Part shown: piece by piece, positions 1-64,000 of the stretch
Layout of the letters: every line of letters starts with the position of its first letter
How positions within the stretch are numbered: the first letter of the stretch is position 1
Source of the DNA: Oscillatoria sp. FACHB-1406
GTDB lineage: Bacteria > Cyanobacteriota > Cyanobacteriia > Cyanobacteriales > Spirulinaceae
Assembly (NCBI RefSeq): GCF_014698145.1
Contig: NZ_JACJSM010000023.1
Location: forward strand, 1-64,000
DNA length: 64,000 nucleotides
Reading direction: 5' to 3'
Position numbers and translations under genes: made by a program
The notes under the pieces: generated by a model
What the model was told of the DNA's origin: nothing
The model's database searches: none
Seen by the model: only the letters and a program-made list of their open reading frames with translations

Positions 1-84
1 TCTTACCGTTTTGTGCGGTGGCTCGACCAGAACCAAAACGTATTTGCGGCTTATAAAGCGAGCTTGGGCTATATTTGGGCTTAA
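1..84 (+). CDS. C-terminal end of an unidentified protein (partial)
   Basis: An open frame enters from the window edge and runs for 27 codons to a TAA at 82-84. The visible tail is rich in aromatic residues (YRFVRWL near the edge, YIWA at the end). It does not look like the missing N-terminus of the receiver domain that follows in another frame. Its stop overlaps the first codons of that frame. Too little is visible to name a family, and it may be chance coding. Confidence 0.3.
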   Translation, partial: SYRFVRWLDQNQNVFAAYKASLGYIWA

Positions 85-419
85 GATTCGCTAAAGTCCC
101 GTTAATAACAGCCACGAATGGATTAGAGGCATTAGAAGCGATTAAAGAAGAAATTCCCGATGTAGTTTTCTTAGACGTGATGATGCCAAAAATGAGCGGA
201 TTTGAAGTTTGCGATACCGTCAAGAATAAGCTTAATCTGAAAAATATTTATATTATTATGTTGACGGCAAAAGGGCAGGAAGTCGATCGCAAAAGCGGGC
301 TTGCCGTCGGGGCTGACCTCTATATGACAAAACCTTTCCGCCCGCAAGAAGTTCTGGCTAAATCGCGAGAAGTTTTGGGATTAGTTAAGGTGACTTCTAT
401 GGCATCCCAAGAGTTATAA
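75..419 (+). pseudogene. Response-regulator receiver domain lacking its N-terminus
   Basis: The frame opens at a TTG and soon gives TATNGLEAL, the beta2/alpha2 part of a CheY-like receiver. FLDVMMPKMSGFEV carries the phospho-acceptor Asp, TAKG the conserved Thr/Ala switch region, and TKPF the conserved Lys, so the C-terminal two thirds are normal. The first beta strand and the acidic pair that binds Mg2+ are absent. The upstream bases in the same frame contain a stop, and no other frame there codes a receiver start. At 114 residues with a foreign leader this looks like a gene fragment left by a deletion or rearrangement, although a short expressed protein cannot be excluded. It converges on the histidine kinase gene and overlaps its end by 6 bases. 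Confidence 0.7.
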
Positions 420-1766
420 GAGGGGCAGAAGAATTTCAAATTCTGTTCCTTCGCCGAGATGCGATCGCAAATAAAATTCACCCCCGTGTTTTGCGGTTAC
501 GATTTGATAGCTAACTGACAAGCTCGTTTCCTTTGCCGCTCGTTTTTCCACCGTAAAAGATTCGCGGATGGCTTCCTGCATTGCCTCCGACATTCCCGGT
601 CCATTATCCGAAATCGCGATCGAAACCCAACGTTCTGGAAATTCCGAGTCTGGAACTGGGCGCGATTTCACCTGTGTTGTAACTGTAATGGTCGGTTTGA
701 CCGTGCGAGCAGGCCTCGCTTCAAAATCTTCGCTGACGGCATCTTCGAGTAATACATCGATCGCATTTGTCAAAATATTCATGAAGACTTGGCTGAGTTG
801 ACCGATATAACAAGTCACGGGCGGCAAGCGATCGTAATCTTTAACTAATAAAATCTCGCTGCGCAAGCGATTTTTGAGTAAAACGACCAAACCATCCAAA
901 CAAGCATGGATATCCGCAGGCTTTGGGTAAACTTCATCGACATGGCAAAAATTTTGCAAGCTTGCGACTAGGGTTTTAAGGCGTTTTGCACCACTGGTAA
1001 TGCTTGCAACCACTCGAGGAAAATCTTCCAGCAAAAAGTCCAAATCGAGTTCTTCTTTCAAGCGTTCGATGGATTCTGGAGTTTCCTCGTAGCAAGCATC
1101 GTAGGCCGCGATTAATTCTAACAAGTTATTGCTGTACTGCGAGACGTGAGCGAGGTTGCCCCAGATGAAACCGACCGGATCGAGAATTTCGTGAGCCATA
1201 CCGTCTACTAAACGCCCCAAACTCGCCATCTTTTCGCTTTGCAGGGTTTGTACTTGCGTGCGTTCGTAGCGGACTTGGGTTTCAATACCGCGAATTTGCC
1301 AAGCTGCTAGATTGAGGTGGGCGAAGTCGAGTAGTCGATAGGTAGAAGAGTTGATTTGGACGACAATCGGGTCGAGCAACAGTAAGGATGCTCGCTTTAA
1401 AACTCGTTTTGAGGTTTCTAAAATGGTGGTGTTGCTGGGAAATATCAGCAGTTCCGGGCAAATATAGGCGTAGAGAACTTGTAAAGGTCGCGGGAGAAAT
1501 AATTCGAGACCTCTGGGCAAAAAGAGATATTCCATCAGTTTTCGACGGGAGATGGGACCGACAAATCGGCCGTTTTCGGTAAGAATTGCGCCGGGAAGGA
1601 GGGGCCATCGTTGGAGCAGTTCGACGAGATCCGAACCGAGGCAGGTAGACTCGATTTGTAGATCGCACAGAGGCAACTCGAGGAGAGTAGAGTTGACGGT
1701 TAAGTCGTGAAGTCCCTCAATCGGAAAGGGAGAAAAAAGAGATTCGGAACTCAAGTTGCTCTGCAT
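414..1766 (-). CDS. Histidine kinase-like protein with CBS-like N-terminus and degenerate G2 box
   Basis: A cytosolic sensor kinase-like protein of 450 residues with no membrane segment. Residues about 40-140 resemble a CBS-pair or phosphorelay input region (GRFVGPISRRKLMEYL). A short coiled coil leads into the H box, GRLVDGMAHEILDP, with candidate His192. The N box (NILTNAIDVL) and G1 box (SDNGPGM) are intact. The G2 box, normally GKGTGLGLS in this family, reads AKETSLSVS here, so each Gly of the ATP lid is replaced. ATP binding or phosphotransfer may be impaired; it could act as a phosphatase or pseudokinase. Its likely partner, the neighbouring receiver, is truncated. Family assignment is firm; activity is uncertain. 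Confidence 0.9.
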   Translation of the reverse strand: MQSNLSSESLFSPFPIEGLHDLTVNSTLLELPLCDLQIESTCLGSDLVELLQRWPLLPGAILTENGRFVGPISRRKLMEYLFLPRGLELFLPRPLQVLYAYICPELLIFPSNTTILETSKRVLKRASLLLLDPIVVQINSSTYRLLDFAHLNLAAWQIRGIETQVRYERTQVQTLQSEKMASLGRLVDGMAHEILDPVGFIWGNLAHVSQYSNNLLELIAAYDACYEETPESIERLKEELDLDFLLEDFPRVVASITSGAKRLKTLVASLQNFCHVDEVYPKPADIHACLDGLVVLLKNRLRSEILLVKDYDRLPPVTCYIGQLSQVFMNILTNAIDVLLEDAVSEDFEARPARTVKPTITVTTQVKSRPVPDSEFPERWVSIAISDNGPGMSEAMQEAIRESFTVEKRAAKETSLSVSYQIVTAKHGGEFYLRSHLGEGTEFEILLPLL

Positions 1767-1767
1767 T

Positions 1768-1908
1768 ACTAATTCGTAATTTGTAGTTCGTAGTTCGTAA
1801 TTCGTAATTCGTAATTCGTAGTTCGTAATTCGTAATTCGTAATTCGTAATTCGTAATTCGTAATTTATAACTTATAACTCATCATTCATCATTCATAACT
1901 CATCATTT
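1768..1908. repeat. Intergenic tandem heptamer repeat (TAATTCG type)
   Basis: About 100 bases of near-perfect 7-base units (TAATTCG, TAGTTCG) followed by degenerate CATAACTCAT-like units fill the space between two minus-strand genes. The same heptamer recurs at 2986-3048 and, as its complement, at 12661-12695, 43171-43197 and 53049-53076. Such short tandemly repeated repetitive sequences are known from cyanobacteria. No gene is seen. Confidence 0.85.
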
Positions 1909-2313
1909 TCAAAAATGAGTCGAGATCGCTTGTACTGGGCAGGTAGGAACGCACTGCTCGCAGACCACGCAGCGCGATCGCGCAAAATGGAGTCTAAAGG
2001 TTTCCGGCTCTAGCGTCAACGCTTCTGTCGGACAAACGCCAGTACACAAACCACAATCTATACAACTGCGTTCGTCAATATTAATCTCCCGACTAGCCAA
2101 AGCGACATGGATATGTCGGGCGCGCAACCATTCAATCGCGGCATCGATTTCGTCGATATCCCCTTGCAATTCCACGACTAATTTACCAATTTGATTGGGG
2201 GCAATTTGCGCTCGAATAATATTAGCCGCTACGTTGAAATCCTTCGCAAGTTGGTACGTCAAAGCCATCTGTACTGCACGCTTGGGAACGGTAAGGGTGA
2301 CTCGTTTTTTCAT
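1909..2313 (-). CDS. NIL-domain 4Fe-4S ferredoxin
   Basis: A 134-residue protein. Residues 1-75 form a NIL domain, an ACT-like fold also found at the C-terminus of MetN transporters (KRVTLTVPKRAVQMALTY at the start). The C-terminal half holds two complete 4Fe-4S motifs, CIDCGLCTGVCP and CVVCEQCVPTCP, so a dicluster ferredoxin is expected. This architecture is common in cyanobacteria, with a suggested but unproven role in sulfur or sulfonate-related electron transfer. It is a cytosolic electron carrier by sequence. The start is an ATG and the length matches the family. Confidence 0.9.
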   Translation of the reverse strand: MKKRVTLTVPKRAVQMALTYQLAKDFNVAANIIRAQIAPNQIGKLVVELQGDIDEIDAAIEWLRARHIHVALASREINIDERSCIDCGLCTGVCPTEALTLEPETFRLHFARSRCVVCEQCVPTCPVQAISTHF

Positions 2314-2410
2314 GAGAGCGGTCTTCTGGAAATTAAGAATTCAAAATTAAAAATTAGAAATGTGAGAGAATTAAAGAATGTAGTTGATTTTAGGTTGGCT
2401 CGATTTCGAT

Positions 2411-2986
2411 ATGACTGAAAACTCTTCGCTTAAACCGACCGACAACGGCAGTCGGCTCCGCAATATCATTCTTGCGTTGGTGGCGGTAATTCTCAGTGTA
2501 GCGCTGTTTTTAGGTTTGCAATCGCAAACGGAGTCCGTCTCGCTACAAACGCAGGCAGAAGAGTCTACGCCGCTGGAGGTGGCGATCGCGAATGACAAGC
2601 CGACCTTAATCGAATTTTATGCCGATTGGTGTACGAGTTGTCAGGCGATGGCGGGGGATTTGGCAGAACTTAAGAAAGAATATGCCAGTTCTGTCAATTT
2701 CGTGATGCTCAATGTGGACAATAATAAATGGCTGCCGGAAATTTTACGCTATCGGATTGACGGAATTCCCCATTTCGTGTACCTCAATCGTAAGGGGGAC
2801 GCAATCGCGCAAACGATTGGCGAACAACCCAGGACAATTCTCGCTGCCGATCTCGATGCTTTAGTGGCAGATGCTCCTTTACCTCATGCTAGTGCAACGG
2901 GTAAAACTTCTAATTTCAGCGCTCAAACGCAGCCTAAAGCTACCGCTGGAGAGGATCCGCGCAGTCACGGCGCGCAAGTTAAGTAG
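2411..2986 (+). CDS. txlA: TxlA/HCF164-like membrane-anchored thioredoxin
   Basis: Thiol-disulfide protein of about 191 residues from the ATG at 2411; an upstream in-frame TTG at 2384 would add nine unconserved residues. One N-terminal membrane segment (residues about 20-38, IILALVAVILSVALFLGL) is followed by a thioredoxin fold with the active site WCTSCQ and the cis-Pro loop (GIPHFVYL). The family is placed on the thylakoid membrane and supports cytochrome b6f assembly, shown for plant HCF164 and inferred here. The C-terminal 45 residues are low complexity. It is divergent from the ferredoxin gene, with about 97 bases between them for two promoters. Confidence 0.88.
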   Translation: MTENSSLKPTDNGSRLRNIILALVAVILSVALFLGLQSQTESVSLQTQAEESTPLEVAIANDKPTLIEFYADWCTSCQAMAGDLAELKKEYASSVNFVMLNVDNNKWLPEILRYRIDGIPHFVYLNRKGDAIAQTIGEQPRTILAADLDALVADAPLPHASATGKTSNFSAQTQPKATAGEDPRSHGAQVK

Positions 2987-3048
2987 TAATTCGTAATTCG
3001 TAATTCGTAATTCGTAATTCATAACTCATAACTCATAATTCATAATTA
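2986..3048. repeat. Heptamer repeat (TAATTCG type), second locus
   Basis: Four TAATTCG-like units directly follow the thioredoxin stop codon and grade into ATAACTCAT and AATTCATAATT units. They lie between two convergent genes. Same family and orientation as the repeat downstream of 1768. No separate terminator hairpin is visible here. Confidence 0.8.
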
Positions 3049-4452
3049 TTAAGTGATTGCTTTCAAAGCCGTTTCTAAGTCTTGCGTCAGCGTTGCGATC
3101 GCGTCTCGGGCAGCAGAACGGCTTTTTTGATACATCGTCCAACGCGCGCTAACAGAAATCGGCTCTGCGATAATCATCTTCGAGGTTCGCCAGCCCAAAC
3201 GAGGACGGCGAGGGGTTTTTGTTCCTTTGAGGCGTTCGACGGTATCGAACAGAATGAGGGCGGTTTCAGCAAGGCGTTCGACAGTTGGTTCTTCTTGCAC
3301 GTAACTTTGCGTTACCGCAACAAAACTTTCAACTAAACGCATATGTCGCATTCGCAAGTCGGCTTCTGCTGCCGTCCAGTTGGCTAAACCGCGATCGACG
3401 GGAGCTAATGCTTCCAAATCGGGGATATCTTCGCGATAAATTCGATGCCAACCCGCATTTTCAACCCGACGGCAGCGTTCGATGAGCGTGCCTTCCGGTT
3501 TCAACCCGAAGTAATCTTCGGAAACTTGCAAGGCTGTATTGAGGAGCGTTTGCAGTCGTTCGTGCAGTCCGCTTGCAGCATCTTGGGGGAGTTTGTACCC
3601 ATACACCTTGCTGTAAAAGGCTTCCATCCGTTCGAGCAACGATTCCCCGAGGCGCAAGAGGCGATCGTAAAATCGGGCGGGGCGTTGGCTTTCCTCCACT
3701 GTAGCTCTGCTTTCCACCGGCAGTCCGAGATCGGCTTCTAACTGCGCGAATAACTCGTCTAGGGTCTGCCACGGTGGTTCGGGATAGGAATAGCGAATGC
3801 CGATGGGAACGATGAAGACTTCTTCGCTGCGGTTGGCTTTTTGCAAGTCTTCCACGCACCAAAACGCTAATTGCGCCCCTCCCGGTTCTAAGGGGCTGAC
3901 GATCTCGCTATGCCCGTTGGTTGCGCCTTCTGGTGCAATTGCGAGGGGAAATTGCCCGTCGGTTAATAGTTCTCTTGCGGCGCGCATTCCTTGCCAATCG
4001 AGCTTTTTGCCGCGATGAATCGGACTGCCGCCCGCCCTGGAAAACATCCAACCCAACCACTTTCCCGCCCAAATCGTCATTCCGCGATCGTAGAGAAAGT
4101 GGCTGTGAACGGGCGGTTTGAGGGGAATCCCGCGATCGCGCGCTACTTTCGGGAGAGTGCGACAAACCAACTGAATCATCGAAAGGGGATCGTCTACTTC
4201 TGGATGGCGAAACGCCATCAGAAAGCGTACTTTACCCGCTTGAAACTGATGGTACAACTCGGCAAGAACTTCAGCATTTTCAACCTCAATGCGTCCGATT
4301 CCTGCGGGCAACCACGGGCGCAGGCGGTAGCGCCTGATAATCGGCAGCGCGGTAACAATCACTCGCGCCACCCAGGGCTGAAATTTGACGGGGATGAATT
4401 TAAGAGCGGGACGAGCGCGTTGCATGAATACAGCGAGTGATGGGATCGGCAA
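3049..4452 (-). CDS. PlsC-family 1-acylglycerol-3-phosphate acyltransferase-like protein
   Basis: A 467-residue member of the glycerolipid acyltransferase family. The catalytic HX4D motif appears as FRHPEVDDP near residue 83, and the substrate-binding EGxxN block as APEGATNGHSE near residue 174. The protein is longer than a minimal PlsC (about 240 residues): a helical C-terminal half of unknown role follows. No strong transmembrane segment is visible, so it is probably peripheral. The likely role is acyl transfer to lysophosphatidate or another lipid, but the acceptor cannot be told from sequence. The ATG start is preceded by a short divergent region shared with the adhesin gene. Confidence 0.8.
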   Translation of the reverse strand: MPIPSLAVFMQRARPALKFIPVKFQPWVARVIVTALPIIRRYRLRPWLPAGIGRIEVENAEVLAELYHQFQAGKVRFLMAFRHPEVDDPLSMIQLVCRTLPKVARDRGIPLKPPVHSHFLYDRGMTIWAGKWLGWMFSRAGGSPIHRGKKLDWQGMRAARELLTDGQFPLAIAPEGATNGHSEIVSPLEPGGAQLAFWCVEDLQKANRSEEVFIVPIGIRYSYPEPPWQTLDELFAQLEADLGLPVESRATVEESQRPARFYDRLLRLGESLLERMEAFYSKVYGYKLPQDAASGLHERLQTLLNTALQVSEDYFGLKPEGTLIERCRRVENAGWHRIYREDIPDLEALAPVDRGLANWTAAEADLRMRHMRLVESFVAVTQSYVQEEPTVERLAETALILFDTVERLKGTKTPRRPRLGWRTSKMIIAEPISVSARWTMYQKSRSAARDAIATLTQDLETALKAIT

Positions 4453-4577
4453 GCCGTAATCAGTAGGATAGCGCTCTACTGACGCTTTCGATCGCTTTCT
4501 AACGTTGCACCTTTATTTGAATTATGAAGTTTCTGTAGAGTTGACCTTTCTAGAGAGCAGGAAACCATCGATCGGTA

Positions 4578-4605
4578 TTGTACTTGGCTACAATCGATAC
4601 ATAAT
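4578..4605 (+). promoter_or_regulatory. Possible sigma70-type promoter of the adhesin gene
   Basis: TTGTAC at 4578-4583 and CATAAT at 4600-4605 are separated by 16 bases and lie about 65 bases before the adhesin start. A purine-rich GAAAGGGAT ribosome site precedes the ATG at 4670. The match is moderate and the assignment is by inspection only. Confidence 0.35.
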
Positions 4606-4669
4606 ATTGGGCGTTAAATACAGACGCGCTAACCGGCTTTAAAACTTTTTTTAACGGGGTGAAAGGGAT

Positions 4670-7600
4670 ATGAGGTCAATAGCTATCGCGTGCTTGCCCG
4701 GTTGCAGGGCGCAATTCCGTGCTTTCTCCGTAGCAACAACCGCGATCGCGGCTTTTTTCCCCTTTTTTCCGCTTTATGCTCAATCGATTGTAGCAGCGCC
4801 CGATGGTACGGGGACGCGGGTAGTGCAAACCGGCAATCTTTACACCATTGACGGCGGCACACAAGCTGGCGCAAACCTCTTCCAGAGTTTCTCAACTTTG
4901 GGACTGTCTCGCGAGGAAGTTGGCAATTTCCTGGCTTCACCAGAGGTTGAAAATATTTTGGGGCGGGTGGTTGGGGGCGAAGCTTCCACACTGGCTGGAT
5001 TAATTCGAGTTAGCGGTAGCAATGCAAATTTGTATTTAATGAATCCGGCGGGGATCGTTTTTGCTGCCGGTGCGACGTTGGATGTAGGGGGAAGTTTTTT
5101 CGCAACGACGGCGGACGCGATCGCGTTTAATGGGGGTTGGTTCTCGAGCCGCGAAACGAACGACTATTCATCGTTAATTGGTTCTCCTAGCGGTCTGCTC
5201 TTTTCGGATCCACAAAATGGTGCGATTGTCAATACCGCAAATTTAGCAGTCGGTGCGGGCAAACAACTTCAACTGAGCGGCGGTATAGTTATCAATGCAG
5301 GAAGCCTTAGCGCTCCGGGCGGGAAAATTACGCTAGCGGCAGTACCAGGGGGAAATCTGGCTCGCATCGGCAGCGAAGGAAGTATTTTAAGCTTCGTTGT
5401 TGCCCCCACTAACCCAAACGATAGCATCTCGCCCTTAGAACTGCCGCAATTATTAGCCAATGTTCGCGATGCAACACAACTGCAAGTTTCTGACGATGGG
5501 CGCGTTTGGCTGACGGGAAGCGATGTCCCCTTAACGGTAGAAGGGGGAACGGCGCTGGTGGCGGGGACGTTAAACGTAGAATCTGAGGGAACGGGGGGCG
5601 CGATCGATATTTTGGGGCCGAAAATCGATGTGGTGGGAGCGAGTTTAAATGCGTCCGGCGGGGAGGGTGGCGGTACGGTGCGAATTGGCGGCGAGGTTCG
5701 GGGAAGTGGCGCGCTACCGAGGGCAGAAGTCACCGCGATCGATGCAAATTCGCTAATTCGCGCCGATGCGAAGACTCGCGGAGATGGAGGGCGCGTTATC
5801 GTCTGGGCGGATAATTTGACTCGTTTTCAGGGTACGATTAGCGCCCGAGGGGCGATCGCGCCGACGGTTGCCTCCTCGGATGGCGGTTTTGTGGAAGTAT
5901 CGGGGCGGCAGGTTTTAGAGTTTCAGGGGCGCGTCGATACGCTTGCGCCGCAGGGTACAGTGGGTACGTTATTGCTCGATCCGAGCGAACTGGAAGTGGT
6001 AGCGGGGGGAAATATGCCTCCAGTGGGACAGCGTTCTTATATTAGCGCCGAACTGATTAACAGCGCGACGAGCAATGTGATTTTGCAAGCCAGCGATCGC
6101 GTTTTAATTAATGCAGCGATCGCGATTTCGACTTCAGGAGTCGGACTGGAAGCGCAATCTAACAATGGAATTTTTGTCAACGCCAATATCAGCACGAATA
6201 ACGGCTTTGTTAAGCTCAATGCCGATGCGGATGGTATCGGGGGCGGTGCAGTGGCGATCGAGAATGCGACGATTTCCACCGGGGAGGGCGCGATCGCAAT
6301 TGTGGGGCGCGGGCTGGACGGTACGGGCGGAACTGGCATTACCCTTAATAACAGCAGCCTCGCAACCACCAGCGGCAACATTACCCTCGAAGGAGTCGGC
6401 GCAACAGGCAGCCCGGGACAAGATCGCGCCGACGGATTGACGGGCGGCAAAAATAACCTCGGCGGTTCCGCAGGGCTAGCTGGCGGCAATGGGGGCGATG
6501 GCGGTGCGGGAATTTCCCTCACTAACAGCAGCATTTCTTCTACAACCGGCCTGGTTAGCTTAACCGGAACCGGCGGCGATGGCGGACAAGGGGGAATCGG
6601 CGGCGGCGGTGGCGGCGGCGGTAGTAATGTTAATAGTGCGGCATTGAGCGGCGGCGAAGGCGGTTTTGCAGGCGATCGCGGCGGACGGGGCAGCGCTAAT
6701 GCTAACAATGGCTTGGGCGGCGGGATAGCAGGAAGTGCGGGCGGTGGTAACGGCGGTGGCGGTTTGGCAGTCGATCGCGGTGGCGGCGGCGGTGGCGGCG
6801 GCGGCACGGGCGGAACTGGGGGATTGGGAAGTGTAAATGATGTCATGAATTCCGGCGCTGTCGGTATCAGGGGCGGTGCGGGCGGCGGCGGTGCTTCCAC
6901 CTTGACAAACGGCGGCGGCGGCGGTGGGAGTAACGGTTTCGGCGGCGGCGGCGGCGGTTCTAACCTCTTCAATAGTGGTGGCAATGGCGGACGGGGTGGA
7001 CCGCAAGGGGGTAATGGCGGAGCGCCCGGTTTGAGCGGTGCTAGCGGCAACGTGGGCGTGGGTAATGGCGGAATCGGGACGGGCGGTGGTGCCAACGGGC
7101 AAGATGGCTTCGCCGACGGAAGGGGTGGTAACGGCGGCATCCAAAATCCTAATAACGGCGGCGGCGGCGGCGGTGCAGGGGGCAATGGCGGTGCGGGCGG
7201 CAATGGCGGCGTTGGCATTGCCCTGAATAGCGGTAGCATCACGACTGCACCGAATCAACGGGTGTTAAACGCGATCGGCGGTAGCGGCGGTGCGGGAGGA
7301 AATGGCGGCGGCGGCGGCGGCGGTGGACGCGGTGTTGGCGGTGGCGGCGGCGGTGCGGGGGGTAATGGCGGTAGCGGGGGTGATGGCGGTACGGGGATAT
7401 TTCAGGGAGTCGCCTTCCAGTTTGTCATCCAAGAGCCTCTCCCTCCTGCGATCCCACCGACTCCAACTCCGGCTCCAACTCCAACAGTGCTGACAACACC
7501 CGCAATCCCAGGAAGCGCGATCGCAGATATTCCAAAAACCCTGCCCGCTTACCCCCAAGGGTTTCCAGAAGCGATCGTCAATCCTAAAGCTTCGGCACTC

Positions 7601-7726
7601 CCCGAAGTCCCCCTCGTCCTCGATTTAGAACCGTGCCAATCGTCCAATCGCGCCAGTCAGTTGTTAGGGCGTATGGTAGCAAATAACTCTGCTTTACGCG
7701 ATCGCCTCTGCGCTCCTCTGCGTTGA
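4670..7726 (+). CDS. TpsA-like filamentous haemagglutinin-family adhesin with extreme Gly-rich region
   Basis: A secreted protein of 1018 residues. A long N-terminal signal region ends near PLYAQS (about residue 39). It is followed by a two-partner-secretion domain (residues about 40-250) with the characteristic LYLMNPAGIVFAAGA block, where cyanobacterial members often have NPNG or NPAG. Residues about 250-600 continue as beta-helix repeats. Residues about 600-915 are dominated by GGxGG and GGGGGG runs like PGRS tracts. A Pro/Thr linker follows, and a tail with two cysteines (LEPCQ and RLCAPL). Secretion would need a TpsB/Omp85 transporter, which is not in the window. The paired Cys could anchor the C-terminus as in HMW1; this is inference. 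The gene stands alone and reads opposite to the acyltransferase. Confidence 0.9.
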   Translation: MRSIAIACLPGCRAQFRAFSVATTAIAAFFPFFPLYAQSIVAAPDGTGTRVVQTGNLYTIDGGTQAGANLFQSFSTLGLSREEVGNFLASPEVENILGRVVGGEASTLAGLIRVSGSNANLYLMNPAGIVFAAGATLDVGGSFFATTADAIAFNGGWFSSRETNDYSSLIGSPSGLLFSDPQNGAIVNTANLAVGAGKQLQLSGGIVINAGSLSAPGGKITLAAVPGGNLARIGSEGSILSFVVAPTNPNDSISPLELPQLLANVRDATQLQVSDDGRVWLTGSDVPLTVEGGTALVAGTLNVESEGTGGAIDILGPKIDVVGASLNASGGEGGGTVRIGGEVRGSGALPRAEVTAIDANSLIRADAKTRGDGGRVIVWADNLTRFQGTISARGAIAPTVASSDGGFVEVSGRQVLEFQGRVDTLAPQGTVGTLLLDPSELEVVAGGNMPPVGQRSYISAELINSATSNVILQASDRVLINAAIAISTSGVGLEAQSNNGIFVNANISTNNGFVKLNADADGIGGGAVAIENATISTGEGAIAIVGRGLDGTGGTGITLNNSSLATTSGNITLEGVGATGSPGQDRADGLTGGKNNLGGSAGLAGGNGGDGGAGISLTNSSISSTTGLVSLTGTGGDGGQGGIGGGGGGGGSNVNSAALSGGEGGFAGDRGGRGSANANNGLGGGIAGSAGGGNGGGGLAVDRGGGGGGGGGTGGTGGLGSVNDVMNSGAVGIRGGAGGGGASTLTNGGGGGGSNGFGGGGGGSNLFNSGGNGGRGGPQGGNGGAPGLSGASGNVGVGNGGIGTGGGANGQDGFADGRGGNGGIQNPNNGGGGGGAGGNGGAGGNGGVGIALNSGSITTAPNQRVLNAIGGSGGAGGNGGGGGGGGRGVGGGGGGAGGNGGSGGDGGTGIFQGVAFQFVIQEPLPPAIPPTPTPAPTPTVLTTPAIPGSAIADIPKTLPAYPQGFPEAIVNPKASALPEVPLVLDLEPCQSSNRASQLLGRMVANNSALRDRLCAPLR

Positions 7727-7817
7727 ACTCTCTACCCATAAATTGAGTTCTAGTATTTTATCCGCCCTCAAAAAAGATTGAAATTGATTAGTTATTGATA
7801 AGAAAGGGGCTGAGCTT

Positions 7818-9065
7818 GTGATAAAGAAAATTATTGTTGAAAATTGGAAAAGTTATCGTTATGCCGAACTCCCGCTCGACCCCTTAACAATTTTAATTGG
7901 GAATAATGCGAGCGGTAAATCAAATCTCATTGAAGCCTTGGAGTATTTGAGTCGTATTTCTCGTGGATACAGCTTAGGAAGCCCCTTTCAAGACAATCTA
8001 GTAGACGTTACTCCCCTTCGAGGTTCTATAGAGTTATTAACCTTTCAAAGACAACGAAAATTTTCGCTCTCTGCAATCGTGCAAGGCAATTCTTCTCAAG
8101 AATACACTTACAAAATCGTTATTTCTCCTGGACAAATATTTAGCATTCAGGAAGAATCGTTAGTTTGCAACACAGACGATCGTAATTTATTTAAAGTAGA
8201 AAAGCCCGGTTATGGTTTAGCAGAACAGAGGCTGAAAATAAAAATTGGCGACCCAAAACAAGAAGAACCTTATGTATCAAGTCGCTCTTTATTTAGGGGA
8301 GAAAGATCGATATTAAGCGATTTATCTTTTTTGAATCCTGAGAATCAAGGCATTCAAAAACTGTTTGATGAAATCAAAGAAGTCACCCTAATTCTAATTA
8401 GTGTTTTTACTTTGAGTCCAAGTCCAGAACGCATGAGAGGTTACTCGCACTTATCTGATGTTATAGCAGCAGATGCTTCTAATATTGCGGGTGTTCTGTC
8501 TATGCAATCATCAGAACAAGCCCAAGAGTTTAAAAACTTAATGACTCGTTACTTCCACAATTCTCAGGAAGGCGACATTCGAGAAATTTGGGCAGAACCT
8601 GTAGGACGGCTTAAAGAAGATGCAATGTTGTACTGTCGCGAACAGTGGCCCGGAAGTAAAACTTTTGAAGTGGATGCGCGAAGTATGTCAGATGGAACGC
8701 TTCGGTTTGTGGCTATTTTAACAGCACTATTAACCAGACCGAAAGGAAGTCAACTGATTATTGAAGATATCGATAATGGTTTGCATCCGACTCGATTTAA
8801 ACAGCTTTTAGCTATGCTTAAAGAAATTGGCGAGAAACGAGAAATCGATGTATTAGTGACAACTCACAATCCTGGTTTTTTAGACGAACTCGATCCCGAA
8901 CTAATCCCCTTCACTGTTGTTTGCCATCGAGATAGTGAAACAGGGGAAAGCAAACTGACGCTTCTCGAAGAGATCGACCATTTTGCAAAGTTATTTGCTT
9001 CGGCTTCTTTAGGTAAACTGGCGATTCAAGGCGCGATCGATCGGGGGGCAGAAAGGACAAAATGA
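7818..9065 (+). CDS. AAA/ABC-type ATPase (SMC/RecF-like, AAA_21 class)
   Basis: A 415-residue ATPase. Walker A is GNNASGKS at residues 28-35, a signature-like SDGTLRF lies near residue 292, Walker B is LIIEDIDNGLHP, and a D-loop/H-loop like TTHNPGF follows. This is the arrangement of COG4637-type predicted ATPases, distant relatives of RecF and OLD proteins. The start is a GTG at 7818 with AAAGGGG upstream. Its stop overlaps the next gene's ATG in an ATGA, so the two are translationally coupled. Such ATPases commonly pair with a nuclease in phage-defence modules, hence a sensor/activator role is inferred. Confidence 0.85.
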   Translation: MIKKIIVENWKSYRYAELPLDPLTILIGNNASGKSNLIEALEYLSRISRGYSLGSPFQDNLVDVTPLRGSIELLTFQRQRKFSLSAIVQGNSSQEYTYKIVISPGQIFSIQEESLVCNTDDRNLFKVEKPGYGLAEQRLKIKIGDPKQEEPYVSSRSLFRGERSILSDLSFLNPENQGIQKLFDEIKEVTLILISVFTLSPSPERMRGYSHLSDVIAADASNIAGVLSMQSSEQAQEFKNLMTRYFHNSQEGDIREIWAEPVGRLKEDAMLYCREQWPGSKTFEVDARSMSDGTLRFVAILTALLTRPKGSQLIIEDIDNGLHPTRFKQLLAMLKEIGEKREIDVLVTTHNPGFLDELDPELIPFTVVCHRDSETGESKLTLLEEIDHFAKLFASASLGKLAIQGAIDRGAERTK

Positions 9066-9571
9066 GAAAAGTTTTGATTTTCGATACTTGCGTCCTTTGC
9101 GTTCTTTTAAAAATACCCAACATGGAAGAATGCGGTAAAGTACCGAATGATTGGAATTTTATTAAACTTGAGGAAAAATTAAAGCAAGAAGAAAGCCAAG
9201 AAACGGTTTTTGTCCTTCCGTTGGCTGCAATTATTGAAACGGGAAATCATATTTCTCAAGCATCATCTAAACGCCGGGAATTAGCAGAAAAATTTAACTA
9301 AATTGTTGGTAAGACGGCAAATGAGACTTCTCCTTGGGTAGCATTTGGGGAACAAACCGAACTTTGGAATAAACCGGGATTGGAAAAGTTAGCGAGTATG
9401 TGGGGAGAACAAGCTCACACTAAACTGTCTTTAGGAGATACAACAATTCGTATTTTGGGCGAGCATTATGCAAGAAAGGGCTATCAAGTTGAATTTTTAA
9501 CGGGCGATGCTCAACTGAAAGCTTATCAACCCGAAACTAAATCAATGAAAAATCGCAGAAGTGACTCCTAA
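9062..9571 (+). pseudogene. PIN-like nuclease partner interrupted by an in-frame TAA
   Basis: The frame begins at the ATG overlapping the ATPase stop. It reads MRKVLIFDTC, meets a TAA at 9299-9301 (codon 80), then continues in the same frame without shift to a stop at 9569. The two halves together (169 codons) look like one PIN domain: candidate metal-binding residues D8, E59 (AAIIETGN), D126 (LSLGDTTI) and D149 (FLTGDAQL) fall in the usual order. D126 and D149 lie after the stop, so the short product should be inactive. One base change would restore a sense codon. A sequencing error or readthrough is possible. Family assignment is by motif only. Confidence 0.65.
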
Positions 9572-9717
9572 ATCTTCTCAATAATTTTCATGATTTTCTA
9601 CGATCTGACTTTCGCCTTGTCGTTAAAACTGCGATACTTCGCACGAAATAGAGCCTTTTTAACTATTGACCGTTCTAGATTGCTAAACTGAAAAAAATCA
9701 CACCTTAACGCTAGATT

Positions 9718-10185
9718 ATGCAGAAAAAAATAATGAAACTTAATCCCCTTATTGCAACCCCGGCATTGATTCTCCTTATGGGAATAGCGAACATTACACC
9801 ATCTGCCCGATCTGAAGAAGTCTATATGGATGGCAACTGTCGCCATGATCCTAACTTAGAAAGCGATGGGGATCGCTTTACTGTTTTCTATGGTCGTAAA
9901 TTTATCGTTAATAATCAAACCTATTGGTTGTATGCTGCTCAATATCAAGATGGATCTGCCATCTTTTGTGTGTCTCGCCCTGACTTCAATCGACCTCAAA
10001 TGATTCGGTCTGAAGAAATCAACAATCACTTTATCGAAAAAGTTGAGCAGGATGGGAATAACAACCCTATGTTTTATGTTCAAGTGCGAGAAGGACAGAA
10101 TAGTAATGTCCCATTGGTTAATTATCGGTTGAATCTTAGCAATCCTAATCGCCCGGTTGTCACTTATCTTTCCACGGAACAGTAG
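9718..10185 (+). CDS. Secreted hypothetical protein
   Basis: A 155-residue protein starting with a classic signal peptide: basic MQKKIMK, a hydrophobic core (LIATPALILLMGIA) and a probable cleavage site near SARSEE at about residue 32. The mature part has two cysteines (GNCRHDP and IFCVSRP) that could form a disulfide, and alternating short beta-like segments. I do not recognise the family. It is probably periplasmic or exported. A second in-frame ATG (residue 6, MKLNPL) is an equally good start. It converges on coaBC with only 13 bases between the stops. Confidence 0.75.
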   Translation: MQKKIMKLNPLIATPALILLMGIANITPSARSEEVYMDGNCRHDPNLESDGDRFTVFYGRKFIVNNQTYWLYAAQYQDGSAIFCVSRPDFNRPQMIRSEEINNHFIEKVEQDGNNNPMFYVQVREGQNSNVPLVNYRLNLSNPNRPVVTYLSTEQ

Positions 10186-10198
10186 GCTTGCTACTGCT

Positions 10199-11413
10199 TC
10201 AAGATATTCCTCGCACGAAATCGAGGAGAAGGTGCGCTAATTCTAATTTACTGCGAGAGGACATTTCCTGCTTCCGACCGTGGCGATCTATGAAAATGGC
10301 TTGGTTGGTTTCGCTGCCGAATCCGGCGTTGGGGAGGTCGATGGGGTTCGCCGCGATCGCGTCTAGGTTCTTTCGCTCCAATTTTTCCATCGCAGGCTTG
10401 ACAATATCACCTGTTTGTGCAGCAAATCCGATTAAGCGTTGGTGCGGTTGTTTTTGCTGGCCGAGTTGAGCGAGGATATCGGGAATCGGTTCTAAATCCA
10501 GCATTGGCGGAATTTCGTGTTTGGGGACTTTATAGGGCGTATACGTCGCGGGCTTAAAGTCGCCGACAGCCGCCGCCATCACCGTCCAATCGGCGCTCGG
10601 GAAGCAGTCGAGCATGGCTTGTTGCATTTCTGCGGCACTGCCGACGGGAATAATCGCAATGGAGGAGGCGAGAGATTCTTCGAGTTCGACAAGCGGCGCG
10701 CAGACTAAAGTCACTTTCGCGCCCCGGAAGAAGGCGGCTCGAGCGAGGGCAATCCCCATTTTTCCGGTGGAGGGGTTACCGATGAAGCGAACGGGATCGA
10801 GATGTTCGCGCGTTCCTCCGGCGCTAATTAAGATGTGTTTGCCGGTTAAGTCGCGCCGTCCCTGGGTTAAGAGGATCGATTGAATCGCGGGTAAGAAGGC
10901 GGCAGGTTCTGCCATGCGTCCCGCGCCGAAGCGATCGCACGCCAGCAGTCCGGTTTCGGGGCCGATGCTATGATAGCGTTTATCTTGAAATAGTTGTTCC
11001 CAGTTGCGTTGAACGGAAACTTGTTCCCACATTTCCGTATTCATTGCCGGTGCTAATAAAATCGGGCAACGGGAGGCGAGGACGGTGTTGGTTAAAAGAT
11101 TATCGGCTAAGCCGTTGGCTAATTTACCGAGCATATTGGCTGTCAGCGGCGCAATGACGAAGAGTTCTGCCCATTCGCCGAGTTCGATGTGTAAGGGGCG
11201 GGAATGGACGGGCTGCCAAAAATCGCGATCGCAGTAAGCCCGGTGTCGGCTTAAAGTCGAGACAGTTAGGGGCGTAATAAATTCTGCTGCGCTCTGCGTT
11301 AAGATAACGCGGATTTGCTCGCCCCGCTTAAACAAAGTCGAAATGACTTCGCAGATTTTATAGGCGGCAATACCGCCGCCTATTCCAATCAGAACTCTTT
11401 TTCCTGCGGGCAT
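10199..11413 (-). CDS. coaBC: Bifunctional phosphopantothenoylcysteine decarboxylase / phosphopantothenate-cysteine ligase
   Basis: Coenzyme A biosynthesis enzyme that joins cysteine to 4'-phosphopantothenate (CoaB) and decarboxylates the product (CoaC). The N-terminal CoaC half begins GIGGGIAAYK, a flavodoxin-like FMN site, and contains a His near residue 75 (PLHIELGEWAE) and the PAMNTEMW motif. The CoaB half starts at about residue 190 with LISAGGTREHLDPVRF and NPSTGKMG, and later has the AAVGDFKP and GFAAQT nucleotide-site motifs. At 404 residues it has the normal length. The DUF2555 gene lies 3 bases upstream on the same strand, so the pair is probably one operon, as is usual in cyanobacteria. 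Confidence 0.95.
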   Translation of the reverse strand: MPAGKRVLIGIGGGIAAYKICEVISTLFKRGEQIRVILTQSAAEFITPLTVSTLSRHRAYCDRDFWQPVHSRPLHIELGEWAELFVIAPLTANMLGKLANGLADNLLTNTVLASRCPILLAPAMNTEMWEQVSVQRNWEQLFQDKRYHSIGPETGLLACDRFGAGRMAEPAAFLPAIQSILLTQGRRDLTGKHILISAGGTREHLDPVRFIGNPSTGKMGIALARAAFFRGAKVTLVCAPLVELEESLASSIAIIPVGSAAEMQQAMLDCFPSADWTVMAAAVGDFKPATYTPYKVPKHEIPPMLDLEPIPDILAQLGQQKQPHQRLIGFAAQTGDIVKPAMEKLERKNLDAIAANPIDLPNAGFGSETNQAIFIDRHGRKQEMSSRSKLELAHLLLDFVRGIS

Positions 11414-11416
11414 CGA

Positions 11417-11632
11417 TCAAGCTTCGTCGTAGGCTTCAATATCGAGGAGATAGAGGTAGGGTTCCACCAACTCGGCGTGTTGAAACGCGATCGCGCGCAA
11501 CAAATGCCAGTCTGCTAAAGCTTCAAAAGGATTCGAGTAATCGTCCTGTTCCAAGCGAGTTGCTAGTTTCGCCACCTCATCGGCTGTGACGCGATCGAGG
11601 TCTTGTTGAGACAAACTCAATGTTTCCACCAT
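11417..11632 (-). CDS. DUF2555 family protein
   Basis: A 71-residue acidic protein restricted to cyanobacteria. The family pattern is clear: VAKLATRLEQDDYSNPF, a central LADWHLLRALAF-like block and a C-terminal YLYLLDIEAYDEA. It is soluble and predicted all-helical. The function is not established here. It sits 3 bases before coaBC on the same strand, with GGGCGGGGA just ahead of its ATG as a ribosome site, so it should be co-transcribed with coaBC. Confidence 0.88.
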   Translation of the reverse strand: MVETLSLSQQDLDRVTADEVAKLATRLEQDDYSNPFEALADWHLLRAIAFQHAELVEPYLYLLDIEAYDEA

Positions 11633-12014
11633 TCCCCGCCCTCCAAATAATTACCACTATAGACCATTGCTCCTCGCCTTATTTTAACGCGATCGGTAAC
11701 ATTGGGAGGTCAGAGCCAATCGGATTGAGAGTCAATAACTCATACCTCTTTTACAAAAATATTCTTAACAAATGTCCTTATACCAATTCTCCGAGTTCGG
11801 ACGACACATCTTGAGGCTGAAACCCCTAATATATCTAGGTTTCTTCATTTTTAATTTTTAATTTTTAATTTTGAATTGGTATTACTCAATCAACGCGCGA
11901 TCGATTTGCAATCTCCTCTAACTCAGTTTTTTTACTTTTTAATTTTTAATTTTTAATTCCAAATTCAAACTTTGCCTATATGCTTAAAATAAAAATCGCT
12001 ACCCAACAAAGACC
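11633..12014. other. AT-rich intergenic region with TTTTTAA heptads
   Basis: The space between divergent DUF2555 and cupin genes. Two short arrays of the heptamer TTTTTAA lie at 11846-11876 and 11932-11958, separated by a HIP1-like GCGCGATCGA. A TACCAATTC/GAATTGGTA pair (near 11781 and 11873) forms an inverted repeat around the first array. Small open frames here have no family features. A promoter for the cupin gene is expected close to 11980 (TATATGCTTAAAAT) but is not certain. Confidence 0.5.
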
Positions 12015-12422
12015 ATGAGCAATGTAGAAACGAACGGGAAGCCAGAAACCCCAACCGTCGAAACTCATACAACCCGAGTCCGCCCTTGGGGGAACGTGAC
12101 GATGCTCGAAGAAGGGGAACGCTATCGTATTAATCGCATTGAAGTCAATCCCGGACATCACATCAGCACCCAGATGCACTACCACCGCAGCGAACATTGG
12201 GTTGTCGTGTCGGGAACCGCAAAAGTAATTTTTAACGGTCACGAAGAACTCCTGATTCAAAAGCAGTCTACCTACGTTCCGATGAACACTGCCCACCGCG
12301 TCGAAAATCCGGGGGTCATTCCTTTGGTAATGATTGAGGTGCAGAATGGGGAATATCTAGGCGAAGATGACATCATTCGCTTCGAGGATTACAACGAGGC
12401 GCAGGACGCACTCGTCAGTTAA
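12015..12422 (+). CDS. Cupin protein, ManC C-terminal type (phosphomannose isomerase type II fold)
   Basis: A 135-residue single cupin domain. It begins its conserved part with RPWGNVTMLEEG and RINRIEVNPGHH, followed by the metal-site motif QMHYHRSEHWVVVSGTA and the second motif YVPMNTAHRVENPG. This matches the isolated isomerase domain of bifunctional mannose-1-phosphate guanylyltransferase/mannose-6-phosphate isomerase. A role in mannose-6-phosphate/fructose-6-phosphate conversion is plausible but unproven for stand-alone cupins. It is soluble and cytosolic. It is transcribed alone, and a minisatellite follows its stop. Confidence 0.82.
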   Translation: MSNVETNGKPETPTVETHTTRVRPWGNVTMLEEGERYRINRIEVNPGHHISTQMHYHRSEHWVVVSGTAKVIFNGHEELLIQKQSTYVPMNTAHRVENPGVIPLVMIEVQNGEYLGEDDIIRFEDYNEAQDALVS

Positions 12423-12477
12423 TTCAGATGGAGGATGGGGGAATGGTGAATTATGAATGATGAATTATGAATTATGA

Positions 12478-12696
12478 GGGGTGACGAGGGGACTGGGGGA
12501 CGGGGGGACGGGCGAATTATGAATGATGAGTGATGAATTATGAATTATGAGGGGTGACGAGGGGACGGGGGGACGGGGGGACGGGCGAATTATGAATGAT
12601 GAGTGATGAATTATGAATTATGAGGGGTGACGAGGGGACTGGGGGACGGGGGGACGGGCGAATTACGAATTACGAATTACGAATTACGAATTACAC
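12478..12696. repeat. 73-bp tandem minisatellite (three copies) ending in heptamers
   Basis: Three units begin with GGGGTGACGAGGGGAC at 12478, 12551 and 12624, so the period is 73 bases. Each unit has a G-rich half (runs of GGGG and GGGGGG) and an AT-rich half made of GAATTATGAATGATGAG-like words. The last copy runs into four GAATTAC heptamers at 12661-12695. The units are almost identical, so the array is recent. No coding potential or CRISPR-like spacers are seen. Confidence 0.9.
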
Positions 12697-12701
12697 CCGT
12701 G

Positions 12702-14432
12702 CTAGCGACCGGCGACGGGCTGGTGAGTTTGAACGACAGTGCTGCCGTTATAAACCACTAGGGGTAAACCGGCTCGATCGCTAATCGCATTGAGCGCGCG
12801 TTCAAATCCGTAAACGTGCTCTAACAGTTGCACCTGGGTTTTAGCATCGCGCTTACTTTGAGCGGTTGCGGCGGAGGTACGAACCCGATAAACGTAAGTT
12901 GGCGTTAGGTACACCTGAATAACCTTTTGGTCAACAGTAAAGTTACAAATCTTCGTGTTTTGGGTGCAGAGTTGAGCGAGATCGGTGCGAATTTGCTGAA
13001 GTTTCATGGCAGTTTGGAGCGCTGCTTCAGCTTGACTCAGTTCGGTGCTGTAGGTTTTAGTGAGGGCTTTAGCGCGAGGTGCAAAAAAGCTTTGCTCGGA
13101 AATCTTATTAAGGATGCTAATTGCCTCGCGCCAAGAAATAACAGCAGCAGACCATTGATTTGCGTTTTCAGAAGCTTTAGCGTTTTTCCCTAGCTGTTCG
13201 GCTTTGGCTATATCGTCCTTCGCTGCATTTTCTTGCGTTCGGCGATCGCGCACGGCGGAAATTTGCGGCAAATATCCCCGCAAAGTATCCTGTGCTTCCG
13301 TATAAGCGGTACTCGTTTTAGGAACGCTCTGAAGGCGGCTCGAAACTTGCTCCCACATGGTTTCCGCCAAGCGCAATTGCTCGAAATCCGTCGCCAACTG
13401 TTGCCGAACTTCTGCCGTTTTTGCCATTTCTTTTGCGGCGCTCAAGTTTTCCCGAGCTTCGCGTTCTAAGGCAAGCCCCTGTTCGACAATGCCCAAATTG
13501 CGCTGATATTCGCCCAACTTGCGCTGAACCAACTCACCGAACTCGCTCTCGCCGCTGAGGGATTGGAGTTGCGCGATCGCCTCTTGCCAAAGTTGTTGGG
13601 CTTCTTCCCAGCGTGCGGGGGGTAACGGCGGATTTTGGGTAACATTCCCCGCGCGTGCTGCTGTTGTCATTGCCGAAACCAGGCTATCCCAACCCCGCGC
13701 AGTCTGTTCGTATTCTGCGAGTAGAGCTTGGGCTTCGTTACGATATCCCGACCAGGAGGGAATCGATCGCAACATCCGCAACGAGCGATCGAATTGCTGG
13801 CGCGCCACGATAATCGCCTGTCCCGAGGGGGGCGAGTTCGCAGTTTCGAGGGATTGCTGGGCTAACTGACGCGCGAAGGTTATTTCTGGACAGCCACGCA
13901 GGACGCAAGGGCGGCTTAGCAAATAAAGACTCAGCAAGAATACCGACAGACCGAATCCCGTTCCCCACATCGCGATCGGCAGCCAAGCGGGAGGATCGGA
14001 GGGTTGGGAATCCGCTTCGGGAGGGGTTTCTCTCAGTCCCGCGCGCGCTTCCGGCAATTCCTCAAAATCATCAAGGGCAATCTCGTCTTCGGCGGCCAAC
14101 TCCGAAGTATCCTCCGCCGAGTGCGTCGGGGATTTGACTTTGACAATATGAAAAGCATAGGGTTGTTGTTGTCCCTGCATTCGCAAGTAAATTAGCCCCG
14201 TTGCTCCTGCCGTCGCGCCCGATTCCTTAAGGAGTTGCTCGAACAGGCGAAAAGCTTGATGGGGATAAGCTAATACGGGCGGGTGATGCTCGATCGTTAG
14301 CACTAGCGTCCCTTCCCGGAGATAGCAGCGGGCTTGGAGGGGAACCATTTGTGGGAAGCGCTCTTGGAGTTGCTGTTGGCACAATTGCTCTAGAGCTACA
14401 AGATCGATGGCGGGGGGCGCTGTTTTCTGCAT
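12702..14432 (-). CDS. Large single-pass membrane protein with coiled-coil domain, unknown function
   Basis: A 576-residue protein. Residues 1-120 form a globular cytosolic part (CQQQLQERFPQMVPLQARCYL, LLKESGATAGATGLIYL). An acidic linker leads to one membrane span near residues 152-170 (GTGFGLSVFLLSLYLL), directly followed by two cysteines (RPCVLRGCPE). Residues about 180-500 are long helices rich in Ala, Gln and Glu with TPR-like or coiled-coil character. A small C-terminal beta region (KVIQVYLTPTYVYRV) ends the chain. I do not recognise a named family, though similar cyanobacterial proteins are usually called hypothetical. It is transcribed divergently from sucC. Confidence 0.8.
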   Translation of the reverse strand: MQKTAPPAIDLVALEQLCQQQLQERFPQMVPLQARCYLREGTLVLTIEHHPPVLAYPHQAFRLFEQLLKESGATAGATGLIYLRMQGQQQPYAFHIVKVKSPTHSAEDTSELAAEDEIALDDFEELPEARAGLRETPPEADSQPSDPPAWLPIAMWGTGFGLSVFLLSLYLLSRPCVLRGCPEITFARQLAQQSLETANSPPSGQAIIVARQQFDRSLRMLRSIPSWSGYRNEAQALLAEYEQTARGWDSLVSAMTTAARAGNVTQNPPLPPARWEEAQQLWQEAIAQLQSLSGESEFGELVQRKLGEYQRNLGIVEQGLALEREARENLSAAKEMAKTAEVRQQLATDFEQLRLAETMWEQVSSRLQSVPKTSTAYTEAQDTLRGYLPQISAVRDRRTQENAAKDDIAKAEQLGKNAKASENANQWSAAVISWREAISILNKISEQSFFAPRAKALTKTYSTELSQAEAALQTAMKLQQIRTDLAQLCTQNTKICNFTVDQKVIQVYLTPTYVYRVRTSAATAQSKRDAKTQVQLLEHVYGFERALNAISDRAGLPLVVYNGSTVVQTHQPVAGR

Positions 14433-14543
14433 GACAACAACAATGATTTTGCTGTAGTAGTTTAGTTTATGCCTTTTTTGTCACTTGAATGAAAACATTA
14501 AGCTTAAAGGAAGTCGATCTTTTTATACAAATCGAAATTAGGA

Positions 14544-15701
14544 ATGGATTTACTAGAGTATCAAGCTAAAGAACTTTTTCGGGAAGTGGGCATTCCGGTT
14601 CCACCTTCTCAATATATCAATGACCCGAGACAAATGCGGCAGTTGGCGTTGTCTTATCCTTTAGTGCTGAAATCCCAAGTTCGGGCTGTTGGGCGCGCGA
14701 GGGCGGGGGGAATTCATTTTGTCGAGAATACGATCGATGCGATCGCAGCGGCGCGGGCGATTTTCAGTTTGCCGATTCGGGGACAGTTCCCGCGCTTGCT
14801 TTTAGCCGAAGCGCGTTACCCGGTGCAACAGGAACTCTTTTTAGCCGTCGCGATCGATTATCGGCTTCAGCGTCCGGTGTTGCTGGGGGCGGCGGCGCAA
14901 GATTTGAAGGGGAAGGGCGCGAGCAAGCGTTTAAAGAAGGTGACGATTGATGGGGATTTTTCTCCGTTTTACGCGCGCCGCTTAGCACTCGCGATGGGGC
15001 TGCAAAAAGAGGCGATCGCGGCGGTTTCAGGAGCGATCGCTAAAATGTATTATCTTTGGGAGAGCAAAGACCTTGATTGCGTTGAAATCAACCCCCTCGG
15101 GTTAAATGAGGGCGGCGAAATCATGGCGCTCGACGGCAAGATTACCGTCAACGATGAAGCAATTGCTCGCCATCCGGAGCTTTTAGCGCTGGCTGAGGCG
15201 GTGCAGGAAACGGAAGAGAAGGCAGCGGCGGCTGGGTCGTTGCATTGGTTCGAGAAAGGGGGCAAAATCGGCATTCTCTGTAACAGTTTGGGGGCGGGAA
15301 TGGTTCTGTGGGACTTGTTGCAGCAACATAAGGGGAAACCCGCCGGCTGTTGGGCGATTGGGGCGGCGACGGGCGATCGCGTCCTCGATCCGAGGGAGTT
15401 TGCCGGTGCGATCGCAACTGGTTTGATGCAATTGCAGGAAAATCCGAAAATTGAGGTCATTTTGATCGATCTTCTCGCTAGTACGGTTTTTCTGGACGCT
15501 TTTGTCGATCGCCTGCTGGAATTGCACTCATCCAACGAATTGGGAGCGCGTCCGCGTTTGGTGGCTCGTTTAGTAGGCGAAAATGCTGCCAGTGCGATCG
15601 CGAAGCGCTCGAGGAACGACATCGCGCGCTTGGAATCCTTGCCGATTATTTGGGAGGAAGACTTGGATGAAGCCGTTGCACGAGCGATCTCGCTTTCTTA
15701 A
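14544..15701 (+). CDS. sucC: Succinate-CoA ligase beta-like subunit (ATP-grasp)
   Basis: A 385-residue SucC-like protein. The N-terminal ATP-grasp half shows LLEYQAKELFREVGIPVP, LKSQVRAVGRARAGG (nucleotide-binding Gly/Arg loop) and VEINPLGLN with a later DGKI, the Mg2+-nucleotide residues. The C-terminal CoA-ligase half is divergent: NSLGAGMVLWDLL and AIGAATGDRV replace the usual NGAGLAM and DVGGGA. With the alpha-like gene 67 bases downstream it would form the heterodimer that interconverts succinyl-CoA and succinate. The differences in the C-terminal half leave substrate choice open. A Shine-Dalgarno-like AGGA abuts the ATG rather closely. Confidence 0.85.
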   Translation: MDLLEYQAKELFREVGIPVPPSQYINDPRQMRQLALSYPLVLKSQVRAVGRARAGGIHFVENTIDAIAAARAIFSLPIRGQFPRLLLAEARYPVQQELFLAVAIDYRLQRPVLLGAAAQDLKGKGASKRLKKVTIDGDFSPFYARRLALAMGLQKEAIAAVSGAIAKMYYLWESKDLDCVEINPLGLNEGGEIMALDGKITVNDEAIARHPELLALAEAVQETEEKAAAAGSLHWFEKGGKIGILCNSLGAGMVLWDLLQQHKGKPAGCWAIGAATGDRVLDPREFAGAIATGLMQLQENPKIEVILIDLLASTVFLDAFVDRLLELHSSNELGARPRLVARLVGENAASAIAKRSRNDIARLESLPIIWEEDLDEAVARAISLS

Positions 15702-15768
15702 AATTCTGGTAAACTGCACTTTCTTCTACAAACCTCGCCCTTAAAGGGACGGGGATTGACTAAATCTA

Positions 15769-16674
15769 ATGATCTTTACACCTCATCAAACCGTATTGGT
15801 GCAGGGGATATTGACTCCCCTCGGTCGGGACTGCGCCGAACGAATGAAAGCTTACGGTACGAATGTTATTGCCGGAACGAGCGCAGGTTGGGGAGGGGAA
15901 ACTTTCCAAGAGATTCCCATCTATCATTTGGTTGAAGATGCGATCGCAGCTAGCAGCGAGATTGCCACCAGTGTTATCTGCGTGCCGCCCTACGAAGTTC
16001 TCGATGCTGTCCTCGAAGCAATTGCGGCGGGCGTGCGCCAACTCATCATTTGTACTTGTAGCGTTCCCCCCGTCGATATGCTACGCGCGATTGAGAGAGC
16101 GCGCTGCGTTGATGCTCTCATCCTCGGTCCCGGTAGTGCTGGCGTTATTCTCCCCGGAGAGGTTCTCATCGGTACGCTCTCATCATCCTGTTATCATCCC
16201 GGTAATGTCGGCATTATTGCTCGTACCGATAATTTGATGGATGCGATCGCTTGGGAACTCGCCCAGGCTAAATTGGGACAGTCACTCGCGATTAATTTAG
16301 GGACGGCGGCGATTGTCGGTTCTGGGTTCCAGGAATGGTTGCCTATCTTAGAGCGCGACAAACGCACCGAAGCCATCGTCGTCCTCGATCTCGATGCAAG
16401 CGGGAACAGTGCGGATCTTCTCGAAGCCCTTGGAGCCGAACTCCAAAAGCCCGTCGTTGCGTTTATCGCTGGCACTCATCTGCCCTATCCCGAAAGCCAC
16501 AGCGATGGTGCTTTTATCTTAGCGGACTATCTGGCGCGATCGGCTTTAAGTTCCAATCGTGCTGAGGCAAAAGTTACCGCACTGAAAAAAGGAAAAGTGA
16601 CAGTTGCCAATCGTCCCTCGCAAGTGGTCAGTTGTATTAAGAAGATCTTGCGGAAAAAGGGAGATCTGTCTTAA
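15769..16674 (+). CDS. sucD: Succinate-CoA ligase alpha-like subunit, divergent
   Basis: A 301-residue SucD-like protein. A Rossmann CoA-binding N-terminus (LVQGILTPLGRDCAERM, GTSAGWGG) is followed by a ligase domain. The candidate phospho-His is H244 in ESHSDGAF, matching the GHAGAI context of known SucD. Two usual blocks differ: GPNCPG is GPGSAG (residues 120-125), and the GEIGG loop with its Glu is LDLDASG (near 207-212). It may therefore be a cyanobacterial variant with other acyl-CoA specificity. It follows sucC on the same strand; the 67-base gap holds a CCTCGCCCTTAAAGGGACGG hairpin that could attenuate or stabilise the transcript. Confidence 0.82.
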   Translation: MIFTPHQTVLVQGILTPLGRDCAERMKAYGTNVIAGTSAGWGGETFQEIPIYHLVEDAIAASSEIATSVICVPPYEVLDAVLEAIAAGVRQLIICTCSVPPVDMLRAIERARCVDALILGPGSAGVILPGEVLIGTLSSSCYHPGNVGIIARTDNLMDAIAWELAQAKLGQSLAINLGTAAIVGSGFQEWLPILERDKRTEAIVVLDLDASGNSADLLEALGAELQKPVVAFIAGTHLPYPESHSDGAFILADYLARSALSSNRAEAKVTALKKGKVTVANRPSQVVSCIKKILRKKGDLS

Positions 16675-16717
16675 GCTAACACCCATCTCCTTCTACTAGA
16701 AATTATCAATTTACCCT

Positions 16718-17389
16718 ATGAATCAAGCTGAATTTTTGACTCAGATCGATGAAATTGTCGCGCAACATCACTTACTCCAACATCCCTTCTACCAAAGCTG
16801 GACGGAAGGCACATTGTCCTTGACAAGCTTGCAAGAATATGCTTGTGAATATTACCATCAAGTTCGCAATTTTCCGACTTATGTAAGTGCGACTCATGCA
16901 GCTTGCGACGACTTAGAAATTCGTCAAATGTTGTTGGAAAACTTAATGGAAGAAGAGCGCGGAAATGCCAACCATCCCGAATTATGGTTGCGTTTCGCTG
17001 AGGGATTGGGAGTAGCGCGCGATCGCGTCTTAGATCGCGACTACCACGAAAAAACCCGCGAATCCGTGCGCGTCCTCAAAACCCTCGCGCGCAGCGAAGA
17101 ACCCGCTCGCGGATTAGCCGCACTCTACGCCTACGAATCGCAAATTCCCGAAGTTTCCACCACCAAAATTGCCGGACTGAAGGAGTATTACGACGTTGAT
17201 TCCGATCGCGCCTTGTCTTTCTTCAGCGTTCACGAAAAAGCTGACGAAATTCACAGCCAAATGACTCGCGAAGCCTTGGCTAAATTGTGCCAAACCGAAG
17301 CGCAACAACAACAAGCCCTCGAAGCAACGAAAGAAGCCGTTGTTGCCTTGAACTTGTTGTTAGATGGCGTTTACGAAAGCTATTGCTAA
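16718..17389 (+). CDS. CADD-family (PqqC/TenA-like) diiron oxidase, putative folate pathway protein
   Basis: A 223-residue all-helical haem-oxygenase-fold protein. The pattern HPFYQSWTEGTLSL, EYACEYYHQVRNFP, ENLMEEERG with a following HPELW, and FFSVHEKADEIHS gives the Glu/His set expected of the CADD-type dinuclear metal site. Chlamydial CADD makes p-aminobenzoate for folate by consuming its own Tyr side chain; whether this homologue does so is inference. It lies 43 bases after sucD on the same strand and may be co-transcribed. A strong palindrome follows its stop. Confidence 0.85.
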   Translation: MNQAEFLTQIDEIVAQHHLLQHPFYQSWTEGTLSLTSLQEYACEYYHQVRNFPTYVSATHAACDDLEIRQMLLENLMEEERGNANHPELWLRFAEGLGVARDRVLDRDYHEKTRESVRVLKTLARSEEPARGLAALYAYESQIPEVSTTKIAGLKEYYDVDSDRALSFFSVHEKADEIHSQMTREALAKLCQTEAQQQQALEATKEAVVALNLLLDGVYESYC

Positions 17390-17404
17390 TCCCGATTCTA
17401 AAGG

Positions 17405-17433
17405 TAAGGGCATAGCAATGCTATGCCCTCTTT
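17405..17433. terminator. Hairpin terminator between convergent genes
   Basis: GGGCATAGCA and TGCTATGCCC form a 10-bp stem with a one-base centre at 17408-17428, followed by CTCTTT. It sits between the stops of the CADD-like gene and the haemoglobin gene, and its symmetry suits termination of both. Copies of the GGGCATAGCA word also appear near 27974 and 58761, so it may derive from a dispersed palindrome. Confidence 0.7.
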
Positions 17434-17438
17434 AAATC

Positions 17439-17813
17439 TTACTGATTTAACACATCTTTTTTGTGTTGGGGAGCCGCAGCAATTGCAGCGACTTCTGCTA
17501 GTTGTTCCTCAGAAACTCCCATCTCTTTTAACGTTTCCAGCAAATTTTCTGCCACAGCATCGAAATGTTCGCTATTTAAACCTTGCTGCTCGACTAATTC
17601 TTGATGGGCTTCGCGCATATAGCGCCCGTCATATTTGTCAGTCCCGCCGAAAGCATAGGTGAGAAAGGCTTTCTGATGCGCTCGCTGTTTGACCATATCG
17701 GTGTTAGCGAAGAAGTGCTTGATACGATTGTCTTTCAAAACGCGATCGTAGAATTTATCGACAGCAAGATCGACAGCGGCTGCACCGCCTAATTTTTTAT
17801 ACAAAGTGGTCAT
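17439..17813 (-). CDS. glbN: Group I truncated haemoglobin
   Basis: A 124-residue 2/2 globin from the ATG at 17813; an upstream TTG would add 15 unconserved residues. TLYKKLGGAAAVDLAVDKFYDRVLKD opens the fold in segments typical of group I, with the B10 Tyr in KFYDRV. The proximal His F8 is in REAHQEL. Distal residues include QRAHQKAFL. Family members bind O2 and NO and protect against nitrosative or oxidative stress. The gene is monocistronic and converges on the CADD-like gene. Confidence 0.92.
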   Translation of the reverse strand: MTTLYKKLGGAAAVDLAVDKFYDRVLKDNRIKHFFANTDMVKQRAHQKAFLTYAFGGTDKYDGRYMREAHQELVEQQGLNSEHFDAVAENLLETLKEMGVSEEQLAEVAAIAAAPQHKKDVLNQ

Positions 17814-17940
17814 TTTTTTTGCTTTTGTTGAAAGTTGCTCGATCGCAATTAAACTCAAAATCGAAGATTAACGCTTCCCTGTTTCTAGAAGCTTGGAAAA
17901 CTCCGATATCGTTCAGCTTAGGAGAAACGCGCTTGTAAAG

Positions 17941-17997
17941 CTTTGACTTAAGTCAAATCCACTTGGGGAAAACAAGCTAAGATAGACTACTTGTATG
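17941..17997. repeat. Direct repeat B, first copy (duplicate of the ABC-transporter leader)
   Basis: Bases 17962-17997 are identical over 36 positions to 18866-18901, and similarity extends left to about 17941 against 18845 (constant offset 904). The right-hand copy lies immediately ahead of the ABC exporter start. Another pair of similar sequences (18027-18063 and 18728-18766, sharing ATCTCGCGCTCTCTG) also flanks the hicBA genes, in the order B-A-hicAB-A'-B'. The first copy leads into no intact gene. Confidence 0.8.
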
Positions 17998-18112
17998 TTC
18001 GCTGGCTTTAGGAGGACTGTCCACCTCATCCTACTCTCAATCTCGCGCTCTCTGCGGTGAAATGAGGATGAAAGAGATGCGCGAAGCGGTGGGGACGAGA
18101 TCGTACTCCCTG

Positions 18113-18334
18113 CTATACCTCGAAGAGCGATCGCGATACTTGAGACTGTCGAATAATAGACAACAAAGTTCCCATCTTGAGTTGCTTATGGTTTGGAATC
18201 GGAACTGTAATTGTTGTTTCTTCCGTGCGCTTTTGCATGGCAATATGACTGCCTCTCTGTCGAACCCGCACAAAACCTTATTGCTCTAAAAGTTTACAAA
18301 CTTCCAAACCTGAAAAGGTTCTGAGCTTACCCAA
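18113..18334 (-). pseudogene. hicA: hicA toxin gene with an in-frame TAA
   Basis: Reading the minus strand from a TTG at 18334 gives GKLRTFSGLEVCKLLEQ, then a TAA at 18280-18278 (codon 19), then GFVRVRQRGSHIAMQK, TITVPIPNHKQLKMGTLL and SIIRQS to a stop at 18115-18113. The whole is a HicA mRNA interferase of 73 residues, including the catalytic His in RGSHI, except for the one nonsense codon where family members usually have a Lys, Asn, His or Tyr before GF. It overlaps the hicB end by 8 bases. The toxin is therefore probably dead unless the stop is misread or a sequencing error. Confidence 0.8.
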
Positions 18335-18554
18335 TGTTAACCTCCAGTCGGGTAATAAAGACTTCTAATTTCAGTCGAGAAGCAATTTCTGTCGGGTCTG
18401 CTACTTCAAAAAAAAGTTCAATCGCCTCAATCAAATTTTTTCGGGCATCTTCTACCGTTTCGCCTTGACTAGCGATGTCGAGTTCGGGACATAGCGATAC
18501 ATAGCCGTCGTCTTCCCGTTCGATTAAAGCGGTGAATTGCTGACTTTGCTTCAT
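18327..18554 (-). CDS. hicB: HicB-family antitoxin
   Basis: A 75-residue protein from the ATG at 18554, preceded by a GGGAG ribosome site; longer upstream reading is not conserved. The partial RNase-H-like HicB fold is evident: FTALIEREDDGYVSLCPELDIASQGETVEDARKNL, split here as FTALIEREDDGYVSLCPEL and SQGETVEDARKNLIEAI. It normally binds and neutralises HicA and represses the operon. The order is hicB then hicA. It remains intact although hicA is stopped, which is the expected direction of decay. No DNA-binding C-terminus is seen, so this is the short form. Confidence 0.88.
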   Translation of the reverse strand: MKQSQQFTALIEREDDGYVSLCPELDIASQGETVEDARKNLIEAIELFFEVADPTEIASRLKLEVFITRLEVNIG

Positions 18555-18908
18555 TCCAAATCTCCCTGCTCCCACATTCGACACTTGTAGCGGAGGTTGT
18601 GTCTTTGATACAGCAGTAATATAGCAGAATTCGGACAAGAATGCTTGCACGCCCGTCGGGTTCTTGTTTATGCGATCGCCTTGTGAAATCATCGCCCCCC
18701 GCGATCGCTCTGAAGAGAAATGCCCGCCTCATTTTACTCGAAATCTCGCGCTCTCTGGTGAAATATAGGACGCGAGCTTTAACGCGTGAAATAACTGCGA
18801 AAAGATGCTGGTTCAGCAGCGTGGAGAAAGAAAACTCGATAATGCTTCGACTTCAGTCAAATTCGCTTGGGGAAAACAAGCTAAGATAGACTACTTGTAT
18901 GCTTCGAG
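18555..18908. other. Shared upstream region of hicBA and the ABC exporter, with repeats A' and B'
   Basis: The region between divergent genes holds GC-rich HIP1 sites, the second copies of repeats A (18726-18769) and B (18844-18901), and no convincing gene. The start of the exporter at 18909 lies 8 bases after repeat B'. No clear ribosome site precedes the exporter ATG, so its 5' end may be unusual or translation may begin at the second ATG two codons on. Confidence 0.6.
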
Positions 18909-20699
18909 ATGCTAATGCGCGCACGCGAAACTCACCCCCTACAACGCCTCCTCCACTACGGACGCAACTATCGCCCCTTAATTTGGCAGGCGACGATTTG
19001 TTCGATTCTCAACAAATCTTTCGATCTCGCGCCGCCGGTTCTCATTGGGGTGGCAGTGGATGTGGTCGTTAATAAGAAGGATTCCCTAATCGCGCGTTGG
19101 GGAATTACCGATACGTTCCAGCAACTCCTGATTCTCACTCTCCTCACCGCCCTAATTTGGGCTTTAGAATCGATTACGGAGTACGCTCACAATCGCCTCT
19201 GGCGCAATTTAGCACAAAATGTTCAGCACGATTTGCGCCTGGATAGCTACAGCCACCTGCAAGATTTAGATTTAGCCTTTTTTGAGGAAGGCAGTACCGG
19301 CGGCTTGCTGTCGATTCTCAACGACGATATCAACCAACTCGAACGCTTCCTCGATGTCGGTGCGATGGAATTGCTGCACCTTTCAACAACGGTGGTGGTT
19401 ATCGGGATTGGGTTTATGTTCGCCGCACCTAATGTGGCTTGGATGACGATGCTTCCCATGCCAGTTATTATTTGGGGATCGATCGCGTTCCAAAAGCGCC
19501 TTGCACCTCGTTACGCAGAGGTTCGCGAAAAAGTCGGTTTCCTCAGCAGTCGTCTGGCGAATAACATTAGCGGTATCCTCACGATTAAAAGCTTTACCAC
19601 CGAACGCTACGAAATCGAACGGTTGCGCGTCGAGAGTGAAGCTTACCGCAAAAGCAACCACCGCGCGATCGTTCTGAGTTCTGCTTTTGTGCCTTTAATT
19701 CGCTTTGCCATTTTATTCGGTTTTACGGCAACGCTGCTCATCGGCGGAATGAAAGCGGTTGATGGCACTCTAGCGGTAGGAACTTACAGCGTCCTGGTAT
19801 TCATGACCCAGCGTTTATTATGGCCGCTGACGCGCCTGGGGCAAACGCTGGATTTATATCAACGGGCGATGGCTTCGACGAATCGCATTATGGACTTGCT
19901 GGATACGCCCATCGCCGCCCATCCAGGAACGCTTTCTCTGCCTTCCGTTCGCGGTGAGGTTAAGTTCGAGAATGTTACCTTCGCCTACCGCAACCGCGAA
20001 CCCGTTATCAAAAACCTCTCGCTGCACGTTCCGGCGGGGAAAACCATCGGTGTTGTCGGGGCGACGGGTTCGGGAAAAAGTACGCTGGTGAAGTTGTTGT
20101 TGCGCCTGTACGAAATTCAGGAAGGCACGATAACGGTGGATGGGGTTGATATTCAGCAGGTGAATTTATACGATTTGCGCCGTTCGATGGGGTTGGTGAG
20201 TCAGGATGTATTTTTGTTCCACGGTTCGGCGTTGGAGAATATTAAGTATGGCAGTCCGGAGGCGACGTTGGAGGATGCGATCGCGGCTGCTAAAATTGCC
20301 GAAGCCCACGAGTTTATCGATAAGTTACCCCAAGGTTACGATACCATCGTCGGCGAACGCGGTCAAAAGCTCTCCGGCGGTCAACGCCAGCGCCTCGCCA
20401 TCGCCCGCGCCATTCTCCGCAACCCGCCGATTTTAATCCTCGACGAGGCGACTTCTGCGGTCGATAATGAAACCGAAGCCGCGATCGCGCGTTCCCTCGA
20501 GCAAATTACCCAACATCGTACTACAATCGCGATCGCCCACCGCCTCTCCACCATCCGCAACGCCGACTGCATCTACGTCATGGAATACGGGCGCATTGTC
20601 GAGCGCGGCACTCACGAAGAACTCTTGACAAATAACGGAATTTATGCAGGGCTATGGCGCGTGCAAACGGGGGAATTGAGTCGCACTTTACATCGCTAG
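18909..20699 (+). CDS. MsbA-like ABC exporter (fused permease and ATPase)
   Basis: A 596-residue half-transporter. Residues about 20-310 are a six-helix type I exporter domain. The ATPase domain follows: Walker [11 protein letters not shown]-loop SQDVFLFHG, signature LSGGQRQR, Walker [13 protein letters not shown] and the switch His in AIAHRLST. It should act as a homodimer in the plasma membrane or thylakoid and move lipids, peptides or drugs; the substrate cannot be assigned. Length is normal. It stands alone between the hicBA module and the PARIS-like pair, and its leader is the duplicated repeat B. Confidence 0.92.
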
Positions 20700-20843
20700 T
20701 CGCACTCGTCATAACATTCTCGGAAGAATATTATAGAGTAGCAGGATGGACGCAAGCGATCTCGCTCTAGCTGGTAAGTTGCGAATCGAGCGCGATCGTT
20801 AGAATTCAAAGCCAAACATCTAGGGTTGGAGTGCTTAACATTT

Positions 20844-22208
20844 ATGCGGATCGAAAAAATTTCCGTTAAAGGTTTATTTGGAATATTCGACCATGTTATC
20901 CCATTAAACATGGACGAGCAAATGACTATAATTCACGGTCCAAACGGATTTGGCAAAACGGCAATCCTGAAAATGATAAACGGTCTCTTCAACTGTCAAT
21001 ACTCGATTTTTCAAAATATTCCATTTTTAGAGTTTGAGCTACAATTTGATAACGATAACAGAATACGAGTTTCCAAAGACAAAGAGCGTCATAATAAAGC
21101 TAAAAAAAAGAATCAGATATTATGTGAGTTTTATGAAAATCTATCTTCATCATCGCCTAAACAGTTTTCTCTCACGGAAAATGTAAAGGATAAAGAACGT
21201 GGTTTTCCTATCGATATTCTCGATGATGTTATCCCAGAAATTAGCAGAGTTAGTGCTAGAACCTGGAGATATATGCCGACAGGAGAAACTCTTTCATTTA
21301 ATGAAGCAGTGGCACGTTTTGCGGATGCTTTATCCATTAAAATAAAGTCTAGTGGAGAACCGGAATGGTTGGAATTGGTAAAAAGCAATGTTCGTGTTCG
21401 TCTGATTGAATCTCAACGTTTATTAAATGTAGCTCGTCATCAATCTTCACGATATTACACCGAAACGCATTCAATGTTACCAACCGTCTCTGCTTACTCG
21501 GAGGAAATTTCCCAACTCATACAATCCAAATTAGCCGAATATGGCACTACATCGCAGTCCCTCGATCGCACCTTTCCGGCTCGCGCGATCGCGCAGCATA
21601 ACACGACTCAATTAACAGATGAAAAACTGCGCGAACAACTTAACGAACTCGAACAGACGCGCTCTCGTTTAATCGAAGTCGGTTTATTAGATAAAGACGA
21701 TAACTCGGATTTTCAGATTCAGTCTCAGAATATTGATGAAAGTACAAAGAGTATTTTATCAGTTTATGTTGATGATGTTGAAAAAAAACTTAAAGTCTTT
21801 AATGAAATTGCGGACAAAATATATTTATTGAGAAGTATCATCAATAAAAAATTCTCTTATTCTTATAAAGAAATTAATTTTAACAAAGAAAAAGGATTTG
21901 TTTTTAAAACCTTATATCCAAACTCCCTCTCTAACGAAAATACACTCTCTCCGACTGACTTATCATCCGGGGAGCAGCATGAGTTAGTTCTCCTTTACGA
22001 ACTTCTATTTAAAGTAAAACCTAATACTTTAGTTCTCATTGACGAACCAGAACTTTCCCTTCATGTCGGCTGGCAGTCTAAGTTTCTAGAAGATTTGCAA
22101 GAAATCATTAAACTCGCCGATTTAGATATTTTAATGGCAACTCATTCACCCGACCTGATTCAAGACCGCTGGGATTTAACAGTGGAGTTGAAAGGGCCGG
22201 AAAAATGA
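20844..22208 (+). CDS. AAA_15-like ATPase, PARIS AriA candidate
   Basis: A 454-residue ABC/SMC-type ATPase from the ATG at 20844 (an in-frame TTG lies 18 bases earlier). Walker A is GPNGFGKT at residues 32-39. The middle 250 residues are charged and partly coiled. The C-terminus has LSSGEQHELVLLYEL (signature), TLVLIDEPELSLHVGWQ (Walker B) and MATHSPDLI (H-loop). In PARIS, AriA assembles into a scaffold that senses phage anti-restriction proteins and releases the AriB nuclease; the match here rests on fold and the adjacent DUF4435 gene. Its stop overlaps the next ATG (ATGA). Base composition is more AT-rich than its neighbours, which suggests acquisition by transfer. Confidence 0.8.
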   Translation: MRIEKISVKGLFGIFDHVIPLNMDEQMTIIHGPNGFGKTAILKMINGLFNCQYSIFQNIPFLEFELQFDNDNRIRVSKDKERHNKAKKKNQILCEFYENLSSSSPKQFSLTENVKDKERGFPIDILDDVIPEISRVSARTWRYMPTGETLSFNEAVARFADALSIKIKSSGEPEWLELVKSNVRVRLIESQRLLNVARHQSSRYYTETHSMLPTVSAYSEEISQLIQSKLAEYGTTSQSLDRTFPARAIAQHNTTQLTDEKLREQLNELEQTRSRLIEVGLLDKDDNSDFQIQSQNIDESTKSILSVYVDDVEKKLKVFNEIADKIYLLRSIINKKFSYSYKEINFNKEKGFVFKTLYPNSLSNENTLSPTDLSSGEQHELVLLYELLFKVKPNTLVLIDEPELSLHVGWQSKFLEDLQEIIKLADLDILMATHSPDLIQDRWDLTVELKGPEK

Positions 22209-23047
22209 GAGAATTTTTGTCTGCTGACCGCGAAGCGAATGCAATTAGGATGCGGCGCAGCACATTTTCGGGAACTTTTCTCCTTTTAGAAGGACATTCC
22301 GACAAAGTTTTTTATGACCGCTTCATCGACCGAGATATTTGTGTTTCTATTGTTCTGAATGGAAAAGTTCGAGTTATTGAGGTTTTAGAAATTTTAGAAA
22401 ATTCTAGTTTCCCTGGCATTCTTGCCATTGTTGATGCCGACTTCGATCGCGTCGAAAATGTCAATCGAGCTAGCCCCAATCTTTTGCTGACCGACACGCA
22501 CGACATTGAAACCCTGTTACTCGATTCACCGGCTCTGGATAAAGTTTTATTGGAGTTCGGTTCGGAGGAAAAAATCGCTAAGTTCGGCAGAGATATTAAA
22601 ACTGTCTTGATTGAAGCTGCACTTCCCATCGGCTGCCTACTTTTAGTTTCAAAAATAGATGGATTAAACTTAAAATTTGAGGGAATCGGATTCAGTAAGT
22701 TTATTGATGAGAAGACCTTACGAGTAAATGAATTGAAACTTATTCAAGAAATTAAAAATAAATCTCAACTACCGGCATTAAGCACTGAAGGTCTACAGCA
22801 AAAATTAACGGCTCAAAAAAGCCTATGTTACGATTGCTTGCAAATCTGCTGTGGTCATCACTTAGTTGAAATTTTATCTTTCAGTTTGCGTAGAACCTTG
22901 GGTTCGGCTAAAGCTGATGATGTCAAGACTGACTATCTCGAACGCAGCTTAAGGCTTGCTTACGAAGCAACTTACTTTTACACGACCGGAATTTACCGTT
23001 CCGTGCAAATCTGGGAAACCAATAATCAGCCGTTTCGGGTTTTATAA
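22205..23047 (+). CDS. DUF4435 TOPRIM-type nuclease, PARIS AriB candidate
   Basis: A 280-residue protein. The DUF4435 core is visible: FLLLEGHSDKVFYDRF with candidate Glu29, then GILAIVDADFDRV with Asp77 and Asp79, followed by TDTHDIETLLL. This E...DxD order is the TOPRIM metal site found in OLD and AriB proteins; AriB cuts host tRNA when released. The C-terminal half has a CYDCLQICCGHH cluster of Cys and His that I do not recognise from the core family. It is coupled to the ATPase by a 4-base overlap. Function as the effector of an abortive-infection system is inferred. Confidence 0.8.
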   Translation: MREFLSADREANAIRMRRSTFSGTFLLLEGHSDKVFYDRFIDRDICVSIVLNGKVRVIEVLEILENSSFPGILAIVDADFDRVENVNRASPNLLLTDTHDIETLLLDSPALDKVLLEFGSEEKIAKFGRDIKTVLIEAALPIGCLLLVSKIDGLNLKFEGIGFSKFIDEKTLRVNELKLIQEIKNKSQLPALSTEGLQQKLTAQKSLCYDCLQICCGHHLVEILSFSLRRTLGSAKADDVKTDYLERSLRLAYEATYFYTTGIYRSVQIWETNNQPFRVL

Positions 23048-23160
23048 GCCCGAGCGCTAAGTTATTCGTGTAGCAACATTTTGCTCTCTATTGACTGTTC
23101 GCGAAGAGCGATTCGGAAACCATCCCTAATTTCGACCCTTTAATCGAGTCGATGGGAAGT

Positions 23161-23763
23161 TTAGTTGATTCGATCGCGTAACTGCTGCTCTAATTCAGTA
23201 ATGCGATCGCGCAGAGGAGCTATCATCTCTTCCACTTCGGTTTCTGAATAGCGAATCGGAATGTGTTGGGGACAGTTCTCGCTGGTTGCTTCCACATGGA
23301 AAAGAATGGCTCTTTCGATGTTAGCGGGATACCCTGGAACTTGCAATCGTGCAATTAATTCTGCATCCCCTTCAACAAAACTCGCTCTGCCCCAGAGTTT
23401 AATCCGTTTGCGGTGACGATAATCCATCAAAAATAGAAAGGCTTTATCGTTGCTGGAAAGATTGCCGACTGTAATGTATTGCACGTTGCCCGAAAAATCA
23501 GCAAAGCCCAATGTCTTTTCATCCAATACTTTGAGGAATCCCGGCGTACCCCCCCGAAACTGAATATAGGGATAGCCATTGGAACTGACCGTTCCCAAAT
23601 AAAATCCATCCAGTCGAGCGATCGTTTCCTCAATTTTTGGGGTAATCGTATCGTTCGCTGCACCATTGGCAATATATTTCTCGTAGGTTTGACGAGACCC
23701 CCTTTGTTCCTGGGCGGCTTTGACTTCGGGCGTAAACGCAATTTCTCCAAATTTGCGAGGCAT
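23161..23763 (-). CDS. Pyridoxamine 5'-phosphate oxidase-like FMN-binding protein
   Basis: A 200-residue split-barrel flavoprotein. YIQFRGGTPGFLKVLDEKTL, YITVGNLSSNDKAFLFLMDY and KLWGRASFVEGD are the FMN-barrel segments of the PNPOx-like family common in cyanobacteria. A C-terminal coiled tail (ITELEQQLRDRI) may help dimerise. The substrate is unknown, and true vitamin B6 oxidase residues are not evident, so a general reductase or haem-utilisation-like role is more likely. The gene is alone, converging on the DUF4435 gene. Confidence 0.82.
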   Translation of the reverse strand: MPRKFGEIAFTPEVKAAQEQRGSRQTYEKYIANGAANDTITPKIEETIARLDGFYLGTVSSNGYPYIQFRGGTPGFLKVLDEKTLGFADFSGNVQYITVGNLSSNDKAFLFLMDYRHRKRIKLWGRASFVEGDAELIARLQVPGYPANIERAILFHVEATSENCPQHIPIRYSETEVEEMIAPLRDRITELEQQLRDRIN

Positions 23764-23870
23764 TAGACTCTCCTAAGCGGCAATCGATTCATCAACTTTT
23801 CGTTAAGAACTCTAGAGAGCGAAAGAGGGCTTAAAGCGATCGCGAATTAATTGTCCATTATCAATTAATC

Positions 23871-24692
23871 CTAGCCGCCCTGGGTTGCCTCGCGATCGCC
23901 AGAAGCCTGATAAGTCACTGTTTCAACCGCGCCCGGTTGCCCGAGCGGTTTCGCTTGTTCGTTGTTGTAAGCAATCACCACGCCCCCCGCATTCCCCGCG
24001 CGAATCACTAACTCTTGTTTCGCTTCCCACTTCCGCTGCTCCCCTTTCTGCAACGTTCCTTCAAACGTCGTTTTGCCATCGGCAACCACTTGCAACCAGC
24101 AATCATCCTTCAGCGTCATATCGACGACGACGGGCTGCCCCGAGGGCGGTTGTACGTTAGAAACGGGCGTAGCTTTCGGAGCGCTTTGCTCTGGGTTTGG
24201 GGCGGGTTTTTCGGCGAGCTTCGTCTCGTTTTTCGGTTTGGTTGTGGGTGCAGACTGCTGTGAAGGCGAAGTTTGGGCAACTTCTGACGGGTTGCGCCCG
24301 AGCCAGTAAGATGCGCCGCTAATCGAAGCCACTAACGCTACAACATAGACAAAGTAACCGGGAAAAGAACGATGTTTGGAGAAACGGACGTTTTTCCAAG
24401 TCGGAGTAATCCCAGCGAGTGTGTCTCCGGCAGGTAATTGATTGGCAATTTCATCGCCGTTTAGCTCCAAGGCTTCAGCGTAACGCTTAAGTAAGCCTTT
24501 AAGGTAAATAGACTGAGGTAAAACCTCTAGTTCCTTTTGTTCGATGGCTTGCAGAAGCCGCAGCGAAATGCGAGTTTCTGTGGAAATTTGCTCGAGAGGA
24601 ATCTTTCGCGCTTGTCTGACTGCGCGCAGATGGGATCCTAATTGCTCGATTTTTTCTACTTGGTCGGGTTGAAAATGAGATTTTTTTAGCAT
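23871..24692 (-). CDS. RodZ-like HTH protein with DUF4115 domain
   Basis: About 273 residues from the ATG at 24692, which has AAGGAG nine bases upstream; an earlier ATG at 24713 is less well placed. An N-terminal HTH_25 fold (LGSHLRAVRQARKIPLEQIS and RLLQAIEQKELEVLPQ) is followed by one membrane span (YFVYVVALVASISGASYWLG), a Pro/Lys/Ala linker, and a beta-rich DUF4115 domain (VDMTLKDDCWLQVVADGKTT). RodZ links MreB to the cell-wall machinery; cyanobacterial members of this shape are often only called helix-turn-helix proteins. It follows the pseudouridine synthase gene by 43 bases, so they may be co-transcribed. Confidence 0.85.
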   Translation of the reverse strand: MLKKSHFQPDQVEKIEQLGSHLRAVRQARKIPLEQISTETRISLRLLQAIEQKELEVLPQSIYLKGLLKRYAEALELNGDEIANQLPAGDTLAGITPTWKNVRFSKHRSFPGYFVYVVALVASISGASYWLGRNPSEVAQTSPSQQSAPTTKPKNETKLAEKPAPNPEQSAPKATPVSNVQPPSGQPVVVDMTLKDDCWLQVVADGKTTFEGTLQKGEQRKWEAKQELVIRAGNAGGVVIAYNNEQAKPLGQPGAVETVTYQASGDREATQGG

Positions 24693-24735
24693 ACTGTAGC
24701 TCTCCTTTAGCATCTAGTGGTCAGTCGCTATAGCG

Positions 24736-25488
24736 TCAAGTCGAGGTTGAAGAAGATTTAAAACATTTAATTTCAAAGCTTTTTAAAAAACGAAACTCGC
24801 CTCGGGGCAAGATAGCACCATTTGGGGGTTGCAGTTGAATCGGACCGATCGCAGTACGATGAAGTTTGATGACTTCGTGACCCAGTTCGCTAGCAACTTG
24901 ACGAATTTGCCGATTTCTGCCTTCATTGAGTACGATTTTTAACAGGGTGCGCCCTTGCCGCGAAGTCAGTACCTCCACCCGCGCGGGTAAGGTCGGTTTT
25001 CCCAGCAGCATTATGCCTTGTCGCCATTGTTGTAAGACCTCTTCGCTCGGATATCCTTCTACCCACACTTCGTAGGTTTTTGGTAAATGGGCGCTCGGAT
25101 GGGCAATGGCTTGCGTCCACGCCCCATCATTGCTCAATAGCAATGCGCCCGTCGAGTCTACATCCAAGCGCCCGACCGGGTGAATTCCCTGTCCTTTGCG
25201 CAGTTCGGGCGGCAAGAGATCGATAACTGTTTTGCGTCCTTGGGGATCTCGGCAGGTGGAAACGACTCCAAGGGGTTTGTGGAGGAGAAGATAAACGAAA
25301 TCCGGGCGATCGCGCCGTCGGATTGTTTTGCCGTCCACTTGCAGGCGATCGCGACTCAGATCGACTTTCTGCCCCAACTTAACGATTTCGCCGTTAAGAC
25401 GCACGCGACCATCTAAAATTGCTTGTTCTGCTTGTCGCCGCGAGGCAATACCCCACCGAGCGAGAACTTTTTGTACCCGTTCCTTCAT
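24736..25488 (-). CDS. RsuA/RluB-family pseudouridine synthase
   Basis: About 250 residues from the ATG at 25488; a GTG five codons earlier is possible. An S4 RNA-binding domain (VQKVLARWGIASRRQAEQAI) precedes the synthase domain with the motif GRLDVDSTGALLLSND carrying the catalytic Asp. GRNRQIRQ is the later conserved block. The family converts uridine to pseudouridine at single sites in 16S or 23S rRNA. RluB or RsuA cannot be told apart from this inspection. First gene of a probable two-gene unit with the RodZ-like gene. Confidence 0.9.
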   Translation of the reverse strand: MKERVQKVLARWGIASRRQAEQAILDGRVRLNGEIVKLGQKVDLSRDRLQVDGKTIRRRDRPDFVYLLLHKPLGVVSTCRDPQGRKTVIDLLPPELRKGQGIHPVGRLDVDSTGALLLSNDGAWTQAIAHPSAHLPKTYEVWVEGYPSEEVLQQWRQGIMLLGKPTLPARVEVLTSRQGRTLLKIVLNEGRNRQIRQVASELGHEVIKLHRTAIGPIQLQPPNGAILPRGEFRFLKSFEIKCFKSSSTST

Positions 25489-25649
25489 GGATTGGATTGA
25501 CACCGAGCGAGAGTAAACAATGCAGCACCCACAAGCGATAACGAGATAAACTTCAATTTAACTATGTACAAATATTACAAGAAGATTGTACGGTCTTGGG
25601 AATTGTCTTTAGAAACAGTCAGTCCCAATTTTTATCTTTCCAAAGTTTA

Positions 25650-26366
25650 ATGACAACTCAATCTACCCCCCATCTCATCGGCAAAATCTTGGCTCCAGCA
25701 ATCCAGCTTTGGTTGCGATCGCAGCTTGACGGTACGGACAACCTCAAAATTTCCATCTCCGGACGCAATCGAGAAATTGTACGCGGGTACATTCCCAGTG
25801 TCTCTTTAGCCGCAAATCGCGCTATCTATCAAGGATTACATTTTTCCCAAGTCCAGTTTGCGGGGAATAATATCCGCATTAACCTCCCTCAAGTGTTGAA
25901 AGGTCAACCGCTTTGCTTGCTGGAAACGATCGCGGTTTCGGGGGAAGCGGTTCTCGAACAAGCCGATTTGCAAGCTTCCTTACCCTCTCCGCTTCTGCAA
26001 ACCGCGCTGAAAGATTTACTCTCAACTTTAATTGCAGCAGCCGGAAACGCCCCAACCCAACCTACTTTACAGGATTGGCAAATCGATTGGCAGAACGCTA
26101 CGATCGCAAGCGATCGCATCGCGTTCCAAGGCATTGTAACAAATCTTGATAAAAATTCTCAAGCGATCGGCTTATCGGCACGGCTCGCACTCCAGAACGA
26201 AAATACACTGCGACTGCACGATGTCGCGATCGATGCGTCCTCGCTTGTTCCCGCGCTCGCGCTCGAAGAATTTAATATCGATCTGGGATCGGATGTGAAA
26301 ATATCTTCCCTCGAATTGCATCCCGGTCGAGTTTCTTTGCAAGTCGCGATCGCGGTTAACCCTTGA
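25650..26366 (+). CDS. DUF2993 (LmeA-like) lipid-binding domain protein
   Basis: A protein of about 238 residues from the ATG at 25650; longer reading from a TTG is not conserved. The DUF2993 pattern is GKILAPAIQLWLRSQLDG, then SVSLAANRAIYQGLHFSQVQ, an alternating beta segment, and VSGEAVLEQADLQASL. Distant relatives in actinobacteria (LmeA) bind phosphoinositides; in cyanobacteria the role is unknown. No signal peptide or TM segment is obvious. It precedes cobO by 97 bases, with a duplicated segment in between. Confidence 0.82.
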   Translation: MTTQSTPHLIGKILAPAIQLWLRSQLDGTDNLKISISGRNREIVRGYIPSVSLAANRAIYQGLHFSQVQFAGNNIRINLPQVLKGQPLCLLETIAVSGEAVLEQADLQASLPSPLLQTALKDLLSTLIAAAGNAPTQPTLQDWQIDWQNATIASDRIAFQGIVTNLDKNSQAIGLSARLALQNENTLRLHDVAIDASSLVPALALEEFNIDLGSDVKISSLELHPGRVSLQVAIAVNP

Positions 26367-26392
26367 AAATAAATAATGAATAGTGAATAGTG

Positions 26393-26463
26393 AATAAGGA
26401 AGAGGGTGAATCGTTCCTTGATAATGAATAGTGAATAATAAATAAGGAAGAGGGTGAATCGTT
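26393..26463 (+). repeat. Duplicated 23-base leader containing the cobO ribosome site
   Basis: The 23 bases ending in GAGGGTGAATCGTT are present twice, at 26393-26415 and 26441-26463, the second ending exactly at the cobO ATG. They alternate with AATAGTGAATAG-like words. Only the second copy can serve translation, so this appears to be a local tandem duplication of 48 bases. Confidence 0.85.
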
Positions 26464-27123
26464 ATGAGTTTGGAGTCAAATAGTGTGGATTTAGTAACAT
26501 CTGCTGAAAATGAATCGGGTTTAACGCCAGAACAATACAAACGTAAAATGCAGCGCCGCAAGGAAGTTCAAGAACAGCGCTTACAGGAAAAATCAAAGGA
26601 AAAGGGTTTAATTATCGTCAATACCGGCAACGGAAAAGGAAAAACAACCGCAGCTTTAGGTATAGTGTTGCGCTCCCTCGGACATGGCTACCGCGTCGCG
26701 ATTATTCAGTTTATCAAAGGCGCTTGGGAACCGGCAGAAAAAGCCGCTTTCCAGCATTGGCCATCGGAACAACTGGTATTTCGCGCAATGGGGGAAGGCT
26801 TTACTTGGGAAACCCAAGATCGCGATCGCGATATCCAAAAAGCCACAGAAGCCTGGAACGCCGCCCTCGAATATATCCGCGATCCCAACTATCAATTAGT
26901 TCTCCTTGATGAAGTCAATGTCGCCCTAAAACTCGGCTATCTCGATATTGAAACCGTCCTCAACGGACTCGCCCAAAAACCAGAATCCAGTCACGTTATT
27001 CTCACCGGCAGAGGAGCACCGCCTGCGTTAATTGAGTCCGCAGATTTAGTAACAGAAATGACACTGATTAAACATCCTTTCCGCGAGCAAGGTATTAAAG
27101 CTCAGCCTGGAATTGAGTTTTAA
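26464..27123 (+). CDS. cobO: Cob(I)yrinic acid a,c-diamide adenosyltransferase
   Basis: A 219-residue enzyme that transfers the 5'-deoxyadenosyl group of ATP to Co(I) corrinoids in B12 or pseudo-B12 synthesis. After a charged N-terminus (YKRKMQRRKEVQEQRLQEK) it has the P-loop NTGNGKGKTTAALG, then IIQFIKGAW, LLDEVNVALKLGY (Walker B-like) and the C-terminal EMTLIKHPFREQGIKAQPGIE typical of CobA/CobO. The upstream DUF2993 gene is unrelated. A second cobalamin gene, cobS, lies near 56.3 kb. No B12 riboswitch was found upstream. Confidence 0.93.
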   Translation: MSLESNSVDLVTSAENESGLTPEQYKRKMQRRKEVQEQRLQEKSKEKGLIIVNTGNGKGKTTAALGIVLRSLGHGYRVAIIQFIKGAWEPAEKAAFQHWPSEQLVFRAMGEGFTWETQDRDRDIQKATEAWNAALEYIRDPNYQLVLLDEVNVALKLGYLDIETVLNGLAQKPESSHVILTGRGAPPALIESADLVTEMTLIKHPFREQGIKAQPGIEF

Positions 27124-27268
27124 AATCGAATAAAGATCGAACCTGCCGATCGATTCCACTCCAAAGGCTTCTAGCGGCTCGTCGATCTAGATTGCGTGCG
27201 GTTGTTGTTTTATCAGTCTCAATCGCTCGCTGGTTTTACCTTGTTTTAGCAATTTCTAGCTCTTGTCT

Positions 27269-27643
27269 TTAAATATCGCCTTGCTCGGTAAGCATCTGTT
27301 GCTCATAGTCTGTAATGATGCTCCGAATGTCCTCGGCAGCAATATCGACTTGTTCGGATTTTGTGTAAACCGTTAGCAAAATAATTCCTGTTGCTGTTTT
27401 GACGTAGTAAATTAAACGATAGCCACCACTTTTACCTTTTTGAGCGTCACTATTTAGGACTCTCAACTTGAAAACTGTATAGCCAACCCCAGGTACTCGC
27501 GCTCCGAGTAACTCCCCCTGTTGAAGTTTTTTGATAACGGCTTGTATGTCATTGCGAATACTGCGATATTTCTTAGCAAGAGTGCGTAGATTTTGTTTAA
27601 ACGTTTGCGAAGCTTCAACTTGAATCAAAGACCGCTCAACCAT
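27269..27643 (-). CDS. RelE/ParE-family toxin
   Basis: A 124-residue protein from the ATG at 27643, overlapping the antitoxin stop by 8 bases; a TTG six bases earlier is less likely. FKQNLRTLAKKYRSIRNDIQAVIKKL forms the two N-terminal helices in segments, followed by the beta sheet KSGGYRLIYYVKT and LLTVYTKSEQVDI. Relatives with this shape are annotated as type II toxins acting as ribosome-dependent mRNases or gyrase poisons. The exact target is unknown. With the upstream partner it forms an intact TA operon, unlike hicBA at 18 kb. Confidence 0.85.
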   Translation of the reverse strand: MVERSLIQVEASQTFKQNLRTLAKKYRSIRNDIQAVIKKLQQGELLGARVPGVGYTVFKLRVLNSDAQKGKSGGYRLIYYVKTATGIILLTVYTKSEQVDIAAEDIRSIITDYEQQMLTEQGDI

Positions 27644-27875
27644 CTTCAATACCTTCCCAAAGTTGAGCTACTGGAATAGTTTGTCCAGTCATGGCTTCAT
27701 GCCAAGCTTGACGGAAATCTGCTAAGACTTCTGCTTGAGATCGATTGTCTAGAACTTCTTCTTCAGGGATCAGCACAATAACTTCTACTCGGCTATTTTC
27801 CTCAATTAAAAGTGGACGATCTAAAGTGAGTTGTCCCCGATCGTTAATTGTTGCCATAACTTTAAGTGCTTTCAT
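27636..27875 (-). CDS. Antitoxin of a RelE/ParE-type pair
   Basis: A 79-residue protein. The N-terminal half (MATINDRGQLTLDRPLLI, VEVIVLIPEEE) resembles an AbrB/beta-type antitoxin found in cyanobacterial TA pairs. The C-terminal half is acidic and probably unfolded until toxin binding (FRQAWHEAMTGQTIPV). Its ATG is preceded by GGGAGGAATC, a good ribosome site. It is the first gene of the pair and overlaps the toxin start, consistent with translational coupling and autoregulation. Confidence 0.82.
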   Translation of the reverse strand: MKALKVMATINDRGQLTLDRPLLIEENSRVEVIVLIPEEEVLDNRSQAEVLADFRQAWHEAMTGQTIPVAQLWEGIEDG

Positions 27876-28250
27876 GATTCCTCCCAGATGGTTTAAGTAG
27901 TAGTAGTTTTTAGACCAAGCCTTAAAAAATTGGGTAATACCAATTCTTATTTATTTTGCACGATTTCTTAAGAGGGCATAGCACTGCGGCTACCCTTACA
28001 GCTTAATACTATGTAATAGCCTATCTACCTATCGGCTCTGCTTTTCCTTGCCAAAATGGTTAAAGTACCTTGCCCCATCGACAGTAACGTCGCAAGTAAC
28101 GCTTGGGGCGATCTCGCTCTAAAGGGGGTTGTGGAATTGGTTGACCTGCGTAGGGCGATGGATTCCTTGGCGTTGAAGCAGATTTTAAGCAATAAACAGT
28201 AAAATAGACGAAACGTTACAAACTTTATTAAGAAATCACAGAAAGCAATT
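27876..28250. other. Intergenic region between TA pair and rseP
   Basis: The region contains a TAATACCAATTCTTA element similar to that near 11779, a GGGCATAGCACTGCGGCTACCC palindromic word, and a possible small frame described separately. The rseP ATG follows GAAATCACAGAAAGCAATT, a weak ribosome site. No RNA gene or strong promoter stands out. Confidence 0.5.
28056..28202 (+). CDS. Possible 48-residue small protein
   Basis: An ATG at 28056 opens 48 codons to a TAA at 28200-28202, ending 48 bases before rseP. The product begins MVKVPCPIDSNV and ends LALKQILSNKQ, with a helical C-terminus. No ribosome site is clear (CCTTGCCAAA ahead of the ATG), and I recognise no family. It may be chance. Confidence 0.2.
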   Translation: MVKVPCPIDSNVASNAWGDLALKGVVELVDLRRAMDSLALKQILSNKQ

Positions 28251-29342
28251 ATGTCAGTTTTGGCAGCGATCGCGGTTCTCGGGCTTTTGATTGTCGTTCA
28301 CGAACTCGGTCACTTTTTTGCGGCGCGCTGGCAGCAAATCCGCGTTAACCGCTTCTCTATTGGTTTTGGTCCGGTGTTGTTGAAGTACCAGGGCAGCGAA
28401 ACCGAATACGCCCTACGCGCCTTCCCCTTGGGCGGATATGTGGGTTTCCCCGACGACGACCCCGACAGCAAAATTCCGCCTAACGATCCCGATTTAATGA
28501 GTAATCGCCCCGTATTAGACCGCGCGATTGTCATCAGTGCTGGCGTAATTGCCAATCTCATCTTCGCTTACTTTTTACTGGTCTCGCAAGCAGCCATTGT
28601 CGGCGTTCCCGATGGTTTTAGCTATCAACCCGGCGTAATGGTGACGCAGGTTTTGAGTCAAGATTCGCCCGCCGCTGCCGCGAAGTTACAACCGGGCGAT
28701 ATTATTGTTGCGATCGACAACCGCACCTTGGGCGCATCCTCGGAAGCGGCTGCTACCTTTAAAGAAATTGTCGAACAATCGGCGAATCGCCCTTTACCCG
28801 TGACAATTTCCCGCAACAGTCAACCCCTTTCCCTCACCATCACCCCCAACACCGATAGCAGCGGTAAAGGTAAAATCGGCATTGGCTTAGCGCCCAATCG
28901 TTTGGTATCGCGCCACCATCCGGCAAATATCTTTCAAGCTTTCCGCATCGGTGCTGAAGAGTTTCAGAACGTGGTGTTTTTAACCGTCAAAGGGTTCGCG
29001 CAACTGATTGGTAACTTTGGGGAAACCGCCAAACAAGTCGCCGGTCCGGTCGCGATTGTCGATATTGGTGCAAGAATGGCGCAATCCGACGCAAGCAGCC
29101 TGTTTCAGTTCGGCGCGCTGATTAGCATCAACTTAGCGATTATCAATATTCTGCCTTTACCCGCCCTGGATGGCGGTCAATTAGCGTTCTTGTTAATTGA
29201 AGGATTGCGCGGCAAACCGCTTCCCGGTCGCATCCAAGAAAGCATTATGCGTGGCGGATTGGTGCTGCTGCTGGGTTTGGGGATGTTTTTAATCGTGCGG
29301 GATACGTTTAACTTAACTGCGATTCAACAACTGTTTCAATAA
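28251..29342 (+). CDS. rseP: RseP/S2P-type intramembrane metalloprotease
   Basis: A 363-residue site-2 protease. HELGH at residues 17-21 in the first membrane helix supplies zinc ligands, and NILPLPALDGGQ near residue 300 gives the third. A PDZ domain lies between (VTQVLSQDSPAAAAKLQPGDIIV region). It cleaves anti-sigma factors or other membrane proteins, often under acid or light stress in cyanobacteria. Other segments, GFGPVLLKY and FPLGGYVGFPDDD, are family hallmarks. The next gene, nth, starts 3 bases after its stop, so they share a transcript. Confidence 0.94.
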   Translation: MSVLAAIAVLGLLIVVHELGHFFAARWQQIRVNRFSIGFGPVLLKYQGSETEYALRAFPLGGYVGFPDDDPDSKIPPNDPDLMSNRPVLDRAIVISAGVIANLIFAYFLLVSQAAIVGVPDGFSYQPGVMVTQVLSQDSPAAAAKLQPGDIIVAIDNRTLGASSEAAATFKEIVEQSANRPLPVTISRNSQPLSLTITPNTDSSGKGKIGIGLAPNRLVSRHHPANIFQAFRIGAEEFQNVVFLTVKGFAQLIGNFGETAKQVAGPVAIVDIGARMAQSDASSLFQFGALISINLAIINILPLPALDGGQLAFLLIEGLRGKPLPGRIQESIMRGGLVLLLGLGMFLIVRDTFNLTAIQQLFQ

Positions 29343-29345
29343 GCT

Positions 29346-30035
29346 ATGGCAACGCGCAAGTTAGCGGCTGCGGAATCGCGTTATAACGATACGCGCCGCG
29401 AAGCGGATTCTACCCGCGCGATCGCGATTTTAACTCGCCTCAAGCGCGAATATCCCGACGCGACGTGCAGCCTTAACTACCAAACGCCCGTCCAGCTTTT
29501 AGTCGCAACCATCCTCTCCGCCCAATGCACCGACGAACGGGTGAATCAAGTCACGCCTGCTTTATTCGCCCGTTTTCCCGATGCGCCCGCCCTCGCTGCT
29601 GCCGATCGCGCTGAGTTAGAAACTCTCATTCGGTCTACGGGTTTTTACCGAAATAAAGCCAAAAATATTCAAGGCGCTTGCCAAAAGATTGTCACTGAGT
29701 TTAAGGGCGAAGTGCCGCGATCGATGCCGGAATTGCTCTCTCTGCCTGGAGTTGCGCGCAAAACCGCCAACGTTGTCCTCGCCCACGCCTTTGGTATCCT
29801 CGAAGGCGTAACCGTCGATACCCACGTCAAACGACTCAGCCAGCGCCTCGGACTCACGGAAAATACCGATCCAGTTCGCATCGAGCGCGATTTAATGGCG
29901 CTATTGCCGCAACCCGACTGGGAAAACTGGTCGATTCGCCTGATTTATCACGGTCGCGCTGTCTGTAACGCCCGCAAGCCAAAGTGCGAGGTTTGCGTTC
30001 TGGCGGATCTTTGCCTGGGGAGGGAGAGGGGGTGA
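29346..30035 (+). CDS. nth: Endonuclease III (DNA glycosylase/AP lyase)
   Basis: A 229-residue base-excision repair enzyme that removes oxidised pyrimidines and nicks the abasic site. The helix-hairpin-helix LLSLPGVARKTANVVL carries the catalytic Lys, and GVTVDTHVKRLSQRLG the catalytic Asp. Four cysteines at the C-terminus, in the pattern C-X6-C-X2-C-X5-C (CNARKPKCEVCVLADLC), bind a 4Fe-4S cluster. A basic 20-residue N-terminal extension is longer than in E. coli. It follows rseP by 3 bases. Confidence 0.95.
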   Translation: MATRKLAAAESRYNDTRREADSTRAIAILTRLKREYPDATCSLNYQTPVQLLVATILSAQCTDERVNQVTPALFARFPDAPALAAADRAELETLIRSTGFYRNKAKNIQGACQKIVTEFKGEVPRSMPELLSLPGVARKTANVVLAHAFGILEGVTVDTHVKRLSQRLGLTENTDPVRIERDLMALLPQPDWENWSIRLIYHGRAVCNARKPKCEVCVLADLCLGRERG

Positions 30036-30470
30036 TGCGCTTCGGCTTCGCTCAGCGTACCAGGTGACGGGGTGAAATAATAACGATGGGTTTGACCTTA
30101 TCTACACACCTCCTAAGAATGCCTGAAACCACCATTTATTCCGAGGTTTACTTTACGCCTAACGCACCCTACGAAAGAGTGAAAGTAGTAAAAGTAGGGT
30201 GTGTTAGCGAAGCGTAACGCACCGTCTACGTTACGGCGCGCGGAAACAATTTCTTCCCTTTTTCCAAGGTTTAGCTCGCGCCTAACGCACCTTACGAAAG
30301 CAGTGAAAGTAGGGTGTGTTAGCGAAGCGTAACGCACCGTCTATGTTACGGTGCGCGGAAAATTTCTTCCCTTTTTCCAAGGTTTAGAAAGTTTTGGTGC
30401 GTTACGGCGCGTGGAAAATTTCTTCCTTTTATTCCAAGGTTTATATCGCACCTAACGCACCCCACAAAAA
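30036..30470. repeat. Tandem/dispersed repeat around GCGTAACGCACC elements
   Basis: Units beginning CCTAACGCACC occur at 30158, 30281 and 30451. The first two repeat with a period of about 123 bases, including a GTAGGGTGTGTTAGCGAAGC core, its near complement, and TTTCTTCCCTTTTTCCAAGG. The third unit is partly deleted. Open frames through the repeat (for example 30113-30337 minus strand) reflect the repeat and not a gene. A related GTAGGGTGTGGAGCGCGAAGC copy is at about 54149. Such GGTGCGTTACG repeats are widespread in cyanobacterial genomes. Confidence 0.85.
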
Positions 30471-30504
30471 AGCTTAGGGGAAACAAACTTCGTCTCCCCA
30501 AGCT
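30471..30504. terminator. Probable hairpin terminator between nth and acsF
   Basis: AGCTTAGGGGA and TCTCCCCAAGCT pair as a stem (one bulge) around AACAAACTTCG, followed by ATTAAATTTG. It lies just after the acsF stop on the minus strand (about 40 bases) and after the repeat following nth. Confidence 0.45.
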
Positions 30505-30543
30505 ATTAAATTTGGACAAATGTTATCAATTGTCCATTATCAA

Positions 30544-31605
30544 TTATCTCACCGTTCCGCGCAGCGATTCGGCATCAATAGGTTTGATGAGATACAAGCG
30601 CAACATATCACCTAAAATTCCTAAAGTTAAAGGAAGTTTGCGGAAGAATTTAACGACTTTGGGTGCGCCCGTTGCTTCAATGGCTTTCAGTTTAAGATTG
30701 CGATCGCTGCATCGATAAACCCGCGAGAAAAATTCGGGATGCTCTACGTTTAAAATGGTGGGGAAGGCTCGCGCTGCTGTTTCGTTGGTTTTACGAATCA
30801 CCTGCATATCGAACTTTTTGGCATCGATTCCCAAGGATTCATAGAAATCGGCGCGCTCGTCTACGGTTAAGGAGTGGGTGACAAAGACGGTGAGTAAGAA
30901 AAATCTCGACCACAATCTGCCTTTCCAAGTCTTCCACATCGATTTCTGCGATCGCAACAAAGCATTGAAGATATCCCCGTGGCGATTTTCATCTTGGCAC
31001 CAACTCTCAAACATCCGGAACAGCGGATAAAACTGGAGTTCGGGATGTTGCTCTAAGTGGCGATACATGAGAATATAGCGCCAGTAACCGATTTTTTCTG
31101 ATAAATAAACTGCGTAAATAATCCATTCCGGTTTAAAGAAGGTATAACTGCGATTTTTGGTTAAATGTCCCAAATCCAGCGAGATATTAAAGTCGCTCAT
31201 CGCTTTGTTCAAAAATCCGGCGTGACGCGCTTCATCGCGAGCCATCAGTTGGAATATTTCCGCTAAAATTGGGTTTCTATCTTTCAATTTACGCGACAGT
31301 TCTTTAAACAGGAGAAACCCTGAAAACTCCGACGTGCAGGAGCGTTCTAAAAAGTCTACGAAAGCGCGGCGCGTGGTTTCGTCGATATTGTTCCAAGATT
31401 GCTCGAACTCTTCGTCGCGCACGAAATGGTAGCGGTTGTAGTCGGCGCGCATTTCTTCAAGCATCGCTTGTAATTCCGCTTCTTGCGCGGAAATGTCCAT
31501 GTTAGCGACAGCATCGAAGTCTGTGGTGTAAAAGCGAGGGGTAAGAAGGGTTTCTTCGACCGCTTGGATCTTTTCTGCGTCGGGTTTAGAGAGGGTACTA
31601 ACCAT
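30544..31605 (-). CDS. acsF: Mg-protoporphyrin IX monomethyl ester oxidative (aerobic) cyclase
   Basis: A 353-residue diiron enzyme that forms the isocyclic fifth ring of chlorophyll, converting Mg-protoporphyrin IX monomethyl ester to divinyl protochlorophyllide with O2. The metal-site motifs EARHAGF and ENRHGDIF are present, as are LLFKELSRKLKD, FKPEWIIYAVYLSEKIGYWRY and the C-terminal LRLYLIKPIDAESLRGTVR in parts. Its length is typical. It works on thylakoid-associated membranes with Ycf54, not seen here. It is transcribed alone, divergently from clpC, with a 405-base upstream region. Confidence 0.96.
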   Translation of the reverse strand: MVSTLSKPDAEKIQAVEETLLTPRFYTTDFDAVANMDISAQEAELQAMLEEMRADYNRYHFVRDEEFEQSWNNIDETTRRAFVDFLERSCTSEFSGFLLFKELSRKLKDRNPILAEIFQLMARDEARHAGFLNKAMSDFNISLDLGHLTKNRSYTFFKPEWIIYAVYLSEKIGYWRYILMYRHLEQHPELQFYPLFRMFESWCQDENRHGDIFNALLRSQKSMWKTWKGRLWSRFFLLTVFVTHSLTVDERADFYESLGIDAKKFDMQVIRKTNETAARAFPTILNVEHPEFFSRVYRCSDRNLKLKAIEATGAPKVVKFFRKLPLTLGILGDMLRLYLIKPIDAESLRGTVR

Positions 31606-32010
31606 GTCAATCCATTAATCGCTTGATAGTTATATTAACTTATAAGCGTTTTGCAGTTTTGGCTAGTCTTATGGGCAAAGGTTTACAAATCGCAACTTTG
31701 GAAGGGTGAAGGTCAGGGTATCGGTGTTAGCCTAGATAATACGAATTGACTTTTTTGGCGAGAGGGAGTAATGTAGTTAGGTTTGCTCGATGACAGAGCT
31801 TGCCCTTCACCTAGGCTTATTATTTCGATCGCAACCAGCGATGGCGAAGGTTGCCATTTGAAGCGGAATCAAAACTGCTCCTGCTGCTTGCCAAGCAATC
31901 TATACATTGCCTCCGGGAAACCGAGAACTGACAACTGAGGCACAGCTTTGCTGTGAGCCTGTGCTAGAATCAACCATACACGGGCAAGCAGCAGGTGATG
32001 AAATAAGGAT
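31606..32010. other. Divergent promoter region of acsF and clpC
   Basis: A 405-base non-coding stretch. On the clpC side an extended -10-like TGCTAGAAT lies at 31962-31970, 40 bases from the ATG, just after a CACAGC/GCTGTG hairpin at 31941-31955. The acsF side is AT-rich (TTATATTAACTTATAAGCG near 31630). No RNA gene or small photosystem peptide was recognised. ClpC ribosome site: AATAAGGAT before the ATG. Confidence 0.5.
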
Positions 32011-34479
32011 ATGTTTGAACGCTTCACAGAAAAAGCCATTAAGGTGATTATGTTAGCCCAGGAAGAGGCACGTCGCCTGGGTCATAACTTCGTTGGAACC
32101 GAGCAAATCCTCTTGGGTTTGATTGGGGAAGGAACGGGTGTAGCGGCCAAAGTTCTCAAGTCAATGGGAGTGAATCTCAAGGATGCTCGCATTGAAGTTG
32201 AGAAAATCATCGGTCGCGGTTCTGGGTTCGTAGCGGTAGAAATTCCGTTCACGCCTCGGGCGAAGCGCGTTCTCGAACTATCCCTCGAAGAAGCTCGCCA
32301 ACTCGGTCACAATTATATCGGCACCGAACACCTCCTTCTCGGTTTGATTCGGGAAGGGGAGGGGGTTGCGGCGAGGGTACTTGAAAATTTAGGAGTCGAT
32401 TTATCCAAGGTTCGCACCCAGGTAATCCGGATGTTGGGCGAAACCGCCGAAGCTGCGGTCGGCCCGAGTTCGGGTAGAACCAAAACGCCGACGTTGGATG
32501 AATTCGGGACTAACCTCACGAACCTCGCGGGCGAAGGCAAGCTGGATCCCGTTGTCGGGCGGATGAAAGAAATCGAGCGGGTGATTCAAATCCTCGGTCG
32601 TCGTACCAAGAATAACCCAGTGTTGATCGGGGAACCGGGCGTGGGTAAAACCGCGATCGCCGAAGGACTCGCCCAACGCATCGCCAATAAAGACATCCCC
32701 GACATCCTCGAAGAAAAGCGCGTCGTTACTCTCGATATCGGCTTACTCGTTGCCGGTACGAAATATCGCGGCGAATTTGAGGAACGCCTGAAAAAGATTA
32801 TGGACGAAATTCGCTCCGCCGGAAATATTATTCTGGTGATCGATGAAGTTCATACCTTAATTGGGGCTGGTGCAGCAGAAGGCGCGATCGATGCGGCAAA
32901 CATCCTTAAACCTGCCTTAGCGCGCGGCGAATTGCAGTGCATCGGTGCAACAACGCTCGATGAGTATCGCAAGCATATCGAACGCGATGCAGCCCTCGAG
33001 CGCCGCTTCCAACCCGTGATGGTGGGCGAACCCAGCGTAGAAGAAACCATCGAAATCCTCTATGGGTTGCGCGAACGTTACGAACAGCACCACAAACTGA
33101 AGATTCTTGACGAAGCACTCGATGCAGCGGCGAAGTTATCCGATCGCTATATTAGCGATCGCTACCTCCCCGATAAAGCGATCGACTTAATCGACGAAGC
33201 AGGTTCGCGGGTGCGTTTGATTAACTCCCAACTGCCTCCCGCAGCCAAAGAGTTAGATAAGGAACTGCGCAAAGTCCTCAAAGACAAAGACGATGCGGTG
33301 CGTTCCCAAGACTTCGATAAAGCGGGCGAACTGCGCGATCGCGAAATGGAACTGAAAGCCGAAATTCGCGCGATCGCAACCTCCAAAAAAGGTGAAGGCA
33401 GCGACAACGAAGAAGGTCCCGTCGTCGATGCGGAAGAAATCGCCCATATCGTCGCCTCTTGGACGGGCGTTCCGGTGAACAAACTCACCGAAACCGAATC
33501 CGAAAAGCTGCTGCACATGGAAGACACCCTGCACCAGCGCCTCATCGGACAAGAAGATGCCGTCAAAGCCGTTTCCCGCGCCATTCGTCGCGCCCGCGTC
33601 GGACTCAAGAACCCCAACCGTCCCATCGCTAGCTTCATCTTCTCCGGACCGACGGGTGTGGGTAAAACCGAGTTAACCAAAGCCCTCGCCGCTTACTTCT
33701 TCGGTTCTGAAGACGCGATGATCCGCTTGGATATGTCCGAGTATATGGAACGTCACACCGTCTCCAAACTCATCGGTTCGCCGCCGGGATATGTCGGTTA
33801 CAACGAAGGCGGACAACTCACCGAAGCAGTGCGCCGCCGTCCTTACACCGTCGTCCTCTTCGACGAAATCGAAAAAGCGCACCCCGATGTCTTCAATATG
33901 CTGCTGCAAATCCTTGAAGATGGTCGCTTAACCGATGCTAAAGGTCGCACGGTAGACTTCAAAAATACCTTGCTGATTATGACCTCGAACATCGGCTCGA
34001 AGGTGATTGAAAAAGGTGCAAGCGGACTCGGATTCGAGCTTAATATCGACCAATCCGAATCGCAATATAACCGCATTCGCTCCTTGGTGAATGAAGAACT
34101 CAAAAACTACTTCCGTCCCGAGTTCCTCAACCGCCTCGACGAAATCATCGTTTTCCGCCAACTCAACCAAAAGGAAATCGAGGAAATCGCCGAAATCTTG
34201 CTCAAAGATGTGTTCAAACGTCTCACCGAGCAAAATATTACGCTCAACGTCACTGATAAGTTCAAGGCACTGTTAGTGAAGGAAGGGTACAACCCCAGCT
34301 ACGGCGCGCGTCCGTTACGTCGGGCAATTATGCGCTTGCTTGAAGATGTTTTAGCCGAGGAAATTCTCTCCGGGCGTATTGGCGATGGCGATAGCGCTGT
34401 TGTCGATGTTAACGAAGAGGGTAAGGTGGTTGTCTCCGCTGAAGATAAACCGAAGATTTTGTTGGAAAAAGCCAATTAA
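32011..34479 (+). CDS. clpC: ATP-dependent Clp protease ATP-binding subunit ClpC
   Basis: An 822-residue Hsp100 unfoldase. Two Clp-N repeats occupy residues 1-145. AAA-1 has Walker A GEPGVGKT near 207. A UVR-type middle segment lies around 425-460 ([19 protein letters not shown]). AAA-2 has [10 protein letters not shown] near 546 and [11 protein letters not shown] as Walker B. It unfolds substrates for ClpP-type proteases and, in cyanobacteria and plastids, is essential housekeeping. Length and motifs are complete. It stands alone and is closed by a clear terminator. Confidence 0.97.
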
Positions 34480-34497
34480 ATTGAAGGTTTAAGTTGA

Positions 34498-34532
34498 CAA
34501 AAGGGGCGCATAATGCGTCCCTTTTTATTTTT
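34498..34532 (+). terminator. Rho-independent terminator of clpC
   Basis: AAAGGGGCGCAT and ATGCGTCCCTTT pair over 12 positions with one G-T, followed by TTATTTTTT. It lies 20 bases after the clpC stop. Confidence 0.85.
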
Positions 34533-34668
34533 TGGGGCAAAAAGTTGAATGTCGTCAATTCAACGCGATCCCAATTCCCAGTCCTGATTCACTAAATTTT
34601 ATCTGTAGGGGCGCGCTTGGCGAATCGCACTTCGGCAAATAAGCGCCGCACTGTAGGGCGATTGATTC

Positions 34669-36141
34669 CTACGCGATCGCCCAGTTCACCAAAGTCCGCA
34701 CCGGGAAACCCGTCGCGCCTTCGTTACTCGTACCACTCGCCTTATCCGCCCAAACCGGCCCTGCAATATCTAAGTGAATCCACGGCGTTTTTTCGACGAA
34801 TTCCTTCAAAAATAAGGTTGCCGTAATCGAACCGCCGGGACGAGGGCCGGTATTTTTCATATCGGCGATGGGCGATTTCAGCCCGTCGAAATAACTCTCC
34901 TCTAACGGCATTTGCCAGAATTTTTCGCCGGAACGCTTAGCAGCAGCCAGGAATTCCCCAGCCAGGGATTCGTCGGTACTCCACATCCCAGCGATGTCGT
35001 TCCCCAGGGCAATGACGCACGCGCCGGTGAGGGTGGCGAGATCCACGATCGCGTCTACCCCCAACTTTTCGGCATACACCAACGCATCGGCGAGGGTTAA
35101 ACGCCCTTCCGCATCGGTATTATTCACCTCAATGGTTTTGCCGTTAGAAGCGGTGAGAATATCGCCGGGATGCAGCGCTTTACCGCTAATCATATTTTCC
35201 GTCGCGGCGCTGATAAAGTGAATTTCAACATCGGGCTTGAGTTGCGCGATCGCTTTAGCTGCGCCTAATGTCGCCCCCGCGCCGCCCATATCCATTTTCA
35301 TGGTTTCGATACCGCTGCCGACTCCTTTAATATTTAAACCGCCGGAGTCAAAGGTTAAACCCTTACCAATAATGGCGAGTTTGCGGCGGGGCGTGCCTTC
35401 CGGTTTGTACGTCAGGTGGATGAATTTCGGCGGGATATCCGAGGCTCTGGCGACACCGAGGAAGGACCCCATGCCCAATTTTTCGCAGTCTTCCTGCTCC
35501 AATATCTGCACGCTGAGGCCGTGTTCGCGCGCGATCGCTTCGGCAGTTTCGGCGAGGGTGACGGGGGTGACGGCGTTGGGTGGGGCAGCGACGAGTTCCC
35601 GCGCCAGGATTACGCCCGACGCGATCGCTTCAACTTTAGCAAGATCGCCGTCCCCTTCGCTGATTCCCAGGATTTCGATCGCTTCAAGCTTGGCTGCTTT
35701 GTCTTCGGATTCGGATTTAAAGCGGTTATCTTGGTGTAAGGCGAGCAATAAACCTTCTGCGATCGCTTCGGTACTCAGCGCCGCATTTTCCCCAGCAACG
35801 GGTAGCGAAATACCGAGCGTTTTAATGGATTGTTGCTTTACCGTGCGAGCGATAGCAGCAGCAGTGGCGCGCAGGGTATCGATCGCGAGTTCTTCGCTTT
35901 TGCCCAATCCCACCAAAATTAGCTTGCGAACTTGATTTTTGCTGCCAATTCGCAGGACTGCGGTTTCGCCGCTTTTGCCGCTGAATTCTTCGTGCGCGAT
36001 CGCATCTTGAATCGTGCCATCCAATTTTTCATCCAGCGCTGCTAACTCTCCCGTTATCTCCGCCATGCCCTCAAATAGTCCTAGGGCAAGTGCATCGCCC
36101 GTCCAATTCAGCGGAGTTGTACTTACTGCTTTAATTTGCAT
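34669..36141 (-). CDS. pepA: Leucyl aminopeptidase (M17, cytosol aminopeptidase)
   Basis: A 490-residue M17 peptidase. The signature [14 protein letters not shown] contains metal ligands Asp and Glu. [14 protein letters not shown] holds the Lys/Asp set, and [14 protein letters not shown] further ligands. It removes N-terminal residues from peptides in the cytosol and probably forms hexamers. The N-terminal domain is the usual weakly conserved macro-like fold. The ATG at 36141 is followed by [12 protein letters not shown], a normal start for cyanobacterial homologues. About 50 bases separate it from the VWA gene upstream on the same strand. Confidence 0.95.
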
Positions 36142-36188
36142 TGTTTGCTGTTCGTGGTTCGCTGTTTACTGTTCGCTAGTTAACTGTC

Positions 36189-36809
36189 TCAATCGGTTAC
36201 AGCGTTGAGCAAGACATCGGCAAGGCTCATGCCCTGCATCTGTTCGATGGTAACTGTGTCTACGATATCAAATTTAGCTCCTGCACTTTCGAGTTGGTCG
36301 TCTAGCGCTTTGAGGAATTGGGTGGCGAGTTTGTCGTTACCGACTTGCACCAGAGAAATTCCGAGTTCTTCATCGCGATCGATTTTGCGCGAAGCTTCGA
36401 CAATCAGACGCATCACGGATTTGCGATCGTTCGGTTCGCCGTCCGTGATAATCAGGATGGTTTCGCCGTTCAGTTTGGCTTCGCCTCTGGCTTTGCGCTC
36501 GAAGTAGTTTTCGAGCGCGTCGTAGAGAACGCTGGCGAGATCGGTTCGTCCCATCGGTTCGTGTTCGGCAAAAATTTGGCTGATTTTGTCGGAGGTGACG
36601 TTATCGTAGCGCTTGAAACTGCCGGAGAACAGATAAACCGTAATGCCGTCAGGATCGAATTCTTCGCATTTTTTGGCGAGGGCGAGAGTCGATTCTTGGA
36701 CTGCCAGCCAACGACTCGTGCCGCTGCGACTCGCTGGATAGGACATACTGCCACTTTTGTCAATAATGACGGTGTAGTCGCGCTCTTTAATGATTGAGTT
36801 GGGTTCCAT
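36189..36809 (-). CDS. VWA-domain protein
   Basis: About 206 residues from the ATG at 36809, with AGGAGG 12 bases upstream; an earlier ATG at 36884 would add 25 unconserved residues. The MIDAS metal site DKSGSMS lies near residue 16, with further MIDAS residues in GRTDLASVL and ITDGEPND. The protein is a bare von Willebrand A domain with no signal peptide, so it is cytosolic. In other bacteria such proteins join tellurium/stress or AAA-chaperone modules; no partner is adjacent here. Confidence 0.88.
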   Translation of the reverse strand: MEPNSIIKERDYTVIIDKSGSMSYPASRSGTSRWLAVQESTLALAKKCEEFDPDGITVYLFSGSFKRYDNVTSDKISQIFAEHEPMGRTDLASVLYDALENYFERKARGEAKLNGETILIITDGEPNDRKSVMRLIVEASRKIDRDEELGISLVQVGNDKLATQFLKALDDQLESAGAKFDIVDTVTIEQMQGMSLADVLLNAVTD

Positions 36810-37085
36810 GTTTAAGGCTAGCCTCCTGCGAAACAAGAATTTCAACGATGTTTTGTTCTGGGCGGGCAAGAGTAGAGCATTCATACTGCCCCGCGATCGC
36901 GTTCAAGTTTGAGTGTAGTCGCAGTTTCGGAGCGAGGGCGAAAATTTTCGATTTTTGCTAGAGTTGCGGCGAGAAGATTTAAAATATTCAGCGATCGGTT
37001 CTCTCCTTACCGCCCGTTCTCGGGTGCATTGTGTTGTGGAGCGAGCCGCCTTCTAAAAAACGGAGTTTATAACCCATTTTTCCTG

Positions 37086-38507
37086 ATGAACGCTCATCTC
37101 TTCGGACGTTTATTTTTTTCGCTGTGGTGGGTTAACCTCTTTCATTTTCGACCTTTTGCCGCCGGGAGCGATCGCTTTGCGCTCCTGGTTATAGCGTTAG
37201 TCGAGCGCAGCAGCGTGCGCCTCGATGTTGAGGTTAATCATCCCTTTTACAAAAGTTTTACCGGCGACGTTATCTATTATCAAGGTCACGCCTACAGCAA
37301 TTTTAACCCCGGTCTTTCTTTTATCGCTTCACCGGCTTGGTTTGTGGTTCATTTATTTTACCAACGCCTGCCAGAGTCTTCTTGGATTCGGGGAGAGGCA
37401 ATTCACTATCTTTTAGTTAATTTTGTCTCTTTTTTTTCGACTACTGCTTTCTTAAGCGCGCTTACGTCGTGGATGTTGGCGACTTGGACGTATCGAAAAA
37501 CCCAACAACAATGGCGGGGAGTTCTCGTTGGGATTCTCTACGGACTTGGGAGCATTGCTTTTTTCTTTTCAGCCCGCTTCAATCAAAATATCCCCCTCGC
37601 AGCCATTGCAACCTGCGTGTTTATTTTAATTTTCGACCCCAATTTTTTTTCGGGGCTTAATTCCCGCCGCCGTTTTGTCACTATTGGTTTTTTACTCGGA
37701 GCGGGTGCGATTATCGATGCTAACGCAATGCCTTTGTTAGGCGCAGTTTTCATCATCTTACTCTGGAAAAATCGCAAAACGCCGCTCGATTTAGCCTATG
37801 TTGCCCTCGGTGCTATTTTTCCGCTCTCGCTTCAACTTCTTTATCAGTACGTCGCTTTTGGCAGTCCTTTTTTATCGTCTTTAACGATTTTTGCCCGTCA
37901 GACTCCCCCTGTAGAAACGATGAATTCGAGCGCTGGGATATGGCAAAAGTTTCATCTCATGACGCTGGGTGAATATCTTTTTTCAGCAAAAGCAGGACTT
38001 TTTATTTATATGCCGTATGCGGGTTTATCGCTCTGGTATTTTCTGGTCAATTGGCACAACGATAAATATTTATCGATCTGGGAAAAGCGAGGAATTTTTA
38101 TCCTTTTTTGCTGTTATTTTGCCTTTATCTGTCTCCTGCCACCGCAGTATCTTTATCCTTTATTCGGGCCGCGCTACCTGCTCCCCATTATCCCTTTTAT
38201 CTGTTTGATTTTCGTGTTGTACTTCCGCAAGCAGGATGTACAATTAGGAATGATTCTGCTCGCGATCGCCTTTTTAATTAATATTGGTGGGACGCAGTTA
38301 GGGAATGATACGGGGAATGTGTTTCTGACGGTAGCAGTTTACGCGCTTAAAGGGCCTTGGTTGCCGATTTTGGATTGGTTGCAAAAAGAACTTCCGAAGG
38401 CAAGCGGTTACAGTCCGGAGTTTGTCAGTCCTTACGGATTGTTCGCGATTATGTTGCTCGGCTTGGTGGTTTTATGGTTGCCGTGTAAATTGAAAAGACG
38501 TTATTAG
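37086..38507 (+). CDS. Polytopic membrane protein, possible GT-C-like transferase
   Basis: About 473 residues from the ATG at 37086; upstream codons back to 36909 lack membrane-protein character. At least nine hydrophobic segments are seen, for example WWVNLFHFRPF, AIATCVFILIF, LGAVFIILLW and IPFICLIFVLYF. A periplasm-facing loop near the N-terminus (NHPFYKSFTGDVIYYQGHAYSNFNPG) resembles the acidic first loop of GT39-like GT-C enzymes, but no diagnostic motif is certain. The role could be glycan or lipid modification. It shares a hairpin terminator with the convergent CAP gene. Confidence 0.7.
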   Translation: MNAHLFGRLFFSLWWVNLFHFRPFAAGSDRFALLVIALVERSSVRLDVEVNHPFYKSFTGDVIYYQGHAYSNFNPGLSFIASPAWFVVHLFYQRLPESSWIRGEAIHYLLVNFVSFFSTTAFLSALTSWMLATWTYRKTQQQWRGVLVGILYGLGSIAFFFSARFNQNIPLAAIATCVFILIFDPNFFSGLNSRRRFVTIGFLLGAGAIIDANAMPLLGAVFIILLWKNRKTPLDLAYVALGAIFPLSLQLLYQYVAFGSPFLSSLTIFARQTPPVETMNSSAGIWQKFHLMTLGEYLFSAKAGLFIYMPYAGLSLWYFLVNWHNDKYLSIWEKRGIFILFCCYFAFICLLPPQYLYPLFGPRYLLPIIPFICLIFVLYFRKQDVQLGMILLAIAFLINIGGTQLGNDTGNVFLTVAVYALKGPWLPILDWLQKELPKASGYSPEFVSPYGLFAIMLLGLVVLWLPCKLKRRY

Positions 38508-38602
38508 AGAGCCGGTTAAGTAAGATGTTAACTCAACATCCATCGAACTCACGTTGCCTTGAATCAGGCGATCGAGAGCATCGAACTCACATTAACCAAC
38601 TT

Positions 38603-38632
38603 AAAACCCCGGTTTGAAGAAACTGGGGTTTT
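38603..38632. terminator. Bidirectional hairpin terminator
   Basis: AAAACCCCGGTTT and AAACTGGGGTTTT form a 13-bp stem (one G-T) around GAAG. It lies between the convergent membrane-protein and CAP genes and ends in T on one strand and A on the other. Confidence 0.75.
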
Positions 38633-38675
38633 GAAACACTACAGAATTAACCTTGCAGTTCTGGGTTGCTTACTC

Positions 38676-39443
38676 CTAATAGGGTTTCTCTCCGTTATAA
38701 TTTCCCGGCGGATTGTAGTTACAAACCCAAAACTCTTGGTTATTATTGCGTGCCATCGCGCATCCCACTTCAGTGGTCTTCCCCCAGACAACTTGGGTGT
38801 AGTGACCGCAAACTTTCTCCGGAGCGCAACTATTATTGGCATAGTTGTAGTCTAGGCTTTCATTGCCCCACAGATCGACAACGCGAGCGGGACTTAATTG
38901 TTGTTGTTCAGCAGAGGCAAGATTTTCGCCGTATTTATTGTTAGGGCGATGATAAGATTTACCTTCAGCTAACAGCTTATCCGCCCACTCTTGGGCATAA
39001 GCAGCTAACTCCGGAGACCAACGTAGAGGAGGAACGCCAACTTTCGCACGCCACTGATTGTGAGCAGAAACCATTTGGTCGATACCCGCTTGCGAAGAAA
39101 GGTCATAAACGTTGGTGGAAATGCCTGCATTTTGCGCTTCGGCAAGGGTACGAATGCGATCGCGCCCAACATCCTCTTCAGTGCTGTTATCTTCGAGATA
39201 AGTAATCGTGTAACTCTCTACTCCATCGCTACTCGAACTCCATCCCATCAAATTCGCTTCGCGCCATTTACCGTTTTGTAGCACGTAAACAGGTTTGCCA
39301 TCGAGGGGAATGGACTGGGCGATTAGGGTTGAGGGAGAAGATGAGACTGGTGCGGGGCGAACTGTTGCTGCATTCAACTGCGGCGCGCAAGTAGCCACAA
39401 CTACACTAGCAAAAAGTGCCTCAATTAATCCAATTTTTCGCAT
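38676..39443 (-). CDS. Secreted CAP-domain (SCP/PR-1) protein
   Basis: A 255-residue exported protein. A signal peptide (MRKIGLIEALFASVVVATCA) ends near LNAATV. A 70-residue SH3-like or linker region with GKPVYVLQNGKWREANLMG precedes the CAP domain, which shows HNQWRAKVGVPPLRWSPEL, the YGENLA tetrad Glu, CGHYTQVVW and the C-terminal WVCNYNPPGNY. CAP proteins bind lipids, and some are proteases; the task in cyanobacteria is unknown. The ATG at 39443 and the length agree with the family. Confidence 0.92.
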   Translation of the reverse strand: MRKIGLIEALFASVVVATCAPQLNAATVRPAPVSSSPSTLIAQSIPLDGKPVYVLQNGKWREANLMGWSSSSDGVESYTITYLEDNSTEEDVGRDRIRTLAEAQNAGISTNVYDLSSQAGIDQMVSAHNQWRAKVGVPPLRWSPELAAYAQEWADKLLAEGKSYHRPNNKYGENLASAEQQQLSPARVVDLWGNESLDYNYANNSCAPEKVCGHYTQVVWGKTTEVGCAMARNNNQEFWVCNYNPPGNYNGEKPY

Positions 39444-39612
39444 TATGTATAACTTCCCTGATTGATTCTTTAAGTGGGAACACAGCGTTTTTGTGCATCC
39501 CTAATTTATTATTAGACGAAACTGTCCGGCAATCTCTGAATTACCGATCGAGATCTAGATTTTCTGAAAGCTTGCTATTATTCCTAACGACTTGTATAGC
39601 CAGCCTAGTACC

Positions 39613-39685
39613 CTAGTAGGGTGGGCAGCGCCCACCAATCAATACTTTCAGTTTTTAGGACTGCTCGCGATCGGGCAAGTAGGTC
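39613..39685. repeat. Partial 72-base extra copy at the head of the 287-bp duplication
   Basis: Bases from TAGTAGGGTGGGCAGCGCCC to GGGCAAGTAGGTC repeat the first 72 bases of the following 287-bp unit with offset 72. GGGTGGGCAGCGCCCACC is itself a near-perfect palindrome, and a relative (GGTGGGCGCTGCCCACC) occurs inside the MITE at 49.8 kb. Confidence 0.85.
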
Positions 39686-40259
39686 TAGTAGGGTGGGCAG
39701 CGCCCACCCATCAATACTTTCAGTTTTTAGGACTGCTCGCGATCGGGCAAGTAGCGCTATATAAGGTAAATATTAAGCCCTGTAGCGCGGGCAAAGGTAG
39801 GCATTTAATTGACTCGTTTGCCAATGACTGATACTCGATCGCGACTGACAACTGTATTGCCGGACTGTAGAGACGTTGTATACAACGTCTCTACAGGTTG
39901 TTAAGGACATATTGTCTATCTTTCATCAGCAATAATATTGCATTGAATCAGCTTTTCCGTCATGTAATCGAGTAGTAGGGTGGGCAGCGCCCACCCATCA
40001 ATACTTTCAGTTTTTAGGACTGCTCGCGATCGGGCAAGTAGCGCTATATAAGGTAAATATTAAGCCCTGTAGCGCGGGCAAAGGTAGGCATTTAATTGAC
40101 TCGTTTGCCAATGACTGATACTCGATCGCGACTGACAACCGTATTGCCGGACTGTAGAGACGTTGTATACAACGTCTCTACAGGTTGTTAAGGACGTATT
40201 GTTTATCTTTCATCAGCAATAATATTGCATTGAATCAGCTTTTCCGTCATGTAATCGAG
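39686..40259. repeat. Exact tandem duplication of 287 bp overlapping the kinase 3' end
   Basis: Bases 39686-39972 and 39973-40259 are nearly identical at a constant offset of 287. Each unit contains the GGGCAGCGCCC palindrome, a GCTATATAAGGTAAATATTAA stretch, and a perfect 28-base palindrome centred on GTTGTATACAAC with arms GTAGAGAC and GTCTCTAC. The second unit ends with the last 19 codons of the kinase gene (stop at 40203-40205); the first unit carries a stranded copy of that tail. Few differences (for example CATATTGTCTAT versus CGTATTGTTTAT) indicate a recent event. Confidence 0.9.
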
Positions 40260-41648
40260 GTGTTTCCACCAAGTATAACCGCCGCTCCAACGTCTGAAAG
40301 GGAGGTGTCCGACGGGAGCGCGCAGACTGTAGTTAACAGATTTAAATTCACTGGGCGATTGATGGTTCGGCCAGCCGACGCGATCGCAAAATAAGTTATA
40401 TTGTCGCCCTACGCTTTGATAAATTTGTGCCTGCACTTTAAAGCCAAATCGCCCCTTACTCGCCTGTTCCCACAATAAATCGAGCATCTTGATTTCTGCA
40501 CAGGGGATGCGTTCGAGATCGTCGCTGCATAAATATTCGCTCGGGCGTTTCCCGGTTAGAGCGTATAAAATCCGTTGCGTTTCTTCATCCGCTTCTCGCC
40601 AGTGCTGGCGGCGCAAGTGCTGTTTAAGCGCGCTGTAGTCGCAGAGAATGGTTGCTTCAAGATCGCGGCTGGCGCGGGTTTGCGGTTTTTGGGAAGGGCT
40701 GAGTTCGGTGGTAATGAGATCGGGGTTGGGGGCGGGGGTGGGCGGAATCGAAGGGGGAGGGGCGACGGGGAAAACTCCGATTTCTCGCAAGACGGCGGCG
40801 GCGGAAGAACTGCGTTGTTTGAGCGAGGGTTGGACGAGGGCGTTAAGAATTTTGCTCAGTTGAGCGCTAATTTTGAGGTTGGGAGGGAGATGTTCGCGCC
40901 ACGTCCAGCGTTCTGCGATCGCATCATACAAGCGATCGGGTTCCACGCCGGTTAATAAGTGCAGGCAAGTTACGCCTAATGCGTATAAATCGCTGGCTGG
41001 GAGAACTTTTCCGTGCAGTTGTTCGGGGGCCATATATCCCGGCGTTCCGACTGTCGTTGCGCCGCCCATAAGCGCGGTATCGGTGAGAAGGCGCGATACG
41101 CCAAAGTCGATTAGGACAAATTTACTATCGCTGTAGCGCAGAATAATATTGCTGGGTTTGATGTCGCGGTGGATGATGTTGCGATCGCTCACAAATTGTA
41201 AAACGGGGAGCAAATCTTTGAGCAGTTTCCAAGTTTGGGCTTCAGGATTGCCGCTTTGCTGCCACATTGCAGGGCTGGGCATTTCGCCTTCGATGTACTC
41301 TTGTACGAGATAGAGTTGTTCGTCTTGCTCGAAGTGCGCCAAGAGTGTAGGAATTTGCGGATGCGTGCCGAGTTGTTGCAAGAGTGAGGCTTCTTGTTGA
41401 AACAGCGCGATCGCTTTTTTGCGGATACCGGGACTGGTTTGTTGGAGGTAAAGTTGTTTGATGACGCAGTGCGGCGAAGTGGGAAGATCGCGATCGCGTC
41501 CTAAAAAAGTCCGTCCGAACCCGCCTTGCGCCAGTGCTTTTCCCGCAAAGTAACGCTCTTTAAGAAACAGCGAAGAACCGCAAGCGCAACAAATGCGATC
41601 GCGATCGTTATTACCAGGGTTATTGCAGTTCGGATTGAGACAATACAC
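40203..41648 (-). CDS. Zinc-ribbon Ser/Thr protein kinase with C-terminal GUN4 domain
   Basis: A 481-residue Hanks-type kinase. A zinc ribbon uses C3, C8, C20/C21 and C24 (YCLNPNC, ICCACG). The kinase domain has the Gly loop AQGGFGRTF, Lys64 in CVIKQL, catalytic HRDIKPSN, DFGVSRLL and a GTPGYMAPEQL activation segment. After a Pro-rich linker, residues about 338-470 match GUN4: LKQHLRRQHWREADEETQRI, IPCAEIKMLDLLWEQASKGRFGF in part, and GHLPFRRW. GUN4 binds porphyrins and stimulates Mg-chelatase, so the kinase may sense tetrapyrroles; this is inferred. No membrane span is present. Its last codons lie in a tandem duplication. Confidence 0.9.
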   Translation of the reverse strand: MYCLNPNCNNPGNNDRDRICCACGSSLFLKERYFAGKALAQGGFGRTFLGRDRDLPTSPHCVIKQLYLQQTSPGIRKKAIALFQQEASLLQQLGTHPQIPTLLAHFEQDEQLYLVQEYIEGEMPSPAMWQQSGNPEAQTWKLLKDLLPVLQFVSDRNIIHRDIKPSNIILRYSDSKFVLIDFGVSRLLTDTALMGGATTVGTPGYMAPEQLHGKVLPASDLYALGVTCLHLLTGVEPDRLYDAIAERWTWREHLPPNLKISAQLSKILNALVQPSLKQRSSSAAAVLREIGVFPVAPPPSIPPTPAPNPDLITTELSPSQKPQTRASRDLEATILCDYSALKQHLRRQHWREADEETQRILYALTGKRPSEYLCSDDLERIPCAEIKMLDLLWEQASKGRFGFKVQAQIYQSVGRQYNLFCDRVGWPNHQSPSEFKSVNYSLRAPVGHLPFRRWSGGYTWWKHLDYMTEKLIQCNIIADER

Positions 41649-41785
41649 CGATTAATTGATAATGGATAGGGGATAATTGACAATGGGGAATTGCGATCGC
41701 TGAATAATAAATTGCCAACTGCCTTAAGATTTCGGACTAGACCGACTACCTTACAGCCGCACCCTCTACTGCCCATTATCAATTC

Positions 41786-43162
41786 TCAATTCTCGATTGT
41801 CAATTTTTCCCCGCGTATCGAAATATCTAGAAGTTCGATGGGATGTCGTAAAGGCATTATTACCCCTTTCTGCCGTAAGTGCTTGATAATTTGCAGCGAA
41901 CAGCCCGGATTAGAGGAGGCAATTAACTGCGCGCCCGTATTCAATAAATTGTCAACTTTCTGCTGTCCTAACTCTTCAGCGACATCGGGTTGCAGCATAT
42001 TATAAACCCCCGCACTGCCGCAACATAAGGCTGCATCTAAAGGTTCTTTTAATTTAACGCCCGGAATTTTTTGCAGCAATTGACGCGGTTGAACGCTAAT
42101 TTTTTGTCCGTGCAATAAATGACAAGCATCTTGATAGACAATTGTCAAGTTGTCGGGCGCGATCGCGTTAAGTTCTGCAACAAAACCGGCTTCCATCAAA
42201 AACTCCTGAATGTCCCGAACTTTAGCAACAAATTCCTTAGCTTTCTCTCGATATTCGGGGTCATCTTTCAAAATATGAGCGTACTCTTTGAGCGTATGAC
42301 CGCAACCGGCTGCATTGATAATTATAAAATCAACATCCGTTCCTGCAAAGCTATCAATCATTTGCCTTGCGAGAGTTTTTGCCTGTTCTTCTTGACCTTG
42401 GTGGGCGGGAAGGGCGGCGCAACAGCCTTGCGTTTTCGGAATGACAACTTCGCAACCATTCGCGGTCAAGACTCGTGCTGTTGCTTCGTTAATAGGCGAG
42501 AAAAACAAACGTTGAACGCAGCCCAAAATCATGCCAACTCGATAGCGTTTTTCGCCTTGTGCGGGGATAACATTGGGATAATTCGTGAAAATTTTATCGA
42601 GCTTAATTTCAGGTAAGATTGATTCCATCGCGGCTAAGCGCGGAAAGAAAGTTTTAAGAAGTCCCGTCGCGCGGATAATTTTTTGTAATCCCAGAACTTG
42701 ATAAAGCCAAAGGAAGATGGAAACCAAACGCAAACGTGCGGGGTAAGGAAAGAGATTAAAGATTAAAGTTCTAAGCAGTCGGTCGGGGAGACTTCGGGGT
42801 TGATTTCGTTCGACTTGAGGGCGCGTTGCAGCAATGAGTTTATCGTATTGAACGCCAGACGGACAAGTTGTAACGCAAGCCAAACATCCCAAACAAGAGT
42901 CAAAATGGGGCGCAGTTGCTTCGGAAAGGGAGGCTTCGCTTTTATTAATCGCATCCATGAGATAAATGCGTCCTCGCGGCGAGTCCATTTCTTTCCCGAT
43001 AACGCGGTAGCTCGGACAAGTTGAAAGACAAAAACCGCAGTGAACGCAGGCATCTATTAAGTCGGGCGATGGCGGATTTTTGGAATCGAAACCTCGCTCG
43101 TTTTGACTCGGGGGAAGTTCGACATTGGGCAGGTTTGTTAAAATTGGTTCTGAAGTTTGCAT
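41786..43162 (-). CDS. glcF: Glycolate oxidase iron-sulfur subunit
   Basis: A 458-residue protein with two 4Fe-4S motifs, CVHCGFCLSTCP and CLGCLACVTTCP, and two CCG domains (GCCAALPAHQG and ACHLLHGQ, CCGSAGVYN, SSNPGCSL). GlcF passes electrons from glycolate dehydrogenase GlcD/GlcE to the respiratory chain and is part of photorespiration. The neighbouring glcE gene is 35 bases upstream on the same strand. The catalytic GlcD subunit is not in this window and must be elsewhere. Ends typical for the family; confident. Confidence 0.94.
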   Translation of the reverse strand: MQTSEPILTNLPNVELPPSQNERGFDSKNPPSPDLIDACVHCGFCLSTCPSYRVIGKEMDSPRGRIYLMDAINKSEASLSEATAPHFDSCLGCLACVTTCPSGVQYDKLIAATRPQVERNQPRSLPDRLLRTLIFNLFPYPARLRLVSIFLWLYQVLGLQKIIRATGLLKTFFPRLAAMESILPEIKLDKIFTNYPNVIPAQGEKRYRVGMILGCVQRLFFSPINEATARVLTANGCEVVIPKTQGCCAALPAHQGQEEQAKTLARQMIDSFAGTDVDFIIINAAGCGHTLKEYAHILKDDPEYREKAKEFVAKVRDIQEFLMEAGFVAELNAIAPDNLTIVYQDACHLLHGQKISVQPRQLLQKIPGVKLKEPLDAALCCGSAGVYNMLQPDVAEELGQQKVDNLLNTGAQLIASSNPGCSLQIIKHLRQKGVIMPLRHPIELLDISIRGEKLTIEN

Positions 43163-43170
43163 GAAATTAG

Positions 43171-43197
43171 GAATTACGAATTACGAACTACGAATTA
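43171..43197. repeat. Heptamer repeat (GAATTAC type) between glcE and glcF
   Basis: Three GAATTACG-like units and a CGAACTA variant fill the 35 bases between the two genes, so the repeat lies inside a likely operon and may affect the ribosome site of glcF. Same family as the arrays at 1768, 2986, 12661 and 53049. Confidence 0.8.
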
Positions 43198-44517
43198 TTA
43201 ATATCGTCCCGGACTCAATATATTTTTGGGGTCAAATTGCTGTTTGATTTTGTTCATTAACGTTAAAGCATTGCCGGTATATCCCCAAGGTTCGATTTGT
43301 TGTTTGAGGCGAGCGGGTGCTTCGAGAATCGTCAGAAATCCTTGTTTTTCTTGACAGAGTTGGCGTAATTGTTTGAGGGCTGGTAGGGGATTTTCGCCTT
43401 CGAGTTGCAAGCGTCCCAAACCGACACCGAGATGAAGGGCAGTTAAGGAACGCTGCTCGGAAATGGAGTCGGCGCGATCGCAAAATTCCACAGCATCAGC
43501 AGGCGCTACCCCAATCTTACAAGTTACAGCGTCCGGCGAGGCAGGATTGCGAATCAGTTCTTGCAATCGCTCCCATAATGCAACCTCCTCCGCATCGCGA
43601 TAATTCTGAGCTTGCAAGCTGCATTGCTTGCCGATTGCTTCGAGTTGGGCGCACTGTTCTCGGACGCTTTCGGGAATACTTTGGAAGCGAGCGACAATAC
43701 TCAACCCTTCTTTCCAGCCCGAGGCGCGAGTTACCGCGCGAGACAGAACATCGGCTTGCACGGGCGCGAGGTTAGAGGCAATTAAAGTTTGGGCAACGCG
43801 GGCGATGTCGTCGCTATCTCCGCTTAAGACTAACGTGGCGGAATCGGGCGGGAGGGGGTAGGTGCGAAATGTCACTTGCGTGATGATGCCGAGACTGCCG
43901 TAGGAACCCGTAAAAAGCTTCATTAAGTCGTAACCGGCAACGTTTTTAACGACGCGCCCGCCCGCTTTAGCGATTTGTCCGTCAGCGCGGGCAAAACTCA
44001 GCCCTAAAATCGAGTCGCGCGCGCCGCCGTAGCGATGCCGCCAAGTGTCGGCTGTGGCGACTAAACCGCCAATGGTGGTGCTTTCCGGGGCGGTGGGATA
44101 GAGGGGGAGGAATTGACCGTGGCGGGCGAGGAGAGTTTGTAAGTCGGCGAGTTTGACTCCGGCTTCAACAGTGGCGGTGAGATCTCCGATCGCATATTCG
44201 ATAATGCGATCGAGGCGTTGGGTGCTGAGGGCGAGGGCAACGGGCTGGGTGAGGAGTCCGCCCCAGTTGAGTTTGCTGCCGCTACCGCAGGGCAGTACCG
44301 GCCATGCGTGGCGATCGCACTGTTGTAAGATCTCGCTCAAATCCTCCCTCGTAGCAGGCGAGACGAAATAGAGGGGAGGATCGGCTAACGTAGCGCTTTG
44401 GAGACGTTGTTGCCATTCCGATGCTAAAGCCGCCCGATCGGTCAGCTTAAAGTCCGGTCGTTCGAGGATCGTTGCAATTTTTTCGGGTTCCCAGTTTGAC
44501 TTTCTACTCGTTCTCAT
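43198..44517 (-). CDS. glcE: Glycolate oxidase FAD-binding subunit
   Basis: A 439-residue FAD_binding_4-type oxidoreductase. The FAD site segments are PVLPCGSGSKLNWGG and PESTTIGGLVATADTWRHRYG, with ARADGQIAKAGGRVVKNVAGYDLMKLFTGSYGSLGIIT seen in parts. The C-terminal end (FDPKNILSPGRY) is characteristic of the family. With GlcD and GlcF it oxidises glycolate to glyoxylate. A HIP1-rich ATG start region precedes it. It is probably the first gene of a glcE-glcF operon. Confidence 0.93.
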   Translation of the reverse strand: MRTSRKSNWEPEKIATILERPDFKLTDRAALASEWQQRLQSATLADPPLYFVSPATREDLSEILQQCDRHAWPVLPCGSGSKLNWGGLLTQPVALALSTQRLDRIIEYAIGDLTATVEAGVKLADLQTLLARHGQFLPLYPTAPESTTIGGLVATADTWRHRYGGARDSILGLSFARADGQIAKAGGRVVKNVAGYDLMKLFTGSYGSLGIITQVTFRTYPLPPDSATLVLSGDSDDIARVAQTLIASNLAPVQADVLSRAVTRASGWKEGLSIVARFQSIPESVREQCAQLEAIGKQCSLQAQNYRDAEEVALWERLQELIRNPASPDAVTCKIGVAPADAVEFCDRADSISEQRSLTALHLGVGLGRLQLEGENPLPALKQLRQLCQEKQGFLTILEAPARLKQQIEPWGYTGNALTLMNKIKQQFDPKNILSPGRY

Positions 44518-44896
44518 CTTGGATATTTAAAAACCAAATTGTTAGGATTGAAGCTCGAGTTTTTTTATCGATACAATAAAATCATCGCGCTAAAAAAAAG
44601 AATGACTTATTGTGAATTTTTACGGGTGCTATCGGGGGAACTCATTCTGTCTGCAAAGCGAGTCAATTTTAGCAGTCGATCGCAGTAGGCTTTGTTTATC
44701 CTACGTGAATTGCTTTGTTTTTGGCAATTTGTGAAAGTCCTTTATTCTGTTGCGATGCGGTCTGGATCGTCAATCATCTAGGTCTGCTCCAAGCCTTCAA
44801 ACTTTAATAAAACTTAGTCATAGTGAGTCACGTGGAGTGTCTCGAACCCCGTTCGAGCGTTTCCTTTAATGACCTCCCCACTATATTCCCGAGCGT
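44518..44896. other. Non-coding region between glcE and the GGDEF-EAL gene
   Basis: The 379 bases are moderately AT-rich. A TCGATACAATAAAATC stretch near 44567 could be a promoter for glcE on the minus strand, and TTAATAAAACTTAGTC near 44805 for the plus-strand gene. No gene, hairpin or repeat array stands out. Confidence 0.4.
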
Positions 44897-47503
44897 ATGG
44901 TAGATCTAGACCCCAAGCCAATCTCGAGCGCGACTGCACGCATTTCGGAGGAATCTTCACCCGAAGTTCCAGCAGCAAGTGCATTACCAAACCGCGTTTC
45001 CTATCCTTCCTTGCCGATGCCTCCAGAGCTAGCACTATCCTTAATCCTCGAAAATGCGGTCAGCACGATTCGGATGTTTTTAGAAGCAGATCGCGTTACC
45101 CTTCACGCAACAGGGGAAGATAAGCGCAGCCAAGTGATTGCCGAGTCAGTGGATAAAACCTATCTTCCGTCCTTACTGGGTTTGTGTTTGTCGGTTGAGA
45201 ATTGGCCTTGGCAGCGCGCGCCCGCAGGGATTCGCTTTGCGGTGCGCGGGCCGGAGGATTTGAGTGCTGAGGGGCCAGCACTAGATCCTTGCGATCCCGA
45301 GGGGCTTTCGACGATGGCAGTTCGTTATTCAGTTGCGCTCCCCATCCTGGTTGACGAGCGTTCTTGGGGACTAATGGTTGTCGATCGCAGCCAGCCGCGC
45401 CCGTATGAAGAACGAGAGGTACAATTACTGCAAGGTTGGGCAAAGCACTTAGCAATGACGATCGCGCAAAACCAACGGCTCCAAAGCGCTCTCGAACAAG
45501 AAGAACATCACGCGATTATCGAGCGTATCAGCAGCATACTCAACACCGGTCAGACATTTTCGCAGCGCAAACAGGCGGCGATGGAGGAGATCGTTCGCGC
45601 GCTCAACTGCAACGGAGCGCGGTTATATATTCTCCCAGACCGGAGCGCTCGTTCGGCGGAACTGTTTGTAACGGGCGACCAACCGAATATTCCATATCTG
45701 GAAGAAACGCCTTTCTGGCAAAGTCTATTGCTGGGGACCTCCTTGCCGACCAAAGCTCGACAATGGGAAGTTCGTCCGCTACCGCAGGCTGAAGTCAGGG
45801 GTTCTTTGGCAGAGCGCGAAGATGCCCAGAACCCGGTTTGCGCAATTCCCGACCTCTACAGCGATTCCCGCATCTCCGCCTTAAAGGGAGCGTTCCAAAC
45901 CACGCCGATTCGTTCGATCTTAATTGTTCCGTTGTGCTATTACCAGGGTTGCGTCGGCTGTCTGACGCTGTTTCGTCACAGCACTACGATGCAGGTCAGT
46001 TGGACGAAGCCCAGCGCTCCCGAGCGTCTCGCGCCGATTGAAGGGGAATCTGTTCCTACTTCCGAGCAAAAGAGTCAAAGCAGGGCGCGCGAATGGCGCT
46101 CTAGTGAAATTAATCTCGCTCGTTTGCTGGGGGCGCATTTGTATATGTCGGTGATGGAATGGCGCTTGCAGCGGACTATCGACCACCACAGCAATCACGA
46201 TCGCTTGACGGGATTGGCAACGCGAATGTTATTCTGCGATCGCCTCTCCATTGCTCTGCGCAACCTCCACTCGAATCCGAAATCGCTCATAGCGGTGTTT
46301 TTCCTGGATCTTGACAGCTTCAAGATGATTAACGATACCCTAGGACACGACGTTGGCGATCGCTTGCTTCAGTATGCAGCCAATCGTTTAGTCAGTTGCC
46401 TGCGTAGTGGCGATTTGGTAGCGCGTTGGGGCGGCGATGAATTTACGATCTTATTGCAGGACATTCAGAGCGCAGAAAAAGCCTCCGCTACAGCCTTGAA
46501 ATTGCTAGCTGCCTTAAGCGTTCCGTTTCCCTTCAACGGTCAAAATCTTTACATTAAAGCAAGTTTGGGCATTGCCTTAGCTCCCTTTCACGGCGAAGAT
46601 GCCGATACCCTACTCCGTCACGCCGATGCAGCCCTCTACCGCGCCAAACAAAAGGGTCGCAATACTTACCAACTCTATCACCCCGCGATCGGCATTCACG
46701 TCAAGCAACGATTGCAACTCGAACACAATCTCTATCTCGCCCTCGAACGTCAAGAGTTTGAGTTGTACTACCAACCGCAAATTTCCCTCTCCACGGGTAA
46801 AATATCGGGAATGGAAGCGCTACTGCGTTGGTCTTCTCCCGAACTCGGACAGGTATCGCCGAATCAGTTTATTCCTTTAGCTGAAGAGACGGGCTTGATT
46901 TCTTTAATCGGCGAGTGGGCGTTGCAAGCGGCTTGTATGCAGAGTAAAGCCTGGAAAACGTTGAATTTACCGCCGGTGCAAATCGCCGTCAACTTATCGG
47001 CGCGACAATTTCAGGACAAGCGCTTGCTCGGAATCGTGACGCGCATCCTAGAAGAAACGGGAATGATACCCCATTACTTGGAGTTAGAAATTACTGAAAG
47101 TATTGCGATGCAGGATGTTGAATTTACCAATTCAGTCTTGAGAAGTTTGCGGCAATTAGGGATTAAAATTGCGCTGGACGATTTTGGGACGGGTCACTCT
47201 TCTTTAGGGACGTTGAAATTGTTCCCCTTGGATTCCTTGAAAATCGATCGCTCCTTCGTGCGAGACTTGACGGAAGATTCTCGCGATGCGGCGATTATCA
47301 ACGCGATTGTTGCTTTAGGACGCGGTTTGGGGTTAAGCGCGATCGCTGAAGGCGTGGAGACAGAGGCACAGTTGGAATTCCTGCGGGAAGTCGGCTGCGA
47401 TATCGCTCAAGGTTACTTATTAAGTTATCCTTTAGCAGCAGACGCAGCCACCCAGTTTTTGAGAGAGTATCCCGTCGGAGGTCTTTCCCGCACTGATAAG
47501 TAG
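44897..47503 (+). CDS. GAF-GGDEF-EAL cyclic-di-GMP regulatory protein
   Basis: An 868-residue protein. Two GAF-like sensory regions cover residues about 50-190 and 205-425. The GGDEF domain (about 435-605) has the intact active site RWGGDEF near 511. The EAL domain (620-860) has EALLRW near 639, VNLSARQF, LELEITES, DDFGTGHSS, KIDRSFV and AEGVET. Both cyclase and phosphodiesterase motifs look complete, so it may synthesise or degrade c-di-GMP depending on the GAF ligand, perhaps a bilin or light signal. No canonical CBCR Cys motif was identified. It is soluble and transcribed alone. Confidence 0.93.
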   Translation: MVDLDPKPISSATARISEESSPEVPAASALPNRVSYPSLPMPPELALSLILENAVSTIRMFLEADRVTLHATGEDKRSQVIAESVDKTYLPSLLGLCLSVENWPWQRAPAGIRFAVRGPEDLSAEGPALDPCDPEGLSTMAVRYSVALPILVDERSWGLMVVDRSQPRPYEEREVQLLQGWAKHLAMTIAQNQRLQSALEQEEHHAIIERISSILNTGQTFSQRKQAAMEEIVRALNCNGARLYILPDRSARSAELFVTGDQPNIPYLEETPFWQSLLLGTSLPTKARQWEVRPLPQAEVRGSLAEREDAQNPVCAIPDLYSDSRISALKGAFQTTPIRSILIVPLCYYQGCVGCLTLFRHSTTMQVSWTKPSAPERLAPIEGESVPTSEQKSQSRAREWRSSEINLARLLGAHLYMSVMEWRLQRTIDHHSNHDRLTGLATRMLFCDRLSIALRNLHSNPKSLIAVFFLDLDSFKMINDTLGHDVGDRLLQYAANRLVSCLRSGDLVARWGGDEFTILLQDIQSAEKASATALKLLAALSVPFPFNGQNLYIKASLGIALAPFHGEDADTLLRHADAALYRAKQKGRNTYQLYHPAIGIHVKQRLQLEHNLYLALERQEFELYYQPQISLSTGKISGMEALLRWSSPELGQVSPNQFIPLAEETGLISLIGEWALQAACMQSKAWKTLNLPPVQIAVNLSARQFQDKRLLGIVTRILEETGMIPHYLELEITESIAMQDVEFTNSVLRSLRQLGIKIALDDFGTGHSSLGTLKLFPLDSLKIDRSFVRDLTEDSRDAAIINAIVALGRGLGLSAIAEGVETEAQLEFLREVGCDIAQGYLLSYPLAADAATQFLREYPVGGLSRTDK

Positions 47504-47530
47504 GGGGGCATCAAAAAAGTTAACAAGACC

Positions 47531-47598
47531 TGTAGGGGCGGGTTTAGCTGAAACTGTTGTTATGAGAGCGATCTAGAACTCAAAACCCGCCCTCCCCG
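47531..47598. repeat. Imperfect palindrome around AGGGGCGGGTTT
   Basis: GGGGCGGGTTT at 47534-47544 and AAACCCGCCCTCCCC near 47583-47597 face each other across about 40 bases. Together they may serve as a terminator for the GGDEF-EAL gene. A relative of this pair is at 58589-58648. Confidence 0.6.
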
Positions 47599-47650
47599 CA
47601 TTCTATTTAATTACAACCGCCTACTTATACCGCCAAAGTGAGGATAAAAA

Positions 47651-47905
47651 ATGAGCGCAATCGCAATTACCGTCAAACTCTTTGCTGCCTATCAAGAAGC
47701 TTACCAAGCTTCCGAATTAATGCTACAACTTCCCTCTCAATCCCCCGTTTCCGAAGTTTTAGAGCGATTCATTACCGAACATCCGGAACTCGAACGCTGG
47801 CGAAGTTTAACCCGCTTTGGGATTAATTATCAGTTTGTAGAAGCCGATACGTTCTTACAAGACGGCGATGAAGTCGTTTTAATTCCTCCGACGAGCGGCG
47901 GATAA
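47651..47905 (+). CDS. moaD: MoaD/ThiS-family sulfur carrier protein
   Basis: An 84-residue ubiquitin-like protein. It starts AITVKLFAAYQEAYQ, has DGDEVVLIPPTSGG at the end, and terminates in the Gly-Gly that is thiocarboxylated for transfer of sulfur, in molybdopterin synthase together with MoaE. Whether it is MoaD or a related sulfur carrier cannot be fixed without a moaE neighbour, which is not here. GAGGATAAAAA precedes the ATG as ribosome site. The next gene begins 44 bases on. Confidence 0.85.
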   Translation: MSAIAITVKLFAAYQEAYQASELMLQLPSQSPVSEVLERFITEHPELERWRSLTRFGINYQFVEADTFLQDGDEVVLIPPTSGG

Positions 47906-47949
47906 GGAATAATTAACCATTAAACCCCCTGATAATCAAGGCTCTTCAG

Positions 47950-48849
47950 ATGCTTCGCAGATCCTTAAAAGATCGCCCCTCCCATCCCATTAACTTCACG
48001 CCCTACCTCTTTTTGCTCCCAGCTTTGGCGATTCTGGGACTGACGGTATTTTTGCCCGCCCTGCAAGCGTTTTTCTTGAGTCTGACTCGTTACGACGCGA
48101 TCGCAGCCCCCCAATGGATCGGCTTCAAAAACTTTCAGCGCTTATTAACGGATGAAGTTTTTTGGAAAACCGCGAGCAACACGCTTTTGTACTTAATCGT
48201 TGTTGTTCCGGCTTTAGTGTTTGCGCCCTTGGGTTTAGCAATTTTGGTTAATCGCAAGCTGCGCGGAATTCATTGGTTTCGTCTTTCTTTCTATACGCCT
48301 GTTGTTATTTCAATGGTAGTGGCGGGGATCGCCTGGAAAGCGATTTATGCCTCTAATGGGTTGCTCAATCAATTTTTAAAAACCGTCGGGATGCAAGATG
48401 GAATTCCTTGGTTAACCAGTCCTAAGTGGGCGCTCTGGAGTGTGATGTTAGTGACAATCTGGAAAGGCTTAGGATATTACATGGTTATTTATTTGGCGGG
48501 GTTGCAATCGATTTCACCCGAACTCTACGAAGCAGCCGCTTTGGATGGTTCGGAGAGTTGGCGCAAGCATTGGGATATTACCTTACCCTTAATGAAACCC
48601 TACTTGATTTTAGTTGCTGTCATCTCAGCCATTTCGGCGACTAAAGTTTTTGAGGAAATTTATATTATGACTCAAGGTGGCCCTAGAAATAGCTCTAAAA
48701 CAGTTGTTTATTATTTGTACGAGCAGGCTTTTAAAAATTTAGAAATTGGATATGCTTGTGCGGTGGGGTTAGTGTTATTTATGATAATTTTTGTTCTTTC
48801 AATTATGAATTTATTGCTCTCTAAAGAGAGAGGATTTTATAATCGATAA
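47950..48849 (+). CDS. Sugar-type ABC transporter permease (MalF/LacF-like)
   Basis: A 299-residue inner-membrane permease with about six spans. It opens with YLFLLPALAILGLTVFLPAL and has the EAA loop LYEAAALDGSESWRKHWDITLP, then ATKVFEEIYIMTQGGP, typical of carbohydrate importers. It would need a second permease, a solute-binding protein and an ATPase, none adjacent here. The substrate is unknown. It is convergent with potC 19 bases away. Its orientation and position make it an orphan component. Confidence 0.9.
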   Translation: MLRRSLKDRPSHPINFTPYLFLLPALAILGLTVFLPALQAFFLSLTRYDAIAAPQWIGFKNFQRLLTDEVFWKTASNTLLYLIVVVPALVFAPLGLAILVNRKLRGIHWFRLSFYTPVVISMVVAGIAWKAIYASNGLLNQFLKTVGMQDGIPWLTSPKWALWSVMLVTIWKGLGYYMVIYLAGLQSISPELYEAAALDGSESWRKHWDITLPLMKPYLILVAVISAISATKVFEEIYIMTQGGPRNSSKTVVYYLYEQAFKNLEIGYACAVGLVLFMIIFVLSIMNLLLSKERGFYNR

Positions 48850-48868
48850 CGGAATTTAAAATCACCAA

Positions 48869-49681
48869 TTATCTCATTCTTTTCGCACTGCGGGTGCGTA
48901 AATATTCAGCAAGAATGGCAACACCAGCAGAAGCAAAAATTAATAATACGCTGAGGGCATTAATATCCGGTTTTACGCCAGTCCGAATGCGACTAAAAAT
49001 TTCCATCGGTAGCGTTGTCGAACCCGTTCCGGCAGTGAAACTCGCGATTAAAAAGTCATCCATGCTCAAGACGAAAGCGAGTAAACATCCCGCTAAAATG
49101 GCGGGGGCGAGTTCTGGAAGCAGCACTTGAATGAAAGCTTGGGTCGGAGTCGCACCGAGATCGAGGGCGGCTTCTTCAAGGTAAGGATCGAGTTGGGAGA
49201 TGCGCGAGGAGACGACGAGGGCGACGTAGGCGAGGCAGAAGACGACGTGGGCGGCGACAATCGTTCCCAGGCTGAGAGGAACGTTAACGACGGCGAGAAA
49301 GACGAGGGTAGCCACGGCGATCGCGATATCGGGTACGATCAGCGGTAAGTAGGCAATCCCGCGATATAACCCTTTTCCGGGGAAGCGATAGCGGGCTAAT
49401 CCCACCGCCATCATCGTCCCCAATACGGCCGCGATCGCCACAGCACAAAGCGCAACGACTAAACTATTTTGGAGCGATCGCAAAATTCGCCCGTCCGCAA
49501 ACAACTTCACGTACCACTTCAGCGTAAACCCCTGCCAGCCCGCACTGTATGGCGACTGATTGAAACTATAGAACCCCAGCACAAAAATTGGCAGGTACAT
49601 ATAGAAAAACATCAGCAGCGAAAAGATTGCCAGCCAAGAGAATTTTAAACTACGGTTCGTTGTTTGCGCTTCGCTATCCAC
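48869..49681 (-). CDS. potC: Spermidine/putrescine-type ABC transporter permease
   Basis: A 270-residue permease with about six spans. It has the EAA motif EEAALDLGATPTQAFIQVLLP and the PotC-typical SMDDFLIASFTAGTGSTTLP with following MEIFSRIRTGVKP. It should pair with PotB and the PotA ATPase. A PotA-like gene lies 2.2 kb away but on the other strand and separated by mrdA, so these are not one operon. Related permeases also move other polyamines or thiamine-like compounds; the substrate is inferred. Confidence 0.9.
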   Translation of the reverse strand: MDSEAQTTNRSLKFSWLAIFSLLMFFYMYLPIFVLGFYSFNQSPYSAGWQGFTLKWYVKLFADGRILRSLQNSLVVALCAVAIAAVLGTMMAVGLARYRFPGKGLYRGIAYLPLIVPDIAIAVATLVFLAVVNVPLSLGTIVAAHVVFCLAYVALVVSSRISQLDPYLEEAALDLGATPTQAFIQVLLPELAPAILAGCLLAFVLSMDDFLIASFTAGTGSTTLPMEIFSRIRTGVKPDINALSVLLIFASAGVAILAEYLRTRSAKRMR

Positions 49682-49966
49682 GGGTTCGCTGCCTAATAAA
49701 TTGACACGAATAATTAACGGCTCATTATCAATTGTCCATTATCCATTAATCAATGGTCATTCATTATCCATTATCAATTGTCCATTATCGAATGGCACTG
49801 ACTTAAGGCTGGTGGGCGCTGCCCACCCTACGAAATTATCTGTAGAGACGTTGCAAGTCAACGTCTCTACAGGCGATTTTTCAACTCTTATTTCAGTGCC
49901 ATTGGTCGATTATCCATTAATCAACGGTCATTCATTATCCATTATCAATTATCCATTATCCATTAA
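49682..49966. repeat. Repeat-rich intergenic region (TCCATTATCAATT words)
   Basis: The region between potC and mrdA is made of words such as TTATCCATTAATCAATGGTC and TTATCAATTGTCCATTATC, repeated on both sides of the MITE at 49791-49903. The blocks 49721-49789 and 49908-49967 are direct repeats of each other. TTGTCCATTATCAATT words also occur near 23850, 30530 and 41700. No gene is seen. Confidence 0.8.
49791..49903. mobile_element. MITE-like element, 113 bp with about 17-bp terminal inverted repeats
   Basis: AATGGCACTGACTTAAG at 49791-49807 and its near complement CTTATTTCAGTGCCATT at 49887-49903 (14 of 17 positions pair) bound a short element. It contains two internal palindromes, GGTGGGCGCTGCCCACC and a GTAGAGACGTTG...CAACGTCTCTAC hairpin. 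It sits in the middle of a duplicated TCCATTATC block. There is no coding content, so it depends on a transposase elsewhere. Confidence 0.75.
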
Positions 49967-51823
49967 TTAACGGTCGTTATCTACGCCACTCGCCTCCGCC
50001 TGCCCTACTTTTTCTGGCTTAGTCTCCTCCGGTTTTATGCCTGCCTTATCCTGCAAATACGACTGAATAACTTTCGCGACAATCGGGCCGGCTGTTTTGC
50101 CACCGCCGCCGCCGGAATGTTCCACAAACGCCACGACGACAATCTCCGGTTTATCGTAAGGGGCATAGCCGCCAAACCAAGCATGAGTCGGTCCCGGAGG
50201 TGCTTCTGCGGTTCCGCTTTTCCCTGCCATCGGCACGTAATTGAGGGCAGCAGCCGTTCCCGAGGTTACGACCGATCGCAACCCATTGCGGATGGTTTCG
50301 AGGGTTGTGGGTTTCAAATTTAGGGGTTTGCGCCACTCTTGGGCATCGCGATTATCTTCTAAGAGGTGGGGCTTGACGCGATCGCCGCCATTGGCGATAA
50401 CCGAGAACATAACCGCAATTTGCAGGGGAGTTGCCTGAGTAAATCCTTGACCGATAGACATATTAATGGTATCGCCGACCGCCCACTTATCGTTATAGTT
50501 CTTTTGCTTCCACTCCTCATCGGCGATTAACCCCTTGGACTCGCCGCTCAAATCGATCCCCGTTTTCTCCCCGAAACCGTAACGCCGCGACCAATCGATT
50601 AACGTCGGCCCGCCCACGCCCCGCCCAATTTGACCGAAGAAGGTGTTGCTACTCATTGCTAAAGCGCGCACGAAACCAATCGTCCCAAACCCGGCCTTAT
50701 TCCATTCCCCAAACGCCGTTCCCCCCACGTTGAGATAAGCAAAAGTGTTGAGATAAGTATCGGGAGAAAACTTACCCGACTCCATTCCTGCTGTCGCTGT
50801 CACGACTTTAAACGTTGAAGCGGGCGGAAAACCTCGCATGGTTCGATTGACGAAGGGATTCCCTTCCCCTTGTAACTCTTTCCAGGTTTGCGGCGTAATC
50901 CGACCCGAGAAGATATTCGGGTCGAAGGTGGGATAGCTCACCATAGCCAGCACTGCGCCATTATTAGGGTTGAGGGCAACCACTGCCCCCTTGCGGGAAC
51001 CGAGGGCAGATTCAGCCGCTTTTTGCAAGTTGGCATCGAGGGTGATGGTGACATCCTGTCCGGCTTTTGATTCTTTCTGCCCCAGAACGCGCACGACTTT
51101 ACCCTGACCGTTGACCTCTACTTGCTGACCGCCCCATTCACCGCGCAGCAAGGGTTCTAAGCTTTCTTCCACGCCCATTTTGCCGACAATATCGCCTAAA
51201 CGATAACCTTCCTTGCGGCGTTCCTTAAATTCTTCAGCATTTAACTCGCCCGTATAGCCGAGGACGTGCGCTCCTAAACCCTTGAGAGGGTAAGCCCGAA
51301 CGTGCTCGATATCGACCGTTACCCCATCGAGTTCTTGGCTGTATTCTTCGAGCGCAGTGATTTTTTCGACATCCAGCCCTCGGGCAATGCGGACTAGGGT
51401 CACTGAGTTATTACCCGCAGCGGCAACCTTTTCTCGAATTTCTGCTTCGGGAATGTCTAAAATTTGTGAAAGACGCTTTACGGTTTGCGGCCAGGTGGGT
51501 TTGCTTTGGGCTAGAGGCCAGACGAAGGCAGAGTGAGACAGGCTGCTATTGGCGAGAACTCTGCCTTTGCGATCGAAAATGGTACCGCGCACGGGATGTC
51601 GCGGAATGAGGCGGATGCGATTGTTCTCTGCGAGTTCGCGATTGTGTTGACCTTCGATCGCTTGCAGATAGGTCAAACGAGAACCAATTCCACCGAGGAG
51701 CAGCAAGCTAATAACGGTCATAATGAATATAGACCGAGGAACGCTGCCGACGGTACGTTGAGTGCCTTTACGTTCGGCTTTAGAGATCGGATTGACAGTG
51801 TTAAGCGGACTGACTTGCGTCAT
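49967..51823 (-). CDS. mrdA: Penicillin-binding protein 2 (peptidoglycan transpeptidase)
   Basis: A 618-residue class B PBP. An N-terminal membrane anchor (SIFIMTVISLLLLGGIGSRL) is followed by the PBP dimer domain (RHPVRGTIFDRKGRVLANSS) and the transpeptidase domain with SxxK as PASTFK, SxN as SSN in AMSSNTFFGQ, and KSGTAEAPPG for the KTG box, so the first residue pair reads KSG instead of KTG. KSG is seen in several cyanobacterial and other PBPs. It builds the lateral wall with RodA. The C-terminal tail is Lys/Glu rich. It is alone on its strand, divergent from potA. Confidence 0.94.
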   Translation of the reverse strand: MTQVSPLNTVNPISKAERKGTQRTVGSVPRSIFIMTVISLLLLGGIGSRLTYLQAIEGQHNRELAENNRIRLIPRHPVRGTIFDRKGRVLANSSLSHSAFVWPLAQSKPTWPQTVKRLSQILDIPEAEIREKVAAAGNNSVTLVRIARGLDVEKITALEEYSQELDGVTVDIEHVRAYPLKGLGAHVLGYTGELNAEEFKERRKEGYRLGDIVGKMGVEESLEPLLRGEWGGQQVEVNGQGKVVRVLGQKESKAGQDVTITLDANLQKAAESALGSRKGAVVALNPNNGAVLAMVSYPTFDPNIFSGRITPQTWKELQGEGNPFVNRTMRGFPPASTFKVVTATAGMESGKFSPDTYLNTFAYLNVGGTAFGEWNKAGFGTIGFVRALAMSSNTFFGQIGRGVGGPTLIDWSRRYGFGEKTGIDLSGESKGLIADEEWKQKNYNDKWAVGDTINMSIGQGFTQATPLQIAVMFSVIANGGDRVKPHLLEDNRDAQEWRKPLNLKPTTLETIRNGLRSVVTSGTAAALNYVPMAGKSGTAEAPPGPTHAWFGGYAPYDKPEIVVVAFVEHSGGGGGKTAGPIVAKVIQSYLQDKAGIKPEETKPEKVGQAEASGVDNDR

Positions 51824-51916
51824 GGTGATGAGTCAATGGGGCATTAGCCAATAAAATAACAAATAACTTGCGGAAATATTTTAACAATCTCGAGAATTTA
51901 TACTACCTATCTCCCT

Positions 51917-53050
51917 ATGGCTCAAACGTTTATTCCGGAAAATAATAGGGTTGAGGCAATATCTCCCGCCTTAGATGTGGAACTGCGTCAGTTTTATAAG
52001 GTATTTGATGGCGAACCAGCGGTTAAGGGGGTAAGCCTTGAGGTTCGCAAGGGCGAGTTCTTCAGCATTCTGGGGCCGTCGGGCTGCGGGAAAACGACAA
52101 TTCTGCGCGCGATCGCGGGTTTTGAGGTTCCGTCTTCCGGCGAAGTTTTCATCCAAGGCGAACTGATGAACCGGGTTCCGCCCTACCGCCGTCCGGTGAA
52201 TACGGTTTTTCAAAGTTACGCCCTCTTCAACCATCTGACAGTAGCGCAAAATATTGCTTTCGGCCTGAAGATTCAGAAGTTGCCGAAAACGGAGATTGAA
52301 ACGCGGGTCGCCGAGGCGCTGGCGGGGGTGAGAATGGAAACTTTTGCCCATCGTTACCCGAACCAGCTTTCGGGCGGACAGCGCCAGCGAGTGGCGCTGG
52401 CGAGGGCGCTAGTGAATCGTCCGGCAGTGGTGCTGCTCGATGAGCCACTCGGAGCGCTAGATTTGAAGTTACGCAAGGAAATGCAGGTGGAGTTAAGCCG
52501 TTTGCATCGAGAGTTAGGTTTGACGTTTGTGATGGTGACGCACGACCAAGAAGAGGCCCTGTCGCTATCGGATCGCATCGCCGTCCTGCGCGCCGGGAAA
52601 ATCGAGCAAGTCGGTACGCCGAGCGAAATCTACGAACGTCCTCGCACTGCCTTTGTAGCGGATTTTATCGGCGATACGAATTTATTTAAGGGCGAACTCA
52701 ATACACAAGACAGTAATATTGTCAAGCTTGTGACCCAGACTGGGCTTGCGATCGCGGTACAATCTCCCTCAGTACCGCCCGCAAACACGATTGCTGTTAG
52801 CATCCGCCCCGAAAAAATCAACCTTAGTTCGCAGCCACCAGCAAGCGCCGATAACTGCTTTCAAGGACGCTTGCAGCACGCCATGTACCTCGGAACGCGC
52901 GTTCAGTGCGTTGTCGCCCTCGAAAGTGGCGAAACCTTAATCGTCATGCAACCTAACCCCGCTCCCGACCTCCCCGAACTCGACGCACCCGTTTACGCTT
53001 CCTGGTCGGCGAAAGATTGCTTAGCTCTAGAAATGAATGATGAAGGGTAA
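51917..53050 (+). CDS. potA: PotA-like ABC transporter ATPase
   Basis: A 377-residue importer ATPase. Walker A is GPSGCGKT near residue 54, Q-loop FQSYALF, signature LSGGQRQR, Walker [12 protein letters not shown], switch His THDQEEAL, then a TOBE domain after residue 245. The PotA type is supported by IGDTNLFKG and [17 protein letters not shown]. It would power a polyamine-type importer, most simply the potC permease across the mrdA gene. Relatives serve Fe3+ or other oligomeric substrates, so specificity is inferred. No solute-binding protein gene is in the window. Confidence 0.9.
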
Positions 53051-53076
53051 ATTACGAATTACGAATTACGAATTAC
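53049..53076. repeat. Heptamer repeat (GAATTAC type) after potA
   Basis: Four AATTACG units begin right at the potA stop codon, as at 2986 and 12661. The array is short and non-coding. Confidence 0.8.
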
Positions 53077-53195
53077 AAACTATTATGACTCACAACAATC
53101 GAACAACAACTCTCAAGTACGACACCACTTTCCTAAAGATTTTAACGAACGAGTCATTCACAGAATTTTGTCTTGTTTTTAACGGGAATACGATG

Positions 53196-53975
53196 CTATA
53201 GCGCAACTTCTTCTATCTCTTCGATTAGCGTTTGCCAGTCGAGTGCAAGCGAGGGATTATCAGTGCGCGATCGCTGACAGCGACGATTGAAGGTACAGTA
53301 TTCACACTCTCCTTTTGTTTCGGGAACTTGCGGAAAAGGAATTCCAGCACTGTAATAGCGTTCTAAATTAGCGTTGAGTTGGTTTAATAAGGATTGAAGT
53401 TGCGATCGCGTCCGTTCGTGTTTTTGCCGACTGTAGGGAATTGTCGCGCATTCGGGACTGCCTTGAACGAACCAATACGTCATCGAAAGCTGCTCGGGCG
53501 TATAGTTCGAGGTTTCCACGAGGACGAATAGGTAAAGGCGCGTTTGCCAGTTTGCCTGAATTTTATGAGAGTCAAGCGGTTTGCGATAAGTTTTCCAATC
53601 GAGAATGTGGGCGCTGTTGGGGTGCGTAACCAGCAAGTCGTAGATGACGCTTAGGGTGTAATCCTCAAAGGCAAAAGAACGGTAATGTTCGGCTTCGCGC
53701 TGACTGTCAGGACTGGGGGCGGCAATTTCGGGAACCGCTCGAACTAGGGATGCGATCGCGTTTGCATAGCGATCGTTTTCTGCAAGGATAGACTCAAGGG
53801 GCAACCCCATTTCTCGCTGCTGCATCAACAAGTGAAATTGACTCCCCCACGCGAGGCGTTCTTGCTGTTCGGGATCGAGGGGTGAAGCGAGTTGGTCTAA
53901 GTATATATGCTGGAACTTGCGCGGGCAAGTGTCGAGGAGGTTGAGATGTCCTTGAGAAAGACGAGCAATAGTCAT
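53196..53975 (-). CDS. PD-(D/E)XK nuclease with Cys cluster (Cas4/AddB-like fold)
   Basis: About 259 residues from an ATG at 53975; a TTG at 54014 is possible. The nuclease core reads GSQFHLLMQQRE (His), SVIYDLLVTHPN (Asp) and AHILDWKTYRKP (DWK). Four cysteines, one in LLDTCPRKFQH and three in CEYCTFNRRC, match the iron-sulfur staple of Cas4/AddB-type exonucleases. No cas genes, CRISPR or addA lie nearby, so it is a stand-alone member, common in cyanobacteria. It is probably a DNA nuclease in repair or exchange. The region upstream is repetitive. Confidence 0.85.
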   Translation of the reverse strand: MTIARLSQGHLNLLDTCPRKFQHIYLDQLASPLDPEQQERLAWGSQFHLLMQQREMGLPLESILAENDRYANAIASLVRAVPEIAAPSPDSQREAEHYRSFAFEDYTLSVIYDLLVTHPNSAHILDWKTYRKPLDSHKIQANWQTRLYLFVLVETSNYTPEQLSMTYWFVQGSPECATIPYSRQKHERTRSQLQSLLNQLNANLERYYSAGIPFPQVPETKGECEYCTFNRRCQRSRTDNPSLALDWQTLIEEIEEVAL

Positions 53976-54391
53976 TTCAGTTATGGGCAGGAACTCATTG
54001 TCAATATTAACCAATTTTATAGGTATGTTCCTGATGGGGAGTTAAAGATGTAAGTTAGGTCTTAATTTCGGCAAGTGACAGAAGATAGATATAGCGCTAC
54101 ACAACTCGTTTATACCAGATTGATGGGTCGCTGCATAGAATGAAAAGTAGGGTGTGGAGCGCGAAGCGTAACGCACCGTTATCCTGATAATTTAGGAGAG
54201 TTTATTCTAGGCAACGCAATCTTAAATTGGTATTAGGACTTTTGCTCGTACCTTGGCAAGGTTAAAACAAGGAAGAAAGAGATCGCTGAAATCAAGACTT
54301 AACAAATATTTCAGGAATTGCGTCAGCCACGATTTTAACCTTGTCAATGTAGTACATTTAATTCATTGGAGATAGCGGTTGTCCGAGAGTG
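53976..54391. other. Intergenic region with GCGTAACGCACC repeat copy and a long-range inverted repeat
   Basis: Contains one GTAGGGTGTGGAGCGCGAAGC...AACGCACC element near 54149, a TACCAGATTGATGGG...AAATTGGTATT pair, and GGCAAGGTTAAAAC near 54256 facing GATTTTAACCTTGTC near 54332. The latter pair could form a stem of about 14 bases with an 80-base loop. No gene is evident. Confidence 0.5.
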
Positions 54392-54808
54392 TTAGGGGGT
54401 ATTGCCCGAATTCGCGATCGCTAAAATAATTTTAACGAAAGAACCGCCTAATAACGTGATGGTCGCTAAAGAAGTAATCCCAAAGCCGAGAACTCGTTTT
54501 TCGGCAGCTTGATAGTATCCCCAAGCAAATAAGATGCGTCCGACAATCCAAAGCGCCCCAATTCCTGCCGCCCAAAGAGGACTGACAAAAGCAGCAAATA
54601 ACCAAAGGGAAGGCAGGAAAATAATCAGTTGTTCGAGGGTATTTTGTTGAACGCGAATGACGCGCTCGAAGTCGGGATTTCCCGTCATCTGCGGCGGTGA
54701 AATTTTATATTTAGCGCGCGCGCGTCCGACGTTAATGGTTACGCCGAAGTAAACGATTAGGGCGCAAACGGTGACTAAACTCGGCCAAGGCGATAAGGTA
54801 ATCGTCAT
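54392..54808 (-). CDS. MAPEG-family membrane protein
   Basis: A 138-residue protein with four membrane segments. The pattern RVIRVQQNTLEQLIIFLPSLWLF with a conserved Arg/Gln/Asn/Glu set is the MAPEG hallmark (membrane-associated proteins in eicosanoid and glutathione metabolism), and ALWIVGRILFAWGYYQAAEKR follows. Bacterial relatives may be glutathione transferases or peroxidases; no substrate can be named. The gene is a single unit. Confidence 0.9.
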   Translation of the reverse strand: MTITLSPWPSLVTVCALIVYFGVTINVGRARAKYKISPPQMTGNPDFERVIRVQQNTLEQLIIFLPSLWLFAAFVSPLWAAGIGALWIVGRILFAWGYYQAAEKRVLGFGITSLATITLLGGSFVKIILAIANSGNTP

Positions 54809-54849
54809 TTTGAGTATCGGGGGAATTTACAGTTAAATCGTTAATTATT

Positions 54850-55422
54850 TTAACCTGTTTGACTGACTCCGCGATATAATTGCGCGATCCCGACTTCTAA
54901 TTCGACACTCTTGAATTGCACCAATTCCCCTGCCCCATAACTCTGCGTTTCCCACTGCTTTTCCCCTTCACGAGTAACAACGCAGCGGCGACATTCAACC
55001 TGCATTCGATCTTGATTAATAAGAACGTATTCTTCTAAGGTAGGAATTTGTTGGTAATCCTCGAATTTTTCAGCGCGATCGAATTTTTCGGTAGAAGGGG
55101 ATAGCACTTCGACAATCAGCTTTGGATAGCGCTTGACGTAACGATCTTCGCGGTCTCGTTCGTCGCAAGTTACGAAGACATCGGGGTAATAAAAAAACGC
55201 ATCGGCATAATTGACTTTTACATTTCCCGATCGCACCGCACACCCCGAATCGCGAAGTTTTTGCCGCAGAAGTTCGATAAGATTGAGACATATCTCATCA
55301 TGGTCGTCGCTACTGCCGGACATGGCGTAAATTAAACCCTGTCGATATTCGTGGCGAATTTCTGCATCGCGTTCGAGGGCGAGATAGTCTTGAGGGCTGA
55401 ATCCAGCAGGGAGCGCTATCAT
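54850..55422 (-). CDS. Uma2-family endonuclease-like protein (DUF820)
   Basis: A 190-residue PD-(D/E)XK-like protein. Conserved segments are YLALERDAEIRHEYRQGLIYAMSG, FYYPDVFVTCDERD, PKLIVEVLSPSTEKFDR and a later YQQIPTLEEYVLINQD. The Asp in YPDV and the Glu/Val/Leu block carry the likely active site. The family is massively multiplied in cyanobacteria, and its natural role is not clear; it may be linked to mobile DNA. The gene starts with an ATG. It is alone. Confidence 0.92.
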   Translation of the reverse strand: MIALPAGFSPQDYLALERDAEIRHEYRQGLIYAMSGSSDDHDEICLNLIELLRQKLRDSGCAVRSGNVKVNYADAFFYYPDVFVTCDERDREDRYVKRYPKLIVEVLSPSTEKFDRAEKFEDYQQIPTLEEYVLINQDRMQVECRRCVVTREGEKQWETQSYGAGELVQFKSVELEVGIAQLYRGVSQTG

Positions 55423-55783
55423 AGTTTGTAGTTGTTGAATACGCTTCTATTATTTTATCTTGCTCTGACTGTATAGCGTTTTTCTAATGGATGAGGTACA
55501 AAAGTTGAAATTAGATGGGTAGGGGCGAATGGCATTCGCCCGCACGGTGTACCTCACGCAAACGAAAAATGCTAGATATAGCAATTCTATACAGTTGACA
55601 AATATTCTTTTCATAAAAATACGGAAATCTAACAATCTATTTTAATAAAATTTAGAATGGTTTTTAATCAATAAAGTGTTGCGCGAGCGATTTAAACGTA
55701 CAGATCCACTTATTCAATGTATACTTAAGGCTAATGACACTGAAATTGTCAGATTGCCGCGATATTCAAAAGGAATTATAAAC
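55423..55783. other. Non-coding region with a GGGCGAATGGCATTCGCCC palindrome
   Basis: A perfect palindrome of 19 bases with one central base at 55524-55542 is preceded by TA and flanked by CGCACGGTGTACC; this GGGCGAA...TTCGCCC element is a common dispersed repeat of cyanobacteria. The remainder is AT-rich and may hold the promoter for the following gene. Codons upstream of 55784 are open in the same frame back to a GTG at 55676. Confidence 0.65.
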
Positions 55784-56263
55784 GTGAGAAAAAGCGAAGC
55801 TTCATCAAAACAGATTTCAGGAAATGTCAATAAGTACGAATCCTACCGAGAGGCGTGGTCGCGAATTAAATTAGCGTTAGAGAATCAGTTTTTCTTGGAA
55901 GCAATTACGATTCAGGAAAGTATTATCTCCGACCGCCTCCTCAGCTTTCTCTCTCGTCCAGACGCTCCCAATCCACTTGTTTTAAAAAATGGGAGTTTTC
56001 CTTCATTTGGTAAACTGATTAAAGGCTGGCGCTCTGAATTTAAAGATGGGCTTCCATCGGGTTCTTATCCAGATTTAATTGAAGCAGTCGATCGGTGGCG
56101 GCGTTATCGAAATGAAGCTATTCATGCAATTGTTAAATCCGAACCGGGGGAACCGACTCAACCGATTGATAGTTTTTTACAAAAAGCCAAGGACGCGGCA
56201 GAAGAAGGAGAAAAGCTAACCCGAGAAGTCTGTAATTGGTGTAAAAAAGAAAAGAAATCGTAA
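55784..56263 (+). CDS. Helical protein with HEPN-like RNxxxH motif
   Basis: About 159 residues from the GTG at 55784, which has AAAGGA nine bases upstream; a GTG at 55676 would add 36 residues. An all-helical protein: YREAWSRIKLALENQFFLEA, IIQESIISDRLLSFL-like helix, and YRNEAIHAIVKSE, in which RNEAIH fits the R-X4-H active site of HEPN RNases. A KEKKS tail ends it. It overlaps no partner (no MNT nucleotidyltransferase next door). The cobS gene starts 10 bases on, so it may be co-transcribed. RNase activity is inferred. Confidence 0.6.
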   Translation: MRKSEASSKQISGNVNKYESYREAWSRIKLALENQFFLEAITIQESIISDRLLSFLSRPDAPNPLVLKNGSFPSFGKLIKGWRSEFKDGLPSGSYPDLIEAVDRWRRYRNEAIHAIVKSEPGEPTQPIDSFLQKAKDAAEEGEKLTREVCNWCKKEKKS

Positions 56264-56273
56264 TAATATCTTT

Positions 56274-57047
56274 ATGTCCAATACGTCATCCCTAATCTCT
56301 TCCTTTCTCAGTGCGATTGTCTTCTACACCTGTATCCCCTTACCCCAAATTTTCCCCCTCACGATTGAAAGAATTGCGCGTTTTGCACCGATAATCGGGC
56401 TATTATTGGGCGGAATTTTAGCGCTAGCAGACGCAGGATTAACTTTAATCGGGATGCCAGTTTTAACCCGCAGCGCGCTGGTGGTGAGTTTGGGGATTGC
56501 TTTGACGGGCGGATTGCACTTGGACGGGGCGATGGATGCGGCGGATGGATTAGCGGTGCAGGATGGGGAACGGCGCTTGCAGGTGATGCAGGATAGCGCG
56601 ACGGGGGCGTTTGGCGCGATCGCGGCCGTTATCCTCATTGTACTGAAAACGGCGGCTTTAAGCGAGATGGGGGGAAATCGCGCTTTGGCGTTGATAGCGG
56701 CGATGGGGTGGGGGCGTTGGGGGCAAGTTGTCGCGATCGCGCGCTATCCTTATCTCAGGCCGACTGGGAAGGGTGCGTTTCACAAAGAATCGCTGCGTTC
56801 TCCCCAGGATGTGCTGTTGGGGTTATTTGTACTGCTGGGTTTGGCGGGCAGTATTTTAGCGATAGATGCAACGCAATGGCGTTGGGTAGCGGCGATGGTT
56901 GCAGGGGGTGGCGCGATCGCGTTTTTGACCGGATACTGGTTTAATCGGCAACTCGGCGGCCACACCGGCGATACTTACGGTGCAGTCGTCGAGTGGACGG
57001 AGGCTTTTTTACTCTGTTTATTGGCAGTCTTTGCCCCAACAATTTAA
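56274..57047 (+). CDS. cobS: Adenosylcobinamide-GDP ribazoletransferase (cobalamin synthase)
   Basis: A 257-residue polytopic membrane enzyme that joins adenosylcobinamide-GDP to the lower-ligand nucleoside. The CobS motif LHLDGAMDAADGLAVQDGERRLQVMQDSATGAFGA is present (seen in parts: GGLHLDGAMDAADGL, MQDSATGAFG). Multiple hydrophobic helices follow, with GGHTGDTYGAVVEWTEA near the C-terminus. With cobO at 26.5 kb it indicates corrinoid synthesis or remodelling. It is convergent with the SGNH gene with 4 bases overlap. Confidence 0.94.
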   Translation: MSNTSSLISSFLSAIVFYTCIPLPQIFPLTIERIARFAPIIGLLLGGILALADAGLTLIGMPVLTRSALVVSLGIALTGGLHLDGAMDAADGLAVQDGERRLQVMQDSATGAFGAIAAVILIVLKTAALSEMGGNRALALIAAMGWGRWGQVVAIARYPYLRPTGKGAFHKESLRSPQDVLLGLFVLLGLAGSILAIDATQWRWVAAMVAGGGAIAFLTGYWFNRQLGGHTGDTYGAVVEWTEAFLLCLLAVFAPTI

Positions 57048-58519
57048 GCGAAATGTTCGAGTAGCTTTCGCAAAATGGCTTTGCGATAGACCAAACTCAA
57101 TGTATCGGTGAGGTACTCTAAGTTGGCGGGCGGTTCCATCAATAAACTATCGGAAAGAACGATAGAACGCCACCAATTTTTAGGAATGTTTATTTCCACT
57201 CCCACTCGTTCCATCACCTGCATAAACTCCCAAGCAATTAACCCGTAACAAACAGGAGTCGGGTGAAAACCATCCAAGCCAATTAAACCGCCAGTAACGC
57301 GCTGTTCGGGGTTAAAAGCATCGGGAACGAGACGGATATAGCGCGTATCTAATAGCGGTTTTCCGGCTGTCGAAATGCGCTTGGGGGCGAGTTCGTTCAA
57401 TGCTTCAATCAATCCCGGCGGAAACTCATAAGTGACTTGTCCGACTTGGCGGCGAAAGGCGAGGCGATCGAGTTGTTCGCAAATATCGACAACGTGCCAA
57501 TTATACTGCTGCGCAGCCTGTTTTATTGCCTCATTGTAAGCATCGATCGCGCGATCGATTTTGCGCGCGTTGTCTGCGGTTAAATAGGGGAAACTGTGCG
57601 GATTTTTACTAAAATCTTCGTCCCCAATCCAAAAGTGAGTGTAATACTCGTAATAGCCGTCGGAACTCAGCGCCCTCGATCCTCGTTCACCCGGCGTAAT
57701 CCCCCGACTAATGGGCGGAATGGTCACGTGAGGAACCGTACCGATAAAGACATTTTCAGCGCCAATCGCTTGGATTTTTGGGGCAACGCGATCGAGCAAA
57801 ATTTGAAAGTGTTCCGGTTTCCAAAGGTAAGATTGACGTTGGTGCGGCCACTTGCCAACATCTTCAATTTTGGATTCAATCTCTTCTAACTTATGACCTT
57901 GAGGTAAAAGTCTCACAACAGTCCCCAAGCAATTATTTGAACCCAACCAAAAAATTAAGTTTTCGATTCCCCCTTGAGAGCGAGCAATTTCTGTCGCTAC
58001 TCCAATTTGCGACAGCGATTCGTATTGGGGATCGAAGCTCGGATTCAGCGTGCGGCGTGCAATTCGATACAGGGGAGATTCCGGAACTTTCGCCAAAAAA
58101 TTTGACTTAGCGGGTGAGAGAAGCTGGCGACAAACTCGCTCGGTTAAGGTATCGCAATCGCCCAATTGAAAGCCGGAAACTGCTAAATTATGATGTAAGG
58201 GGCCCGTTTGAGAAGATTGCGCTCCTTCGCCTTTTTCCCAATAGTCTTCAACGCTGCTGAGAAAGCGTCTCATTCTCAGTACGGCGCGAGGAACTTCCGA
58301 TAAGTCAACGTTGGGGCCGTAGTTATCAACAAGCAAGCGTAAAACTCTTTCAAAGTTAAGCGGTACGCCTCCTTTTCCCATAAAATCGGGATATTTAAAC
58401 TCAAAGTTATTGAGACATTGTGCGATGCGAGCGGGGTAAGAAATTTCAGTACGGTAGATGCTCCCACTCGTCACGCCTTGCGTCATACTATCGCCAATAG
58501 CGACTAAAGGAACGGACAT
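57044..58519 (-). CDS. SGNH/GDSL-type hydrolase, paralogue 1
   Basis: A 491-residue protein. Block I is VAIGDSMTQG (catalytic Ser), then SGFQLGDCDTL, LIFWLGSNNCLG (block III Asn) and LDGFHPTPVCYGLI (block V Asp and His). No signal peptide is present. It is far longer than a minimal SGNH esterase; the large middle part (residues about 50-130 and 230-380) is of unknown role. It is strikingly similar throughout to the paralogue at 59074-60528, which precedes it in transcription. The family includes peptidoglycan and polysaccharide deacetylases and lipases, so the substrate is open. Its ATG lies 240 bases after the MITE. Confidence 0.85.
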   Translation of the reverse strand: MSVPLVAIGDSMTQGVTSGSIYRTEISYPARIAQCLNNFEFKYPDFMGKGGVPLNFERVLRLLVDNYGPNVDLSEVPRAVLRMRRFLSSVEDYWEKGEGAQSSQTGPLHHNLAVSGFQLGDCDTLTERVCRQLLSPAKSNFLAKVPESPLYRIARRTLNPSFDPQYESLSQIGVATEIARSQGGIENLIFWLGSNNCLGTVVRLLPQGHKLEEIESKIEDVGKWPHQRQSYLWKPEHFQILLDRVAPKIQAIGAENVFIGTVPHVTIPPISRGITPGERGSRALSSDGYYEYYTHFWIGDEDFSKNPHSFPYLTADNARKIDRAIDAYNEAIKQAAQQYNWHVVDICEQLDRLAFRRQVGQVTYEFPPGLIEALNELAPKRISTAGKPLLDTRYIRLVPDAFNPEQRVTGGLIGLDGFHPTPVCYGLIAWEFMQVMERVGVEINIPKNWWRSIVLSDSLLMEPPANLEYLTDTLSLVYRKAILRKLLEHFA

Positions 58520-58588
58520 TTTTAAGACTCCTGATGTAACCCAATTGTAGCGCTCGCTCGGTTAGCGAAAATCAACTTAACTCGATAA

Positions 58589-58648
58589 GGGCAGGTTTAG
58601 CCATCGATGTGTTAATCAATATCGATGAATGTTCAATAAACCTGCCCC
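58589..58648. repeat. Palindrome around GGGCAGGTTTA
   Basis: GGGCAGGTTTA at 58589-58599 and TAAACCTGCCC at 58638-58648 face each other over 38 bases that include a second small ATCGATG/CATCGAT symmetry. It is related to 47531-47598. It could end transcription arriving from the paralogue upstream. Confidence 0.6.
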
Positions 58649-58759
58649 TACGGAGGGTCACTTTTTTTGGCGAATGCTAATTCACCTAACGCGCCCTCAC
58701 AGTTTTGGTTTACTTTTATTCCGCTTTCTTACTAAAGCGAGACGCTCCATTTTTCTGTT

Positions 58760-59048
58760 GGGGCATAGCAGTGCTCATTGGTGTCAACTTAAGCCTACTA
58801 TCCTTGATAGCCCTGAGTTTTTCCTAAAATTTCGATCCCCTTCTTATCCCCCTAACGATCCCCCTCTTATCCCCCTTACTAAGGGGGAGGATAGAAGATG
58901 CTTCGCTATTTGTTGAATGGGGACTTTGAATGAGTTCCGGTTCCCCCCTTTAATAAGGGGGGCTAGGGGGGATCGAGAGCTAATGCTTAAACAGCGGTCT
59001 ATTTCTGGGTTTCACGTTAAGTTGACACTCATGAGCAGTGCTAGCCCC
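58760..59048. mobile_element. MITE-like element of about 289 bp with about 31-bp terminal inverted repeats
   Basis: The left end, GGGGCATAGCAGTGCTCATT then GGTGTCAACTTAA (58760-58792), pairs with the right end, TTAAGTTGACACTCATGAGC then AGTGCTAGCCCC (59017-59048), with about four mismatches and one extra base. The interior carries runs ATCCCCCTTACTAAGGGGGA and its opposite. No gene is present. The pattern is that of a non-autonomous transposon lodged between the two SGNH paralogues. Confidence 0.75.
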
Positions 59049-59073
59049 TCATTCCACTCTACTCTACAATAAC

Positions 59074-60528
59074 TCAAACAAAACTGTCGATTAACTTCCG
59101 TAAAATAGTTTGTCGGTAGAGAAAACCTAACGTATCGGTTAAATATTCCAAATTGGCTGGCGGATCCATTAATAAGGTATCTGAAAGAACGATCGATTGC
59201 CACCAATTTGCCGGGATATTCACAGAAACGCCAACTTGTTCCATTACCTTCATAAACTCCCAAGCAATTAACCCGTAGCAAACTGGGGTTGGATGAAAAC
59301 CATCCAAACCAATTAAACCCCCAATCAGGCGTTGTTCTGGGTCGAAAGCTTCGGGAACGATGCGAATATAGCGCGTATCAATGAGAGGTTCTCCCGATGC
59401 AGAAAGGCGCTGCGGAAGTAACTTTTGTAAGGCATCAATTAATCCTTGGGGGAAAACATAAGTTACGTTTCCGGCGCGACGGCGGAAGGCTAAACTATCG
59501 AGTTTTTCGCAAAGATCGACGACGTGCCATCCATACCTTTCTGCCATATTTTTAATCGCATGATTGTATTCGTCAATGGTGCGATCGATATAACGGGCTT
59601 GTTCGCGGGTGAGGTAGTTATATTTTTTCGGGTCTTTGCTAAACTCATCATCCGCAATCCAGAAGTGAGTATAGTATTCGTAGTAACCATCCGCACTCAG
59701 CGCATCTTTGCCTTGTTTACCGGGGGTAATTCCGCGACTCACGGGGGGAATTGTGACGTGAGGAACCGTGCCGATAAAGACGTTTTGAGCGCCAATTGAG
59801 TGGATTTTAGGTGCGACGCGATCGAGCAAAATTTGAAAGTGTTCGGGTTTCCAGAGATTGCATTTGCGGCTGTGAGGGACGCGATCGATATCTTCTATCG
59901 TAGACTCGATTGGATGTAAGTTAGTAACCGTTCCCAAGCAATTATTAGCGCCCAACCAAAAGATGAGATTTTCAATCCCGCCTTGGGAAGCAGCAATTTC
60001 TTTTGCTGCCGAAATTTGGGTGAGAGATTCGTATTGAGAACTATAGCTGGGATTGAGAGTACGGCGGGCGATGCGGTACATCGGAAAGTCAGGAATTTGC
60101 GAGAGTAGATTATTTCTCGGTGCTGGCAGCCAATCGCGACAAAGCCGCTCGGTTAAGGTGTCGCAATCGCCCAATTGAAAGCCAGAAATTGCTAAATTGT
60201 GATGCAAGGGGCCGGTTTCAGTCGCTTTTGTGCCGTCGCCCCGTTCCCAATAATCTTCAGTGCGATCCAGTAGACCTTGCAATCGCACGGCAGCTTGAAC
60301 AATTTCGTTATAATCGACATGAACGCCGAAGCTATCAACTAAGACTCGCAAGACTTTTTCTAAGTTCAGGGGCAAACCGCCCTTGCCCATAAAATTGGGC
60401 CGTTTAAAGTCAAAGTTTCCCAAGCATTGAACGATACGGGCGGGATAAGAAATTTCGGTGCGAAAAATACTCCCGCTGGTCACGCCTTGGGTCATACTAT
60501 CGCCAATAGCAACTAAAGGAACGGACAT
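59074..60528 (-). CDS. SGNH/GDSL-type hydrolase, paralogue 2
   Basis: A 484-residue protein with the same blocks as its neighbour: VAIGDSMTQG, SGFQLGDCDTL, LIFWLGANNCLG and LDGFHPTPVCYG. The first 25 codons and many internal segments are nearly identical to paralogue 1, the rest diverges, so the duplication is not very recent. There is no signal peptide. It follows the amidase gene by about 150 bases on the same strand. The substrate is unknown; an esterase acting on acylated wall glycans is one possibility. Confidence 0.85.
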   Translation of the reverse strand: MSVPLVAIGDSMTQGVTSGSIFRTEISYPARIVQCLGNFDFKRPNFMGKGGLPLNLEKVLRVLVDSFGVHVDYNEIVQAAVRLQGLLDRTEDYWERGDGTKATETGPLHHNLAISGFQLGDCDTLTERLCRDWLPAPRNNLLSQIPDFPMYRIARRTLNPSYSSQYESLTQISAAKEIAASQGGIENLIFWLGANNCLGTVTNLHPIESTIEDIDRVPHSRKCNLWKPEHFQILLDRVAPKIHSIGAQNVFIGTVPHVTIPPVSRGITPGKQGKDALSADGYYEYYTHFWIADDEFSKDPKKYNYLTREQARYIDRTIDEYNHAIKNMAERYGWHVVDLCEKLDSLAFRRRAGNVTYVFPQGLIDALQKLLPQRLSASGEPLIDTRYIRIVPEAFDPEQRLIGGLIGLDGFHPTPVCYGLIAWEFMKVMEQVGVSVNIPANWWQSIVLSDTLLMDPPANLEYLTDTLGFLYRQTILRKLIDSFV

Positions 60529-60680
60529 TTTAAATACTCCTGGTAACGATTGAAATGAGAAAGGATAGATAGCGCGGAATTCAAAAGCGCGATCGCACCC
60601 TGGACAGGGATATTAAGTTTAATAAAGAGCATCCGGAGCGCAAGCTTTGCGCCCCTACTCGCGAAGCTATAATTTCCGAG

Positions 60681-61442
60681 CTAAACTTCAACAACTTTAG
60701 CATGACCGGCAAAGACAAAATGAGCTTCGCGGCTGCCTTGACTTGCATCTTTCCACTTAATGTGGTAGTGACCTTCTTCAGAACCAAGCAAGTCTTCAAT
60801 TTGGTAGTTCCCTAGCCCAATGTCGATACAACTTCCCGGATGTTCCCGTTCGATATCAACCGCTTGTTCGGTGGAAGGTTTAAGGACGGTGGGAACGGTA
60901 ACTTTGAGGGTATAATCGCGATCGGGATCGGTGGGAGTAATGCCGAGTCCTTTTGCGATCGCGTCTGCCATTTCCTCCACGTCAAAAATGCCCATATCCC
61001 GCATCGAATCGCAGAAACAGCACTCTACTAAAATCGCAGGCATCTGGGTATGTTTGAGGACAAAAAAGTTAGCCGTCTTCACGCCCTTATCTTTGAAGCC
61101 CAGCTTAACAATTTCTGCTAAAACTTTTCTCGCGATTTGCTGAGATTCATTGCCCATGCCGAAAATTTCAGTCCCATTCGCATTGCCATTGAACGAATTA
61201 AAATGAATTGAGACGAATACATCAACCCCTGCATTATTAGCCGTATCAACTCGTTTTTGGAGCGATTCTCGAACGCTAGAAGCGCTGCGAGGCGTACAAT
61301 TAATGACTTGATGACCCGCTGCTTCCAGTTTTTTAATCAAGCGGGTTCCAACTGCCATTGTTAGCTCGTCTTCCTTTTTAATTCCAACTGCGCCGGTATC
61401 TGGGGGGCAATTGTGTCCGATGTCAATTCCAAATTTAGTCAT
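60681..61442 (-). CDS. N-acetylmuramoyl-L-alanine amidase (Amidase_3) with C-terminal extension
   Basis: A 253-residue zinc amidase. The zinc ligands are in DIGHNCPP (His), KKEDEL (Glu) and VSIHFNSF (His); the catalytic Glu is in ILVECCFCD. Residues about 175-253 form a small C-terminal domain (PSTEQAVDIEREHPGSC, GHYHIKWKDAS) of unknown role. No signal peptide is present, unusual for a cell-wall amidase and typical of phage-type endolysins. It cleaves the bond between MurNAc and L-Ala. It follows the two-TM gene by 3 bases, so they are co-transcribed. Confidence 0.9.
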   Translation of the reverse strand: MTKFGIDIGHNCPPDTGAVGIKKEDELTMAVGTRLIKKLEAAGHQVINCTPRSASSVRESLQKRVDTANNAGVDVFVSIHFNSFNGNANGTEIFGMGNESQQIARKVLAEIVKLGFKDKGVKTANFFVLKHTQMPAILVECCFCDSMRDMGIFDVEEMADAIAKGLGITPTDPDRDYTLKVTVPTVLKPSTEQAVDIEREHPGSCIDIGLGNYQIEDLLGSEEGHYHIKWKDASQGSREAHFVFAGHAKVVEV

Positions 61443-61445
61443 AAC

Positions 61446-61991
61446 TTAACCTCCAGTAGGCGTAAGATTTTGATGAGTAGCGTTTTGAGAATTAGAGGAC
61501 TGAGTATTCGACGTTACTGCTATCGAACTATTTTGAGCTATTTCTCGATCGACTATCAACTGATTAAGGGGTTCTTCTAAAGCTGCTTTTATTCTCAAAG
61601 TATTAAACTCCTCGACGATTTTATAAAAAGAGGGTTCGGGTAGCTTGTAGTTCACAATGCTGTGTAACCTCTGAGCTTCAGCAGCCAAAACTTTTCCTTG
61701 CTGATATCGTTTTTCTAGAGGAAGCTTTGTAACTAGAGCTTGAGAAAGTGCTGCTCCAATACCGAGTAAACTGGCAATTTCGGGTTGTTTGTTACTAATA
61801 AATAATGGCACTAATGCCCCGGAAAAAATTCCGATTCCTCCCAACATAATACCCAAGCCGCGATTGAATTTAGATAAGCCAAGATTGCGATCGATGAAAC
61901 GATCGACTTCTTTAAGAAATTGGTCTTTCATTTCTAATTCTGTTAAAGGAGGAGATATCGAGGACTGGGGGTTAGGATTAGTGTCTGTCAT
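61446..61991 (-). CDS. Two-TM protein, SLATT/DUF4231-like or holin-like
   Basis: A 181-residue protein. A charged helix (KDQFLKEVDRFIDRNLGL) is followed by two hydrophobic segments, GIMLGGIGIFSGALVPLFI and SLLGIGAALSQALV, separated by ISNKQPEI, then an amphipathic helix and a Ser/Gln/Asn-rich tail. The order helix, two TMs and helix resembles SLATT/DUF4231 pore-forming effectors of bacterial conflict systems and also class II holins. It lies 3 bases before the amidase and 87 after the muramidase. Either function would place the hydrolases across the membrane. The family call is by pattern only. Confidence 0.6.
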   Translation of the reverse strand: MTDTNPNPQSSISPPLTELEMKDQFLKEVDRFIDRNLGLSKFNRGLGIMLGGIGIFSGALVPLFISNKQPEIASLLGIGAALSQALVTKLPLEKRYQQGKVLAAEAQRLHSIVNYKLPEPSFYKIVEEFNTLRIKAALEEPLNQLIVDREIAQNSSIAVTSNTQSSNSQNATHQNLTPTGG

Positions 61992-62078
61992 ATTTTGAAT
62001 TTCCTTCGCTCTTTAGAAACGATAAAACCAACGCATCATCATTGAGGGGCGCTCGCGCAATGGAGCGCCCCTTTCAAC

Positions 62079-63020
62079 TTAGGCAACAGATATATTCTGT
62101 GCCAACGCTAACAAGTCTCCCAGGGAACCCTTAAAGCGGTTTTTATCGACATTACCCTTTACCCCAGCTATCGAACCAACTTCTGTATACTGCCAAATCG
62201 TGTAGCCCTTTCCACCCCAATTATCTCCAGGAACGCTAGGTCTCGATCTTGGGGTATAGTGAGCGATCCACAGAGGATAATCGGCAAACTCTTGGGTATC
62301 CTTCATATACTCGCTCCAAAAGGAAGGTCCCGTGTAAATAATCGGTTTTTCTTTTGTTGCTGCTTCCACTTGCTTTAACCAATTTTTGACACGAGCGATA
62401 CGTTGCTCGAAATCTAATTCTTTCCAAGCACGTCCGACGTTTTCCGGCCAGGGTTCCAAGTCTAAAACCGGAGGTAAATCGCCTGGTTCGAGAACATCTT
62501 GAACCACAGAAAGAAAATTCTTAACTTGCTCTTCTGCCGCCTTCTGAGGTCTGAAGAAATGGTAAGCACCGCGAAGAATTCCGGCTGATTTCATCCCCGC
62601 CCAGTTGGTTGAAAAAGTGTCATCTTTCCAAGTCCCGCCTTCTGTTGCTTTTGCAAAGGCAAAGTCAACACCAGCAGCTTTAACTCGATGCCAATCAATC
62701 GGAGGATTGTAGTTGGAAACATCAATTCCTAAAAGTCTCGCGTCTGCATCTTTTTCAATTAAAAATATATCGAGAGCGTCGGCAGTAAGTTGACGACCGG
62801 CAGCATCAAAACCTTTGGCAACAATTCGTCTTTTACCGCCTCGTATAAATGGATAGTGGATAGCCCACTTTCCATCCACAACCGGGACTTTTCCCAATAA
62901 ATATTGCTCGGCAAAAAGCTCGATTATGGCAATTGAGTTTTCAGCAGTTCCTTGAAAGTTAATGGTATCGCCAAGGGTCAATTGAGTGAGGTTCGCAGGA
63001 TTGGTAATTTTGACTGACAT
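62079..63020 (-). CDS. GH25 muramidase with N-terminal Ig-like domain
   Basis: A 313-residue lysozyme. Residues 1-95 are an Ig-like beta domain (SVKITNPANLTQLTLGDT, GKWAIHYPFIRGGKRRIVA). The GH25 barrel starts at GIDVSNYNPPIDW (Asp), then FAFAKATEGGTWKDD (Glu), GAYHFFRPQKAAEEQ, and VLDLEPWPENVG with the active Asp-Glu pair, ending GYTIWQYTEVG. It cleaves the MurNAc-GlcNAc bond. No signal peptide is present. It lies between the PGBD gene (42 bases) and the two-TM gene (87 bases) on one strand, probably an operon. Confidence 0.92.
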   Translation of the reverse strand: MSVKITNPANLTQLTLGDTINFQGTAENSIAIIELFAEQYLLGKVPVVDGKWAIHYPFIRGGKRRIVAKGFDAAGRQLTADALDIFLIEKDADARLLGIDVSNYNPPIDWHRVKAAGVDFAFAKATEGGTWKDDTFSTNWAGMKSAGILRGAYHFFRPQKAAEEQVKNFLSVVQDVLEPGDLPPVLDLEPWPENVGRAWKELDFEQRIARVKNWLKQVEAATKEKPIIYTGPSFWSEYMKDTQEFADYPLWIAHYTPRSRPSVPGDNWGGKGYTIWQYTEVGSIAGVKGNVDKNRFKGSLGDLLALAQNISVA

Positions 63021-63062
63021 TTTGAGGCTCCGTAAATGGGTAAAGTTTTAGGAAGTCACTAA

Positions 63063-63998
63063 CTAGATAACCGGGAAGTTTTTAACGAGATCGTCACCTG
63101 CGATAATGGTAGTTTCATAGGTGTAGTTCGCATTTAGTTTGTAGCGGCGGTCTTTCATGATAATATCCATGAAATCTTCATGTCCTTCTGCGGTACGTCC
63201 AACGAAACAACCTGCAGCCCAACGACCAATATCGTGACGGACTGCACCGTTAGCGTGATGTTGATTAATACCAAACAGTCCGGTATCGAGTTTGTCGCCC
63301 GTGCGGAAACCATCTTTGTTAAAATCGCGGTGAACGGTGACAGGTTTGGTTTGAACTAAAGCTTTACCTTGATTCGTATGACGAGTAATATGAGCGCCGA
63401 CTTGCCAAGCTTTGTACTGACCAAATTTAATCCGAGCCGCACCATTTGGGTTCATTGGATTGACAGTCCAAAATCTTCCGGGTTCGGTAGTTGCTTCCCA
63501 ATTTCCTACAATTTTCGGAGTTCCATTCACAATTTCAATTACCATGCGACGGTCGTTAAAATGATTGGGAGTATCTGTATTTTCGGTTCCGTCGGCATTC
63601 ATTCCTTCAACGTAAACAATGTTAAATTCGCCCGGTTTCACAGAAATACTGTAATCTTTCGTCAACATATATTTGATAATGCGACCCGCTAGGTCGTTAC
63701 CCGGTCTGAGCTTAGAAACGATAAACTCTTCCAACTCTTTTGGATCGGTTTCAATAAGCTTCTTGGAAGTTTCAAAGTCTAAGATGCCAACGTTAGAGCA
63801 ATTAGTATAACCTTGAAATTCCTTGAACGCCTCGGTTGTAATCGGCCCAAACTTTCCGTCTACGGGAGGGTCTAACAGCTTGAGCCAAATCAAAACTTTC
63901 TGAATATCAGTCGTTAGCTCTTCATCGGCGGCAATTTCGAGCATCGTGTATTGCTTTCCGGAAGTTCTAGCAAGTTCGTAAAATTCTGGAAGGTACAT
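63063..63998 (-). CDS. Peptidoglycan-binding protein with C-terminal catalytic-like domain
   Basis: A 311-residue protein. A peptidoglycan-binding PG_binding_1-like region is near residues 30-80 (DIQKVLIWLKLLDPPVDGKFG, TTEAFKEFQGY). The C-terminal part has TVHRDFNKDGFRTGDKLDTG, INQHHANGAVRHDIG and WAAGCFVGRTAEGHEDF; the His...AAGC spacing recalls the HX-n-SxGC of YkuD L,D-transpeptidases, but this is not certain. No signal peptide is present. Its ATG is 2 bases from the window edge, so it may be complete, and an operon could extend beyond. It is the first visible gene of the cluster. Confidence 0.75.
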   Translation of the reverse strand: MYLPEFYELARTSGKQYTMLEIAADEELTTDIQKVLIWLKLLDPPVDGKFGPITTEAFKEFQGYTNCSNVGILDFETSKKLIETDPKELEEFIVSKLRPGNDLAGRIIKYMLTKDYSISVKPGEFNIVYVEGMNADGTENTDTPNHFNDRRMVIEIVNGTPKIVGNWEATTEPGRFWTVNPMNPNGAARIKFGQYKAWQVGAHITRHTNQGKALVQTKPVTVHRDFNKDGFRTGDKLDTGLFGINQHHANGAVRHDIGRWAAGCFVGRTAEGHEDFMDIIMKDRRYKLNANYTYETTIIAGDDLVKNFPVI

Positions 63999-64000
63999 AG

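What the first reader, a model, noticed from the sequence alone, without database searches (positions are those of the whole stretch)
7818..9571. ATPase coupled to a PIN-like nuclease gene carrying an in-frame stop
The second gene starts inside the ATPase stop (ATGA), and its two halves are in the same frame around TAA 9299-9301. The acidic quartet D8, E59, D126, D149 of a PIN domain is split by the stop. So either the effector was inactivated, or the stop is read through. An SMC-like ATPase plus PIN nuclease is a plausible two-gene defence type resembling the Septu and PARIS layout.
Basis: partly seen in the sequence, partly recalled or inferred. Interest (0 to 1): 0.65.

Follow-up and report, generated by a model that had tools for sequence, protein, structure and literature searches.

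The report
Broken toxin half of defence pair
This cyanobacterial locus is a copy of an already catalogued but untested two-gene phage-defence candidate (an ATPase plus a PIN-type nuclease) whose nuclease gene has recently been cut in half by a stop codon; across relatives the nuclease is lost far more often than the ATPase, which suggests that the nuclease is the costly, toxic part.

Summary
GTG 7818-9065 encodes a 415-aa SMC/Rad50/PtuA-type ATPase. ATG 9062 (ATGA overlap) starts a PIN gene interrupted in frame by TAA 9299-9301; the frame reopens to 9571. Each half separately matches the complementary part of one PADLOC profile, PDC-M07B (1-72 and 76-152 of 154), and the ATPase matches PDC-M07A (E 2.5e-137). 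So this is a member of a catalogued, experimentally untested defence candidate, not a new system. Full-length relatives are about 150-174 aa and none ends near codon 79. The quartet D8/E59/D126/D149 is invariant in 42 of 42 sequences, and a relative's model has a VapC/PIN fold (Z 12.8). The stop removes D126, D149 and half the fold: the effector is inactivated, probably recently. Nothing supports read-through. The same genome holds a second, intact M07 pair. Across about 380 related genomes I found about 64-76 intact pairs, about 20 loci with an intact ATPase and a broken nuclease, and 3-4 of the reverse. In two species sharing an ancestral nuclease deletion, the ATPase is still under purifying selection (dN/dS about 0.1). 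Best reading: B is the toxic effector, A restrains it and can persist alone; inferred, not shown.

The parts
7818..9065 (+). Gene A: 415-aa SMC/Rad50/PtuA-type ABC ATPase, PDC-M07A; intact, with P-loop GNNASGKS, SDG signature, Walker B IIEDID and HNP motif
   Evidence: AAA_21 E 1.3e-29; PDC-M07A E 2.5e-137; motifs invariant in 30 sequences; fold
9062..9065 (+). ATGA overlap of gene A stop and gene B start
9062..9301 (+). Gene B, first half: 79 aa then TAA; holds D8 and E59 and the ETGNH motif; S10 (invariant in 41 others) is C here
   Evidence: PDC-M07B positions 1-72, E 7.4e-24
9299..9301 (+). In-frame premature TAA at codon 80, in a variable column of the family alignment
9302..9571 (+). Gene B, second half, same frame, no nearby in-frame start codon: 89 aa holding D126 and D149; ordinary terminator TAA 9569-9571
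   Evidence: PDC-M07B positions 76-152, E 3.2e-16

Best explanation
The locus is a degenerate copy of the two-gene candidate defence system PDC-M07. A (intact) is an SMC/PtuA-type ATPase that most likely binds and restrains B, and senses infection. B, when intact, is a VapC-like PIN ribonuclease that would be released or activated by A and stop growth by cutting RNA (tRNA or rRNA by analogy with VapC). Here a nonsense mutation at codon 80 has removed two of the four metal-binding acids and the C-terminal half of the PIN fold, so B is dead and only the ATPase remains. SHOWN: pair identity, interruption, PIN fold and SMC/PtuA-like ATPase fold (models), invariant catalytic quartet, recurrent preferential loss of B in relatives, and purifying selection on A after B loss in one species pair. 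INFERRED: that B is toxic, that A restrains it, that the pair is antiphage, and that the target is RNA. The confidence given is for the identity and the inactivation; for the toxin-plus-restrainer logic I would say about 0.55.
For: PADLOC profiles for both genes and for each half of B. About 20 full-length close relatives in the first survey and 103 of 381 genomes with a B match in the order survey. Acidic quartet 42/42. PIN fold; SMC/PtuA fold. Intact second pair in the same genome, G000:C4 108284-110038, B 148 aa. The pair is found on plasmids in Bacteroidota, Vibrionaceae and Lactococcus; in Vibrio it sits between hsdS and hsdR of a type I restriction operon beside an AbiE-type toxin gene and an integrase gene. 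A/B asymmetry: script count 19 B-only-broken, 3 A-only-broken, 64 intact; binomial at 18/22 to 22/26 gives p 0.002-0.0003 for equal risk and below 1e-6 for risk by gene length. G456 and G527 share the same ancestral B deletion (457 nt, 91% identical downstream), yet A has dN 0.037 and dS 0.367. The codon-80 stop looks recent: post/pre-stop identity ratio 0.90 against 0.79-1.04 for intact relatives.
Against: No phage or toxicity assay is known to me for PDC-M07: no paper in the library names it, and PDCs are described as unvalidated (PMC12988326). The window copy lies among ordinary housekeeping genes, not in a defence island. The stop is seen in one draft assembly; reads could not be checked. 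The asymmetry count is not corrected for phylogeny and some loci lie near contig ends.
Confidence: 0.82

Rival explanations
1. The TAA is read through (suppression or recoding), so full-length B is made at a low, perhaps regulated, level.
For: The part after the stop is no more eroded than the same part in intact relatives; both later acids are kept.
Against: A recent mutation explains the lack of erosion equally well. None of the intact relatives has a stop there; downstream RNA is no more structured than shuffles (z +0.70); other broken copies have different lesions at different sites. An otherwise invariant serine (S10) is already changed to C.
Confidence: 0.06
2. Sequencing or assembly error; B is really intact.
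For: Single draft assembly (42 contigs); only one codon is affected.
Against: A clean in-frame stop rather than a homopolymer indel; genome reported 99.93% complete with 0.29% contamination; S10C is an independent deviation; interruption of B is common in relatives.
Confidence: 0.08
3. The two halves are now two separate proteins (split effector), the second from an internal start.
For: In-frame TTG 9380 and ATG 9398 exist after the stop.
Against: Both lie 26-32 codons downstream, and no Shine-Dalgarno-like sequence is evident just upstream; no relative shows a split B as a conserved arrangement.
Confidence: 0.03

Closest known systems
PDC-M07 (PADLOC putative defence candidate M07, genes M07A and M07B)
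   Same: Both genes match their profiles over nearly full length; order, adjacency and overlap as in relatives.
   Different: B is interrupted in this copy; the candidate itself has no published test that I could find.
Septu (PtuA ATPase + PtuB HNH nuclease)
   Same: ATPase model resembles PtuA (8eea Z 20.2, 289 residues, rmsd 4.5); two-gene ATPase + nuclease layout.
   Different: The nuclease is PIN/VapC-like, not HNH; the ATPase fold is equally close to Rad50 and SMC heads.
PARIS (AriA ATPase + AriB Toprim tRNase)
   Same: ABC-type ATPase gene followed by a small nuclease; AriA profiles hit A (E 2.7e-28). In PARIS the AriA hexamer sequesters AriB and releases it on infection (PMC11455837, PMC12409363).
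   Different: The nuclease is PIN, not Toprim; A scores 456 bits for M07A against 98 for AriA.
VapC (PIN ribonuclease toxins of VapBC)
   Same: PIN fold (VapC20 5wzf Z 12.8) and four invariant acids.
   Different: Partner is an SMC-type ATPase, not a small VapB DNA-binding antitoxin; sequence similarity to Pfam PIN is marginal.

Membership tests
PDC-M07 | Gene A matches an M07A profile better than other ATPase models | tested here: met
   456 bits (PDLC04391) against 124 for the best non-M07 model (HEC-01A)
PDC-M07 | Gene B matches an M07B profile | tested here: met
   Read-through 9.7e-46; halves 7.4e-24 and 3.2e-16
PDC-M07 | A and B adjacent, same strand, as a pair | tested here: met
   4-nt overlap; same layout in relatives
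PDC-M07 | Both genes intact (needed for a working pair) | tested here: not met
   TAA at codon 80 of B: a broken member
PDC-M07 | Antiphage activity | not testable with these tools
   No assay; PDC-M07 named in no paper in the library
PIN-domain nuclease (VapC-like) | PIN fold | tested here: met
   Intact relative's B: Z 12.8 to VapC20 and a list made almost wholly of VapC/PIN structures
PIN-domain nuclease (VapC-like) | Four conserved acids | tested here: met
   D8, E59, D126, D149 invariant 42/42, though split by the stop in the window
PIN-domain nuclease (VapC-like) | RNase activity | not testable with these tools
   No assay
Septu | PtuA-type ATPase | tested here: inconclusive
   Fold alike: 8eea Z 20.2, but SMC/Rad50 heads tie; the sequence is far below the PtuA equivalog cut-off (29.7 bits, cut-off 500)
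Septu | PtuB HNH nuclease | tested here: not met
   Partner has a PIN fold
PARIS | AriB Toprim nuclease | tested here: not met
   Partner has a PIN fold

The most novel reading that the evidence does not exclude
In PDC-M07 the ATPase has a selected function of its own and outlives its nuclease, for example as an orphan antitoxin that protects against incoming M07 nucleases, or as a second partner for another pair in the cell. The window would be a freshly made orphan beside an intact M07 pair elsewhere in the genome. Support: about 20 loci with B broken and A intact, about 10 more with A and no B, and dN/dS about 0.1 for A after a shared ancestral B deletion in two genomes with no other detectable B.
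Probability: 0.35. Interest if true: 0.55.

Novelty: new member of a known kind. Interest (0 to 1): 0.36.

Why it matters
PDC-M07 is catalogued only as a computed candidate and I found no mechanism on record. The PIN fold, the invariant acidic quartet and the lopsided loss of the nuclease give a concrete, cheap prediction: B alone is toxic, A restrains it. The kept ATPase in B-less lineages also poses a testable question about orphan immunity genes. The window's own broken copy, taken alone, is an ordinary case of effector inactivation.

Tried and rejected
(1) Second stop-bearing pair in the same genome: the genome search reported '1 TAG' inside the C4 paralogue, but the TAG is its ordinary terminator and that B is intact at 148 aa; rejected. 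(2) Conserved stop or programmed recoding: broken copies carry different lesions (TAA at codon 17 in G629, TGA in G386 and G506, frameshifts in G413/G425, G466, G517, G095, deletions in others), so no shared recoding site. Three stops (window, G386, G506) fall within a few residues of each other; different codons and lineages, taken as chance. (3) RNA structure after the stop: none. (4) Sequence search of B against solved structures found nothing; Pfam PIN hits are marginal; only the fold search settled PIN. (5) My first count (7 to 1) was enlarged, because a wider sample also showed broken A genes; the asymmetry held. (7) Defence island around the window copy: none found. (8) G320 lies at a scaffold gap and G080 and G601 near contig ends; counted as uncertain. 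(9) Papers on an ATPase-PIN two-gene defence system: none found.

Full report
Observation. The finding is accurate to the base. The ATPase ORF runs from GTG 7818 to TGA 9065 (415 aa); the next gene starts at ATG 9062 inside ATGA; TAA 9299-9301 is in frame at codon 80, and the same frame stays open to TAA 9569-9571. A run of 89 open codons after the stop arises in 0.12% of shuffles. More decisively, the two halves, searched apart, match adjacent parts of one profile, PDC-M07B: residues 1-78 to positions 1-72 (E 7.4e-24) and the second half to 76-152 of 154 (E 3.2e-16).

Identity. The ATPase is PDC-M07A (456 bits, E 2.5e-137; next best non-M07 model 124 bits) and the read-through B is PDC-M07B (E 9.7e-46). 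PDC-M07 is a PADLOC putative defence candidate. Such candidates come from guilt-by-embedding and are described as unvalidated (PMC12988326); no paper in the library names PDC-M07. So the pair is a catalogued kind, not a new one.

Intact relatives. In a survey of 386 genomes of the phylum, intact B proteins are about 150-174 aa with no stop. The closest, G390 in the same family, is 171 aa and 57% identical. In a 42-sequence alignment D8, E59, D126 and D149 are invariant, as are T9, G61, N62 and H63; codon 80 lies in a variable column; S10, invariant in the other 41, is C in the window.

Fold. AlphaFold2 on the G390 B with 20 relatives gives pLDDT 88.8. Its structural neighbours are almost all VapC/PIN proteins, led by VapC20 (Z 12.8, 127 residues, rmsd 2.4). 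By homology the 79-aa product keeps the first strands and helices and lacks the C-terminal helices, the last strand, D126 and D149, so it cannot form the PIN active site (inference). The ATPase model (pLDDT 85.4) matches Rad50 and SMC heads (Z 21-22) and PtuA of Septu and of retrons (Z 19-20).

When did it break? The part after the stop is not more eroded than in intact relatives: post/pre identity ratio 0.90 for the window, 0.79-1.04 for the others. That fits a recent mutation. It would also fit read-through, for which nothing else speaks: no intact relative has a stop there, and no unusual RNA structure follows (z +0.70).

Second copy. The same genome has another M07 pair on contig C4 (A 436 aa, B 148 aa, GTGA overlap), intact and only about 31-34% identical to the window pair. 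The 'TAG' first reported inside that B is its own terminator.

Defence context. The window copy sits between a TPS-secreted protein gene and, after one short ORF of unknown family, a coaBC-type flavoprotein gene, with no other defence gene found nearby, in a dip of G+C (about 0.40 against 0.48 for the window), as expected of acquired DNA. Elsewhere M07 pairs are found on plasmids of Segatella, Lactococcus, Vibrio and Photobacterium. In Vibrio campbellii the pair lies between hsdS and hsdR of a type I restriction operon, beside an AbiEii-type toxin gene and an integrase gene (PADLOC identity confirmed).

Which gene is lost? I searched the same 381 genomes of the order with both profiles and read the DNA of the loci. 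The scripted count gives 64 de-duplicated intact pairs, 19 loci with intact A and broken B, 3 with broken A and intact B, and 3 with both broken. By hand, adding loci that the script's de-duplication or thresholds dropped, the figures are about 76, about 20-22 and 4 (G394, G593, G643, G651). About ten further loci have an intact A and no detectable B. For 18/22 to 22/26 the binomial p is 0.002-0.0003 under equal risk and below 1e-6 if risk follows gene length, A being about 2.6 times longer. Caveats: not phylogeny-corrected; some loci lie near contig ends or gaps (G320, G080, G601). The lesions differ in kind and place, so they are mostly independent events.

A without B. G456 and G527 keep only the first codons of B followed by the same unrelated DNA (457 nt, 91% identical), so they share one ancestral deletion, and neither has a B elsewhere at E 1e-5. 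Since they split, A has dS 0.367 and dN 0.037, a ratio of about 0.10, much as between two species with intact pairs (0.040/0.466). So in that lineage the ATPase stays under purifying selection without its nuclease.

Mechanism. Best supported: B is a PIN ribonuclease effector, toxic when free; A is an SMC/PtuA-type ATPase that holds it and senses infection, as AriA does with AriB in PARIS (PMC11455837, PMC12409363). Shown: folds by model, catalytic quartet, pair conservation, lopsided loss, selection on A alone in one lineage. Inferred: toxicity, restraint, antiphage function, RNA target. In the window the effector is inactivated and the ATPase remains, beside an intact distant pair elsewhere in the genome.

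Verdict. The system is already catalogued, and this copy is a degenerate member. The lopsided decay is the part worth following.

Noticed in passing
G000 contig C4: 108284-110038 (L045 4285-6038): Second, intact PDC-M07 pair in the same genome, of a different subfamily (about 31-34% identity), with GTGA overlap.
   Followed up: yes
L211 (G456) and L212 (G527): Shared ancestral deletion of B with A still under purifying selection (dN/dS about 0.1), no other B found in either genome.
   Followed up: partly
L182 (G517), B near residue 129: B is frameshifted at a run of nine A; could be a phase-variable tract, a mutation or an assembly error.
   Followed up: no
L134 (Vibrio campbellii plasmid pIFL1_3): An M07 pair embedded between hsdS and hsdR of a type I restriction operon with overlapping genes.
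   Followed up: partly
window 4670-7726: Large TPS-domain (two-partner secretion) protein with long Gly-rich repeats, directly upstream of the pair.
   Followed up: no
L052 (G386), L187 (G506) and the window: Premature stops in B within a few residues of each other in three different loci (TGA, TGA, TAA); taken as chance.
   Followed up: partly
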